A DNA stretch of 64,000 nt, from positions 1 to 64,000 of the forward strand of contig NZ_BAIN01000011.1 of assembly GCF_000613285.1 (NCBI RefSeq). The letters are read 5' to 3'. How positions within the stretch are numbered: position 1 is the first letter of the stretch; every line of letters begins with the position of its first letter. Source of the stretch: Acetobacter papayae JCM 25143. GTDB taxonomy: Bacteria > Pseudomonadota > Alphaproteobacteria > Acetobacterales > Acetobacteraceae. The position numbers were made by a program, and so were the translations under genes. The notes under the pieces were generated by a model. The model had not been told where the DNA came from, ran no database searches, and worked only from the letters and a program-made list of their open reading frames with translations. Positions 1 through 64,000 of this stretch are shown here, one piece after another.

Positions 1-654
1 CCAGCTTGTGCCCCAGACAGAAGGCCCCTTTGCCTTGCGTATGGCGGACCATGCCGAGGCCAAGCGCCGTATCGCGGCACGGGCGGCAACGCTGTTTGAA
101 GCGGGAGATTCCGTTTTTATCGATACGGGCACCACAACGCTTGCCCTCGCCCATGCGCTGGCGGAAGCCCCCTCTCTGGTTATTATCACCAATTCGTGGC
201 GCATTGCCTCCATTGTCTCGACCAATGCCGAGCATAGGGTGTTTTTGCTGGGCGGGGCCTGCAACCCGGATGCGGGAGAGACACTCGGCCGCTGGTGCTT
301 GAGCAGATCAGGCGTTTTCATGCGCGGCATGTTTTTTTGACCATCGGGGCCATGGATACGCGTACCATCATGGATTTTGATGCGCAGGAGGCCGAAGTCG
401 CTCAGGCCATGATAGAGCGGGCCGAATTGGTGACGGTTCTGGCCGATTCCTCCAAACTGGCCAGGCGGGGTATTTTTGATGTGGCGCCCTTGAGCCGGGT
501 TGATCGGCTTGTTACGGATCGTCCGCCCCCGCCGGATGTGGCGGCTGCGCTGGACAGGGCAGGGGCCGAGGTCATGATAGACCAGCCTGAACAGGGCGGA
601 TCAAGGCGGAAAGGAACAGGCGGCCCATGTCCGCAGAACTCACGCCCGAGCTGA
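1..654 (+). CDS. DeoR/GlpR-family transcriptional regulator, C-terminal part (5' partial, frameshifted)
   Basis: The visible part is the DeoR-type effector-binding domain, which in this family senses a phosphorylated sugar or glycerol derivative. It shows the phosphate-binding segment FIDTGTTTLALA, then VIITNS, FLLGG and, after a frame break, FLTIGAMD, DAQEAEVAQAM and VLADSSKLAR, in family order. The N-terminal helix-turn-helix lies outside the window. The frame breaks at about 289: adding one C to GGCC restores ...ETLGPLVLEQIRRF..., so I treat both pieces as one gene. The stop at 652-654 overlaps aat by 28 bases. GlpR is the closest well-known relative, but the effector cannot be read from this fragment. 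Confidence 0.82.
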
Positions 655-1267
655 TGCTGGGGGCTTATGCCGCCGGGTATTTCCCCATGGCGGATGAGGA
701 TGACCCCGAAAGCCTGAACTGGTACGACCCGGACCCGCGCGGTATTCTGCCGCTCAACGGTTTTCATCTGCCCCGGCGCCTGCGCCGCACGGTTCTGTCC
801 GAGCGGTTTGCGGTGACTGTGAATACGGATTTTCCTGCTGTCATGCGTGGCTGTGCGGCTCCTGCGCCGGGGCGGGAAACTACGTGGATCAACACGCCTA
901 TCACCCGTATTTTCTGTGCTCTGCACGATATGGGGTTTGCCCATAGCGTGGAGTGCCGGCTTGATGGCGTTCTGGTGGGCGGGTTGTATGGTGTGGCCCT
1001 TGGCGGGGCATTTTTTGGCGAGAGCATGTTCAGCACCGCCACCGACGCTCCAAGGTGGCGCTGGTGCATCTTGTCGCCCGGCTGCGGCTTTGCGGTTTTA
1101 TTCTGCTGGATACCCAGTTTGGCACCAGCCATCTCACCCGTTTTGGGGGAGAGGAAATTCCGGCCTCGGATTACAAGGCTATTCTGGCCCGTGCGGTGGA
1201 CATGCAGCCCCGCTGGCGCGATGACCTTGATACGGACATGATTGAGAACGAGATACGCCATTTCTGA
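627..1267 (+). CDS. aat: Leucyl/phenylalanyl-tRNA--protein transferase (frameshifted)
   Basis: Aat moves Leu or Phe from its tRNA to N-terminal Arg or Lys of proteins, marking them for ClpS/ClpAP degradation in the cytoplasm. Family features are the N-terminal LMLGAYAAGYFPMAD, the WYDPDPRGILPL segment, the GLYGVALGGAFFGESMFS core and, after the break, LLDTQFGTSHL. The start has AAGGAA upstream (610-615). The frame breaks near 1049: restoring one T (GCTTCC) gives ...TDASKVALVHLVARL..., a protein of 213 residues, near the usual family length. It overlaps the regulator gene before it. Confidence 0.93.
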
Positions 1268-1344
1268 CCCGCTTGCATGACAGGCGGTGTGAGTGAAGGC
1301 GCAAGACCGGGCTACGGCGCGGACAGGGGAGTAAAGCCACCATC

Positions 1345-2138
1345 ATGAACAGGATTTTTGCACGCCCGGCAGGGCAGGTGGAGGGCCGTGTGCGCCACAT
1401 TGGCCTGTCAGGCATGATACTGCTGGCCGCCACGCTGGCGGCATGGCTGCCTATGGCCGGGCCTGCGCTTGCCGCCGGGCAGGAGACAGCCGACCATCCC
1501 CCCTGACCCCCCAGCGTGATGCCGCGATTACCTATCGTTTCGAACCCCGCCCCACGGAGCAGGACCTGCGTGAAAGCGGCCAGCCCCGGCAGCCCGTGCA
1601 GGAGCGCTATGTGCAGGTGCTCTATGCCGGAGATGGCGGGTTGCTGCGGATCAATTATCTGACAGGCGATGCCGATAGCACGCCGCGTGGCGCGGTTATC
1701 ATCAACCGGGCAGCACAGGAGGTGCTGGTGGTGCTCGATGCCGGGCGTGTCTATACCCGGCTGACCGAGCGCGAGAGTGTTCGCAACCCGTTTCTGCTTG
1801 ATCTGTCCATGCAGTTTACCCGTGCGGGAACATCCAGTGTGGCCGGGCAGCCCTGCACGCTCTGGCAGGCCTATTCCGCTCAGGGTGGTGCGCGCGCCTG
1901 CGTGACGGATGAGGGGCTGATCCTCAGTCAGGAAGGGGTGGATGTCGATGGGCTGAACGGCAGCTTGCAGGCCGTGCGTGTTTCCTACGCGCCCGTACCG
2001 TCCAGCGCGTTCCAGCCCCCTGCGGGTTTTCAGGAAGTGCAGGCCCGGCACGAAGGGGGAGCCGATGGTTCTGGCCGGGGGCCGCTTAGCGGTGCCCCCG
2101 CCAGTTCCGAGCATGGCAGTGCGGGAGATCACCCATGA
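1345..2138 (+). CDS. Secreted protein of unknown function, DUF4412-like, first of a tandem pair (frameshifted)
   Basis: The start ATG at 1345 opens a peptide with a hydrophobic stretch (GMILLAATLAAWLPMAGPALA) that looks like a Sec signal peptide cleaved after ALA. That frame stops at 1504 in a run of six C; adding one C joins it to the downstream frame (HPPLTPQRDAAITYRFE) for a protein of 264 residues. The mature part is beta-strand-like, with VTDEGLILS and a closing SSAFQPPAGF that recur in related form in the next gene. The C-terminus is Gly/Ser-rich. It overlaps the next gene by four bases (ATGA), implying co-translation. Family assignment to DUF4412 is by general resemblance only. Confidence 0.65.
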
Positions 2139-2842
2139 TCCTGCGCCGGGTTAAAGGATTGATACAGCCAGTCGGGCAGGTTCGCCGCATGTGTGCAGGT
2201 CCTGCTTTCGTGCTGGCGGCCATGGCCTGTGGGGGGCTGATCGGTGCGGGAACGGCACGGGCGCAGGGAGTGGTGCCGACTACCCCCGGAACCCAGCCTG
2301 CAACCCAGCCGGGCGCACCTGCCGCGCCGTCAGAGGCACCGTATGTGACCCCTGCGGTGGATACGGATGTGACCTATGTGCTGACACCTCCGCAGGATGG
2401 AGTGGCTCCGGCCCGCCAGCGGATGCGCTGGCAGGTTGCCGGGCTACAGCAGCGCCTCGATCCCGAAGGGGACAGCGTTTACATGGTCACCACGTGGAAA
2501 AACCGCACCCTGAGCGTGGTGGATGAAAGCCGCAAGCGTGTCAGCACCATGCCGATGCCCGGCCAGCAGGATCTGACGCTGCCGGGACAGCACCCGGTCT
2601 CGGGTGCGTATACGCGGCTTGGCCAGTCCGTTGTGGCGGGCGAGACCTGTGAGGTCTGGCGCACTGTCGATACGGAAGGGCATGAAGGTGATGCCTGCTA
2701 TACCCCTGATGGCATATTGCTGCAGGTCGTGCAGCAGGGGCATATCACCGTGCGGGCCATCAGTGTCAGCCGCGCAGCCCAGCCGGATCGTATTTTCGAG
2801 GTTCCGGCAGGGTTTGCGGTGCAGGCTCCAGCACATCCCTGA
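2135..2842 (+). CDS. Secreted protein of unknown function, DUF4412-like, second of a tandem pair
   Basis: 235 residues. The first about 43 form a long signal peptide ending in GTARAQG. A Pro/Ala-rich linker follows, then a domain beginning DVTYVLTPP and ending DRIFEVPAGFAV. The middle carries AGETCEVWRTVDTEGHEGD and CYTPDGILLQVV, which line up with AGQPCTLWQAYS and CVTDEGLILSQE of the preceding gene, including two Cys at equivalent places, so a disulfide is plausible. The two genes therefore look like diverged tandem copies acting in the periplasm. I do not recognise a catalytic motif. Confidence 0.68.
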   Translation: MILRRVKGLIQPVGQVRRMCAGPAFVLAAMACGGLIGAGTARAQGVVPTTPGTQPATQPGAPAAPSEAPYVTPAVDTDVTYVLTPPQDGVAPARQRMRWQVAGLQQRLDPEGDSVYMVTTWKNRTLSVVDESRKRVSTMPMPGQQDLTLPGQHPVSGAYTRLGQSVVAGETCEVWRTVDTEGHEGDACYTPDGILLQVVQQGHITVRAISVSRAAQPDRIFEVPAGFAVQAPAHP

Positions 2843-2882
2843 AAAGGGTGGTGCACGGCCGGAGGCAGCAAGGGGGCAAGGC

Positions 2883-3623
2883 ATGAGCAGAGGCAAATCA
2901 TTGCGCCACCGTGGCGCGGCACTGCTGCTGTCCATGCCGTTTTTCCTGTTTGGCGTGAGCGTGCAGGGGTACGCGCAAAATAGAGGCAGTGCCGAGATTG
3001 GAGGCGCTGAAGGCCCGGGTGTGACGCTCTGCCTTGCCGTGACAGCTTTGGCGGATATGCGAGCTATCGTGGTGGTGCCCTCCGGCACGGTGTTCGCGGC
3101 ACAGGCCCCGGTACGAAGCAAAAAGCCCCATGGCGCTGTTGTGGCCGTAACGCAGGCGCTGGTCACGACCGAAACCGTTACCCTTATGGCGACCCAACCG
3201 TGTTCGGGGGCGGATGCTGCTGGCGTGGTTTCCGCCACGCGGGGGTGGCATGGGCCGGTAGCGCTCTCTGGCGGGCGGGGGCAGGTCTTCCATCCCGCAG
3301 GCCGTATCAGCGGCAACGGTCTGGACGCAGGCTGGCTTGACGCGGATGCCCCCCTGAGGGCGCTCGTGCGGGCTGGCGGTCTGTCCGCCACGGTGCGTGG
3401 TCGGTTGCCGCAGGATGTGCGCTTGCTGGAAAGTGCGGCCGATCAGGATGCGGCCGACAAGGAGGCACAGGCCCGCCTGTCTGTCCAACCGGGTGAAAGT
3501 GGGCCCCCGTCTGACACGGGGCAGGCTGGAGATGCGGGTAATCCCGTAGCCGGTCTTTTGCCTGATATGTCGGAAGGGGCGATCGCGGCGGATGATTTGC
3601 CCAGCCAGCGCCACGGCCACTGA
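2883..3623 (+). CDS. Hypothetical exported protein
   Basis: 246 residues from the ATG at 2883, chosen because GGGGGCAAGG lies just upstream and the protein then starts with a signal peptide (ALLLSMPFFLFGVSVQGYAQ). The same frame is open further upstream to 2604, but that stretch overlaps the preceding gene. The mature part has two Cys (CLAVTALAD and QPCSGADA), small-residue-rich segments and an acidic, Pro/Gly-rich tail. I recognise no family. It follows the two DUF4412-like genes by 40 bases on the same strand and is likely co-transcribed with them. Confidence 0.55.
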   Translation: MSRGKSLRHRGAALLLSMPFFLFGVSVQGYAQNRGSAEIGGAEGPGVTLCLAVTALADMRAIVVVPSGTVFAAQAPVRSKKPHGAVVAVTQALVTTETVTLMATQPCSGADAAGVVSATRGWHGPVALSGGRGQVFHPAGRISGNGLDAGWLDADAPLRALVRAGGLSATVRGRLPQDVRLLESAADQDAADKEAQARLSVQPGESGPPSDTGQAGDAGNPVAGLLPDMSEGAIAADDLPSQRHGH

Positions 3624-3730
3624 AAGCCCGCAGGGGTCTTTTGCGCAGGGCAGGGTGTGCCTGTGGTCAGGCCCTGTTGTTCCGTGCTAGTTTTTTCCTT
3701 GGTTTTTTAAAATGATGGTGGCTTTTCGCT

Positions 3731-4972
3731 ATGTTCGAGCCTGACACGATCTTCCGTTCTGCTGGCAGCGCTCCCGTGCTGTTCGACAGCGACGAACTGG
3801 CGTCACCGCCGCCTGTCATGGGGCTTGCCCCGCTGTTCCGTGCCGCTCTGGCCCGTGAGGATATTACCGGCTTTGCCCCTGAGCTGATTGCCCGGTATGA
3901 GCGCGATGATGATGTCTATGCCCTGCTGGACCTTGCCTTGATCCAGCAGCTCTGCTTCCAGCGGGCCGAAGGGCTGGAAACGCTGGGCGTGGCTCTGGCC
4001 CGCCAGCAGGTGTTCCGCGTTGCACAGGGGGAGCCGGGCTCTGTCCGCCTTCTGGTGGTTAAGACACCGGGCGATTTTACCGCCAATGTGCCGTTCGAAT
4101 GTATTCTCGAACATGCGGGCATTACGATTGATGTGCTGTATGTCGGGCCGGGTCTGTCATGGCCCGCGCGCCTGCCAGACCATGACCTGCTGTTTGTGGC
4201 GATTGGTGAGGCCGATACGCACCGTGAAACACTGGCGCAGCTTGGTCGCTATCTGGAAAACTGGCCCCGCTTGGTTCTTAACCCGCCCGGGCGTATTCCC
4301 GCCCTGTCCCGCGCGGAGGCATTTGAGGTGCTGCGCGGCGCGCCGGGGCTGTGCATGGCCACCACATGGCGGGCGGACCGCGCAACTCTGGAGCAGACCC
4401 GTCCCGGCGATATTGCCTTTCCCATTATTCTGCGGCCGCAGGGTGGGCATGGGGGCATTAATCTGAGCAAAATCGAAGGGGTTGCGGATATCGCGGCCTA
4501 TCTGGAAAAGGTGGAGGGGAATGAGTTCTTCGCTGCCAATTTCATCAACTATGCTTCGCCGGACGGGCTGTTCCGTAAATACCGCGTGGTGCAGATCGAC
4601 GGAAAACCCTTCCTCGCCCATATGGGGATCTCACAGCACTGGATGGTGCATTACCCCTATCCTGAAATGAAGGAATACCCCGAGCGCCGGGCAGAAGAAG
4701 CCGCCGCCATGGCGGGGTTTGATGAAGGTTTTGCCCGCCGTCATGCCGCCGCCCTGTCGGCTATTCATGAGCGTTTTGGGCTGGATTATGTGGGTTTTGA
4801 CTGCGCGGAAACCCAGCAGGGCGAACTGCTGGTGTTTGAACTGTCCAATGCGCTGGTCATTCATGATGCGGATGATCAGGCCCTGTTCCCCTACAAAAGC
4901 CCGCAGATGCGCCATATTTTTGCAGCGTTCCGCGACATGCTTTACCGCAAGGCAAACCTAGCAGCACGCTAA
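3731..4972 (+). CDS. ATP-grasp domain protein of unknown substrate
   Basis: 413 residues. The N-terminal third is helical (ALAREDITGFAPELIARY, LIQQLCFQRAEGLETL). The rest resembles an ATP-grasp enzyme: a Rossmann-like segment (VLYVGPGLSWPARLP), the nucleotide-clamp strand FPIILRPQGGHGGINLSKI, then KYRVVQIDGKPFLAH and the metal-binding end FGLDYVGFDCAET...LLVFELSNALVIHD. Such proteins join a carboxylate to an amine or thiol through an acyl-phosphate; which one here is unknown. RimK-type glutamate ligases and the grasp domain of TPR-linked proteins are the nearest ideas. The gene stands alone, 107 bases after the exported-protein cluster and convergent with the AsmA-like gene. Confidence 0.7.
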   Translation: MFEPDTIFRSAGSAPVLFDSDELASPPPVMGLAPLFRAALAREDITGFAPELIARYERDDDVYALLDLALIQQLCFQRAEGLETLGVALARQQVFRVAQGEPGSVRLLVVKTPGDFTANVPFECILEHAGITIDVLYVGPGLSWPARLPDHDLLFVAIGEADTHRETLAQLGRYLENWPRLVLNPPGRIPALSRAEAFEVLRGAPGLCMATTWRADRATLEQTRPGDIAFPIILRPQGGHGGINLSKIEGVADIAAYLEKVEGNEFFAANFINYASPDGLFRKYRVVQIDGKPFLAHMGISQHWMVHYPYPEMKEYPERRAEEAAAMAGFDEGFARRHAAALSAIHERFGLDYVGFDCAETQQGELLVFELSNALVIHDADDQALFPYKSPQMRHIFAAFRDMLYRKANLAAR

Positions 4973-4985
4973 GAGCGTGCCAGTG

Positions 4986-5010
4986 CAGGCGGGTGTGTAA
5001 GGCCCGCCTG
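4986..5010. terminator. Hairpin between convergent genes
   Basis: CAGGCGGG and CCCGCCTG pair as a perfect 8-bp stem around a 9-base loop, in the 45-base gap between the ends of the ATP-grasp gene and the AsmA-like gene. There is no strong T run on either side, so it may be a weak bidirectional terminator or only a 3'-end stabiliser. Confidence 0.5.
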
Positions 5011-5017
5011 TACCGTG

Positions 5018-8000
5018 TCAGAACATGCGGCGGAACAGGCCGGGCAGTAGTAGCGAATAGGGGTTGAAGTGCAGGCTGGGGTCATCCAGCTTGCCTGCTA
5101 CGCCAAAGGTTACGGCCAGCAGCCCGCCGTCTTTTTCCGGGCTGAACAGCTTGCCTATACCCGGTAGCTTGCCCGGCATGGTGTTGACCGCAAAAATAGG
5201 CACCACGGTGCCATGCAGGTCGATGCTGTTATTATCAAGGTCCACCGTGCCTTCGAGTGTGGCGCCCAGCGCCGTATTGCCGGTGCTGCCGTCATGGATG
5301 GTCAGCACGCCATCCTGAAACGTGACGGGCATGGTCATGTGGTTGATCTGGAAATTGGCCGTATCCTGTGCGGCCAGCCAGCCATAGAGCGAGATATTGC
5401 GCGCAACCCGCAGGCTGTTGGTGCCTTGGTCAGGGTAAAGGGGGTGACATCAATCTGGCCTGAAAACGGCGCGCTGGGGTGGCTGTCGTCAAATGTGCCG
5501 GTCAGGGTGGCATGCCCGCCTTTGATATCGGGCAGGATGCCGAACGCCGCCATGAAAGCCCCCATATCGGGAATACTGACATGGAGCGCGCGTTTGCTGG
5601 CCTGTGGGGTTAGCTTCATGGTGATGGGGGTTGGGCCCTGCACGGCAAAGCGCATGGCTTCCAGCCTGCTGCCGTTATCCTCGAAATAGGCATCGACATC
5701 ATGCAGGGGGGCACGTGTGGTGGAATACCACAGGGTGCGCGCCTTGAGGTTGATGGCCCATGCCCGTCCGGGGCTGCCATGCAGGCGGCCCGTGGCGGCC
5801 TCGGGAACATGGTAGCCCGTTTCTTTGGTGGCTGGGGCCTGTTTTTTGACCTCGGCCGGATCTCCGCTGACCAGAGGGGCAAGGTCGAGCGTATTGGCAT
5901 CGACACCCACATGAATCATCGGGTCTTTGGGACCGGGCAGCGAGAGCCGTGCCCGACCGCTCGACCGCGCGATTTTGAAGGAGGAAATCACCAGTTCGGG
6001 GGGAAGTTGCTGGCGGATCACGGCCTGACCTTTCAGGTCAAGGTCAGGGCCGGTAGCCATAATCTGATCCACACCGGTAATCCGGCCTGCCTGCAGGCTC
6101 AGGCTGGCTTTCACCTGTGCGGGTCGCCCGGCGGCCTTGTGCCAGAGCGGAATACGCACCCGCGCGCGCTCCATGTCCAGCGCGACATCGACCGTGCCAT
6201 GCCGGTCGCCAGTCTGTTTATAGGTGACATCCAGATCCGCACTGCCCGCAAAATGATCCGCCGGGTCGTATCCGGCGGCGGTAATGGTTGCGGGGGTCAG
6301 GCGCGAGGTCAGATGCGCGCTTTCAAGCAGGTCATTGGGTGCTACACGCCGGAAGTCGGTAAAGAACGAGAGGGTGGAGGGCAGGCCGCCTACTACGCCC
6401 TCGCCCAACAGGTTCAGGCCATCCGCCGTGGCATCCAGCCCGAAACGACCCTGCGTGATGGAGCGCCCGGCCACAGCGTTGCCAAGGGAGACAGAACTCA
6501 GCTCAGCATGGGTGGAAATGGCCATTTCATCAATCGTAACCTGATCGATCAGGGGCAGGGTCAGGCTCAGGTCGAGCGTGGCTGCGCCGCGCGGGTTGGT
6601 GATATCCATCGGATGTTTGGAGAGCAGGTGCAGGCGTGGCTCGGCCAGAAGAGCCAGAACATCTTCCAGCCTGCCTTCCAGTTTGGAGCGGATGACACCA
6701 GTCTGGATCGGGTCGCTCAGCCCGCTGATAACCATGCTGCCCGGCCCGGCCTTGATCCGGCCCGTGCCGCCAAGCCCTACGTGTTTGTCTGCCCTGTCCA
6801 CAAGCTGATAGCCGCCATCAAAGCTGATGGTCAGGCTGTTCAGGTCATGGATTTCAAGCCGGGCATTCATGGCGTGCAGAGGGGAAATTGGGCGCAACCA
6901 GTGCACATCCAGCCCTGTGCCATCCAGACTGCCATCAATGCCCGATACGTCCAGACTGTTCCAGCCTGCATCCCCCTTGAGGGTCAGGCTGGTTTTCAGG
7001 TTGGTGGCAGTACCCACGGGAATATTGGTGCTGACCCATTTCTTGCCCCCAGGTGCGGCCTGTGTGGGCCAGTACTGGCCCAGATCAGCAAACGCTACGT
7101 GGGGAATGCTGGTATCGACCTGCCCGGTAATCTGTTTCGGGTTTGTCAGGTCCGAAGCGCTCAGCCAGCCGCTGGCATGGGCCTCGATTGCGCGGGTGGG
7201 GTCTTGTGGGGCCTGAGGGTTGTTCAGGAACAGGCTGGCATCGCGCAGGGTCAGGCGGGCCGGTATCTCATGAATGAGCGTGGGTGCGCCTGACAGGCCG
7301 TGTGTTTTCGGTGGCGCGGTTTGTAGTGCCAGCCCGAGATCTAGCGAACCGTGATCCAGCACGAAGGGCGATCCCGCGGCCATGGCATGGCCCGCGCCAA
7401 GGTTGGCCTGAATGTCGAGCGAGGCCGGCACCAGCCAGTCAGAAATGCCGGGGGCAAGCCGCAGGTGCCCGTCCAGCGTTACGGGAATGTTGATAGCGCT
7501 GAGGGTCGGGTCAGGGGTGGCGAACAGAGCAGGGGCCAGTGTAGCGGGGTTGATCCCTTCAAGCCGGGCATTCCAGATCACGGTGGGGGCGGTATCGCCG
7601 GGAGATGGTGCGCCAACGACCTCACTGCGGGCGTTGAAGGTCAGCCGGGTCGGGGGCGTGTGGTTGTCGGGCGTGTTGTTTGTTGCGGCAAGGCTGAAGG
7701 TCAGCGCGCCGGTCAGTCCGGCATAATGCCCCACGCGCTGTGCGTTCAGGTCCAGATGCAGGGGAGAGAGCGTCCACAGCGTGTTCGCCTGCATGTCGTT
7801 CATGGTGATGGCGAGGTCATCTACCTGCACATGGTCGAGCATGCGCAGGTCAGAGTCCACGCCGTTCGGCTTGCCATGAGCCTGTGACATGTCGATATCC
7901 AGCCCGATTGCGCCATCATGCGCACGGCGGAGTGCTAGTTTCCCGCCCTTGAGGCTGGCGGTGCGCAACCCGATACCGCCATGAACCAGCACCAGCGGGT

Positions 8001-8364
8001 CCAGTGTCGCGCTTGCCGTGTTGATATGGGCTACTTCATGCCCGTCTGCCGCAAGTAGGCGCGCATCGTTCAGGCTCAGGGTAATCGGGGTGGCGCTGCC
8101 CTGCGTCAAAACCGGCCATGACAGGATGGCGGCTCCCATATCCAGCCGGGCAACAGGTTTGTGGCTGAGCGGATCACGGATGAGTGTAAACGGCAGGAAA
8201 TGCCGGGCCAGTGGGGCGATATCAAGCGGTGCGAAGGCAACCCGCGCCAGTAGAGCCGCCACGCACAAGGGGGGCAGCAGCACGCATATACAGGCCACGG
8301 CCACAATACGGCGTACGGTTTTGGAGCGTTTTGGCGTGGCTGTCTCTTGACCGGGGGTAATCAA
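5018..8364 (-). CDS. AsmA/YhdP-like envelope protein, DUF3971 type (frameshifted)
   Basis: About 1115 residues after repair. An N-terminal membrane anchor (RIVAVACICVLLPPLCVAALL) is followed by a very long beta-strand-rich region, as in AsmA-like proteins that bridge the periplasm and take part in lipid transport to the outer membrane. The C-terminal end NTMPGKLPGIGKLFSPEKDG and PSLHFNPYSLLLPG is typical of the YhdP/DUF3971 group. The frame breaks near 5421: adding one G on the plus strand restores ...TKAPNSLRVARNISLYGWLAAQ.... The start is TTG at 8364 with AAAGG upstream; an internal start cannot be excluded. It is divergent from glnE with only 54 bases between the starts. Confidence 0.82.
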
Positions 8365-8418
8365 CGCAGCAAGCCTTTACGGGTTACGGTACGGGTAGGG
8401 TTCACAACAGGCCTTTTC

Positions 8419-11400
8419 ATGACACAGGCAGAACAGTTTCTTTTTCGCGATGTCAGGCAACTGCGTGGGCAGAGCCTGCGGACATGGCCCGGTGCGGACT
8501 GGCCGCGCCCGGCTAACCCGGCAGCGGCACAGGCTTTTTCCGAGGACATGCACGCTCTCGCCATACAGGCGGGCCTGCCGGTGCACAGTCTTGAGCAACC
8601 GGGCGCTGTGGCGCTGCTGGCCTGTCTGGGAGGGAACAGCCCGTATCTGTCTGACCTCGCGCGCGAGGATGTGGGTGCGTTCATTGCCCTGCTGGAGCAG
8701 GGGCCTGAACGCTGCGCGGAAGAGGCCTTTGCCGCCTGCGAAATGTTTGACACCACATTGGGGCGGGAAGATGTCGCGGCTTTTCTGCGAAAGGCCAAAA
8801 AACACGTGGCGTTTCTGTGCGCCGTGGCTGATCTGGGCGGGTTCTGGTCGCTTGAGGAGGTTACTGCCACCCTGAGCCGTCTGGCCGAGACCACGCTCGA
8901 TCTGGCAATCAGGCACCTGCTGTGGAGCGTGCATCAGGCCGGGCAGATCGTGCTGCCTCATCCCGAGCGGCCAACACAGGGCTGCGGGCTGGTGGTGCTG
9001 GCCATGGGCAAGCTGGGCGCGCGGGAACTCAATTTCTCATCCGACATCGACCTTGTGGTCCTTTATGATCCCGCAGTGTACAGTCAGCCCGACACGGCAC
9101 GGCGTGTCTTTGTGCGTATGACTAGCGATCTTGTTAGCCTGATGGAAGCGCGCGATGCGAATGGCTACGTTTTCCGTACGGACTTGCGCCTGAGGCCGGA
9201 CCCGTCTTCCACCCCTCCGGCGGTTACGGTTCAGTCGGCCATTCTATATTACGAAAGTCTGGGCCAGACATGGGAGCGGGCCGCCATGATAAAGGCCCGC
9301 CCCGTAGCGGGCGACATGACGGCGGGGCGGCGGTTTATGGCGGCTATCCGCCCCTTTATCTGGCGTCGGCATCTCGATTTCACGCTGATAGACGACATCC
9401 ATGACATGAAGGCCCGTATTGACCGCTACCGCAAGGCGGGCCGCACCGATCTGGCGCAACTCCCTGATGCGGTTCTGGCAGACCCGGATGCCAGCCGTGC
9501 ATGGCTGCTGGGTCATAATGTCAAGCTTGGGCAGGGTGGTATCCGCGAGATCGAGTTTATTGCACAGGCTATCCAGCTTGTGTGGGGCGGGCGCGAGCCT
9601 GCGCTGCGCGAGCGCACAACTTTCGGCGCGCTGAAAAAACTCGTCGGCTCAGGCAGGCTCCCGCGTGAGGAGGCTGAAATTCTCGCGCGCACCTATCGCT
9701 TCCTGCGCGATGCCGAACATCGCCTGCAAATGCGTGCCGACCAGCAAACCCATAGCCTGCCCGATACGGAGGAAGGGTTCGAGGCGTTTGCCGTATTCAT
9801 GAACTACCCCGATGGTCAGGCGCTGGCGCTGGACATGCTGCCGCGCATGCGTGAGGCACGGCGGATTTTTGAGCGGCATTTTGTCATCCAGCCGCCCGAG
9901 CAGGGTGGCGAGGCCGGGAGTGTGCTGGTGCCCGTGCCGGAGGAAGGAGCTGCCGAGAGCAGCCAGATGGCCGAACTGCTGGCGCGGCATGGTTTTCCTG
10001 AATCCGAAATTGCCGATGCCTCTCAGGTGCTGGCGCGCTGGAGCGGCAATCGCCTGCGGGCCTTGCGCTCAGAGCGGGCGCATGCGCTCCTGCGCGCACA
10101 GCTTTCATCCTTTCTGGCCAGTTTTGGCAAGCGTAGCAGCCGCTGGCCTGTCTGCGGCGGTTCGATGCCCTACTGACCCGCCAGCATGCCGGTGTGCAGT
10201 TGCTTAGCCTGTTCGAGCGTAACCCCGAACTGATCGACCGGATTGCCAGTATTTTCGATGCTTCGGCTTTTCTGGCGGATCATCTGGCAGATACGCCCTC
10301 CGCGCTGGAAGGCTTGCTGGATTCAGACCCGGAGGAAAATCGCGGTGTCGTGGACAGGCTGCTGCATTTGGCAGAAGAGGCCGAAGATGTGGAAGGGCTT
10401 CTGTCCGTCCTGCGGCCATTGCTGCGGGGCGAAGAGTTTCGCCTGTCCGTAGCCCTGCTGGAAGGGCGGCTGAGCGAGGATGCCGCTGAACACGCCAGAA
10501 CCCTGCTAGCCGATACGATCATGATCGTGCTGCGCAAGGCGGTGGAGCGTGAACATATCCGGCGTTATGGGCGCGTGCCCGGCGGAGGCATGGCGGTAGT
10601 GGCGCTGGGCAAGGCCGGGTCGCGCGAAATGATGCCCGGTTCCGACCTTGACCTGCTGATGGTCTATAACCACCCGCCAGACAGTCAGGCCAGCGTGGTG
10701 CCTGCCCGTGCGCCGGGCGGGGCGCGGTCTCTGGCTGTGGGTGCGTATTATACGCGACTGGCCCATACCTTTATCGCAGCGCTGACCGCCCCCGGCCCGG
10801 AAGGCCCGCTTTACGCGGTGGATATGCGGCTGCGTCCGTCCGGCGCTGCGGGGCCGGTGGCGGTCTCGCGGGATGCGTTCTTGCGCTACCATGCCGAAAC
10901 CGCATGGACATGGGAAAGCATGGCGCTAACCCGGGCGCGCATTGTCTCGGCCCCTGTGGCGCTGGGGCGTGTGTTGCGGGCGGACCTTGCGCGTATTCTC
11001 GATGGCTCCATCCGCCCCGAGCGGGTCGCACGCGCCACCCTGCTGGCCGATGCCAATACCATGCGCGCCCGTCTGGCGCGGGAGTTGCCGCCAACATCGG
11101 TGTGGGATGTCAAGCGTCGCTGGTGGCTGATGGAAGTGGAGTTCATTGCCCAAATCCTGCAGCTTTGCGCAGGCCGAACGGCAGCACGCAGCACGGAAAC
11201 CCGTCTGGCGCTGGGGCGTCTGGTAAGGTGGGGGAACTGAGTGCGCAGGATGGCGCGGTGCTGATTGAGGCAGAAAGTTTCTGGCGGCGGCTACAGGCTT
11301 TGCTGCGCCTGCTTTGCGGGCCTGTGCCGCCTCAGGATCTGGAAAAAGACCTTGCCCCTACCGCACTGGCTGTATTGCTCAGGGGAATGGGCAAGCCAGA

Positions 11401-11491
11401 CCTTGCCGCCCTGATTGAAAAATCCAGCCTGTTGGCGCGGGCGGTGCAGCAGAGTTTCGGGCGGCTTGTTGGCCCGTCCGAGGCGGAATGA
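8419..11491 (+). CDS. glnE: Bifunctional glutamine synthetase adenylyltransferase/deadenylase (two frameshifts)
   Basis: GlnE adds AMP to glutamine synthetase under nitrogen excess and removes it under limitation, responding to PII. Two nucleotidyltransferase halves are visible, each with the metal-binding motif: FSSDIDLVVLYD near residue 205 and GSDLDLLMVYNH near residue 739. Conserved VAFLCAVADLGG, EFIAQAIQLVWGG and VEFIAQILQLCAG also fit. Breaks occur near 10135 (restores KRQQPLACLRRFDALL) and near 11225 (one A restores LGRLVKVGELSAQDG). The corrected length is about 1024 residues, near the family norm. I prefer the ATG at 8419; the frame is open upstream to 8347, which would overlap the divergent gene. 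bcp follows at once. Confidence 0.94.
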
Positions 11492-11547
11492 CCCCTTAGG
11501 GCCAGACAATGCCTGAACGAAAAACCACAATAACGGGAGAGCAGGTT

Positions 11548-12036
11548 ATGAGCACGACAACAGCAGCAGGGGCAGGCCCCGGTGTGGGCGATCAGGCACC
11601 CGCTTTCAGCATGGAGGCCAGTGGTGGCCGCACGGTCGCTCTGGCGGATATGAAGGGCAAAGCCTTTGTTCTGTATTTCTACCCCAAGGCGGACACCCCC
11701 GGCTGCACCAAGGAAGCCTGCGGCTTTAACGAGACGCTGGCGGCATTTGAGGCGGCAGGGATAACGATTATCGGTGTCTCGCGCGATCCGGTTAAAAAGC
11801 TCGATGCGTTTGCCGAGAAATACGGCCTTACCTTCCCTCTGGCTTCCGATGCTGATGGCAGCGTAACCGAGGCATACGGCGTGTGGGTGGAAAAAACGCT
11901 GTATGGCAAAACCCATATGGGGATCGAGCGCAGCACTTACCTGATCGATACACAGGGCAAGGTTGCCGCTGTGTGGCGCAAGGTCAAAGTGGATGGCCAT
12001 GTGGATGCGGTGATGGAAAAAGCCCGCAGCCTGTAA
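11548..12036 (+). CDS. bcp: Thioredoxin-dependent peroxiredoxin, BCP/PrxQ type
   Basis: 162 residues. It reduces hydrogen peroxide and organic hydroperoxides using thioredoxin. The peroxidatic Cys53 and resolving Cys58 sit in PKADTPGCTKEACGFNE, the five-residue spacing of atypical 2-Cys BCP enzymes. ITIIGVSRDPVKKLDAF, LPFL-like TFPLASD and RSTYLIDTQGKV follow. The ATG at 11548 is chosen over the in-frame ATG at 11509 because GGAGAG precedes it and the protein then starts like its family. It lies 56 bases after glnE, probably in one transcript, and is followed by a strong hairpin. Confidence 0.95.
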   Translation: MSTTTAAGAGPGVGDQAPAFSMEASGGRTVALADMKGKAFVLYFYPKADTPGCTKEACGFNETLAAFEAAGITIIGVSRDPVKKLDAFAEKYGLTFPLASDADGSVTEAYGVWVEKTLYGKTHMGIERSTYLIDTQGKVAAVWRKVKVDGHVDAVMEKARSL

Positions 12037-12044
12037 AAACAAAA

Positions 12045-12085
12045 CCCCGCGTTCAGGCCCCGCAGGAGCGGGGGAGAACGCGGGG
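12045..12085. terminator. Nested hairpin between bcp and a convergent gene
   Basis: CCCCGCGTTC (12045-12054) pairs perfectly with GAACGCGGGG (12076-12085), and inside it CCCCGC pairs with GCGGGG. It lies between the ends of bcp and the minus-strand glycine-rich gene, so it probably ends transcription from both. No long T run is present. Confidence 0.65.
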
Positions 12086-12101
12086 GCTAAGGCTACAGTC
12101 C

Positions 12102-12482
12102 TTACCAACCGCCGTAATAGCCTCCACCCTGAGGGTAGTAGTAATAGGCTGGGGGCGGCGGGGCTACCGGTACCGCTGGCACCATATACATGGGCGGTGG
12201 CGGAGGGGGCGGCGGAGGTGGTGCGGCATAGACAGGCCCACTCCCGAAAGCGGCTCCTGCAAGGGCACCGACCGCCAGCCCGCCAATGATTGCCCCAGCA
12301 ATGGCGCCACCATTGCCGTGGTGGCGGTATGGGCCGCCACCCCAGCCGCCACGGTCATGCCAACCGGGCCCACCGCCCCAGCCGCCCGGTCCACCCGGAT
12401 GAGCCTGTGCAGCGGAAAGCGTGACAGCGCCAAGCCCTGCAACAAGGGGCAGCACTTTCAGAATCTGTTTCAAACGGCGCAT
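12102..12482 (-). CDS. Exported glycine-rich, proline-rich small protein with glycine-zipper segment
   Basis: 126 residues. A signal peptide (QILKVLPLVAGLGAVTLSAAQA) is cleaved before HPGGPGG. Then come Gly/Trp/His-rich repeats, a small-residue hydrophobic segment GGAIAGAIIGGLAVGALAG resembling a glycine zipper, a run of ten prolines and a Pro/Tyr/Gly-rich tail. Such proteins usually sit in the periplasm or outer membrane. No enzyme motif is visible and I cannot name a function. The coding frame is well defined by the signal peptide and by GGGGAGA just upstream of the ATG. Confidence 0.72.
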   Translation of the reverse strand: MRRLKQILKVLPLVAGLGAVTLSAAQAHPGGPGGWGGGPGWHDRGGWGGGPYRHHGNGGAIAGAIIGGLAVGALAGAAFGSGPVYAAPPPPPPPPPPMYMVPAVPVAPPPPAYYYYPQGGGYYGGW

Positions 12483-12498
12483 CTGATTTTATCTCCCC

Positions 12499-12519
12499 GG
12501 AGCAGCGCGGGGCTGCTCC
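12499..12519. other. Hairpin upstream of the glycine-rich gene
   Basis: GGAGCAGC and GCTGCTCC form a perfect 8-bp stem around a 5-base loop. On the minus strand it lies after the end of the MHS transporter and just before the ribosome binding site of the glycine-rich gene. It could end the upstream transcript or shape the 5' leader; there is no T run. Confidence 0.4.
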
Positions 12520-12574
12520 ATCGTTCCTGTCATAAAAACCAGTATGAACCCGCATGTGGCAAATTCAGGGCTTA

Positions 12575-13881
12575 TCAAAGGTCTTTTGTGGCGTGCCCGT
12601 CCGGTTGGGCGTTGGCCGTTATTTCGGCGGTAATGCTGTCGGTCATGTTCAGGCGCAGGACTGTCAGCAGGGTAATGGCGGCGGCGGCCGACACATAATA
12701 GGCAAACCAGCTCTCATGCCCGGCCTGCTTGCACCACAGGGCGATATACTCCGTGGTGCCGCCAAAAATCGATACGGTCAGTGCGTAGGGCAGGGCCACG
12801 CCCAGTGCGCGAATGCGTGTGGGAAAAAGCTCAGCTTTGACAATGGCATTGATGGACGTATAGCCCGAAGCCACGAACAACCCCGCGACAATCAGCCCAA
12901 AAGCCATCCACGCAGAGGTGGCGTGCGAGAGAGCATTCAGCAGCGGCACCGTGCCGAATGTGGCCCCAAACCCGAAAAAGAGCAGCAGTGGCTTACGGCC
13001 CAGCCTGTCTGACACCGCGCCGAATAGTGGCTGCATGGCGGCAAAGGCCATAAGACTCAGTGCGGAGATAAGGGTTGCACTTTCCTTGGAAAAACCCAGC
13101 GTATTGGCAAGGTATTTCTGCATGTAGATGGTGTAGGTGTAAAAAGCCACGGTGCCGCCGAGTGTCAGCCCGCAAACGGTTATGACAGCCCGCCAGTGCT
13201 GAAGCAGCACGCGCACGCCGCCCTTGTCGTCCTTGGCCCGGTTTTTTTCAAAGCTTTCGCTCTCATTCATCTGGCGTCGCAGCCAGAAGACCAGCAGCGC
13301 CCCTGCCGCCCCGACAAGGAAGGGAATGCGCCAGCCCCAGCTTTCAATCTGGGCGGGGGTCAGCAGCACGTATTGCATGATCAGCAGCAGCACGAGGGCA
13401 AGCAACTGCCCCATGACCAGCGTGACATACAGGATACCCGACCAGAACCCGCGATGCTCCGGTGTTGCCACTTCCGCCAGATAGGTGGCGGAGGCCCCGT
13501 ATTCGCCCCCAAGGCTCAGCCCCTGTACAAGGCGGGCGCAAACCAGAATGGTGGGGGCCAGCAGGCCTATCTGCTCGTAGCTCGGGCAGATGGCGATGGC
13601 GAGTGAGCAAGGCACATGGCCAATACGGAAATGGTCAGCGCGCTGCGGCGGCCGTAGCGGTCGGCCGCCATGCCCAAAATCCACCCACCCACAGGCCGCA
13701 TGAAAAAGCCGACAGCGAAAACCGCGGCTGCATTAAGCAGTTCGGCCGTGGCGTTGCCGCGCGGGAAAAAGGCATGCGCGAAATAGATGGTGAAAGAGGA
13801 ATAAACATACCAGTCGAAATATTCGAGCAGATTACCCGCCGATCCCGCCAGTATGCCACGAATACGCTGTGCCGTGTTCAA
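12575..13881 (-). CDS. MFS transporter, metabolite:H+ symporter (MHS/KgtP-like) family (frameshifted)
   Basis: About 435 residues after repair, the usual length for proton symporters of dicarboxylates, shikimate or osmolytes. The MHS opening RIRGILAGSAGNLLEYFDWYVYSSF, the loop motif GMAADRYGRRSAL and the LVQGLSLGGEYGASATYLAE segment identify the group. The substrate is not readable. The frame breaks near 13609: one added A on the plus strand restores ...LAMCLCSLAIAICPSYEQIG.... I place the start at TTG 13881, because GGAGGA lies 8 bases upstream and the protein then begins like its relatives; the open frame continues further upstream without homology. Confidence 0.88.
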
Positions 13882-14058
13882 GGGGTTGTTCCTCCGGTAT
13901 CTGGCATGCCGCAGCTTACGTTGCGCGGTTCTGTTGTTGGTAACGAACGGCCATAACATTCGCGGTACGATGATGCCATCACGAAACAGTGTGTCCTCTG
14001 TGATGTGTCGGTGCGGCTGGCCCTTGCTCCAAAGCCGAACATACGACAAAACAGCGGC

Positions 14059-15345
14059 ATGAGTTCCATAATTGTTCTTTTATGTGTTGCGTGCGGCGCG
14101 CTGGTTGTGGGGGGCGTGCTGGGCTGGCTGGTGGGGCGTGGCCACCAGAGGGGCAGCGCGGATGGTGATCTGCTGGCGCGCCTCTATGTCATGGTTGAAC
14201 GCGAAGTGGCCATGGTCCGTTCGGAAACGGCGGGACTGCGGAGCGCTCTGGCCGAGGCCGAGCGCGGCATGGGGGAGAGAACCGAGCGTATGCGTGCGGC
14301 TCTGGCCGAGCAGCTTGGCACTTTGTCGGGCGGCATGGGGCGTGAACAGGCCGAGGCGCGTGCTGCGCAGGCACAGGCCTTGCAGGCTATGGCGGAAACA
14401 TCGGCCCAGCAGCTTGCCGCCATTCGGCAGGCGGTTACAGAGCAGCTCCATAGTGCGGTGGAAAAGCAGATGCAGAGTTCGTTCCAGCGTGTGCTGGAAC
14501 AGTTTGCCGCCATGCAGAAAGCCATGGGCGAGGTGCGCGCCATGACAGCACAGATAAGTGATCTCAAGCGCCTGTTCAGCAATGTCAAAACCCGTGGCGG
14601 CTGGGGCGAGGCGCAACTGCGCGCCATTCTGGATGATGTGCTGCCGCCCGGTGCTTATGAGAGCAATGTCAGGATCGGCAGCGGAGCGGATGTGGTTGAG
14701 TTCGCCCTCAAAATGCCCGTCCGCTCGGACGCACCGCCTCTGCTGCCGCTGGATAGTAAGTTTCCCACCGAGGCGTATGAAAGACTGCTGAACGCCACGG
14801 AGGTCGGTGATGCCGTGGCGGAAAAAGCCGCGCGTAAGTCGCTGGAAGCCACGGTCAGGCTTGAAGCACGTAAAATTGCAACAAAATATATAGCGCCCCC
14901 GAGAACTGTCGAGTTCGCCGTGCTTTATTTGCCCACGGACGGACTTTACACGGAGGTGGCCCGTATTCCGGGGCTGATGGATGAAGTGGGGCGGCAGTAT
15001 CGTGTCATGATCATGGGGCCGGCTCTTATGCCCGCAATGTTGCGGACGATCCATCTGGGATATGTCACTCTGGCTCTGGAGGAACGAACCGAAAGTATTG
15101 CCCGGCTTTTGGGGGCTACACGTCAGGAGATGCTGCGGATGGATGGCGTGCTGGAAAAACTGGCCAGAAACGCTCAGGCCATGTCCTTCTCCATCGAGGA
15201 GGCACGCAGGCGGACACGGGCCGTGGGTAAACGGTTGAAAGACCTTGAGGTCTCCCCTGAGGAAACGGACGGGGCGGTGGATGAGGACTCTGAAAGCGAT
15301 TTTACTGGAACGGTGCAGGACGGGGCTGCATCACGGTTGGTATGA
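14059..15345 (+). CDS. rmuC: DNA recombination protein RmuC homologue
   Basis: 428 residues. An N-terminal membrane helix (SIIVLLCVACGALVVGGVLG) is followed by a long Ala/Glu/Gln-rich coiled coil (residues 40-165) and the RmuC domain, with LKRLFSNVKTRGGWGEAQL, LPLDSKFPTEAYERLL and EFAVLYLPTDGLYTEV. RmuC limits DNA inversion and rearrangement in E. coli; its domain is nuclease-like. The in-frame ATG at 14005 would add a stretch unlike the family, so I use 14059. The stop overlaps the next start (ATGA), coupling it to the two-component genes. Confidence 0.92.
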   Translation: MSSIIVLLCVACGALVVGGVLGWLVGRGHQRGSADGDLLARLYVMVEREVAMVRSETAGLRSALAEAERGMGERTERMRAALAEQLGTLSGGMGREQAEARAAQAQALQAMAETSAQQLAAIRQAVTEQLHSAVEKQMQSSFQRVLEQFAAMQKAMGEVRAMTAQISDLKRLFSNVKTRGGWGEAQLRAILDDVLPPGAYESNVRIGSGADVVEFALKMPVRSDAPPLLPLDSKFPTEAYERLLNATEVGDAVAEKAARKSLEATVRLEARKIATKYIAPPRTVEFAVLYLPTDGLYTEVARIPGLMDEVGRQYRVMIMGPALMPAMLRTIHLGYVTLALEERTESIARLLGATRQEMLRMDGVLEKLARNAQAMSFSIEEARRRTRAVGKRLKDLEVSPEETDGAVDEDSESDFTGTVQDGAASRLV

Positions 15346-16133
15346 GCAGGGATATGGACATGACGAAAGAGGACGCCACATTTCTCCCGCACGAGGATGA
15401 TGTCCGTGATGAAGGACTGCCTGAACAGGGAGCCTCCACCGAGAGCCCCAATGAAGACAGGATGGTGCTTCTGATCGAAGACGACACGACCATAGCCGAG
15501 GAAATAACGGCGGAACTGCGCGCGCGCGGCTTTCGGGTGCGGTGCGAGGCCACGGGTGATGCCGGGCTGGAAGCCGCCCTGCTGGGCGAGGCCGATGTTA
15601 TGGTGGTGGACAGGCTGCTGCCCGGCACCGATGGCCTGTCGGTTATCGAGACCATGCGCCAGCAGGGTGTGCGTACGCCGGTTCTGGTTCTGTCTGCCCT
15701 GTCAGCGGTCGATGATCGGGTGTCCGGCCTGAAGGCGGGAGGCGATGATTATCTGACCAAGCCTTTCGCTATGGAGGAGCTTGTTGCTCGGCTGGAAGCG
15801 CTGCTGCGCAGGCCGGATGACGTGCGCGCCACCCGTCTGCGGACAGGCCCGCTGGAAATGGATCTGATCGAACGCCGTGTATGGCGCGATGGGCGCGAGA
15901 TCGAACTGCTCCCGCGTGAGTTCCGGCTGCTGGAATATCTAATGCGCCGCCCCGGTCAGGTGCTGACCCGCTCCATGCTGCTGGAGGATGTCTGGCAGTA
16001 TCGCTTTATTCCCCGTACCAATCTGGTGGATGTGCATATCGGCAAGCTGCGGCGCAAGATTGACGCCCCCGGCGAAGAACCGCTGATCCAGAGTATTCGC
16101 GGCACGGGGTTCCAACTGCGTGTTTCTGACTGA
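15342..16133 (+). CDS. OmpR/PhoB-family two-component response regulator
   Basis: 263 residues. The receiver domain spans about 41-155: acidic pocket IEDD, phosphoacceptor Asp90 in DVMVVDRLLPGTDG, Thr/Ser in LVLSAL and Lys140 in YLTKPF. The winged-helix DNA-binding domain follows (ELLPREFRLLEYLMRRPGQVLTR, VDVHIGKLRRKID, SIRGTGFQL). About 40 mostly acidic residues precede the receiver domain, which is unusual; translation could also start at a later Met. It overlaps rmuC by four bases and the kinase gene by 14. Confidence 0.92.
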   Translation: MSRDMDMTKEDATFLPHEDDVRDEGLPEQGASTESPNEDRMVLLIEDDTTIAEEITAELRARGFRVRCEATGDAGLEAALLGEADVMVVDRLLPGTDGLSVIETMRQQGVRTPVLVLSALSAVDDRVSGLKAGGDDYLTKPFAMEELVARLEALLRRPDDVRATRLRTGPLEMDLIERRVWRDGREIELLPREFRLLEYLMRRPGQVLTRSMLLEDVWQYRFIPRTNLVDVHIGKLRRKIDAPGEEPLIQSIRGTGFQLRVSD

Positions 16134-17508
16134 GCTTTTCCGCACCGCTACCTTCCGCATCACGCTCATGGCTCTGGCAGCCATGGCGGGTGTCATGGTC
16201 ATGCAGTTCGGGCTTGTTTACGCCCAGATGGAGGCGGTGGAATCCCGCCGCTCCACCGAACTGCTTGAGGGGGAGGCAGAGCTTCTGGCCCAGATGTCGC
16301 CCGAGCATCTGGAATATGTCATCAGGCGACGCGCAACGGGCGATCTGCGGCTTATCATCAGCAGTGCTGGTTTGTTCGACGCCGGGCATGCCCTGATCGC
16401 GGGTGACCTGCATAGTTGGCCGCACGCTGATAGCCGATGGCAAGCCCCATAATATCGAAATCTACCCCGAGGAAGGCGCGCCCTATCCCCTGCGCCTGCT
16501 GGCGGTGTCGCTGCCCAATGGCACCATTCTGGTGCTGGGGCGCAGCTTTCACCTGCTGGCTGAGCAAAAGCTCATGCTCCGGCACGCCATGCTGGTGGCA
16601 GCAGTGCCGACCTTCCTGTTTGCGCTTTTTCTAGCATTATTCTCAGCCACCGGGCCTTGTCGCGTGTGAAGGAAATGCACGAGGCCATAGACCGGATCAT
16701 GGGGGGCGATATTCACGAGCGCCTGCCTGCCGCGCGTGAGCGCGATGATCTGGAGCGGCTGGCCGGGAGCGTGAACCGCATGCTCGACCGGCTGGAGCGG
16801 CTGATGGACGGCATGCGTGAGGTGGGGAATGACATTGCCCACGACCTGCGCACCCCGCTCTCGCGGGTACGTGCGCGGCTTGAGCGGGCTGTTTCCGCAG
16901 GGTTGGGGCCGGATGAGCTTGAGGCCGCCATGAGCCGCGCTGTGGATGATCTGGATCAGTGTCTGGGTACCATTACGGCGCTGCTGCGTATTGCAGAGCT
17001 TGAAAACAGCCGGCGCAAAGCCGGGTTCGGGCAGGTGGCCCTGCGCGATCTCGTGGCGGATGTGTCTGACCTGTACGAACCCATTGCGGAAATGGAAAAC
17101 AAGCGGCTGATGGCGGTCAAGCCGCTTGCCCCCGTGCAGGTGTTCGGCGACAGGCACCTGCTGGTCGAACTGCTGGCCAATCTGGTGGATAACGGCATCA
17201 AATTCACGCCCGAAGGGGGCAGCATCATGCTGGGCGTGACAGAGCAGGGCGGTAAGGCGGAACTGAGTGTAACCGATACGGGTACCGGGATCGCGCCAGA
17301 GGAGCGGCAGGCGGTGCTGTCGCGCTTCTACCGTTCCGATAAAAGCCGCCACGTGCCGGGTAGCGGGCTGGGGCTGAGTCTTGTCTGCGCCATCGCGCAT
17401 CTGCATGAGGCGGAGGTGCATGTGCAGAGCGGGCCAGACGGGCGGGGCACGTGTTTTCGTATCTGTTTTCCGCCCCTGCGGGAGCGACCGGAGGGTGTGG
17501 CCTCTTGA
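16120..17508 (+). CDS. Membrane sensor histidine kinase (two frame breaks)
   Basis: Partner of the preceding response regulator. After repair (about 462-463 residues) it has TM1 (RITLMALAAMAGVMVMQFGL), a short periplasmic sensor region, TM2 (LVAAVPTFLFALFLALFS), HAMP (MGGDIHERLPAARERDDLERL), the phosphorylated His in GNDIAHDLRTPLSRVRARLE, the N box LLANLVDNGIKFTPEGG, and G boxes VTDTGTGIAPEE and GSGLGLSLV. The first break, near 16420, needs either one base removed or two added; the second, near 16632, needs one added to read ...LSIILSHRALSRVKEM.... The start is GTG at 16120. The stimulus is unknown. Confidence 0.88.
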
Positions 17509-17634
17509 CAGGCGGCGCATCCACCGGTAAGCGCCCCTTTCCTGATCGGAACGCGGGAGGTTTTGCCGGGCGCTGTAACGCTTGGTGGAATCGTATGAAC
17601 CGCGGTCCGGGTTCAATAGAGAGGAGTCCCGGAT

Positions 17635-18069
17635 ATGGCCAAAAAAGTTGTTGGCTACATCAAGCTTCAGATTCCCGCTGGTAAAGCCAACCCTTCTCCG
17701 CCGGTTGGTCCGGCGCTGGGTCAGCGCGGTCTGAATATCATGGAATTCTGCAAGGCGTTCAACGCCAAGACCCAGGGCCTCGAGCCGGGTATGCCGATTC
17801 CTGTCGTGATCACCGCTTATGCGGATCGCACGTTCAGCTTCATCACCAAAACCCCGCCGAACACCTACTTCCTGCTGAAGGCCGCCAAGATTTCCAAGGG
17901 CAGCCAGACGGTTGGTAAGAGTGCGTCCGTTGGTAAGGTGACCATGGCTCAGCTGCGTGAAATCGCTGAGCAGAAGCAGCAGGACATGAACGCGAACGAC
18001 CTCGACGGCGCAGTGCGCATGCTCGCTGGTTCCGCCCGTTCCATGGGTCTTGATGTGGTGGAGGGCTGA
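17635..18069 (+). CDS. rplK: 50S ribosomal protein L11
   Basis: 144 residues, full length. L11 binds the GTPase-associated centre of 23S rRNA. The N-terminal domain has [20 protein letters not shown] and [12 protein letters not shown]; the C-terminal RNA-binding domain has [12 protein letters not shown] and [18 protein letters not shown] lies 8 bases before the ATG. It heads the ribosomal block, 126 bases after the histidine kinase; secE and nusG, the usual upstream neighbours, are absent here. Confidence 0.98.
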
Positions 18070-18073
18070 GAAT

Positions 18074-18766
18074 ATGGCTAAGAACAAGCGTCTGGCCGCT
18101 GCTGTGGCCAAGGTTGTCGCTGGTAAGGCCTACGGCCTGGATGAAGCGATCACCCTGGTGAAGGAAAACGCGACCGCCAAGTTCGACGAAACGGTTGAAA
18201 TCGCCCTCAACCTCGGTATTGACCCCCGTCATGCTGACCAGATGGTCCGTGGTTTCGTGTCCCTGCCGAATGGCACGGGCAAGACCCTGCGCGTTGGCGT
18301 GTTTGCCCGCGGTGCGAAGGCTGAAGAAGCTACCGCCGCCGGTGCTGACGTCGTTGGCGCGGAAGACCTGATGGAAAAAGTGCAGGCTGGCGAAATCGCT
18401 TTCGACCGCTGCATTGCTACGCCTGACATGATGGCTCTGGTTGGTCGTCTGGGTAAGATCCTCGGTCCGCGTGGTCTGATGCCGAACCCCAAGCTCGGCA
18501 CCGTCACCATGGACGTGAAGGGCGCTGTTGAAGCCGCCAAGTCCGGTCAGGTTGAATACCGCGCTGAAAAGACCGGTATCATCCACGCTGGTGTTGGTAA
18601 GGCCTCCTTCGGCACCGACAAGCTGGCTGAAAACGTGCGTGCGTTTGTTGACGCCGTGCAGAAGGCGCGTCCCGCTGGCGCAAAGGGCACCTACATGAAG
18701 AAGGCTGCTCTTTCCTCCACCATGGGGCCTGGCGTTCAGGTTGACGTCTCGGTCTTTACGGTCTGA
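18074..18766 (+). CDS. rplA: 50S ribosomal protein L1
   Basis: 230 residues from the ATG at 18074, four bases after the rplK stop; the longer frame from 18050 would overlap rplK. L1 forms the mobile stalk at the E site and in many bacteria represses its own operon by binding the mRNA. Diagnostic segments are [38 protein letters not shown] and [16 protein letters not shown]. Confidence 0.98.
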
Positions 18767-19043
18767 GATAAGAATGTCGTGCTGCTGATCTTTGGTCGGT
18801 AGCGCGCATGGAAGGCATTTCGGTGTCTTCCGTTACCTGTCCGAGACTACACGCGGCCCATCGCGGTCTTAAACAGCGCAAGCTGGCGGGTGGTATGACG
18901 GGGATGCTGGTTGCAGGCTGATTTTTTCGGCGGCCCCAGATTCCGTTTCAAGGACAGGCGAGCGGGTGTTGCGCATGCGTGGCACCCAAAGGGCAACCCG
19001 TTCCGTCCGGCGTAAGCTGGAAGGGACAAGAAGGAGACGGGAT
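18767..19043 (+). promoter_or_regulatory. Long rplJ leader, possible L10-binding attenuator
   Basis: 277 bases without a convincing gene separate rplA from rplJ. In most bacteria this position holds the rplJL promoter or an mRNA leader bound by L10-L12. Stem-capable segments are visible between about 18780 and 18850 and again at 18955-19035, but I could not fold them reliably. AAGGAG-like AGGAG at 19032-19036 serves rplJ. The role is inferred from position. Confidence 0.4.
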
Positions 19044-19562
19044 TTGGACCGTACGGAAAAGAAGGCTTTAGTTGCCTCTCTGGCCACCGTTTTCGCCCAG
19101 ACGTCCATGGTTGTGGTAACCCAGAATACTGGGTTGACCGTGGCCAGCGTGACCGATCTGCGGCGCAAGGTGCGTGCAGCGGGTGCGAACTACAAAGTCG
19201 TTAAAAACCGGCTGGCAACTCTCGCCCTGGATGGGACCCAGTTCAGCGGCATTGCGCCGATGCTGAAGGGCCCGACCGCGCTCGCGTGGTCGGATGATCC
19301 TGTGGCAGTGGCGAAGGTGATCGCTGAGTTCGCCAAAACCGATGACAAGCTTGTGGTGCTTGGTGGTTCTCTTGGTTCGCAGGTGCTTGATGCCAGCGGG
19401 ATCAAGGCTCTGGCCGAGCTGCCGTCGCTTGACACGCTGCGCGCGCAGCTCGTGGGGCTTATCTCCACGCCTGCAACGCGTATTGCGGCCGTCACGCAGG
19501 CACCCGCCGCGCAGCTTGCTCGCGTTTTTGGGGCCTATGCCAAGACGGGCGAAGCCGCCTGA
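19044..19562 (+). CDS. rplJ: 50S ribosomal protein L10
   Basis: 172 residues from a TTG start at 19044, with AGGAG 7 bases upstream; the protein then begins (M)DRTEKKALVASL, as in other alphaproteobacteria. L10 anchors the L7/L12 stalk. Core segments are NTGLTVASVTDLRRKVR, YKVVKNRLATLAL and a C-terminal helix (AAQLARVFGAYA) that binds L12 dimers. The longer frame from 18966 has no homology at its front. Confidence 0.96.
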   Translation: MDRTEKKALVASLATVFAQTSMVVVTQNTGLTVASVTDLRRKVRAAGANYKVVKNRLATLALDGTQFSGIAPMLKGPTALAWSDDPVAVAKVIAEFAKTDDKLVVLGGSLGSQVLDASGIKALAELPSLDTLRAQLVGLISTPATRIAAVTQAPAAQLARVFGAYAKTGEAA

Positions 19563-19661
19563 TTGCATCCGCCTTTCGGGGCGGGTGTTTACGATACACG
19601 CGCAGCCTTCGTTCAGGGGGTTGCGTTCCGCTAACCAGTATTTATATTAGGAAGACTAACC

Positions 19662-20036
<375 letters not shown>

Positions 20037-20083
20037 GATTGCTGCTTTCTCGGTTTATGCCGGGATAGTGTGATCTGGGTTAC

Positions 20084-20109
20084 CGGGTGGAGGTGTCAAC
20101 CTCCGCCCG
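20084..20109 (+). terminator. rplL-rpoB attenuator hairpin
   Basis: CGGGTGGAGGT (20084-20094) pairs with ACCTCCGCCCG (20099-20109) as an 11-bp stem with one T-G pair and a GTCA loop, followed by TTT and a T-rich stretch. It lies in the 189-base gap between rplL and rpoB, where E. coli has a partial terminator that lowers RNA polymerase synthesis relative to L12. The same role is inferred here. Confidence 0.65.
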
Positions 20110-20225
20110 TTTGCCTGTTTCTGGATGATCCAGGGCAGGGCAGAAGTTACGGCGTCCGGACTTTCTGGCTTGCGGTTTGCCGCAGGCCTGATGGTCTGGA
20201 AGACTAAGGCGGGGCAGGAGCGACG

Positions 20226-24396
<4,171 letters not shown>

Positions 24397-24489
24397 GGGT
24401 GCCTTTCTCAGACATGATCCATACTTATTTCAAAGGGATGGCCGGGGCGTGTGCTCCGGTTTCCCGTTTCCCGCTGGGGGCTTCGACAC

Positions 24490-28665
<4,176 letters not shown>

Positions 28666-28692
28666 GCGCTCAGGCTCCTGATGGTTACAGAG

Positions 28693-28725
28693 AAAAAGGA
28701 TCGGCTTTGTGCCGGTCCTTTTTTT
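28693..28725 (+). terminator. Rho-independent terminator of rpoBC
   Basis: AAAAAGGATCGGC pairs with GCCGGTCCTTTTT around TTTGT, giving a long stem with one T-G pair ending in a run of seven T. It stands 28 bases after the rpoC stop and closes the rplK-rpoC transcription unit. Confidence 0.9.
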
Positions 28726-28768
28726 ATGAGGGCAGGGTGATGCCCCGTAGAGAATCGCTAGGGAATGC

Positions 28769-28797
28769 TTGACTTCCCTGAGGGGGAAGGTTAGTTA
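28769..28797 (+). promoter_or_regulatory. Candidate sigma-70-type promoter for rpsL-rpsG
   Basis: TTGACT (28769-28774) and TAGTTA (28792-28797) are separated by 17 bases, directly after the rpoC terminator and about 210 bases before rpsL. The match to -10 is weak, so the call is tentative. The 341-base gap between rpoC and rpsL holds this, the terminator and a leader hairpin; I see no gene in it. Confidence 0.35.
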
Positions 28798-28810
28798 GCA
28801 CCCCTCAGCT

Positions 28811-28834
28811 TCGAGCATCATACGTGATGTTCGA
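28811..28834 (+). other. Hairpin in the rpsL leader
   Basis: TCGAGCATCA pairs with TGATGTTCGA (one G-T pair) around TACG, a 10-bp stem shortly downstream of the candidate promoter and 172 bases before rpsL. It has no T run after it, so it is more likely a leader structure than a terminator. Confidence 0.4.
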
Positions 28835-29006
28835 GCAATCAGGTTCTCTGTACGAGTTTCCAGCATGCGGCAGGCTTCCGGTGGAAGCAGAGCCGGATGC
28901 CAATATAGCCTCATTCCGGCATCTGCCGGTTGGGATATTTTTAATGGAAGTCGGCAGCCCAGAAAAAGGCTGGCCGACCGAACTGTGTAAGGATCGGGAA
29001 AGGCGC

Positions 29007-29869
<863 letters not shown>

Positions 29870-29951
29870 CTCGTGAAAGTTCGCCTCTTCCCGTGTGGTG
29901 AGGCTGCTTGTAACAACTGCATCCCGATTGTTCTGGGGTATGGAGTAGACA

Positions 29952-31142
<1,191 letters not shown>

Positions 31143-31169
31143 TCGATAAAGGGGTTTGAGACTGAGTGG

Positions 31170-31199
31170 CCCCCGGCCGAATTGTTCGGTCGGGGGTTT
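31170..31199 (+). terminator. Terminator-like hairpin between tuf and rpsJ
   Basis: CCCCCGGCCGAA pairs with TTCGGTCGGGGG (one G-T pair) around TTG, followed by TTT. It lies 27 bases after tuf and 52 before rpsJ. It may end the str-like transcript or attenuate entry into the S10 operon. Confidence 0.7.
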
Positions 31200-31251
31200 A
31201 CTTGGCGGCCGGGTTTCTCCCGGACAAGTTAAGTGTTGGACTAAGAAACAA

Positions 31252-31560
31252 ATGGACAACCAGAACATCCGCATTCGCCTGAAAGCGTACGATCATCGCG
31301 TGCTCGATAACAGCACGAAGGAAATCGTGAATACGGCGAAGCGTACGGGTGCGCGGGTTCGGGGTCCTATCCCGCTGCCGACGCATATCGAACGGTTTAC
31401 GGTTAACCGTTCACCTCACGTAGACAAGAAGAGCCGCGAGCAGTTCGAAATCCGGACCCATCGCCGCCTGCTTGATATTGTTGAGCCCACTCCGCAGACC
31501 GTGGACGCTCTCATGAAGCTCGACCTCGCCGCTGGCGTTGATGTCGAGATCAAACTCTAA
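31252..31560 (+). CDS. rpsJ: 30S ribosomal protein S10
   Basis: 102 residues from the ATG at 31252 ([19 protein letters not shown]). S10 sits in the 30S head and, as NusE, partners NusB in antitermination. [20 protein letters not shown] and [11 protein letters not shown] are the family signature. The open frame reaches back to 31156 over the tuf terminator, which is not coding. First gene of the S10 operon. Confidence 0.97.
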
Positions 31561-31570
31561 GGTCCAGACG

Positions 31571-32254
31571 ATGCGCACCGGATTGATCGCAAAAAAGCTG
31601 GGCATGTCCCGGCTGTTCAAGGAAGACGGCACACATGTGCCTGTCACAGTTCTGCATATCGATGATGTGCAGGTGGTTGATGTTCGCACCCAGGAGCGGG
31701 ATGGCTATGTGGCCGTTCAGTTGGGTATGGGCAACGCCAAGGTTAAAAACGTTTCCAAGCCCAATCGTGGCCATTTTGCCCGCGTGAAGGTTGAGCCCAA
31801 AAAGGTGGTTCGGGAATTCCGCGTGGCGGACGACGCTACGGTGGAAATCGGGGCCTCCCTGTCTGCTGCTCATTTTGTCGTTGGCCAGAAGGTTGACGTC
31901 ACGGGTACCAGCAAGGGTAAGGGATTTGCTGGCGCGATGAAGCGCTGGAATTTTGCCGGTCTGGAAGCTACGCATGGTGTGTCTGTTTCGCACCGTTCGC
32001 ATGGTTCGACCGGTAACCGCCAGGATCCCGGCAAGACCTTCAAAAACAAGAAAATGGCTGGTCATCTGGGCGATGAGCGCGTGACCACCTTGAACCTCGA
32101 AATTGCTGCGGTCGATCCGGAAAAGAATCTGGTCATGGTTCGGGGCTCCATTCCCGGTGCCAAGAACAGCGTCGTTCTCATCCGTGATGCGATCAAGAAA
32201 GCCCGCCATGGCGACGCGCCCTATCCGGCAGGCCTTGTGACGGCGGAAGGCTGA
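31571..32254 (+). CDS. rplC: 50S ribosomal protein L3
   Basis: 227 residues from the ATG at 31571, ten bases after rpsJ ([16 protein letters not shown]). L3 reaches the peptidyl transferase centre and helps start 50S assembly. The signature [20 protein letters not shown] and [20 protein letters not shown] is present, including the Gln of the family methylation site. Confidence 0.97.
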
Positions 32255-32258
32255 GATC

Positions 32259-32872
32259 ATGGAAATCGAAATCAAGACACTTGATAACGGCACGGCTGGC
32301 TCTGCTACGCTGCCGGATGAACTTTTTGCGGTTGCTCCGCGCGCGGATATCATGGCGCGTGTTGTGCACTGGCAGCTGGCCAAGCGCCGCGCAGGCACGC
32401 ACAAGGTCAAGGGCATGGGCGAAGTGTCCGGCACGACCAAAAAGCCTTACCGCCAGAAAGGCACCGGTAGCGCCCGTCAGGGTTCGCTCCGTGCGCCGCA
32501 GTATCGTACCGGTGGTGCGGTGCATGGTCCGGTTGTCCGTGATCACGGCTATGACCTGCCCAAGAAGGTGCGTCGCCTCGGCTGATTTCCGCTCTGTCGC
32601 AGAAAGCGAGGGACGGTAAGCTGATCGTTCTGCAGTCTGCTTCCGGCGTGAACAAGACCACCGAACTGGCGAAGAAGCTCAAAGGGCTTGGTCTGGTTTC
32701 CGCACTGATCGTTGATGGTGCCGTGGACGAAGGTTTCGTTCGTGCAGCCCGCAACCTGCCGCGGATCGACGTTCTGCCGACAATCGGCGCGAATGTTTAT
32801 GACATTCTGAACCATGAGGTGCTTGCGATCACCCAGGCTGGCCTCGAAGGACTGAAGGAGCGCCTGGCATGA
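32259..32872 (+). CDS. rplD: 50S ribosomal protein L4 (frameshifted)
   Basis: 204 residues after repair. L4 lines the exit tunnel; in gammaproteobacteria it also represses the S10 operon. The loop region [20 protein letters not shown] and [19 protein letters not shown] and the C-terminal [14 protein letters not shown] are typical. A stop arises at 32583; adding one C near 32582 restores [20 protein letters not shown]. The stop overlaps rplW by four bases (ATGA). Essential, so the break is probably a sequence error. Confidence 0.95.
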
Positions 32873-33204
32873 CCAACATTCTTGCGCTGCGCAGGAAGGC
32901 CGAGCGTCTGTCTCGTGAGGCCCTGTGCGATATCGTTCGTGCACCTGTTATTACCGAAAAGGCTTCTGGTCTTTCGGAAAAGAACCAGGTGGTTTTCAAG
33001 GTTGCGATCTCAGCAAGCAAGCCTGAAATCAAGGTTGCGGTTGAAACGCTGTTCGGCGTCAAGGTTGTTGGCGTCAACACCCTTGTCCAGAAGGGCAAGA
33101 CCAAGCGCTTCAAGGGGCGCGTGGGGCAGCGTTCCGACGTGAAGAAAGCGTTCATTCAGCTCGCTGAAGGTCAGTCCATTGACCTTACGGCCAAGCTGGC
33201 GTGA
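32869..33204 (+). CDS. rplW: 50S ribosomal protein L23
   Basis: 111 residues. L23 sits at the tunnel exit and docks trigger factor and [43 protein letters not shown] and the [15 protein letters not shown] end are characteristic. It starts inside the rplD stop codon, giving translational coupling. Confidence 0.97.
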
Positions 33205-33220
33205 GCAGGGGTAGAAACAA

Positions 33221-34050
33221 ATGGCACTGAAGCACTTTAATCCTGTCACGCCGAGCATGCGTGGTACGGTTCTGATTGACAGGGCTGACCTTTGGAAGGG
33301 CAAGCCGGTCAAGCAGCTGACCGAAGGTAAGAACAAGTCGGGCGGTCGTAATAACAACGGCCGTATCACTTCCCGCTTCCGTGGGGGTGGTCACAAGCAG
33401 TCCTATCGTTACGTTGACTTCAAGCGTCGCAAGTTTGATGTTGTCGGCACGGTGGAGCGTCTGGAATATGACCCCAACCGTACGGCCTTCATCGCACTGG
33501 TGAAGTATGAAGATGGTGAACTGGCCTATATCCTGGCTCCGCAGCGTCTGAAGGTTGGCGATTCCGTCATCTCCGGTGCGCGCGTGGATATCAAGCCGGG
33601 CAACGCCATGCCTCTGTCTGCCATTCCGGTTGGCACCATTGTGCATAACATCGAACTGAAGCAGGGTGCTGGCGGCAAGATGGCGCGTTCCGCAGGAACG
33701 TACGCCCAGCTGGTCGGCAAGGATTCTGGCTATGCCAGATCAAGCTGCAGTCCGGTGAACTGCGCGTTGTGCGCGGCGAATGCATGGCAACTGTTGGCGC
33801 GGTTTCAAACCCCGACAACATGAACCAGCACATGGGTAAGGCAGGGCGTACGCGCTGGCTGGGCCGTCGTCCGCATAACCGCGGCGTGGTCATGAACCCG
33901 GTCGATCATCCGCATGGTGGTGGTGAAGGGCGTACTTCGGGCGGCCGTCATCCGGTTACGCCGTGGGGCAAGCCGACTAAAGGTTATAAAACTCGGGTCA
34001 ACAAGCGGACGGACAGCCTGATTATCCGTCGCCGGAAGACCGGCAAGTAA
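33221..34050 (+). CDS. rplB: 50S ribosomal protein L2 (frameshifted)
   Basis: 276 residues after repair, the standard length. L2 is needed for subunit joining and peptidyl transfer. N-terminal [14 protein letters not shown] and DFKRRK, central [13 protein letters not shown] and C-terminal [17 protein letters not shown] with its key His are present. The frame breaks near 33736: one C restores [19 protein letters not shown]. The two pieces overlap in different frames. Confidence 0.96.
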
Positions 34051-34063
34051 GGGGCAATAGAAG

Positions 34064-34342
34064 ATGGCACGTTCCGTCTGGAAAGGTCCGTTCGTCGACG
34101 GGTATCTGCTGAACAAGGCTGAAGCATCCCGCGCATCGGGCCGTAACGAAGTGATCAAGATCTGGTCACGTCGTTCGACAATTCTCCCCCAGTTCGTGGG
34201 GTTGACGTTTGGTGTTTACAACGGTCAGAAGTTCCTGCCTGTGCAGGTGACGGAGAACATGGTTGGCCATAAGTTTGGCGAATTTTCTCCCACCCGTACA
34301 TTCCACGGGCATGGTGCTGACAAAAAGTCTAAGCGGGGCTGA
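34064..34342 (+). CDS. rpsS: 30S ribosomal protein S19
   Basis: 92 residues. S19 sits in the 30S head and contacts the 50S subunit and A-site t[42 protein letters not shown] and [17 protein letters not shown] form the family core. It follows rplB by 13 bases. Confidence 0.98.
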
Positions 34343-34350
34343 GAGCAAAG

Positions 34351-34761
34351 ATGAGCAAGCCGAAGCATCCGCGCACGCTCGCGGAAACCGAAGCGCAAGC
34401 TGTCACGCGTAACATCCGGGTCAGCCCCCGCAAGCTGAATCTTGTGGCGGGTCTTATCCGCAACAAGTCGGCTTCCCAGGCGATTGCGACGCTGACATTC
34501 TCCAAGCGTCGTATTGCCCAGGACGTCAAGAAGACGCTTGAGAGTGCTATTGCCAACGCGGAAAACAATCACCAGCTGGACGTTGACCAGCTCGTGGTGA
34601 AGGCCGTGGAAGTGGGCAAGTCCATTGTGATGCGTCGTTTTCATGCTCGCGGTCGTGGTCGTTCCGCGCGCGTCGAGAAGTTCTTCAGCCATCTGAAGAT
34701 TGTTGTGGCCGAACGGGCGGTAGAGCCTGAAGCGGCTTCCTCCGAGCAGAAGGCGGCCTGA
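34351..34761 (+). CDS. rplV: 50S ribosomal protein L22
   Basis: 136 residues. L22 has a long hairpin in the exit tunnel, where macrolide-resistance changes arise. [38 protein letters not shown] and [20 protein letters not shown] are conserved. A Glu/Ala-rich tail extends the C-terminus beyond the E. coli length. Confidence 0.97.
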
Positions 34762-34763
34762 GT

Positions 34764-35441
34764 ATGGGGCATAAAGTCAATCCGATCGGGCTGCGGCTCG
34801 GCATCAACCGCACGTGGGATAGCCGTTGGTACGCTGGTGCCGACTATTCTCGCCTGCTGCATGAAGACCTGAAGCTGCGTGCGTTCCTGCGCCGCAAGCT
34901 GGCGGGTGCGGGCGTGTCCCGCGTGGTGATCGAACGCCCGGCTAAAAAGCCGCGCGTTACCATCTACGCGGCTCGTCCTGGCGTGGTGATCGGCAAGAAG
35001 GGTCAGGATATCGATGCTCTGCGCAAAGAGCTGACCCGTATGGCTGGCACCGAGGTTGCGCTGAACATTGTTGAAATCCGCAAGCCGGAAATCGACGCAA
35101 CTCTGGTTGCAGAAAACATTGCCCAGCAGCTTGAGCGCCGCGTTGCGTTCCGCCGTGCAATGAAGCGCGCCGTGCAGTCCGCCATGCGTCTTGGTGCGCA
35201 GGGTATTCGTATCAACTGCTCCGGCCGTCTGGGTGGTGCTGAAATCGCGCGTATCGAATGGTACCGCGAAGGACGCGTGCCCCTTCACACGCTGCGTGCC
35301 GATATTGATTACGGCACAGCAACCGCAATGACCACGTATGGCACATGCGGTGTGAAGGTCTGGATCTTCAAGGGTGAAATTCTTGCCCATGATCCGTTGG
35401 CTCAGGATCGCCGGGCGGCCGAACAGGCTCCTCAGCGCTGA
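34764..35441 (+). CDS. rpsC: 30S ribosomal protein S3
   Basis: 225 residues. S3 forms part of the mRNA entry tunnel. [20 protein letters not shown], the KH-domain loop [20 protein letters not shown] and the C-terminal [39 protein letters not shown] are typical. It begins two bases after rplV ends. Confidence 0.98.
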
Positions 35442-35458
35442 GGAGAGGATAAAAGACA

Positions 35459-35875
35459 ATGCTTTCCCCGAAGCGGACAAAGTTCCGTAAAGCTCATAAA
35501 GGCCGTATTCACGGCCTTGCCAAAAGTGGCACCACGCTGAACTTCGGCACCTTTGGTCTGAAGGCCCTGCAGCCCGAACGGATCACGGCTCGCCAGATCG
35601 AAGCCTCCCGTCGGGCCATCACCCGCGCGATGAAACGTGCCGGCCGTGTCTGGATTCGTATTTTTCCTGACATTCCGGTCTCGACAAAGCCTGCGGAAGT
35701 GCGTATGGGCTCCGGTAAAGGTTCTCCCGAATTCTGGGTGGCCCGTGTGAAGCCTGGTCGCATCCTGTTCGAGATCGAAGGTGTGTCCCCGGAACTGGCG
35801 CGTGAAGCGCTGGCTCTCGGTGCGGCAAAACTGCCGATCAAGACCAAGTTTGTGACCCGAATTGGAGATGCCTGA
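35459..35875 (+). CDS. rplP: 50S ribosomal protein L16
   Basis: 138 residues. L16 positions A-site tRNA near the peptidyl transferase centre. [40 protein letters not shown] and [20 protein letters not shown] are diagnostic. The stop TGA is one base from the rpmC start. Confidence 0.98.
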
Positions 35876-35876
35876 G

Positions 35877-36113
35877 ATGGTAAAGGCAACCAAGCCTGCT
35901 GATTTGCGCACAAAGACCCCGGACGAGCTGCAGGCTCGTCTGGTGGAACTGAAGCGTGAACAGCTCAACCTGCGTTTCCAGCAGGCCACGGGTCAGACCG
36001 AATCGCAGAGCCGTGTTCGTGCGGTTCGCCGTGAAATTGCGCGCATCAAAACGATTGCCGCGCAGAATGCTAAGACAGTGGCGGGTGCGCAAACATCCGC
36101 CGCCAATGCCTGA
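35877..36113 (+). CDS. rpmC: 50S ribosomal protein L29
   Basis: 78 residues from the ATG at 35877 (MVKATKPADLRTKTPDELQA), preceded by GGAG; an in-frame ATG at 35868 would overlap rplP. L29 is a helical hairpin near the tunnel exit. LKREQLNLRFQQATGQ and VRAVRREIARIKTI are the family helices. An Ala-rich tail of about ten residues is added. Confidence 0.95.
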   Translation: MVKATKPADLRTKTPDELQARLVELKREQLNLRFQQATGQTESQSRVRAVRREIARIKTIAAQNAKTVAGAQTSAANA

Positions 36114-36126
36114 GGAGAGTTAGCCG

Positions 36127-36396
36127 ATGCCAAGGCGCGTCCTGAGCGGGCGTGTGACTAGCGACAAGATGGACAAGACCATTACGGTTATTGTCGAGCG
36201 TCGCGTCATGCATCCGCTGTATAAGAAGTTCATTCGTCGCTCGAAGAAGTATGCGGCGCATGATGAAGACAATCTGTGCAAGGTGGGTGACGCCGTGCGC
36301 ATTGTCGAATGCCCGCCGATTTCGCGGCGTAAGACGTGGACCGTGATTTCCCGCAACGGCGAAGCCGTGGGCGCGGAAGTTGGCGCGTCGGCCTAA
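36127..36396 (+). CDS. rpsQ: 30S ribosomal protein S17
   Basis: 89 residues. S17 is a primary 16S rRNA-binding protein of the 30S body with an OB fold. [39 protein letters not shown] and [17 protein letters not shown] are typical. It follows rpmC by 13 bases. Confidence 0.98.
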
Positions 36397-36413
36397 CGTA
36401 AGGATATCAGGTT

Positions 36414-36782
36414 ATGATCCATCCCGAGACCAACCTTGACGTGGCGGATAACTCCGGCGCGCGTCAGGTGCAGTGCATCAAGGTGCTGGGCGGTTCCAAG
36501 CGGAAGTCTGCCTCGGTCGGCGACGTGATCGTCGTTTCCGTCAAGGAAGCCATTCCCCGTGGGAAGGTCAAGAAGGGCGACGTTCACCAGGCCGTTATCG
36601 TGCGGACTTCCTATCCGGTCCGCCGGCCTGATGGCAGCGCCATCCGTTTCGACCGGAACGCGGCGGTGCTCATCAACAAGCAGCAGGAGCCGATCGGTAC
36701 CCGTATCTTTGGCCCGGTTGTGCGTGAACTGCGTGCGAAGAAGTTCATGAAGATCATCTCTCTGGCGCCGGAGGTGCTGTAA
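36414..36782 (+). CDS. rplN: 50S ribosomal protein L14
   Basis: 122 residues, standard. L14 forms an intersubunit bridge and binds the silencing factor Rsf[41 protein letters not shown] and [20 protein letters not shown] are the family core. Its stop overlaps the rplX start by one base (TAATG). Confidence 0.98.
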
Positions 36783-37102
36783 TGGCTGCCCGTATTAAAA
36801 AAGGTGATACGGTCCTCGTCATCAGCGGTTCCTCCAAAGGGACGCAGGGGGAAGTTCTCGAGGTTCGCCCGACTGAAGACCGTGCGGTTGTTCGTGGTGT
36901 TGCGGTGGCCAAGCGCCACCAGCGCGCTCGTCGCATGGGTGAGGAAGGCGGTATCATCGCTCGTGAAGCGCCCGTCCATCTCTCCAACCTGAAGCTGGTC
37001 GACCCTGCATCCAAGAAGCCCACGAAAGTCGGTTTCCGCGTGCTGGAAGATGGTCGTAAGGTTCGTGTCGCTAAGGCGACTGGTGAAGTGATTGAAGGCT
37101 GA
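36782..37102 (+). CDS. rplX: 50S ribosomal protein L24
   Basis: 106 residues. L24 is an assembly-initiator protein at the tunnel exit with a KOW motif: [40 protein letters not shown] and [20 protein letters not shown] follow. It starts within the rplN stop. Confidence 0.98.
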
Positions 37103-37112
37103 GAGACCAGGA

Positions 37113-37682
37113 ATGAGTGCGAATAACGAAAGTCGTTCCATCCCGCGCTTTCAGCAGCGCTATGAGAACGAACTGCGTGCCAAGCTGAAAGAGCAGTTTG
37201 GCTACGGCAACGAGATGCAGGTTCCGCGTCTGGAAAAAATCGTCCTGAATATGGGCGTTGGCGAAGCTGCGGGCGATCAGAAGAAGCTTGATGCCGCTGT
37301 GGCGGAAATGACGCTGATCGCAGGCCAGAAGCCGGTCAAGACCTTGGCTAAAAAAGCTATCGCGGGTTTCAAAATCCGTGAAGGTCTGCCGATTGGCTGC
37401 AAGGTAACGCTGCGTAGCGCTCGGATGTATGAATTCCTTGACCGTCTGGTCACGATCGCGATGCCCCGCATCCGCGATTTCCGTGGTCTGCCGGCTGGCA
37501 AGGGGTTTGACGGGCGCGGTAATTTTGCTCTGGGTCTGAAAGAGCAGATCGTGTTCCCTGAAATCGATTACGACAAGGTGGACGAAGTCCGCGGTATGGA
37601 TGTCGTGTTCGTGACCAGTGCGAAAACGGATGCTGAAGCTAAGGCTCTGTTGAAGGCGTTTGATCTTCCCTTCGCTGGGTGA
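37113..37682 (+). CDS. rplE: 50S ribosomal protein L5
   Basis: 189 residues from the ATG at 37113 ([20 protein letters not shown]), with CAGGA upstream. L5 binds 5S rRNA and P-site t[54 protein letters not shown] and [16 protein letters not shown] are conserved. Confidence 0.98.
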
Positions 37683-37755
37683 TATCAGGCTGGCTTTATT
37701 GTGTGATCTTGGAAAACCGTCGAAGGTTTTCGAAGGGTTCCGGAGGTAATCGAGT

Positions 37756-38061
37756 ATGGCTAAAACATCTGCCATCCTGCGTAATGCGAAGCGCGCGCGC
37801 ATGGCGGCACGTGACAAAGAGAAGCGTACAGCTCTCAAGAATATCGTGAAGGATCGGGCTCTCCCCGTGGAGGACCGGTTTGAAGCGTCTTTGAAGTTGG
37901 CTGAGCTGCCGCGTAATGGTTCGCGCGTTCGCGTGCGTCTGCGCTGCAAGCTGACCGGTCGTTCTCGTGGTAACTACCGCAAGTTCGAGCTGTGTCGTGT
38001 CGCTTTCCGTGATCTGGCATCGACTGGCCAGATTCCGGGAGTGGTCAAAGCTAGCTGGTAA
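37756..38061 (+). CDS. rpsN: 30S ribosomal protein S14
   Basis: 101 residues, the longer zinc-free type (no CxxC pairs). [39 protein letters not shown] and [20 protein letters not shown] are typical of alphaproteobacterial S14. The 73-base gap after rplE contains GGAGG before the start. Confidence 0.98.
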
Positions 38062-38070
38062 GGGCGGGAT

Positions 38071-38469
38071 ATGTCACTTTCTGATCCGTTGGGTGATATG
38101 CTCACCCGTATTCGCAACGCTCAGCGTGCGCGTCACAACTCCTGCGTTGCGCCGGCTTCCAGCCTGCGTGTGAACGTGCTGGAGGCGCTGCAGCGCGAGG
38201 GTTATATCCGTGGGTACAAGCGTGAAGAAGTCCGTAAGGGCATCGCGCAGCTGCACATCGAGCTGAAATATGCCGAAGGTGAGCCGGTTATCCGCGAGAT
38301 CCAGCGCGTTTCTCGCCCTGGGCGTCGCGTTTATTCGAAAATTAAAGAACTGCCGCGTGTGCGCGCAGGGCTGGGTGTTTCCATCCTGTCCACGCCGCGT
38401 GGTGTTCTGTCCGATGTAGAGGCACGGGCCGCCAATGTTGGCGGTGAAGTCCTCTGCCGCGTGTTCTGA
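38071..38469 (+). CDS. rpsH: 30S ribosomal protein S8
   Basis: 132 residues. S8 binds the central domain of 16S rRNA and in E. coli represses the spc operon. [39 protein letters not shown] and [19 protein letters not shown] are diagnostic. Confidence 0.98.
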
Positions 38470-38479
38470 GGAGGGATAC

Positions 38480-39012
38480 ATGTCACGTGTAGGCAAATAT
38501 CCCGTTGACGTGCCGGCGGGGGTTACCGTTTCTGTCGTTGACGGCGTGTTTAAGGCTAAAGGCAAGCTCGGTGAGCTTTCTCTGCCGATTTCCACGCACG
38601 TTACGGCTGAAGTGCAGGAAAGTCAGGTTGTTGTGCAGCCTATCGGTACGGCCAGTCAGGCTCGTATGATGTGGGGCACAACCCGGGCGCTGATTGCTTC
38701 GGCTGTTAAGGGTGTTTCTGAGGGTTTTTCCAAGACTCTGGAAATCAACGGCACCGGTTACCGTGCGGCGGTGCAGGGTTCCAACCTCGTTATGAACCTT
38801 GGCTTCTCCCATGACGTGATCTACCCGATCCCGGCTGGCATCAAGATTTCAACGCCGCGGCCGACCGCCGTTGTTGTTGAAGGTATTGATAAGCAGCGGG
38901 TTGGTCAGGTGGCTCTGGACATTCGTAGCTATCGTAAGCCGGAACCTATAAGGGTAAGGGCGTGCGCTACGATACGGAGACCATTCGTCGCAAGGAAGGC
39001 AAGAAGAAATAA
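38480..39012 (+). CDS. rplF: 50S ribosomal protein L6 (frameshifted near the end)
   Basis: 177 residues after repair. L6 lies near the factor-binding site. [35 protein letters not shown] and [20 protein letters not shown] are family segments. The frame breaks near 38946: adding one base restores the signature [20 protein letters not shown] and the stop at 39010-39012, which overlaps rplR by one base (TAATG). Without repair the frame runs on to 39142 inside rplR. Confidence 0.95.
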
Positions 39013-39374
39013 TGAGCAATCAGCAGGAATTGCGGAACCGGCGGCGCGCGCGTCTCCGTTTCCAGCTTCGCCGCAAGGCTGCTGGCCGTCCGCGTTTGTC
39101 GGTCTTCCGGTCTGGCAAGAACATCTATGCGCAGGTCATTGACGATGCTCAGGGCGTGACCCTGGCCGCCGCGTCCACCCTGGATAAAGAACTGCGGAGC
39201 GCGCTCAAGAGCGGTGCTACGCAGGAAAGCGCTGGTGCAGTTGGTAAGCTGGTTGCCCAGCGCGCCGTTGCAGCAGGTGTATCCCAGGTTGTTTTCGACA
39301 GGGGGTCTTATCTTTATCACGGGCGCGTCAAGGCCCTGGCGGAGGCGGCCCGTGAGGGCGGTCTCTCCTTCTAA
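39012..39374 (+). CDS. rplR: 50S ribosomal protein L18
   Basis: 120 residues. L18 brings 5S rRNA into the 50S subunit. [37 protein letters not shown] and [20 protein letters not shown] are characteristic. Its start lies in the repaired rplF stop, supporting that repair. Confidence 0.98.
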
Positions 39375-39389
39375 GGAAAGGATCACGCA

Positions 39390-39965
39390 ATGGCTCGTGA
39401 ACCAAGAGAAGGCGGTCGAGGCGGCCGTGAGCGTGAGCGCGAAGCTGATGAGCTGGTTGACAAGCTGGTCACCATCAATCGCGTTGCGAAGGTTGTAAAA
39501 GGTGGTCGGCGTTTTGCGTTTGCCGCTCTGGTTGTCGTTGGTGACCAGAAAGGTCGCGTAGGCTACGGCGCGGGTAAAGCCCGTGAAGTGCCGGAAGCGA
39601 TCCGTAAGGCAACGGAACGCGCCAAGCGCAGCATGATCCGCGTTCCTATGAAGGAAGGCCGGACCCTGCATCACGATGTTGCCGGTCACTTCGGTGCTGG
39701 TAAGGTTGTTCTGCGTTCGGCTGAAGCCGGGACCGGGATCATCGCTGGTGGTCCGATGCGCGCTGTGTTTGAAAGCCTGGGCATTAACGATGTGGTGGCG
39801 AAGTCCCTCGGGACCCGCAACCCGCATAACATGGTCAAGGCGACGTTTGACGCCCTGACGCGTTGCGCTAGCCCCCGTGCAGTGGCCAACCGTCGCGGTA
39901 AGAAAGTTGCCGAGATTTTTGGCAAGCGCGATCAGGCTGCCGGAGCGGAGGCCGCTGATGTCTGA
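39390..39965 (+). CDS. rpsE: 30S ribosomal protein S5
   Basis: 191 residues. S5 helps keep decoding accurate. The dsRNA-binding-like N-terminal domain has [20 protein letters not shown] and [20 protein letters not shown]; the C-terminal domain has [17 protein letters not shown] and [19 protein letters not shown]. The tail overlaps rpmD by eight bases. Confidence 0.98.
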
Positions 39966-40143
39966 GAAAAAAACCTTCAAGGTTGTGCAGGTGGCGTCCG
40001 GAAACGGACGCAAACCCGGCCAGCAGGCAACCCTTGTGGGGCTGGGTCTGAACAAGATCGGCCGCGAAAAGGTTCTGGAAGATACGCCGTCCACACGGGG
40101 TATGGTCCGCAAAGTGGCCCACCTGGTGAAGGTGGAGGATTGA
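39958..40143 (+). CDS. rpmD: 50S ribosomal protein L30
   Basis: 61 residues from the ATG at 39958, inside the end of rpsE ([20 protein letters not shown]). [20 protein letters not shown] and [14 protein letters not shown] match L30. The frame is open upstream within rpsE but that part is not homologous. Confidence 0.97.
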
Positions 40144-40144
40144 A

Positions 40145-40633
40145 ATGAAGCTGAACGAACTTCGTGATAACGAAGGCTCCCGCTATCGCAAGAAGCGGCT
40201 CGGCCGTGGTATCGGGTCCGGCAAGGGCAAGACATCAGGTAAGGGTGTGAAAGGCCAGAAGGCTCGTGAGGGCGTGTCTCTCAACGGGTTTGAAGGTGGT
40301 CAGCTCCCTATCTACCGTCGTATGCCCAAGCGCGGCTTCAAGAACATCTTCCGCAAGGTGTATGCACCGGTAAACCTGGGCGCCATTGAGCAGGCCCTGA
40401 CCGATGGCAAGCTGGAATCAGCCGCTCCCGTGACGGAAGCAGCGCTGAAGAAGGCTGGTCTGGTCGGTTCCGGCAAATACGCGGGTGTCCGTATTCTTGG
40501 TGAAGGTGAACTGACCAAGGGTGTGGCATTCGAGGTGTCGGGTGTTTCCGCTGCTGCTCGCGTTGCCATCGAAAAGGTTGGGGGCAGCATCAAGCTGCTC
40601 GCGCCTGTGGCGGTGGAAGCCAGCGCGTCCTGA
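40145..40633 (+). CDS. rplO: 50S ribosomal protein L15
   Basis: 162 residues. L15 is a late-assembly protein of the 50S core. [40 protein letters not shown] and [19 protein letters not shown] are typical. 141 bases without a gene separate it from secY; I see no clear hairpin there. Confidence 0.98.
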
Positions 40634-40774
40634 GTATGACAGGGGAGAGAGCAGTGATCAAAGCTGTTCTCTCTTCTTCGCGTACGACTGGAAATGCTGT
40701 CTGGAATTTTTCAGACCATCATACCAGCGTCTCCACGTTTCGTGGCGGCGCTGTTTGTGTGAAAGGACGGATGC

Positions 40775-42127
40775 ATGGCTTCCGCGGCTGAGCAGCTGGC
40801 TGCCAATTTCAATGTTGGTTCATTCGCCAAGGCGACTGAACTGAAAAAGCGGATCTGGTTCACGCTTGGTGCACTGATTGTCTATCGCCTTGGCACGTAC
40901 ATTCCGGTTCCCGGAGTGGATGCTACGGTCATGGGGCAACTGCTTGCACAGAACCAGGGTGGTATTCTGGGCATGTTCAACATGTTTACGGGCGGTGCGC
41001 TGGGGCGCATGACCGTATTCGCGCTGAATATCATGCCGTATATTTCCGCCTCCATTATCGTTCAGCTTATGTCTACCGCTCTTCCCGCTCTTGAGGCGCT
41101 CAAGAAGGAAGGTGAGCAGGGGCGTAAGAAGCTGAATGAATATACGCGTTATCTGACCGTGATCATTGCGATCGTTCAGGCCTACAGCATCGCTTTTGGT
41201 CTGGAGAACGTCCATGACGGTACGGCGGTGGTTAATCCTGGTCCGTTGTTCCTGATCACCTGTGTGACCGCTCTTGTCGGGGGCACGATGTTCCTGATGT
41301 GGCTTGGGGAACAGATAACATCCCGTGGGGTGGGTAACGGCATATCGCTGATTATCTTCACCGGCATTGTCGCCAATCTGCCTCAGGCTCTGGCAAGCCT
41401 TTTCCAGCTTGGATACACAGGAGCCCTGTCTCCTTTCTTTGTGCTGCTGTTTCTGGTGCTGGCCATCGGAACCATCATGTTCATCGTGTTCATGGAGCAG
41501 GCGCAGCGTCGGGTTGTGATCCAGTATCCCAAACGGCAGGTCGGTCAGCGCATGTTTGGTGGTGATACCACGCATATGCCGCTGAAAGTGAACACGGCTG
41601 GCGTTATTCCGCCGATCTTTGCTTCGTCGGTATTGCTGTTGCCGGTGACACTGCAGGGCATCATGAGTGGGAAGAACCTGCCAGGCTGGCTGTCCTTTCT
41701 GGGGCAGGAACTGGGGCAGGGGCAGCCACTGTATATGCTGTTCTATGCGGCCATGATCGTGTTCTTCTCGTATTTCTATGCGGCGGTTACCTTCAACCCG
41801 GCGGAAACGGCGGATAACCTGCGCAAGCAGGGAGGGTTCATTCCCGGTGTGCGGCCGGGTGCGTCAACAGCAACCTATTTTGACCGTATCCTGACGCGTC
41901 TGACGACTATTGGTGCGGCCTATATGGTTGCCGTGTGTCTGCTGCCCCAAATTCTGGTCAGTCACTACAATGTGCCGTTTTATTTCGGCGGGACGAGCCT
42001 GATTATTATCGTGTCGGTTACGATTGATACGGTAACACAGATCCAGTCTCATCTTGTAGCGCACCAGTATCAGGGCTTGATGCGCAAGGGCCGGAGTGGC
42101 CGGAAACAGAGGATCATCAGGCGATGA
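40775..42127 (+). CDS. secY: Protein translocase subunit SecY
   Basis: 450 residues with ten membrane segments; the channel of the Sec translocon. TELKKRIWFTLGALIVYRLG opens TM1, then IPVPGVD, the ALNIMPYISASIIVQLM segment, YPKRQVGQRMFGGDTTHMPL, KVNTAGVIPPIFASSVLLLP and FNPAETADNLRKQGGFIPGV. It overlaps adk by four bases (ATGA). Confidence 0.98.
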   Translation: MASAAEQLAANFNVGSFAKATELKKRIWFTLGALIVYRLGTYIPVPGVDATVMGQLLAQNQGGILGMFNMFTGGALGRMTVFALNIMPYISASIIVQLMSTALPALEALKKEGEQGRKKLNEYTRYLTVIIAIVQAYSIAFGLENVHDGTAVVNPGPLFLITCVTALVGGTMFLMWLGEQITSRGVGNGISLIIFTGIVANLPQALASLFQLGYTGALSPFFVLLFLVLAIGTIMFIVFMEQAQRRVVIQYPKRQVGQRMFGGDTTHMPLKVNTAGVIPPIFASSVLLLPVTLQGIMSGKNLPGWLSFLGQELGQGQPLYMLFYAAMIVFFSYFYAAVTFNPAETADNLRKQGGFIPGVRPGASTATYFDRILTRLTTIGAAYMVAVCLLPQILVSHYNVPFYFGGTSLIIIVSVTIDTVTQIQSHLVAHQYQGLMRKGRSGRKQRIIRR

Positions 42128-42792
42128 ATATTATTTTTCTCGGGCCTCCTGGGGCAGGGAAAGGCACCCAGTCCAAACTGCTGGAAGATCAGCACGGACT
42201 GGTTCAGATCTCTACGGGCGATATGCTGCGTGCCGAAGTGGCGCGTGGTTCGACCGTAGGGCAGGAAGCCAAAAGCCTGATGGATGCTGGCAAGCTCGTT
42301 CCAGACGCGCTGATCATTGCCATGCTCAAGGGGCGGATCGCTCAGGCTGATTGCCAGAACGGCTTTATCCTTGATGGTTTCCCCCGCACGCTGGCTCAGG
42401 CCGAAGCGCTTGACGAGATGCTGAAAGCGGATGGGAAAAGCATTGATGTGGTGCTGTTCCTCGATGTCGATGAAGACATTTTGGCTGACCGTATTTCCGG
42501 ACGGTTTACCTGCGCGAACTGCGGACGCACCTATAACGAGGTATCTAACCCGCCGCGTGTTGCCGGTGAGTGCGATGCCTGTGGCAGCCATGACTTTACA
42601 CGCCGTGCCGACGACAAGCGTGAGACGGTTGTGGAGCGTCTGAAAGAATACCGGAAACTGACCGCACCGATTCTGCCGTTTTATGAAAAAACGGGTCGTC
42701 TGCACTCCATTAACGGGATGTTGCCGGCTGCCGAAGTCACGGCGGAAATTAAAGCGGCTCTTGGAGAAATCCCCAAGATCACGCAAAAGTGA
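42124..42792 (+). CDS. adk: Adenylate kinase with Cys4 zinc lid
   Basis: 222 residues. It interconverts 2 ADP with ATP and AMP. The P-loop is GPPGAGKGT (residues 7-15); AMP-binding region DMLRAEVARGSTVG and DGFPRTLAQAEALDEM follow. The lid has Cys130, Cys133, Cys150 and Cys153, a complete zinc-binding set. Its place between secY and rpsM is common in alphaproteobacteria. Confidence 0.98.
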   Translation: MNIIFLGPPGAGKGTQSKLLEDQHGLVQISTGDMLRAEVARGSTVGQEAKSLMDAGKLVPDALIIAMLKGRIAQADCQNGFILDGFPRTLAQAEALDEMLKADGKSIDVVLFLDVDEDILADRISGRFTCANCGRTYNEVSNPPRVAGECDACGSHDFTRRADDKRETVVERLKEYRKLTAPILPFYEKTGRLHSINGMLPAAEVTAEIKAALGEIPKITQK

Positions 42793-42914
42793 TCTGTTTT
42801 CGTTGACTTGTGCCGGTGGCCAGTATATTTCGCGGCCACCAGAACGAAATCCGCCCTGCACTCAGGGCATGTTTGAGTCGTTCGTTATCATGGCGGACGA
42901 ACAGGAGAGAAAGC

Positions 42915-43291
42915 GTGGCACGTATTGCCGGCGTGAATGTCCCGACCACCAAGCGGGTTGTGATCGGGCTTCAGTATATTTATGGAATTGGCGCGACCAG
43001 GGCTGCCGAAATCTGCAAGGCCACGGGCATTGCAGAAACGAAGCGCGTGAACGAGCTCAGCGATGATGAAGTGCAGAAGCTGCGCGAAGTTATCGACACC
43101 GATTACCGCGTGGAAGGCGACCTCCGCCGCGAAGTGGCAATGAACATCAAGCGTCTGATGGATCTGGGTTGCTACCGTGGCCTGCGCCACCGTCGTGGCC
43201 TGCCGGTTCGCGGTCAGCGCACTCACACCAACGCCCGCACCCGTAAGGTAAGGCTGTGGCGATCGCTGGCAAGAAGAAAGCCACGCGTTAA
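42915..43291 (+). CDS. rpsM: 30S ribosomal protein S13 (frameshifted near the end)
   Basis: 125 residues after repair, from a GTG start at 42915 with AGGAGA upstream ((M)[19 protein letters not shown]). S13 contacts P-site tRNA and the 50S head bridge. [19 protein letters not shown] and [20 protein letters not shown] are diagnostic. The frame breaks near 43247: one G restores [20 protein letters not shown] and a stop at 43289-43291. Confidence 0.95.
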
Positions 43292-43353
43292 TCCTGAATG
43301 CTACAAGCCCGGCCTGCATAGGCTGGCTCGGGCAGGGACTGAGGTAAAAAGAC

Positions 43354-43746
43354 ATGGCGAAAGCCGCAACACCGCGTATTCGCAAAAAAGAACGCAAGAA
43401 CATTATTTCCGGCGTGGCGCACGTGCTCTCCACGTTCAACAACACCATGATCACCATTTCCGATGCTCAGGGGAACGCGATTTCCTGGTCTTCGGCTGGT
43501 GCGCAGGGTTTCAAGGGGTCACGGAAATCCACGCCGTATGCGGCACAGGTTGCGGCTGAAGATGCCGGGCGCAAAGCGCGCGAACACGGTATGGAAACGC
43601 TGGAAATCGAAGTGTCCGGTCCTGGTTCGGGCCGTGAAAGCGCCCTGCGTGCCCTGCAGGCCGTTGGTTTCACGATCACGTCTATCCGTGATATGACGCC
43701 GGTTCCGCACAATGGATGCCGGCCGCGCAAGCGTCGCCGCGTCTAA
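43354..43746 (+). CDS. rpsK: 30S ribosomal protein S11
   Basis: 130 residues. S11 sits on the platform near the Shine-Dalgarno helix. [40 protein letters not shown] and [20 protein letters not shown] are typical. A long hairpin follows before rpoA. Confidence 0.98.
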
Positions 43747-43755
43747 GCGCCTGAT

Positions 43756-43791
43756 CCATCTGACGGCTTTCTCATGAAAGCTGTCAGATGG
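43756..43791 (+). other. Sixteen-base-pair hairpin between rpsK and rpoA
   Basis: CCATCTGACGGCTTTC pairs along its whole length with GAAAGCTGTCAGATGG (one G-T pair) around a TCAT loop. It starts 10 bases after rpsK stops and ends 65 before rpoA. No T run follows, so it is more likely an mRNA processing, stabilising or regulatory element than a terminator. Confidence 0.7.
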
Positions 43792-43856
43792 ACGTTGTGT
43801 CCACTTCAGAGAAATCGCTGCCAGGCAGTGGTTTTTCGTATTGAAAGGCCGGTACG

Positions 43857-44876
43857 TTGGTCCTTCAGAAAAACTGGCAATCTCTGATCAAGCCCGAAAA
43901 GCTTGAAGTCGAATCCGGAGTGGAGCCCGCACGTATTGCAACCGTAGTGGCCGAACCGCTTGAACGCGGCTTTGGTATGACACTGGGTAATGCACTGCGG
44001 CGTATCCTTCTGTCTTCCCTTCAGGGGGCGGCGGTTACGGCGGTTCAGATTGATGGCGTTCTGCACGAGTTTTCGTCCGTTTCGGGCGTGCGTGAAGATG
44101 TCACGGATATTGTGCTGAACATCAAGCAGCTCGCGCTGCGGATGCATGGCGAAGGCCCCAAGCGCATGGTGCTGACGGCCACGGGTCCGGGCGAAGTGCG
44201 CGCCAGCCAGATCCAGACCGGGCATGATATTGAAATCATGAACCCCGATCTCGTGATCTGCACGCTCGATGACGGTGTCAAGCTGGGCATGGAGTTCATT
44301 GTCAACATGGGTAAGGGCTATGTCCCTGCAGCTGCGAACCGGCCGGAAGACGCGCCGATCGGGCTGATCCCTGTTGATGCGATCTACTCGCCCGTCAAGC
44401 GCGTGTCTTACAAGGTTGACCCGACCCGTGTTGGTCAGGTGACTGACTATGACAAGCTGCTGCTGACGGTTGAAACCAACGGTGCGGTAACGCCTGAAGA
44501 TGCGGTGGCTCTGGCTGCCCGTATTCTGCAGGATCAGCTTCAGCTGTTCATCAACTTCGATGAGCCGCGTCCGGTTCAGGCTGATGAGCCTGAAGACGAC
44601 CTGCCGTTCAACCGCAATCTGCTGCGGAAGGTGGATGAGCTCGAACTGTCTGTTCGTAGCGCAAACTGCCTGAAGAACGACAATATCATCTACATTGGGG
44701 ATCTGGTTCAGAAGAGCGAGCAGGAAATGCTTCGCACGCCGAATTTTGGCCGTAAGTCCCTGAATGAAATCAAGGAAGTCCTGACCTCTATGGGACTGGC
44801 CCTTGGCATGAACGTGCCGGCCTGGCCGCCGGAAAATATCGAAGAGCTGGCCAAGCGGCTTGATGAGCCGTTCTGA
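43857..44876 (+). CDS. rpoA: DNA-directed RNA polymerase alpha subunit
   Basis: 339 residues from a TTG start at 43857 ((M)[19 protein letters not shown]), with GAAAGG upstream. The N-terminal assembly domain has [20 protein letters not shown] and the C-terminal domain that binds UP elements and activators has [20 protein letters not shown] and [19 protein letters not shown]. Full length. Confidence 0.97.
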
Positions 44877-44907
44877 GCTGACTTTTCATCGATTTAGGAA
44901 CTGAACC

Positions 44908-45333
44908 ATGCGTCACCGTGTTGCCGGCCGTAAGCTCGGCGTTACTTCTTCCCATCGTGCAGCCATGTTCCGCAACATGGCTGTTGCCCTGATCAAGCAC
45001 GAGCAGATCACGACGACCCTGCCCAAGGCGAAAGAACTTCGCCCGGTGGTGGAAAAGCTGATCACGCTCGGCAAGCGGGGCGACCTGCATGCTCGCCGTC
45101 AGGCTTTTGCTCAGCTGCGTGATGATGTGATTGTCCGCAAGCTGTTCGCTGCTGTGGCGGAACGCTACAAGGGCCGCAACGGTGGTTACACCCGCGTTCT
45201 GCGCGCTGGCGTGCGTTATGGCGATGCCGCTCCCATGGCGGTGATCGAACTGGTTGACCGCGATGTGAGCGCGAAGGGCCAGGACAGCGGCCCCCGCCCG
45301 CAGGTGGAAGACTCTCAGGATCTGGCGGCCTGA
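44908..45333 (+). CDS. rplQ: 50S ribosomal protein L17
   Basis: 141 residues. L17 lies at the tunnel exit. [39 protein letters not shown] and [20 protein letters not shown] match the family; a short acidic tail is added. Last gene of the ribosomal block; a strong terminator follows. Confidence 0.98.
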
Positions 45334-45355
45334 TTTTACTCAGCCCCGGAACAGG

Positions 45356-45388
45356 AAAAGCTGGCTCTTCACGGAGCCAGCTTTTTTT
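45356..45388 (+). terminator. Rho-independent terminator after rplQ
   Basis: AAAAGCTGGCTC pairs with GAGCCAGCTTTT around TTCACG, ending in seven T. It closes the S10-spc-alpha region. Confidence 0.9.
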
Positions 45389-45444
45389 ACGTGTGCATGC
45401 TTGCTTTGGCGGATAGCCAGCGCATCGAGAGTGCTTTTGATTGT

Positions 45445-45462
45445 GTGGAATAGATATTCCAC
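45445..45462 (+). promoter_or_regulatory. Perfect 18-bp palindrome, candidate operator of the ABC importer operon
   Basis: GTGGAATA and TATTCCAC are exact reverse complements separated by GA. The site lies 76 bases before the substrate-binding protein start, in an AT-rich stretch likely to hold the promoter. A dimeric repressor or activator is expected, but no regulator gene is next to it and I cannot name the family. Confidence 0.6.
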
Positions 45463-45537
45463 GATTTATTATTGCAACATATAGTCGGGTTCCATCCTTG
45501 CACGATTTTGTTGCGTGGGTAGGAGTGAGAGGATCAT

Positions 45538-46572
45538 ATGATGCGTAGGTTTTTCAGTGTGCTTTTGGGCGCGCTGCTGCTGATGGTGGCAGCATTCAGC
45601 CCGGCCCGGGCCGCGGAGACGATCCGGATTGGTTATATTCCAGTGCTGGGTTCATCCGCGCTGTTTGTTCTGGATGGCAAGGGCTGGGCGAAGGAAGCCG
45701 GGCTGGATGTGGAACTGGTGCGGTTTACATCCGGGCCGCAGGCTATTCAGGCACTGACATCGGGCAGGATTGACGGTTATGTGGCCGGGGTGCTGCCGCT
45801 GTTACAAGCTCGCGCGCATGGCGTGGACGTGAAGGTAGTGGCCGCTGCGTCGATCGAGGAACTCTCGGTAGTGGCGCGTGGCAAGCTGGCTGCGGAACTG
45901 CCCAAGGACGGAACAGCCCTGACCTCCGCTATCGTCAAGGCCGCACTGGAACGCTTTACGACCGAGCAGGGGCACCCCCCGCGCATTGCGGCACAACCGC
46001 CCGGCTCTGTTCCTGACACCCTGCTACGCTACTGGCTGAAAAAGCAGCTTGGTTTTGCAGACCCTGCAAAGGCGGCCTCTATCGTGGGTGTGGGTATTGA
46101 TGCGGCACAGCAGGCTTTTCTGGCTGATGCGGTGGATGCCGTTGTGCTGCGTGAACCTGCTCTGACGGTGGTTGATATCAAAGTGCCTGATTTGCGCGTG
46201 CTTGCAACCGGGCATGACATGATGCCTGAGCAGCCCGGCTCGGTGCTGGCGCTGGTTAAACCCGATGCGGCCGACCATCAGGCATGGGCCAAAACACTGA
46301 CAGCGCTTTTTGTGCGCGCCACCACGCTGCTGGCCCAGCACCCGGATGAAGCACTGCCGTATGTGCAGAAAGCTTTGGGTGGCGGCATGCTGGATGATGC
46401 CGTGCTGAAAAAAGCTCTCGAACATTCAGCGCCGTATTTCATCAGTGACCCCAGCCGTATCGAGGCAGGTGTTGCGGCATTGCAGGATTTCGAAGTCGAA
46501 CTCGGTCTGCTGCGCAAAGCTGACCCGGTGAGCGACTTGTTTAATAAGACCTTGTGGCAGACTGCACCGTGA
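45538..46572 (+). CDS. ABC importer periplasmic substrate-binding protein, TauA/SsuA/NMT1-like
   Basis: 344 residues. A signal peptide (MMRRFFSVLLGALLLMVAAF) ends ARAAE. The mature protein starts ETIRIGYIPVLGSSALFVLD and continues GLDVELVRFTSGPQAIQALT and GRIDGYVAGVLPLL, the layout of binding proteins for sulfonates, nitrate, taurine or thiamine precursors. The ligand is not readable. Its stop overlaps the permease start (GTGA). It follows the rplQ terminator by 149 bases and lies behind the palindrome. Confidence 0.88.
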   Translation: MMRRFFSVLLGALLLMVAAFSPARAAETIRIGYIPVLGSSALFVLDGKGWAKEAGLDVELVRFTSGPQAIQALTSGRIDGYVAGVLPLLQARAHGVDVKVVAAASIEELSVVARGKLAAELPKDGTALTSAIVKAALERFTTEQGHPPRIAAQPPGSVPDTLLRYWLKKQLGFADPAKAASIVGVGIDAAQQAFLADAVDAVVLREPALTVVDIKVPDLRVLATGHDMMPEQPGSVLALVKPDAADHQAWAKTLTALFVRATTLLAQHPDEALPYVQKALGGGMLDDAVLKKALEHSAPYFISDPSRIEAGVAALQDFEVELGLLRKADPVSDLFNKTLWQTAP

Positions 46573-47333
46573 AAGAACGCCTGAGTAGTCGTTTACGTCT
46601 GGGGCTTGGCATCTTTGGTCTGGCTGTTTTTTTCGGTAGTTGGCAGGCGGCGGTGCGGCTTGGCTGGCTACCGGGCAATATGGTGCCAGCACCACTGGAC
46701 CTTGGCCCCGCATGGTTGGCGGAAGTCAGGGGCGGGTTCTGGCAGCAGGCTATTCAGGACAGTCTGGGGCATTACTGCCTCGGGCTGTTGATTGGTTCCA
46801 CGCTGGGTACTGGGGTGGGCCTGCTCTGCGGCATGAACCGTATTCTGGATAGCCTGCTCGAAGGGGTGGTGCGTCTGCTCAGGCCCGTGCCGGGGTTGGC
46901 ATGGGTGCCTTTTGCCATTCTGTGGTTTGGCCTCAGCACGGCGGGGGCAACGTTTGTTATCGCTATTTCCGTGTTCTGGATTAATTTCTATGCGGCCTAT
47001 GGGGCGGTGCGTGGCGTTGACCCGGAGTTTTTCGAGCTTGCCGCGGCCTTTGGACATGGTGGCTTTATGGCGCGCCTGCTCAAAGTGGTGCTGCCCGCCT
47101 CCATGCCGGGTATTCTGGCGGGACTGCGTACAGGGCTTGGGCAGGGCTGGATGTCTGTTGTGGCGGCTGAACTGTTCGGGGTACCGGGCATTGGTGCGCG
47201 TATGATGCAGGCCTCCAGCCTGTTGGCCACCGATGTTGTGGTGGTGTACATGCTGACGATGGCGCTGCTTTACGCCATTACCGATTTTCTGTTCGGCTTT
47301 GTTCGGGGATATTTGCTCAAGTGGCAGCCATGA
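46569..47333 (+). CDS. ABC importer permease, SsuC/TauC-like
   Basis: 254 residues from the GTG at 46569 (VKERLSSRLRLGLG), which overlaps the preceding stop; GTG 46554 in the same frame is an alternative. About six membrane helices. The coupling-loop region EFFELAAAFGHGGFMARLLK with VVLPASMPGILAGLRTGLGQ is the typical permease motif (EAA loop), and LRPVPGLAWVPFAILWFGL is characteristic of the sulfonate/nitrate group. It overlaps the ATPase gene by four bases. Confidence 0.9.
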   Translation: MKERLSSRLRLGLGIFGLAVFFGSWQAAVRLGWLPGNMVPAPLDLGPAWLAEVRGGFWQQAIQDSLGHYCLGLLIGSTLGTGVGLLCGMNRILDSLLEGVVRLLRPVPGLAWVPFAILWFGLSTAGATFVIAISVFWINFYAAYGAVRGVDPEFFELAAAFGHGGFMARLLKVVLPASMPGILAGLRTGLGQGWMSVVAAELFGVPGIGARMMQASSLLATDVVVVYMLTMALLYAITDFLFGFVRGYLLKWQP

Positions 47334-48097
47334 CTGACGCGACGTGTGTTGCCAGCCTTGAGCAGGCTGGTTTTTCGCATGATGGTGGTGCGCATTTTGT
47401 TTTCAGGCATGTCAGCCTGACACTGACGCGCGGCGAGTTTGTGGCCGTGCTCGGGCCTTCGGGCGTGGGTAAATCGACCTTGCTGCGGGTGCTGATGGGG
47501 CTGGTACAGCCTACGGAAGGGCAGGTGGGCGGTGTGGCCTGTGCTGCCGGGGCAGTGGCTTCACAAGCGCCTGGTAGGCGTAGCAGGGCCATGGTCTTTC
47601 AGGATGCGCGGCTGCTGCCATGGCGCTCGGTTTTGCGCAATGTCGAGTTCGGGCTGGAAGGGCTGGGCCTGAACAGGGCTGAGCGTGACCGGCGTGCGCG
47701 TGAGGCCCTGCGGCTTGTTGGACTGGAGCAGGAGGGCGGGCGCTGGCCTCGCAGGCTTTCAGGCGGGCAGAGACAACGTGTGGGTGTGGCCCGCGCACTG
47801 ACGGTCGATCCTGACCTGCTGCTGATGGATGAGCCATTTGGCGCGCTTGACGCCATTACCCGCACGGGGTTGCAGGATGAACTGCGCCGGATCTGGCAGC
47901 AGACAGGCAAGACGGTTCTTTTCGTTACCCATGATATTGAAGAAGCACTGCGCCTTGCCACACGGATTATTGTGCTGGCAGGAGGCTCACCCGCCCATAT
48001 TGTAGGCGAAATCGAGCCGACAGAGGCGCAGAGAAACCCTGAAACGCAGGACTTCGCGCAATGTGCCGCCCAGTTGCGGGCGTTGATCGCGCATTAA
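47330..48097 (+). CDS. ABC importer ATP-binding protein, SsuB/TauB-like
   Basis: 255 residues from the ATG at 47330 (GTG at 47321 is also in frame). Walker A GPSGVGKST, Q-loop VFQDARLLPWRSV, signature LSGGQRQRVG, Walker B LLLMDEPFGALD and switch His in FVTHDIEEAL are all intact. The LLPW after the Q-loop is common in sulfonate, taurine and nitrate importers. Last gene of the three-gene operon. Confidence 0.93.
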   Translation: MTDATCVASLEQAGFSHDGGAHFVFRHVSLTLTRGEFVAVLGPSGVGKSTLLRVLMGLVQPTEGQVGGVACAAGAVASQAPGRRSRAMVFQDARLLPWRSVLRNVEFGLEGLGLNRAERDRRAREALRLVGLEQEGGRWPRRLSGGQRQRVGVARALTVDPDLLLMDEPFGALDAITRTGLQDELRRIWQQTGKTVLFVTHDIEEALRLATRIIVLAGGSPAHIVGEIEPTEAQRNPETQDFAQCAAQLRALIAH

Positions 48098-48200
48098 AAA
48101 ACAGGTCGCCAAAGCTCGGCTTGGCCGGGCTATGGTACTTGTTGTGCATCCAGAGGCGATTTGCTGCGTTATCGTATCAAGAAGCAGGAAGGCGTTTTGC

Positions 48201-48433
48201 ATGAGCAGGCATGACGGAGCCAGATACAGGCTGGAAGAGGGTATCAGCCCTCTGCGTGACGGGCTGAAGGTGTTTTCAGTCATGTCCGTGGCTATGATGC
48301 GCTTGGGCCTGCACAGCGAAGTCTGGCGGTGGATCGGCTGCGCGATGGGGTGATTGACCGGCCCCGTACCACCCTTGTGCTGGCGGCTGGTGTCGCAGCA
48401 CTTGTGGGCGTTTTTCTGCGGCGTTTTGGATAA
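48201..48433 (+). CDS. Small DUF883/ElaB-like membrane protein (frameshifted)
   Basis: Read directly, the frame from ATG 48201 ends early, while another frame encodes a clear C-terminal part. Adding one G near 48261 joins them into 77 residues: MSRHDGARYRLEEGISPLRD, GAEGVFSHVRGYDALGPAQ, then RPRTTLVLAAGVAALVGVFL and RRFG. A C-terminal membrane helix after a basic Arg-Pro turn and ending in Arg is the DUF883/YqjD pattern of ribosome-associated inner-membrane stress proteins. AGGAAGG precedes the start. Assignment is tentative. Confidence 0.6.
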
Positions 48434-48464
48434 GTTTTCTGGGTAATGGATAAGGAGAGCGGAC

Positions 48465-48641
48465 GTGCTTAAGCTGGCTTTGTTTTTTCTGGTTATTTCG
48501 CTTGTCGCGGGTCTGTTCGGCTTTGGCGGCATTTCATCTGCCGCGGCAGGCATGGCCAAAATTCTGTTCTTTATCGCCATTGTCCTGTTTGTCGTGTTTC
48601 TGGTGGTGGCGCTCCTTGCCGGACGCGCGGTCATGAAATAG
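48465..48641 (+). CDS. DUF1328/UPF0391 (YtjA-like) small membrane protein
   Basis: 58 residues from a GTG start with AAGGAG 7 bases upstream. Two membrane helices ([20 protein letters not shown] and [20 protein letters not shown]) joined by GISSAAAGM, ending LAGRAVMK. Length and the FGFGGI...[11 protein letters not shown] pattern match the DUF1328 family, whose function is unknown. It is 31 bases after the DUF883-like gene and probably co-transcribed; a hairpin follows. Confidence 0.9.
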
Positions 48642-48653
48642 CGCAAAAAAAAA

Positions 48654-48680
48654 CCGTCTGGTTTTCCAGACGGGGTTTTA
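48654..48680 (+). terminator. Terminator of the DUF1328 gene
   Basis: CCGTCTGG pairs with CCAGACGG around TTTT, followed by GGTTTT. It lies 12 bases after the stop. Confidence 0.8.
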
Positions 48681-48693
48681 AGAGAGATAAACC

Positions 48694-48738
48694 AAAAAGG
48701 GCCGGAACCGACGCTTGGATGTCAGTTCCGGTCTTTTT
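48694..48738 (-). terminator. Terminator of the efflux operon, overlapping the last codons
   Basis: CCGGAAC pairs with GTTCCGG, extended outward by A-rich and T-rich arms, so that on the minus strand the stem is followed by CCCTTTTT. The stem includes the stop codon of the outer membrane factor gene (48722-48724). It is back to back with the plus-strand terminator before it. Confidence 0.75.
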
Positions 48739-50278
48739 GTATGAAGCTGGGCAGGAACGGATTGTCTTTCTGCATAGAGTTCTTGCTGGGCAGGGAAGCG
48801 GCATCCCAGCCACCGCCCAGTGCCTCGATCAGGCTGACGGAATCCACCATGCGGCTCTGCTGTATCTGGAGCGCTGTCTCGGCGTTGGACAGGGCGGTGA
48901 CTTCCGCCGTGATGACGGTCGTATAGATCTCGGTGCCCGCCAGATACTGATTGAAGGAAATACTGGCGGCCTTGTTTGCTGCACTCAGGGCGATGTCCTG
49001 CTGGGAGGCCTGATCGGACAGGATGCGCAGGTTGGAAAGCTGGTCTTCCACATTCTGCAGGGCGGTTAGCACTGTCTGGCGATAGGTGGCGGTGTAGTAG
49101 TCGTAATTAGTATTGGCTTCACGCACGGCGGCGGTGCGCGAGCCCCCTTCAAACAGAGTTTCCGTGGCAGAAGCTCCAAGAGACCAGATGCGATTGACGA
49201 CCTGCACCAGCGTGCCCACGGGGTCACCACTATAGGAATAGGAGGCGGTCAGCTTAACATCGGGATAGAAGGCGGCAAGGGCAGCCCCTATCTGGGCATT
49301 GTATTCTTCCATCCGGCGTTCGGCAGCGGCAATGTCAGGGCGTCTTTGCAGCAGGGCGGCGGGAACACTGACCGGAATGGCAGGGATGGTGCGTGTCAGT
49401 TCCCCACGCGGGATGGACAGGTCAGCCGGAGGCTTGCCGATCAGGATAGCAATGGCATGCTCGTACTGCGCACGGTTGATACCGGTGGCAATGGCCTGCG
49501 CGCGGGTCTGCTCAAGCTGGGTTTTGGCCTGCATCAGGCTGGTCGGGTCGGCTGTGCCTGCATCATACTGGTTTTTGGTAATCTGGTATGAACGCTCGTA
49601 AAAAGCCACGTTGCGCTGGAGCAGATCATACAGGCTGTCCTGATAGCGCAGGTTGAAATACGCGGTGGCAAGCTGCGCCTGATAGGACAGGGTTGCATTG
49701 GCCAGATCCGCCGCTGATGCTTGTGCTTCTGTAACCTGTGCCTGAATCTGCCGGCGTATCTTGCCCCACAGATCAAGGTCCCATGAGGCGCTTGGCCCCA
49801 TGGCATAGGTGTTTTCGGTTGTGTTGGTTGTATCGCCAGAGGTGGTGCTCTGCCCGTAATTGATAATCGTGCCGGATGAGCGCGAACCAACACCTGAGCT
49901 TTGTCGGTTAAAGGACAGTGAGCCGCTCAGCGTTGGGTACAACTGGGCGCGGACGGCGTTGATGGTGGCCCGTGCGTTGCGGTAGCGGGCTTCGTATTCG
50001 CGCACATTCTGGTTGTTGAGTGCGACCTGCTCCTCAAGCTGGTTGAGCAGGGGGTCATTGTAGATTTCCCACCACTTGCCTTTGGGCAGTTCGGCAAGAT
50101 GTGGCTGTGCGTAATCCCAGCCGGATGCGGGCCGCAACTCCTTGAAAGCAGGAGAGATGATGGCAGAGGGCCGCTTGTAATCCGGGCCCACCATGCACCC
50201 TGTGGCCACCAGCGGTATCAGCAGGGGGGCAAGGCGCGTGAGTGCGGTGGACGGAAGGCGGAAAAATGGCTTGACCAT
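48722..50278 (-). CDS. RND efflux outer membrane lipoprotein, NodT/OprM family
   Basis: 518 residues. The lipobox LVATGC puts the lipidated Cys at residue 28. MVGPDYKRP, KWWEIYNDPLLNQLEEQVAL and LLQRRPDIAAAERRM are standard for the family; two outer membrane factor repeats follow. It forms the trimeric exit duct for the pump encoded just upstream. Its start shares one base with the end of the MdtC-like gene. Confidence 0.94.
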   Translation of the reverse strand: MVKPFFRLPSTALTRLAPLLIPLVATGCMVGPDYKRPSAIISPAFKELRPASGWDYAQPHLAELPKGKWWEIYNDPLLNQLEEQVALNNQNVREYEARYRNARATINAVRAQLYPTLSGSLSFNRQSSGVGSRSSGTIINYGQSTTSGDTTNTTENTYAMGPSASWDLDLWGKIRRQIQAQVTEAQASAADLANATLSYQAQLATAYFNLRYQDSLYDLLQRNVAFYERSYQITKNQYDAGTADPTSLMQAKTQLEQTRAQAIATGINRAQYEHAIAILIGKPPADLSIPRGELTRTIPAIPVSVPAALLQRRPDIAAAERRMEEYNAQIGAALAAFYPDVKLTASYSYSGDPVGTLVQVVNRIWSLGASATETLFEGGSRTAAVREANTNYDYYTATYRQTVLTALQNVEDQLSNLRILSDQASQQDIALSAANKAASISFNQYLAGTEIYTTVITAEVTALSNAETALQIQQSRMVDSVSLIEALGGGWDAASLPSKNSMQKDNPFLPSFIQKDRN

Positions 50279-53200
50279 CAGCGAACCTGTTTGGCGGTAC
50301 GGTGGAAACGGGAATGGAGCCGGGCCTGTAAATTCTGGATACGAAGGCGCAGCCCATCGAAGGCGAGATAGATAACGGGTGTAGTGTACAGCGTCATGGC
50401 CTGACTGACGATAAGCCCACCCACGATGGCAATCCCCAGCGGGCGGCGCAGTTCGGAACCATAGCCGTTTGCGATGATAAGGGGGGCAGCCCCGAGAGCG
50501 GCGGCGGCAGAAGTCATCATGATCGGGCGGAAGCGCAGCAGGCAGGCGGTGCGAATGGCCTCAAGCGGAGAAAGACCCTGTTCGCGCTCGGCCATGATGG
50601 CGAAATCAACCAGCATGATGGCGTTTTTCTTGACGATACCAATCAGCAGGATCACCCCGATTAGCGCGATAAGGGAAAACTCCTCGCCTGCGAGTTGCAG
50701 CGCCAGCAGCGCGCCCACCCCGGCGGAAGGCAGGGTGGAAAGAATGGTCAGCGGGTGGATGTAGCTCTCATACAGGATGCCAAGCGTGACATATACCGCG
50801 ACCAGAGCGGCAAGAATCAGCAGCGGTTCGTTGTTGACCGCTTTCTGGAACTGCGCGGCATTGCCCGCAAATCGCCCGTGAATGGTATCGGGCATATGCA
50901 GCGCCAGCCGTGTGGCGTCGATAATCTGGGTGGCTTCTCCCAGCGATACGCCCTTGGCCAGATTGAAGGAGAGGGTGCTGGCCACCACAAGCCCCTGATG
51001 GTTGACGGCCAGTGCGGTCTGGCCGGGCACAAGGGTTGTTACCAGTGTCAGCGGCACCATGGTTTCGGATGAGGTGCTGACGGCTGACCCGGTCGAGGCC
51101 CCGTTGCCACCCGCCAGTGTATTGGCAATCTGGTTGCGGAAAGACAGTGCGCTCATGCTGGTCGAAGTCTGGCTGCTGTCTGTATCGCGCACGCGGATGG
51201 TGTTGGAACTCGTGCCCCCACCGGCAGAGCCCCCCGCGACACTGACCCAGACCTGCATCAGACTATTGGGGGTGGACCACTGGGCCGGGTCGGCTTCCAT
51301 GATGATGCGGTACTGGTTGAGGCGGTTATAAATGACGGAAGCCGCACGCTGGCCAAAGGCATCAAACAATGTGTTGGAGATAAGCTGGGGCGTGAGGCTG
51401 ACGCGTGCAGCCGTGTCGCGGTCGATTTTGGTGGCAATGGCGGCACCTCCTACCTGCATGTCGGAGGAAAGGCTGGTCAGTTGCGGGTGGGTGCGCAGGG
51501 CAGCCAGCAGCTTGTTGCTCCACTCATAGAGTGCCGTAGCATCGTCGCTTTCCAGCGTGTACTGATAGGCGGCATTGCTTTCGCGTGCGCCGGTGCGCAC
51601 GGCACCGGGCTGCATCAGAAAGAAATCCACCCCCACAACATGGCGCAGCTTGCGGTTGATGCGCGCGATCAGGTCGGTTGGGGTGTCATTACGCTCTGAC
51701 TTGTCCTTGAGTTCCAGAAACAAATTGGCCTGATTAGCCGTGCCGCGCCCGCCGATGAACGAGGAGACCCCCGATACATCCCGGTCATGCAGCAGGATAT
51801 CCTGAATATAAGCCAGCTTTTGTGTCAGCGCCGTAAAGGAAATGGACTGGTCCGCCTGCAGGTGGCCCATGAGCATGCCCGTATCTTCAACGGGAAAGAA
51901 CCCCTTGGGCATGCGCACGAACAGGGCGGCTATCAGCACCAGTGTCAGCGGCAGGCTGCACAGCACCAGCTTGTGATGGCGCAGCGCTATATCGAGCGTG
52001 CGGACATAAAAGGCCTGCGTGGCGTTCAGCACGGTTTCAGCCAGCCTGCCGGGGTGCAGCCGCGACAGCAGATTACGCCAGCGCCCGCCGGTGGAGGGGG
52101 CCGGGGCCGCACTGGAGGGTTTGAGCAGCATGGCTGCCATCATGGGTGTGAGGGTGAGCGAGAGCACCAGAGAGACCATGATGGTGATGGCGACTGTCAT
52201 GGCGAACTCATGGAACAGCCGCCCCGCCAGTCCGCCCATGAGCAGGATGGGCAGGAAAACCGCGATCAGCGATATGGAAATGGAAATAACCGTAAAGGCT
52301 ACTTCGCTACTGCCCAGAATGGCGGCCTTGCGGGGCGGCATGCCCTGTTCAATGTAGCGGGCGATATTTTCCGTCACCACAATGGCATCATCCACCACAA
52401 AGCCGGTGGAGACCGTCAGAGCCATGAGCGACATGTTGTCGAGCGAAAAGCCCAGAAGCGCCATAAACCCGAATGTGGCGATAATGGAGGTGGGCACCAC
52501 CACGGCGGGGATCAGCGTCATGCGCGGCGAGCGCAGGAACAGCAACACCACCAGAATGACCAGCACCACGGAAATGAACAGCGTGAGCTGTGTGTCCGCC
52601 AGTGCGGCGCGAATGGTCAGGGAGCGGTCCAGCCCGATATGCAGGTCAACCCCGCCGGGCAGGGCCGCCTTGAGCATGGGCAACTGTGCTTTGATCTGAT
52701 CCACGGTGTTGATGATATTGGCCCCGGCCTGTGCGAAGGTCACGGCAATGACCGAGGGCTGGCCGTTGTAATAGCCTGCATTGCGCAGGTCTTCCACGCT
52801 GTCGCGCACATCGGCCACATCCGCCAGCCTTACGGGACGGCTGTTGCGCCAGGCGATGATGAGGTCACGGTAGTCCTGCGCCTTGGTGACCTGATCATTG
52901 GTATCGAGCGTAAAGCGCTGCCCTGCCTGATCGATAATGCCTTTGGGGGTGTGGGCGTTGGCGGAGGCAAGGGCCGCGCGCACATCTTCAAACCCGATCC
53001 CGTAATGGAACAGGGGCAGGGGGTTTATTTCAGCCCGGATGGCAGGCATGGCGCTGCCGGTGATATCGACCTGCCCGACCCCCTGAATGGAGGACAGGTG
53101 CTGCATGAGCACATTTGTGGCGTAATCGTAAAGCTGGGCGCGGCTATGGGTTTTGGAGGTCAGGGTCAGGATCAGGATAGGCGCGCCGTTGGGGTTTGCC

Positions 53201-53592
53201 TTGTGGTAACTGGGGTTCTGCCGCAGGGTGGAGGGCATGTCTGCCCGTGCGGCCTGCAGGGCGGCCTCCACATCGCGCGCGGCACCATTGATATCGCGGT
53301 TGAGAGAGAACTGAAGCGTGATGCGCGTGGTATTTTGCGAGGATTGCGACGTCATTTCCGTGACATCGGCAATCTGCCCCAGTCGCCGCTCCAGCGGGGC
53401 GGCAACCGAGCTTGCGATTTCTTCTGGCGAGCCACCGGCCTGCCGCGCCATGACCTGAATAACAGGCAGGTCCACATTGGGCAGGTCGGCCACGGGTAGG
53501 GTTCTGTAACCCAGAATACCGCCCAGTATGGCGGCTACGGCCAAAAGAATGGTGGCAACCGGCCTGTCTATGAAAAACCGGCTGACTGTCAC
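50278..53592 (-). CDS. RND multidrug efflux permease, MdtC-like
   Basis: 1104 residues, twelve membrane helices with two large periplasmic loops. N-terminal FFIDRPVATILLAVAAILGG, NLP-type PVADLPNVDLPVIQV and TM4 [19 protein letters not shown] with the proton-relay Asp pair are present. It is longer than typical (about 1025-1040), mainly in the Ser/Thr-rich insert around GGSAGGGTSSNTIRV and GGNGASTGSAVSTSS. It overlaps the MdtB-like gene by four bases; the two probably form a mixed trimer as in MdtBC. Confidence 0.94.
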   Translation of the reverse strand: MTVSRFFIDRPVATILLAVAAILGGILGYRTLPVADLPNVDLPVIQVMARQAGGSPEEIASSVAAPLERRLGQIADVTEMTSQSSQNTTRITLQFSLNRDINGAARDVEAALQAARADMPSTLRQNPSYHKANPNGAPILILTLTSKTHSRAQLYDYATNVLMQHLSSIQGVGQVDITGSAMPAIRAEINPLPLFHYGIGFEDVRAALASANAHTPKGIIDQAGQRFTLDTNDQVTKAQDYRDLIIAWRNSRPVRLADVADVRDSVEDLRNAGYYNGQPSVIAVTFAQAGANIINTVDQIKAQLPMLKAALPGGVDLHIGLDRSLTIRAALADTQLTLFISVVLVILVVLLFLRSPRMTLIPAVVVPTSIIATFGFMALLGFSLDNMSLMALTVSTGFVVDDAIVVTENIARYIEQGMPPRKAAILGSSEVAFTVISISISLIAVFLPILLMGGLAGRLFHEFAMTVAITIMVSLVLSLTLTPMMAAMLLKPSSAAPAPSTGGRWRNLLSRLHPGRLAETVLNATQAFYVRTLDIALRHHKLVLCSLPLTLVLIAALFVRMPKGFFPVEDTGMLMGHLQADQSISFTALTQKLAYIQDILLHDRDVSGVSSFIGGRGTANQANLFLELKDKSERNDTPTDLIARINRKLRHVVGVDFFLMQPGAVRTGARESNAAYQYTLESDDATALYEWSNKLLAALRTHPQLTSLSSDMQVGGAAIATKIDRDTAARVSLTPQLISNTLFDAFGQRAASVIYNRLNQYRIIMEADPAQWSTPNSLMQVWVSVAGGSAGGGTSSNTIRVRDTDSSQTSTSMSALSFRNQIANTLAGGNGASTGSAVSTSSETMVPLTLVTTLVPGQTALAVNHQGLVVASTLSFNLAKGVSLGEATQIIDATRLALHMPDTIHGRFAGNAAQFQKAVNNEPLLILAALVAVYVTLGILYESYIHPLTILSTLPSAGVGALLALQLAGEEFSLIALIGVILLIGIVKKNAIMLVDFAIMAEREQGLSPLEAIRTACLLRFRPIMMTSAAAALGAAPLIIANGYGSELRRPLGIAIVGGLIVSQAMTLYTTPVIYLAFDGLRLRIQNLQARLHSRFHRTAKQVR

Positions 53593-56500
53593 GGGTTTGC
53601 AGGCCCGGAGGCCGTGTTGGGTGTGGTGCTTACAGGCTGGTGGCTACGTTTTTTCCACCGCTGCGCCCATGTGTCGAGCGTGAGGTAAATGACCGGCGTG
53701 GTGAACAGCGTCAGCAGTTGCGAGAGCGCCAGCCCGCCAATAATGGCCAGCCCCAGCGGGTAGCGCAGTTCAGACCCCGTGCCGTGGGAAATAACCATGG
53801 GCACCGCCCCCAGCATGGCGGCCAGCGTGGTCATGAGAATAGGCCTGAAACGCAAGGTGGTCGCGGTGCGGATGGATTGCAGGGAGTCCATGCCATGTTC
53901 GCGCTCGGCTTCAAGGGCGAAGTCGATCATCATGATCGCGTTTTTCTTCACGATACCGATCAGCAGCACGATGCCGATAATGCCCATGATATCCAGCCCT
54001 GTTCCCGCGATCATGAGGGTGAGCAAGGCACCAATGGCAGCGGAAGGCAGCGTGGACAGGATGGTGATGGGGTGGATGAAGCTTTCGTACAGGATACCCA
54101 GCACGATATAGACCGCGATCAGAGCCGCTGCGACCAGAAAGAGTTCGTTGCTGAGCGAGCCTTCAAAGGCGGCGGCGGTGCCCTGAAACGATGTCTGGAA
54201 GGAGGAGGGCAGGCCAATCTGTTTTTCCACCCGGCGGATAGCGGCCGTGGCATCGCCCAGTGCATAGCCGGGGCGCAGGTTGAACGAAATCGTGGTGGCA
54301 GGGAACTGGCCAAAATGCGTCAGCAGTAGGGGCGCTGTTTCTTCGCGCATGGAGGTAACACTGGCCAGCGGTACTAGCCCGGCGGTGGGCTGGCGTGTGG
54401 GGCCGGAGGTGCTGCTCCCTGTATTGCTGCTGATGCCCGGCAGGTAAAGCTGGTTGAGCGATGAGAGGTTACCCTGAAAGCGCGGGTCGGCTTCCAGAAT
54501 GACGCGATACTGGTTGGACTGGGTGTAGATGGTCGAAATCTGCCGCTGGCCGAAGCTGTCATACAGCACGTTATCGACGGTCTGCGGCGTGATGGAGTAG
54601 CGCGCACCTGTTGGCCGGTCGAGCGTGACACGCGCCACGAGCCTTCGGCCTGAAGGTCGGACGTGACATCGGCCAGAGCCGGTTCCTTGCGCAGCAGTTC
54701 CAGCAGTTTCGGCACCCAGACCTTGAAGGCATTGTAGTCCGGGTTTTCGAGCAGGAACTGGTATTGCGTGGCGGTAACGGTCGTATCGAGCGAGAGGTCC
54801 TGCACGGGTTGCAGATACAGCTTTATGCCCGTGACAGAGGCGGTTTCCTGCTCCAGCCGCTGGGCAATAAGGGTGGCGGAGGTGGAGCGGCTGTCATGTG
54901 GCTTGAGGTTGATCAGAAAGCGCCCCTGATTGAGCGTGGCGTTCTGTCCGTCCACCCCGACGAAGGAGGAGAGCGAGAGCACGTCAGGGTCGCGCAGCAG
55001 AACCTTGGCCAGTTCCTGCTGGTGCGCTTTCATGTTGTCGAACGAGATGTTCTGCGCGGCCACGGAAATGCCCTGTAGCACCCCGGTATCCTGCACGGGA
55101 AAGAACCCCTTGGGGATCATCCAGCCCAGAACGCCCGTCAGCACAAGGTGCCCGCGGCCACCAGCAGGGTCAGCCCCCGGTGCACAAGCACTACGTCCAG
55201 CATGCGGTCATAGGCCGCGATCAGCTTTTCGGTGGCGACTTCCATCTGCGCGGACCAGCGCGCGAACATGCCCGAGGCCTCGGTGTCGTGTTCGCGCTCA
55301 GACAAAATGCGTGCGCACATCATCGGCACAAGGGTGAGCGAGACAATGGCGGAAATAACGATGGTGGTGGCCAGTGTCAGGGCAAATTCATGGAACAGTC
55401 GGCCCACAACATCGCTCATGAACAGCAGCGGGATCAGCACCGCTATGAGCGAGATGGTGAGCGAGATAATGGTAAAGCCGATTTCGCCAGCCCCTTTTAG
55501 GGCGGCGGTCATGCGGTCATCTCCCGCCTCGATATAGCGCGAGATATTCTCGATCATGACAATGGCATCATCCACCACAAAGCCGGTCGCGATGGTGAGC
55601 GCCATGAGCGAAAGATTATCGAGCGAGAAATCCAGCAGATACATGATGGCTAGCGTGCCGATGATCGATAGCGGCACCGACAGGCTGGGAATGATGGTGG
55701 CAGGGATATTGCGCAGGAATACGAAAATAACCGCAACCACCAGCACAAGGGCCAGAAACAGTTCGAACTGCACATCGGCCACGGAGGCGCGGATGGTTGT
55801 GGTGCGGTCGGTCAGCGGAACAATATCGATACCCGGCGGCAGGGTCTGGCGCAGCGCGGGCAGGGTGGCCTTGATGTTGTCCACCACCGAAATCACGTTA
55901 GCGCCCGGCTGGCGCTGAACATTCATGATCAGTGCAGGCGTGAGGTTGGACCATGCCGCAAGCTGGGTGTTTTCCGCGCCAATAATGACCTGCGCCACAT
56001 CGCGTATGCGCACCGGCCCGCTGTTCTGATAGGCGATAACCTGATTGAGCAGCATGTCCGTGTTGGTAATCTGCCCGTCAACACGCAGAGTTGCCGCGCG
56101 GTGTGCGCCATCGAACGTGCCGGTGGGCGAGTTTACGTTCACATTGCCAATGGTGGTGCGCAGGGTGTCGAGATCAATGCCGTAGGAGGTCAGCTTGGGA
56201 ATGTTGACCTGAACCCGGATAGCCTTGCGGTTACCCCCCGAAAGGGTAACAAGCCCCACGCCTGAAATCTGGCTGATTTTCTGTGCCAGCCGGGTGTCCA
56301 CATAGTCTTCCACCTCGGGCAGCGGAATGGTGGAGGAACTGATACCCAAGGTGAGTACGGGCGTATCCGCCGGGTTGACCTTGGCATAGACCGGAGGGGC
56401 GGGCAGGTCGGTTGGCAGCAGGGAGTTGGCCTGATTGATGGCGGCCTGCACTTCCTGCTCCGCCACATCCATGGACATGGACAGGTCGAAACGCAGCGTA

Positions 56501-56772
56501 ATGACCGAGGCCCCGCCCGATGAGCGCGATGTCATCTGATCGAGACCGGGCATCTGCCCGAACTGGGTTTCCAGCGGTGCAGTAATGGATGTTTCCATTA
56601 CATCTGGCCCGGCACCGGGGTAGAAGGTCTCAACCGTTATGGTGGGGTAATCGACCTGCGGTAGGGCTGATATGGGCAGGAAATGGTAGCCCAGCAGTCC
56701 GGCCAGAAAAATGGCCAGCATCAGCAGCGTGGTGGCGACAGGCCTGCGGATGAAAAGGGCCGAAGGGTTCAC
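53589..56772 (-). CDS. RND multidrug efflux permease, MdtB-like (two frameshifts)
   Basis: About 1061 residues after repair. N-terminal [40 protein letters not shown] and TM4 [19 protein letters not shown]. Breaks occur near 55144 (one base restores [20 protein letters not shown]) and 54641 (restores [19 protein letters not shown]). The C-terminal part ends in a Pro/Thr-rich tail. It is translationally coupled to the MdtA-like gene before it and the MdtC-like gene after it. Confidence 0.93.
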
Positions 56773-57992
56773 GGCGCGTTACCGCTGGCAGGGGCGGCGG
56801 GAATGGAAACCCCTATGCCTTCGCGCAGATGGTCGGTGCCGTCGGTTACAACCTTGTCACCCGCGTTCAGGCCCGTTGTCACCACCGTGTTGGTGCCGTC
56901 CGAAATGCCGGTGGTCACGGGTTTGACGGTTACGGTGTTATCGGCTTTCACCACATAAACGAACAGGCCAGAAGGCCCGGTCTGTATGGCGGTGGCGGGC
57001 AGCAGCAGCACGTTGTCGAGCGTGCGCACCAGCAGGCGGGCATTGACGAACTGGTTGGGGAAGAGATGCTCATCCGCATTGGGGAATATGGCACGCAGGC
57101 GCACCGTGCCGGTGGCGGTGTCGATCTCGCTATCCAGCGCGCTGACCGTGCCATCCGCGATCTTGCTGGTGTTGGTGCTGTTCCAGGCTTCGACCGACAG
57201 CTCCTTGTGTGCACGCAGTTCGTCCGCCACCTGCGGGAGCTGGTCTTGCGGCAGGGTGAAAATAACCGAGATGGGCTGCATCTGAGCCAGTACGGCCAGC
57301 CCGCCTGACTGTCCGGCTGTGACGTAGTTGCCTCTGTCCACGGCCCTGATTCCGATACGCCCGTCAACCGGCGCGGTAATATGGCAGTAGATGAGCTGGA
57401 GTTTTTCGTTATCCACCTGCGCTTGATCGGATTTGACCGTGCCTTCAAGCTGCTTGACCGTAAACTGCTGGTCTCGCGCGGTTTTGGCGTCGATACTGTC
57501 CTGACGGATCAGCTTCTGGTAGCGGGCATTGTCCACGCGGGCCTGATCAAGCTGGGCCTGATCGCGCTCCAACTGGCCCTCGTACTGTTCAAGCAGGACC
57601 TGATAGGGGCGGGGGTCAATGATGGCCAGCAGGTCGCCCTTGTGGACATGCTGGCCTTCCTTGAACAGAACCTCCATCAGGTAGCCATCCACACGGGTCT
57701 GTACGGTGACGTTGGTAATGGGAATGACCGTGCCGAGTTCGGTCAGCACCACGGGCATGGAGCCAGCTTTTACGGTTTGCACGGCTACAGGCTGCTTTTC
57801 CGCATCGGCGGATGTGCCGTGTTTGCCGCCATGGCCTGCATTATCTCCGCTATGGGGGCGCAGGAAGGCAAAACCCAATATGCCGATAGCGGCCACACCA
57901 ACGCCTGTCAGTACCAGCTTCCGCCTGCGCGAGGGGGCGGGCGCCTGCGTGGAAGAGGGAGGCGTGGAAGGGGCCTTGTTGTGTTCGTCCAT
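56769..57992 (-). CDS. RND efflux membrane fusion protein, MdtA-like
   Basis: 407 residues. An N-terminal membrane anchor ([20 protein letters not shown]) is followed by lipoyl halves ([20 protein letters not shown] and [20 protein letters not shown]), a coiled-coil hairpin ([20 protein letters not shown]) and beta-barrel and proximal domains. It links the inner-membrane pump to the outer membrane factor. First gene of the four-gene RND operon. Confidence 0.94.
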
Positions 57993-58154
57993 GAGGCGCG
58001 CTGCTCGTTTTTACCAGGGTTGTGGAAGGCTGACAGGAAAAGGGGGGCGACGCGGAACCGTAAGTCTCTGGCCGGGAAGGCCTGTTGCTGGCGGACTGTA
58101 TTGCATGTCTTGTGGCTAAATTCGGGCACGCTGGTTTGCGGTGCATTGAACGTG

Positions 58155-58180
58155 CCCCGCCACGGCGCATTGTGGCGGGG
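58155..58180. other. Inverted repeat between the MFS gene and the RND operon
   Basis: CCCCGCCAC pairs with GTGGCGGGG around an 8-base loop. It lies in the 223-base gap between the MFS pump and the MdtA-like gene, both on the minus strand. It may end the MFS transcript or act as a site near the RND promoter; no T run follows. Confidence 0.45.
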
Positions 58181-58215
58181 TCCGGGTTATCTGTCCAGCG
58201 TGCGGTGTGCTTGCC

Positions 58216-59609
58216 TTAACTGCGGTTGCCGCTCATGTCTGCTCCGGCGGAAGGGCGCATGGTGCCTGCTATGGGGGTTGCCAGCAGGGAAATACCCCCC
58301 GTCACCAGCAGAGCGATGGAAAAATCGTTCAGCGTCGGCTCACTCTGGCCAGACAGGGCATTGAGCACCGTAAGCGTGCCTGCCGCGATACAGATCCCGC
58401 TTGAGAGCATGATCTGCTGCATGGTCGAATACAGGCTGGTGGCCGCACTCATGCGGTTGGGCGGAATATCTGCATAAGCGACTGTATTATAGGCGGAAAA
58501 CTGCACGGCCTGAGCCGCGCCAGCCATAACCAGCACGATGGAAATGGTCCACATAGGCATAGGCGGGCGGTAGCCAGCGATCAGGGCAAAAATAACGGCT
58601 GCGGACAGGCCGTTAATCATCAGCACCCGGCGAAAGCCCCAGCGTTTGAGAATGGCGGGCACCAGTGGACGAATGGCGATAGAGCCAATGGCCCAACAAA
58701 TGTGACAATACCGCTCTGGGCCGCGTTCAGCCCCGCGCCGATCTGCAAAAAGGTGGGCAGCAGGAAGGGGAGTGAGCCCACGGCAATGCGCGAGGCCGCT
58801 CCCGCCACGAGCGAAATGCGGAAGGTGGCAAAGCGCATCAGCCGGAAATCCAGCAGTGGCTCGGTAATCCGGCTTGCATGGCGCGCATAGACAGCCATAA
58901 GCACCACACCCCCAGCCAGCAGGCTGACCAGCACGGGCCAGCCCGCCGCATCATGGCTGAACAGTTCGGCCAGAATGGACAGGGTGGCCAGTCCGCCTCC
59001 GGCCAGCACCATGCCTTTGAGGTCAAACGGAGGGGGTGAGGGCTCGCGCACCTGCGGGATAAAGCGCCATGTCATCAACAGCCCCAGTATGCCCACGGGA
59101 ATGTTGAGATAAAAATTCCACCGCCATGAAAACCATGTGGTGATGAAACCACCCACAACCGGCCCCATAAGTGGGCCGAGTGTTGCAGGGAGCATCATCC
59201 ACGCCATGGCGCGCACAAGATCCTGGCGGGGGGTATCCCGAATGACGACAAGCCGCCCTACAGGTACCATTAGCGCCCCGCCCGCGCCTTGCAGCATGCG
59301 CATGATAGCCAGAAACGGCAGCGAATGCGCAATGCCGCAGAAAATGGAGCAAACCAGAAAGACGCTGATAGCCAGACTGAGAATGGTGCGGCTGCCAAGC
59401 CTGTCCGCCAGCGCTCCAGATGCGGGAATAAAAATAGCCAGCCCGATAATATAGGATGTCAGGGCTACGGAAGTTGCAACCGTATCGACATGCAGATCAT
59501 GCGCGATGGCGGGCAGTGCCGTAGCCAGAATGGTGCCATCGAGTTGTTCCATGAAGAACATGGCGGAGACAGTAAGGGCCGTGAGTTGGATACGGTTAGG
59601 AAAAGCCAT
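58216..59609 (-). CDS. MFS drug efflux transporter, DHA2 (EmrB-like) family (frameshifted)
   Basis: 464 residues after repair, fourteen-helix type. FFMEQLDGTILATALPAIAH is the DHA2 TM1 signature, with GALADRLGSRTILSLA (motif A) and GPLMGPVVGGFITTWFSWRW (motif C) following. The frame breaks near 58693: one G restores IVTFVGAIGSIAIRPLVPAI. It lies upstream of the RND operon on the same strand, so both pumps may answer to one signal. Upstream is a short palindrome. Confidence 0.92.
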
Positions 59610-59647
59610 GCCTGCGTGGGAACCCTAGTCAGCGTTATGTTTTTGCG

Positions 59648-59664
59648 GTCTGATAGGTTCAGAC
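59648..59664. promoter_or_regulatory. 17-bp palindrome between divergent MFS and CsbD-like genes
   Basis: GTCTGA and TCAGAC are exact inverted repeats with a TAGGT spacer, 39 bases before the MFS start and 67 before the CsbD-like start. Its size suits a TetR- or MarR-type operator, but no regulator gene is adjacent. Confidence 0.4.
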
Positions 59665-59730
59665 AACCGTAAAGCCGGGATCACGCCCGATACGCGGACC
59701 GTGGACCAAGCGGTTGGAGAAGGGAGGACT

Positions 59731-60042
59731 ATGGTCATGGCTGATGACAAAATCAAGAAACTGGAAAACAGGGCCGAAGGCGTCGCCAAGGATGTGCAGG
59801 GTCACCTGAAAGATGCCGTTGGCGGATTGACAGGGGATGTCGGCCTGCAGGCGGAAGGCAAGTTCGACCAGTTCGCCGGGCACATGCAGCAGGATTTTGC
59901 TGATCTGTACGACGAAGGCGAGGGGGTGGTGGAAAAGGCCGTAACCCTCGTGCGCGACAAGCCCCTGCTGGCTCTTGGCGTTGTTTCCTTTGTCGGGATC
60001 GTGCTGGGCTGGCTGCTCGCACCGCGTTCAAAGCGGTCCTGA
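59731..60042 (+). CDS. CsbD-like stress protein with C-terminal membrane anchor
   Basis: 103 residues from the ATG at 59731 (Met at 59737 also possible), with AGGGAGG upstream. The N-terminal half is CsbD-like (KLENRAEGVAKDVQGHLKDA and GGLTGDVGLQAEGKFDQFAG). The C-terminal half resembles DUF883/ElaB: KPLLALGVVSFVGIVLGWLL and APRSKRS, an inner-membrane anchor. CsbD-type proteins are induced by general stress; no biochemical role is known. Confidence 0.82.
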   Translation: MVMADDKIKKLENRAEGVAKDVQGHLKDAVGGLTGDVGLQAEGKFDQFAGHMQQDFADLYDEGEGVVEKAVTLVRDKPLLALGVVSFVGIVLGWLLAPRSKRS

Positions 60043-60060
60043 AAAAAATCATTTCATCAG

Positions 60061-60147
60061 GACTCTTGCGTTCCTAGGTGAAAAAATGCTTCTCCTTCCC
60101 CACGGAGTCGCAGTTAGAGCGACTCGGTTATTTTAGCCGAGTCGCTC
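60061..60147 (+). promoter_or_regulatory. GANTC cluster with inverted repeats ahead of rnhB-ccrM
   Basis: Four GANTC sequences, the target of CcrM methylation, occur at 60061, 60105, 60121 and 60139. The third and fourth are the arms of a perfect 11-bp inverted repeat (GAGCGACTCGG and CCGAGTCGCTC, 60117-60147). The second and third can also pair (GAGTCGC with GCGACTC). The region is 35-120 bases before rnhB. Methylation-sensitive control of the operon is inferred by analogy with Caulobacter ccrM. Confidence 0.55.
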
Positions 60148-60181
60148 AAAACGGGCGATCAGTTGGACGGAACGAGGGGCA

Positions 60182-61930
<1,749 letters not shown>

Positions 61931-61941
61931 TAATTCGCCCC

Positions 61942-61975
61942 GCCCGTAAGGGCTGGTGGCAGTTTAGCTGCCACC
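61942..61975. terminator. Two hairpins between convergent ccrM and ankyrin gene
   Basis: GCCC-GTAA-GGGC (61942-61953) and GGTGGCAG with CTGCCACC (61955-61975, loop TTTAG) lie in and just beyond the 33-base gap. The second stem includes the stop codon of the minus-strand gene. Probable shared 3' end. Confidence 0.5.
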
Positions 61976-62548
61976 AAACCCGAGGAACCCGGCGGAAGGC
62001 TGGGCAACGCCCCCCGTGGAATCATAGCCATGTCCCGCCGGAGCAGTGTCGGCCCGCGCGGCGTTGATACCGCCGGTAACAACGGGGCGCCCCGCGTCCA
62101 TACCCTGATTGGCGTAGTCTGAGCCCACCCGGTCATCCGACGTGCGCAGAGACAGCAGCAGGAAGGTGATGGGGTTGCGGTTGAGGTCGATGGACATTTC
62201 CAACGGCGTTTGCCCCAGAATATTGTGCCCACCCAGATCAGCCCCACGGTTCACGGCATCCTTGGCCGCAGCAACGCTGCCACGGTTAATGGCCTCGAAC
62301 AGAGCGCTCGTGGGCTCCACATCCTTGCCAATACGGTCGCCGTCATCCTCGTCCATGCCTTCCGAGCCCGGAATGGCGGAAGGGGGGGCAGCACGTTTGG
62401 CGGCCTTGGCGCTTTCCGCTTTCTGCGATGCCTCCTCAGCCGCGCCCTGTTCTTCCTCTTCGGAAGCAGCAAGGGCGGGGGAGACATGGAAATGGGCCAG
62501 GCTACAGAACAGCAGGGCGCAGGTAACAGGGCGGAATAAGCGGTTCAT
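61964..62548 (-). CDS. Exported ankyrin-repeat-like protein
   Basis: 194 residues from the ATG at 62548; an in-frame TTG at 62575 is less likely. A signal peptide (MNRLFRPVTCALLFCSLAHF) ends PALAA. An acidic/Ala/Lys-rich linker (EEEEQGAAEEASQKAESAKA) leads to about one and a half ankyrin repeats: PTSALFEAINRGSVAAAKDA, NRGADLGGHNILGQTPLEM and DLNRNPITFLLLSL. The tail is Gly/Asp-rich and low in complexity. Probably a periplasmic adaptor; partner unknown. Confidence 0.72.
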   Translation of the reverse strand: MNRLFRPVTCALLFCSLAHFHVSPALAASEEEEQGAAEEASQKAESAKAAKRAAPPSAIPGSEGMDEDDGDRIGKDVEPTSALFEAINRGSVAAAKDAVNRGADLGGHNILGQTPLEMSIDLNRNPITFLLLSLRTSDDRVGSDYANQGMDAGRPVVTGGINAARADTAPAGHGYDSTGGVAQPSAGFLGFGGS

Positions 62549-62654
62549 GATCTGTCCATTGATGCGCGATGCCAAATATTACCACACCCCCCAGATGTCG
62601 CAAAGGAGCACACCGATTCGCCATGAAGTGGCAAGGCGCTCTTAAGCGGTGCCA

Positions 62655-64000
62655 TCAGCGGGGGCGGCGCCCTTCGCGCCACCATGCACCCAGTATCAGC
62701 GGCAGTGCCAGCAGCAGATAGACCCATGTTGGCAGCAGTGGTGCGGCTGTCCGCCCGGTTACGGTATGGGCACCGCGTGCGGGAAAAGCCAGCCAGTCCG
62801 CCCCGTGCAGGTCGGATGAACTGGCAACACGGGCGGATGGCACGTGCAGCGTGTCGGGAGAATCTCCCAGCCAGAACACGCCACCACCCGTCTGGCGGGT
62901 GATGGAATCAAGCTTGCTTGCAGTTGCGCGCAGGGTGGCGAATTCCGCCGGGTCTGCCTGCACGGGGGCAGCATAGGTTGTGTGTGTGCCATCGCTGATC
63001 TGCCAGATACCGTTTTCCGTGGCGGGCAGTGTGGCCCGGAAAGTGCCGGGGTCCTGCGCATCTGGGTGCAGGGTTACAGTTTGGGTGGCGCCGGAAGGCG
63101 CTGTCACGCTCACCGTGTTGGCCGGGTCGTTGGAAACACTGTGGCGGGTAATGCTCAGCACGCCATCGGACAGGCTGGCGGCAAGCTGTTCTTCCTCCAG
63201 CTCTGGCTCTTTCATCAGCCAGTGCGAAATCCGCCGCAGCAACTCAGCCTGTGGTCCGCCGCCGCCCTCGCCCCGCGACCAGAGCCAGATCTGGTCAGAC
63301 AGGAGTAGCGCCACGCGGCCACGGTCCACATGATCGAGCAGCAGCAGGGGCGCGCCGTCCGGCCCGTTCATCAGCACTTCGCCATGGGTACGGTCCGGGC
63401 GTAGGGCGCGGTACCATGGCCCCCAGGAGCCCGTGCCCTCCGTGGCCCCGTCCGTGCCACCCGGCGGTGGTGCGCCGTTGGTGGATGGAGTGGGCAGGCC
63501 CTGCGGTGCGCCGGGGAGGGCAGCCGTAACAGGGTGCCTGCGGCCAGTAGCGGTGAGTGTTGGGCGAAAACGCTGGGTGATGATGCTGTTTTCAAACGGC
63601 ACATGGGCGGGCAGCACATCGCCCACCGGGGTATCCTGCAAGGAGCCGGGGCCAACAAATTCCGGCCCCGCCGTTAGCAGCAGGCCTCCGCCCTGACGTA
63701 CAAAATCCGCAATATTCTCAAGGTAGAGACGCGGTAGAATATGGCGGTTTTCAAACCCGTCGAGAATGATCAGATCGAACTGACGGATTTTTTCCTGAAA
63801 GAGTTCGCGCACGGGAAAGGCGATAAGCGCCAGATCGGACAGCGGCGTTCCGTCATCTTTTTCCGGCGGACGCAGAATGGTGAAGTGGATCAGGTCCACT
63901 GCCGGGTCGGCCTTGAGCAGCCTGCGCCAGACCCGTTCACCCTGATTGGGCGTGCCCGATACCAGCAGCACGCGCAGCCTGTCACGAATACCGGTGATGG
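62655..64000 (-). CDS. Large membrane protein with glutamine amidotransferase-like domain, C-terminal part (partial at window end)
   Basis: Open from the window edge to a stop at 62655, 448 residues visible; the start is beyond 64000. It begins RDRLRVLLVSGTPNQGERVW, then LIILDGFENRHILPRLYLEN and FVRQGGGLLLTAGPEFVGPG, the class I amidotransferase-like fold without an obvious catalytic Cys. A beta-rich region and a C-terminal membrane helix (PTWVYLLLALPLILGAWW) with an Arg-rich end follow. Related proteins often sit with MoxR, DUF58 and VWA-domain genes in alphaproteobacteria; those neighbours are not visible here. Confidence 0.7.
   Translation of the reverse strand, partial: ITGIRDRLRVLLVSGTPNQGERVWRRLLKADPAVDLIHFTILRPPEKDDGTPLSDLALIAFPVRELFQEKIRQFDLIILDGFENRHILPRLYLENIADFVRQGGGLLLTAGPEFVGPGSLQDTPVGDVLPAHVPFENSIITQRFRPTLTATGRRHPVTAALPGAPQGLPTPSTNGAPPPGGTDGATEGTGSWGPWYRALRPDRTHGEVLMNGPDGAPLLLLDHVDRGRVALLLSDQIWLWSRGEGGGGPQAELLRRISHWLMKEPELEEEQLAASLSDGVLSITRHSVSNDPANTVSVTAPSGATQTVTLHPDAQDPGTFRATLPATENGIWQISDGTHTTYAAPVQADPAEFATLRATASKLDSITRQTGGGVFWLGDSPDTLHVPSARVASSSDLHGADWLAFPARGAHTVTGRTAAPLLPTWVYLLLALPLILGAWWREGRRPR

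Follow-up and report, generated by a model that had tools for sequence, protein, structure and literature searches.

A conserved cluster of GANTC sites before rnhB-ccrM of Acetobacter papayae as a probable methylation-gated autoregulatory leader

Among restriction-modification systems there are autoregulated methylase genes, controlled through the recognition site of their own enzyme. For the CcrM-type adenine methylases the reference system is Caulobacter, where transcription of ccrM is methylation-sensitive (Stephens 1995, as cited in PMC2217572 and PMC3973325) and is activated by CtrA (PMC2217572); these papers, like the others named below, are represented by excerpts. GcrA binds m6A-marked DNA, and mutation of GANTC lowered activity by 60-80% at four Caulobacter promoters and left a fifth unaffected (PMC3667746, excerpt). 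According to the available portion of PMC7987155, the GANTC subset YGAKTCK is associated with activation by GcrA, with no such preference in Brevundimonas, and ccrM is predicted to be a core GcrA target in many alphaproteobacterial orders, this control being predicted lost in freshwater Caulobacterales and in Parvularculales. An earlier survey of GANTC counts before cell-cycle genes could, in the part available, derive no control from them (PMC2877005). Methylation control and GcrA control of ccrM are already in print, as finding or as prediction, and the literature searched has little on how ccrM is controlled in bacteria other than Caulobacter. In the open-licence literature searched we found no treatment of CcrM together with Acetobacteraceae or together with rnhB, nor any description of a dense clade-retained cluster, of a hairpin, or of an overlap with a leader that may cover the ribosome-binding site. 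Here we present an analysis of positions 60061-60147 in a stretch of 64,000 nucleotides from Acetobacter papayae JCM 25143 (the window). With a probability of about 0.62, this segment is a conserved methylation-gated autoregulatory promoter-leader of rnhB-ccrM, most likely read by GcrA.

The segment lies in an intergenic stretch that begins with the stop codon of a csbD-like gene (60040-60042) and ends at the start of rnhB (60182). The csbD-like gene (59731..60042, + strand, start codon provisional) is an open reading frame with a Pfam CsbD match of 1.2e-15 on 59734-60039; a DUF883-type C-terminus of its product scores below its Pfam cut-off. It is followed by rnhB for RNase HII (60182..60807, + strand; Pfam RNase_HII 1.9e-37 on 60238-60804) and by ccrM for a CcrM-type adenine methylase (60807..61930, + strand), whose N6_N4_Mtase (PF01555) and RAMA (PF18755) domains were found by Pfam on two fragments in the window. 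The stop codon of rnhB and the start codon of ccrM overlap as TGATG (60805-60809), which fits a single operon, so the inclusion of rnhB in the regulated unit, as proposed in the initial annotation, is reasonable. The frame of rnhB is broken near 60228-60235 and that of ccrM near 61247-61256, and each break fits one missing base. Because an MFS gene upstream (58216-59609) also seems split in the list of open reading frames, the breaks are read as assembly or sequencing errors and not as decay; the source genome is a draft assembly of 177 contigs, 87% complete. Both genes are intact in a relative (genome G002, locus L088), with 208 amino acids for RnhB and 372 for CcrM. This intact CcrM scores 622 bits with the NCBIfam CcrM model NF050803, below the cut-off of 830, and its match takes in positions 2-349 of the 350 in the model; the name of the model suggests that it was built on Caulobacter; the assignment to CcrM is based on the full-length match combined with the two domains. 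The closest named CcrM among the matches listed is that of Acetobacter suratthaniensis (97% over the CcrM N-terminus). A repeat or mobile element was considered as well and was ruled out, the leader being single-copy within its own genome; 25 plasmid records gave only matches of 60-80% to distant relatives.

Four GANTC sites had been reported within 83 bases directly before rnhB-ccrM, and their positions (60061-60143) bear this out. All four lie between the csbD stop and the rnhB start and are given without strand: site 1 (GACTC, 60061..60065) abuts a CTTGC box, site 2 (60105..60109) reads GAGTC, site 3 (GACTC, 60121..60125) stands in a CGACTCG context that reads CGAGTCG on the other strand, and site 4 (GAGTC, 60139..60143) stands in a CGAGTCG context. 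The initial annotation assumed a chance rate of one site per 256 bases, which overstates the frequency in this DNA: 59 GANTC were counted over the 64,000 bases of the window (one per 1085), versus 212.6 on average when the dinucleotides were shuffled 100 times. GANTC is thus avoided in the window, which makes the cluster more unusual than the assumed rate implies. In 20,000 trials with uniform placement of 59 sites, 0.33% had four of them within 83 bases, a figure to be read with the dependence among sites 2-4 in mind, because GAGTCGC, GCGACTC and GAGTCGC are arms of inverted repeats. The yardstick taken from the same genus was 800 kb of genome G022 (5,000 bases of which read N), with 856 GANTC versus 1834 expected. 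There the ccrM leader (1093653-1093735) is the sole place with four GANTC in at most 90 bases; it is also one of four places with four sites in 220 bases and one of eight with three in 100 bases. The scarcity of GANTC in both the window and G022 is compatible with methylation of GANTC by CcrM. Elsewhere in the window three GANTC fall within 100 bases only once, at 17588-17674, in the leader and start of an rplK-like gene (ribosomal protein L11, assigned by eye); in the rplK-like leader of G022 (L205, 11094-11163) three lie within 70 bases, and some of their positions correspond.

Leaders of relatives were read as the DNA before each located rnhB. At E 1e-50 a ccrM match was obtained in 141 genomes of the family, and 60 of the most similar were added to the set; ten of these 60 lacked a usable rnhB start, L111 was dropped likewise, and L128 has no rnhB. 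The readable leaders from the same genus number 37 (L087-L110, L112-L123 and L131, with L111 excluded). All four sites are kept in 33 of them, the exceptions being L121 with two and L119, L122 and L123 with none. Alignment A1 consists of those 33 rows, the four exceptions being excluded as lacking the element. The letters GA.TC are invariant in A1 in all 16 columns versus 9 of the 106 other leader columns, a perfect conservation that is conditional, because the rows were chosen for holding the element. The middle base is C in 31 rows and G in two at site 1, G in 27 and A in six at site 2, and invariant at sites 3 and 4. Selection on a methylase target would predict such a pattern, in which GA and TC are fixed and N is free. 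GANTC is accordingly found conserved among orthologues in the promoter region, the promoter itself being putative. Some subclades have gained sites, up to nine GANTC in the 220 bases before rnhB, seven of them within 100 bases (L115). A separate observation concerns L109 (genome G001), where both arms of the stem around site 1 have become GANTC (GACTCCGAGTC ... GGAGTC), so that 100 bases hold seven sites.

The wider distribution was followed on a tree of RnhB and CcrM fragments (92 rows, from L087-L190 only; quick method with SH-aLRT support only), in which a clade of 64 rows with support 90 contains the same-genus rows. In the stretch of 220 bases that precedes rnhB, 55 of the 64 clade rows hold at least three GANTC within 100 bases, versus 3 of the 28 others, where the clade counts are not independent because the rows are related. 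The 28 outside rows comprise 22 family members and six from other families, and those with a cluster are L168, L184 and L185. With the same-genus count, this answers the question of conservation in relatives on which the initial annotation had staked its proposal, and answers it in favour. The mean number of GANTC per leader is 4.56 in the clade versus 1.14 outside, and clade leaders hold 292 sites in 14,080 bases versus 856 in 800,000 bases of G022. Placed on the tree, the cluster label needs nine changes versus 27.7 in shuffles. Named loci were listed for 80 of 590, and 67 were readable; among these listed loci at least three GANTC in 100 bases were seen in eight (three from Acetobacter, two from Gluconobacter and one each from Asaia, Bombella and Brytella), and 53 of the 67 had none or one. 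The clade is called acetic acid bacteria here because the eight cluster-bearing named loci come from those genera. Nine clade rows are clusterless (L119, L121, L122, L123, L157, L159, L163, L166 and L169), and all nine genomes encode CcrM and GcrA, so that the cluster can be lost and the control is dispensable. Some of the clusterless genomes that carry ccrM and gcrA are small, namely G012 and G016 (L122 and L123) with 1.5-1.7 Mb and G100 and G181 (L159 and L166) with 2.0-2.5 Mb.

The conserved CTTGCGT (60065..60071, + strand) resembles a -35 element of the ttGnnn type and is a putative part of the promoter. For Gluconobacter oxydans, promoters with a ttGnnn -35 and a lax -10 are described (PMC5756330, excerpt). 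The box persists in several rows without site 1. Its core CTTGC is present in 41 of the 64 clade rows, absent in 23, and found in none of the 19 rows of a Gluconobacter/Asaia-type group. From CTTGCG an ATG or GTG follows 16 or 17 bases on (counted from CTTG), also in rows without site 1. A standard sigma-70 promoter scan returned no + strand site, and no convincing -10 was seen at normal spacing from CTTGCG. Either CTTGCG would be a -35 without a good -10, or the A/T-rich hexamer before the ATG would be the -10 with site 1 on the -35. Under both options site 1 would lie at or beside the -35 and sites 2-4 at or after the start. An upstream peptide was also considered, since many rows have an ATG or GTG before the pyrimidine box described below; it was rejected, as the frame ends differ and the Shine-Dalgarno sequence is inconsistent by eye.

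The sequence context of the sites points to GcrA. Sites 3 and 4 of the window match YGAKTCK, sites 1 and 2 do not. Over the clade, YGAKTCK accounts for 152 of 292 leader sites versus 169 of 856 in G022 and 12 of the 55 sites found elsewhere in the window; for the narrower CGAKTCG the counts are 130 of 292 versus 28 of 856 and 2 of 55. A pair of CGANTCG within 60 bases occurs once in the 800 kb of G022, and that place is the ccrM leader. The extended motif is thus found where a GcrA target would carry it. GcrA itself (PF07750 above the Pfam cut-off) was found in G000 and in all 18 same-genus genomes, in 27 of 31 genomes overall and in all 24 further chosen genomes. As the GcrA of G000 reaches 89 bits against an NCBIfam equivalog cut-off of 280 and PF07750 also matches in one archaeal control genome, the label alone is no proof. 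The gcrA genes have leaders of their own, in which few sites were seen: among six same-genus leaders (L233-L238) five have no GANTC in the 300 bases before the start and L237 has one, and in a seventh genome (L239) one was counted by eye. A promoter-like pair CTTGAG ... TANNAT is readable by eye in most of the seven.

In the proposed mechanism CcrM would methylate the GANTC cluster in the leader of its own operon. The methylation state of the cluster would most likely be sensed by GcrA, which acts as a cofactor of sigma-70 and binds GANTC in its methylated form, and the reader would then set transcription of rnhB-ccrM. The hemimethylation that follows replication would serve as the cell-cycle signal. 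Activation by methylation is favoured over a Caulobacter-type turn-off by full methylation because GcrA activates methylated promoters. Methylation of the sites, GcrA binding, the response of expression and the sign of the feedback are inferred here.

The alternative that survives best, which we nevertheless regard as rather doubtful, is a negative feedback of the Caulobacter type that works without GcrA: hemimethylated DNA would be transcribed after passage of the fork, and full methylation would shut transcription off. In its favour, transcription of ccrM in Caulobacter is said to take place on a hemimethylated chromosome alone (PMC2217572, excerpt) and to be most probably methylation-controlled (PMC3973325, excerpt), and sites at or after the presumed start would suit a block in the leader. 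The enrichment of CGAKTCG, however, points to reading by GcrA, and the Caulobacter promoter depends on an activator whose site is missing here. For the CtrA-type site we took the motif TTAA-N7-TTAA. With one mismatch allowed it occurs twice in the window (38331 and 48083) and nowhere near the leader, and the exact motif is in none of the 64 clade leaders. We take Granulibacter to be a member of this family. A published survey, in its available part, lists no ctrA in Granulibacter (PMC2877005). The suggestion that the locus is a denser version of the Caulobacter feedback stands as regards the dense and conserved cluster, and is doubtful as regards the mechanism, given the missing CtrA-type site and the GcrA prediction of PMC7987155 (excerpt).

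Beyond the initial annotation, the leader contains a hairpin over sites 3 and 4, and its RNA may pair with the ribosome-binding site of rnhB, both points being new here. The inverted repeat (60117..60147, + strand; arms 60117-60130 and 60134-60147, carrying sites 3 and 4) forms a strong stem of 14 pairs, one of them G-T, with a loop of 3 nt; a weaker one joins 60105-60111 with 60119-60125. In A1 the stem over sites 3 and 4, taken together with a stem of five pairs around site 1, shows 51 cells with changes on both sides versus 22.1 in shuffled alignments (0 of 500), and a covariation score of 0.262 versus 0.146, the shuffles ignoring the relatedness of the rows. If the partner is shifted by one to three columns, pairing on A1 falls from 83% to 23-43%. 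Six of the 14 pairs of the stem over sites 3 and 4 never vary in A1, and RNAalifold finds 16 pairs on this alignment with a weak covariation energy of -0.97. The RNA of 60040-60200 folds with z -5.9 versus shuffles, and four leaders fold better than shuffles with z -5.2 (60079-60190), -7.7, -8.0 and -2.5. In the minimum free energy fold of 60079-60190 the pyrimidine box TGCTTCTCCTTCC (60087..60099, + strand) is predicted to pair with the ribosome-binding region of rnhB, GGAACGAGGGGCA (60169..60181, + strand). As the register of this helix shifts between subclades, counting of pairs on A1 was replaced by a permutation of duplexes. Among 22 chosen representatives the matched duplexes have a mean of -15.0 kcal/mol versus -12.3 when permuted (0 of 50,000), where mismatched duplexes also pair well because the boxes are pyrimidine-rich and the ribosome-binding sites purine-rich. 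A comparison over 46 rows, in which the box of L109 (not among the 22) is mis-assigned, has the same direction. Among the rows that do not support the pairing are L114 (rank 22 of 22), L101 (17) and L090 (16). For the box-bearing rows (41 of 64 in the clade), pairing of the box with the rnhB ribosome-binding site is predicted to be possible to probable.

From these features one may construct a leader of RNA only, a structured 5' region that would hide the ribosome-binding site of rnhB and in which GANTC would be a by-product of the stems. Folding better than shuffles, the covariation of the two stems and duplexes that are better within than between the 22 species all speak for such a structure; as the complete explanation we nonetheless hold it to be distinctly unlikely. 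Structure is not the whole reason for GANTC, because in 18 of the 64 clade rows at least three sites occur although no GANTC-armed stem runs through seven pairs without a break, a sign that the layout turns over between genera while sites persist, and because sites 1 and 2, outside the hairpin, keep GA.TC and vary only at N. Further points against it are the absence of the box in all 19 Gluconobacter/Asaia-type rows, most of them with clusters, the lack of a second such cluster in 800 kb of G022, the small covariation energy given by RNAalifold, and a search of 59600-60400 against Rfam 15 that matched no family (one chance hit with E 0.57 and 19 bits versus a gathering threshold of 90).

RNA structure may still act beside methylation gating by GcrA, which remains the preferred reading. 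As a weaker inference, transcripts of the Acetobacter type and the Komagataeibacter type may fold over the ribosome-binding site of rnhB and so limit translation. The two layers could be joined in a switch with two codes, a tentative and on the whole unlikely extension. GcrA would read the cluster only when it is methylated, so that CcrM keeps its own gene on; the RNA with the GANTC stem would hide the rnhB ribosome-binding site and cap CcrM; and CtrA would have no part. If this were true, a cell that loses methylation would stay off, which amounts to a self-sustaining epigenetic state, and acetic acid bacteria would run ccrM by a loop of GcrA and CcrM without CtrA.

It is very unlikely that the palindrome is an operator for MucR, CtrA, DnaA or another palindrome-binding dimer that shields GANTC from CcrM. 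The palindrome does covary; in the excerpt of PMC5172544 GANTC sites can be blocked by MucR or CtrA in Caulobacter and by MucR in Sinorhizobium, and where CtrA sites are lacking, DnaA motifs have been predicted upstream of ccrM (PMC2877005, excerpt). A fixed operator would nevertheless show the opposite of what is seen: the flanks of the palindrome change freely and the palindrome is absent in many clade rows, while GANTC stays. The DnaA box TTATNCACA does not occur in the window leader with one mismatch allowed, nor exactly in the 64 clade leaders, and the CtrA-type site is missing from both as stated above. LexA-like sites of the form GTTC-N7-GTTC can mimic conservation of GANTC (PMC7987155, excerpt); they were ruled out as the cause of the cluster, since among the 64 clade leaders only L114 and L148 have one, on opposite strands. 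That the segment is a csbD terminator, or an attenuator of two exclusive hairpins (60105-60125 and 60117-60147) sharing one arm, is highly improbable, for although a terminator-like call at 60105-60125 is followed by GGTTATTTTA, this short hairpin and its T run are not retained in, for example, L113 and L115-L118, whose site 2 reads GAATC, and the GC-rich hairpin at 60117-60147 is followed by AAAACGGG and no T run, which rules out the csbD terminator.

In strains of Acetobacter, Gluconobacter or the Komagataeibacter type, the cluster of this clade is compact and accessible enough to genetics to serve as a test case for the predicted loop from GcrA to ccrM. The question whether that loop is self-sustaining (bistable) or self-limiting can be addressed there, and the clusterless clade members with ccrM and gcrA provide natural comparisons.

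Like ccrM of Caulobacter, which is known here by its published description, the methylase of this locus probably regulates its own gene through the methylation state of GANTC. The locus differs in its four to nine sites, placed partly in an inverted repeat, and in having no CtrA-type site; in freshwater Caulobacterales, moreover, GcrA control of ccrM is predicted to be lost (PMC7987155, excerpt). With the GcrA/CcrM promoters of mipZ, podJ, flaY and pleC (PMC3667746, excerpt) it shares GANTC in the promoter region and the YGAKTCK context, and with the GcrA/CcrM set of PMC7987155 (excerpt) the place of ccrM among the probable core targets listed for many orders. Unlike those promoters it has a dense cluster that is retained in the clade, stands before rnhB and not directly before ccrM, and lies partly in a hairpin, with GcrA binding predicted. 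As in the autoregulated methylase genes of restriction-modification systems, the leader carries the target sites of the encoded enzyme; unlike those methylases, CcrM is a solitary enzyme of the cell cycle, its leader holds multiple sites, and they are likely read by a separate protein.
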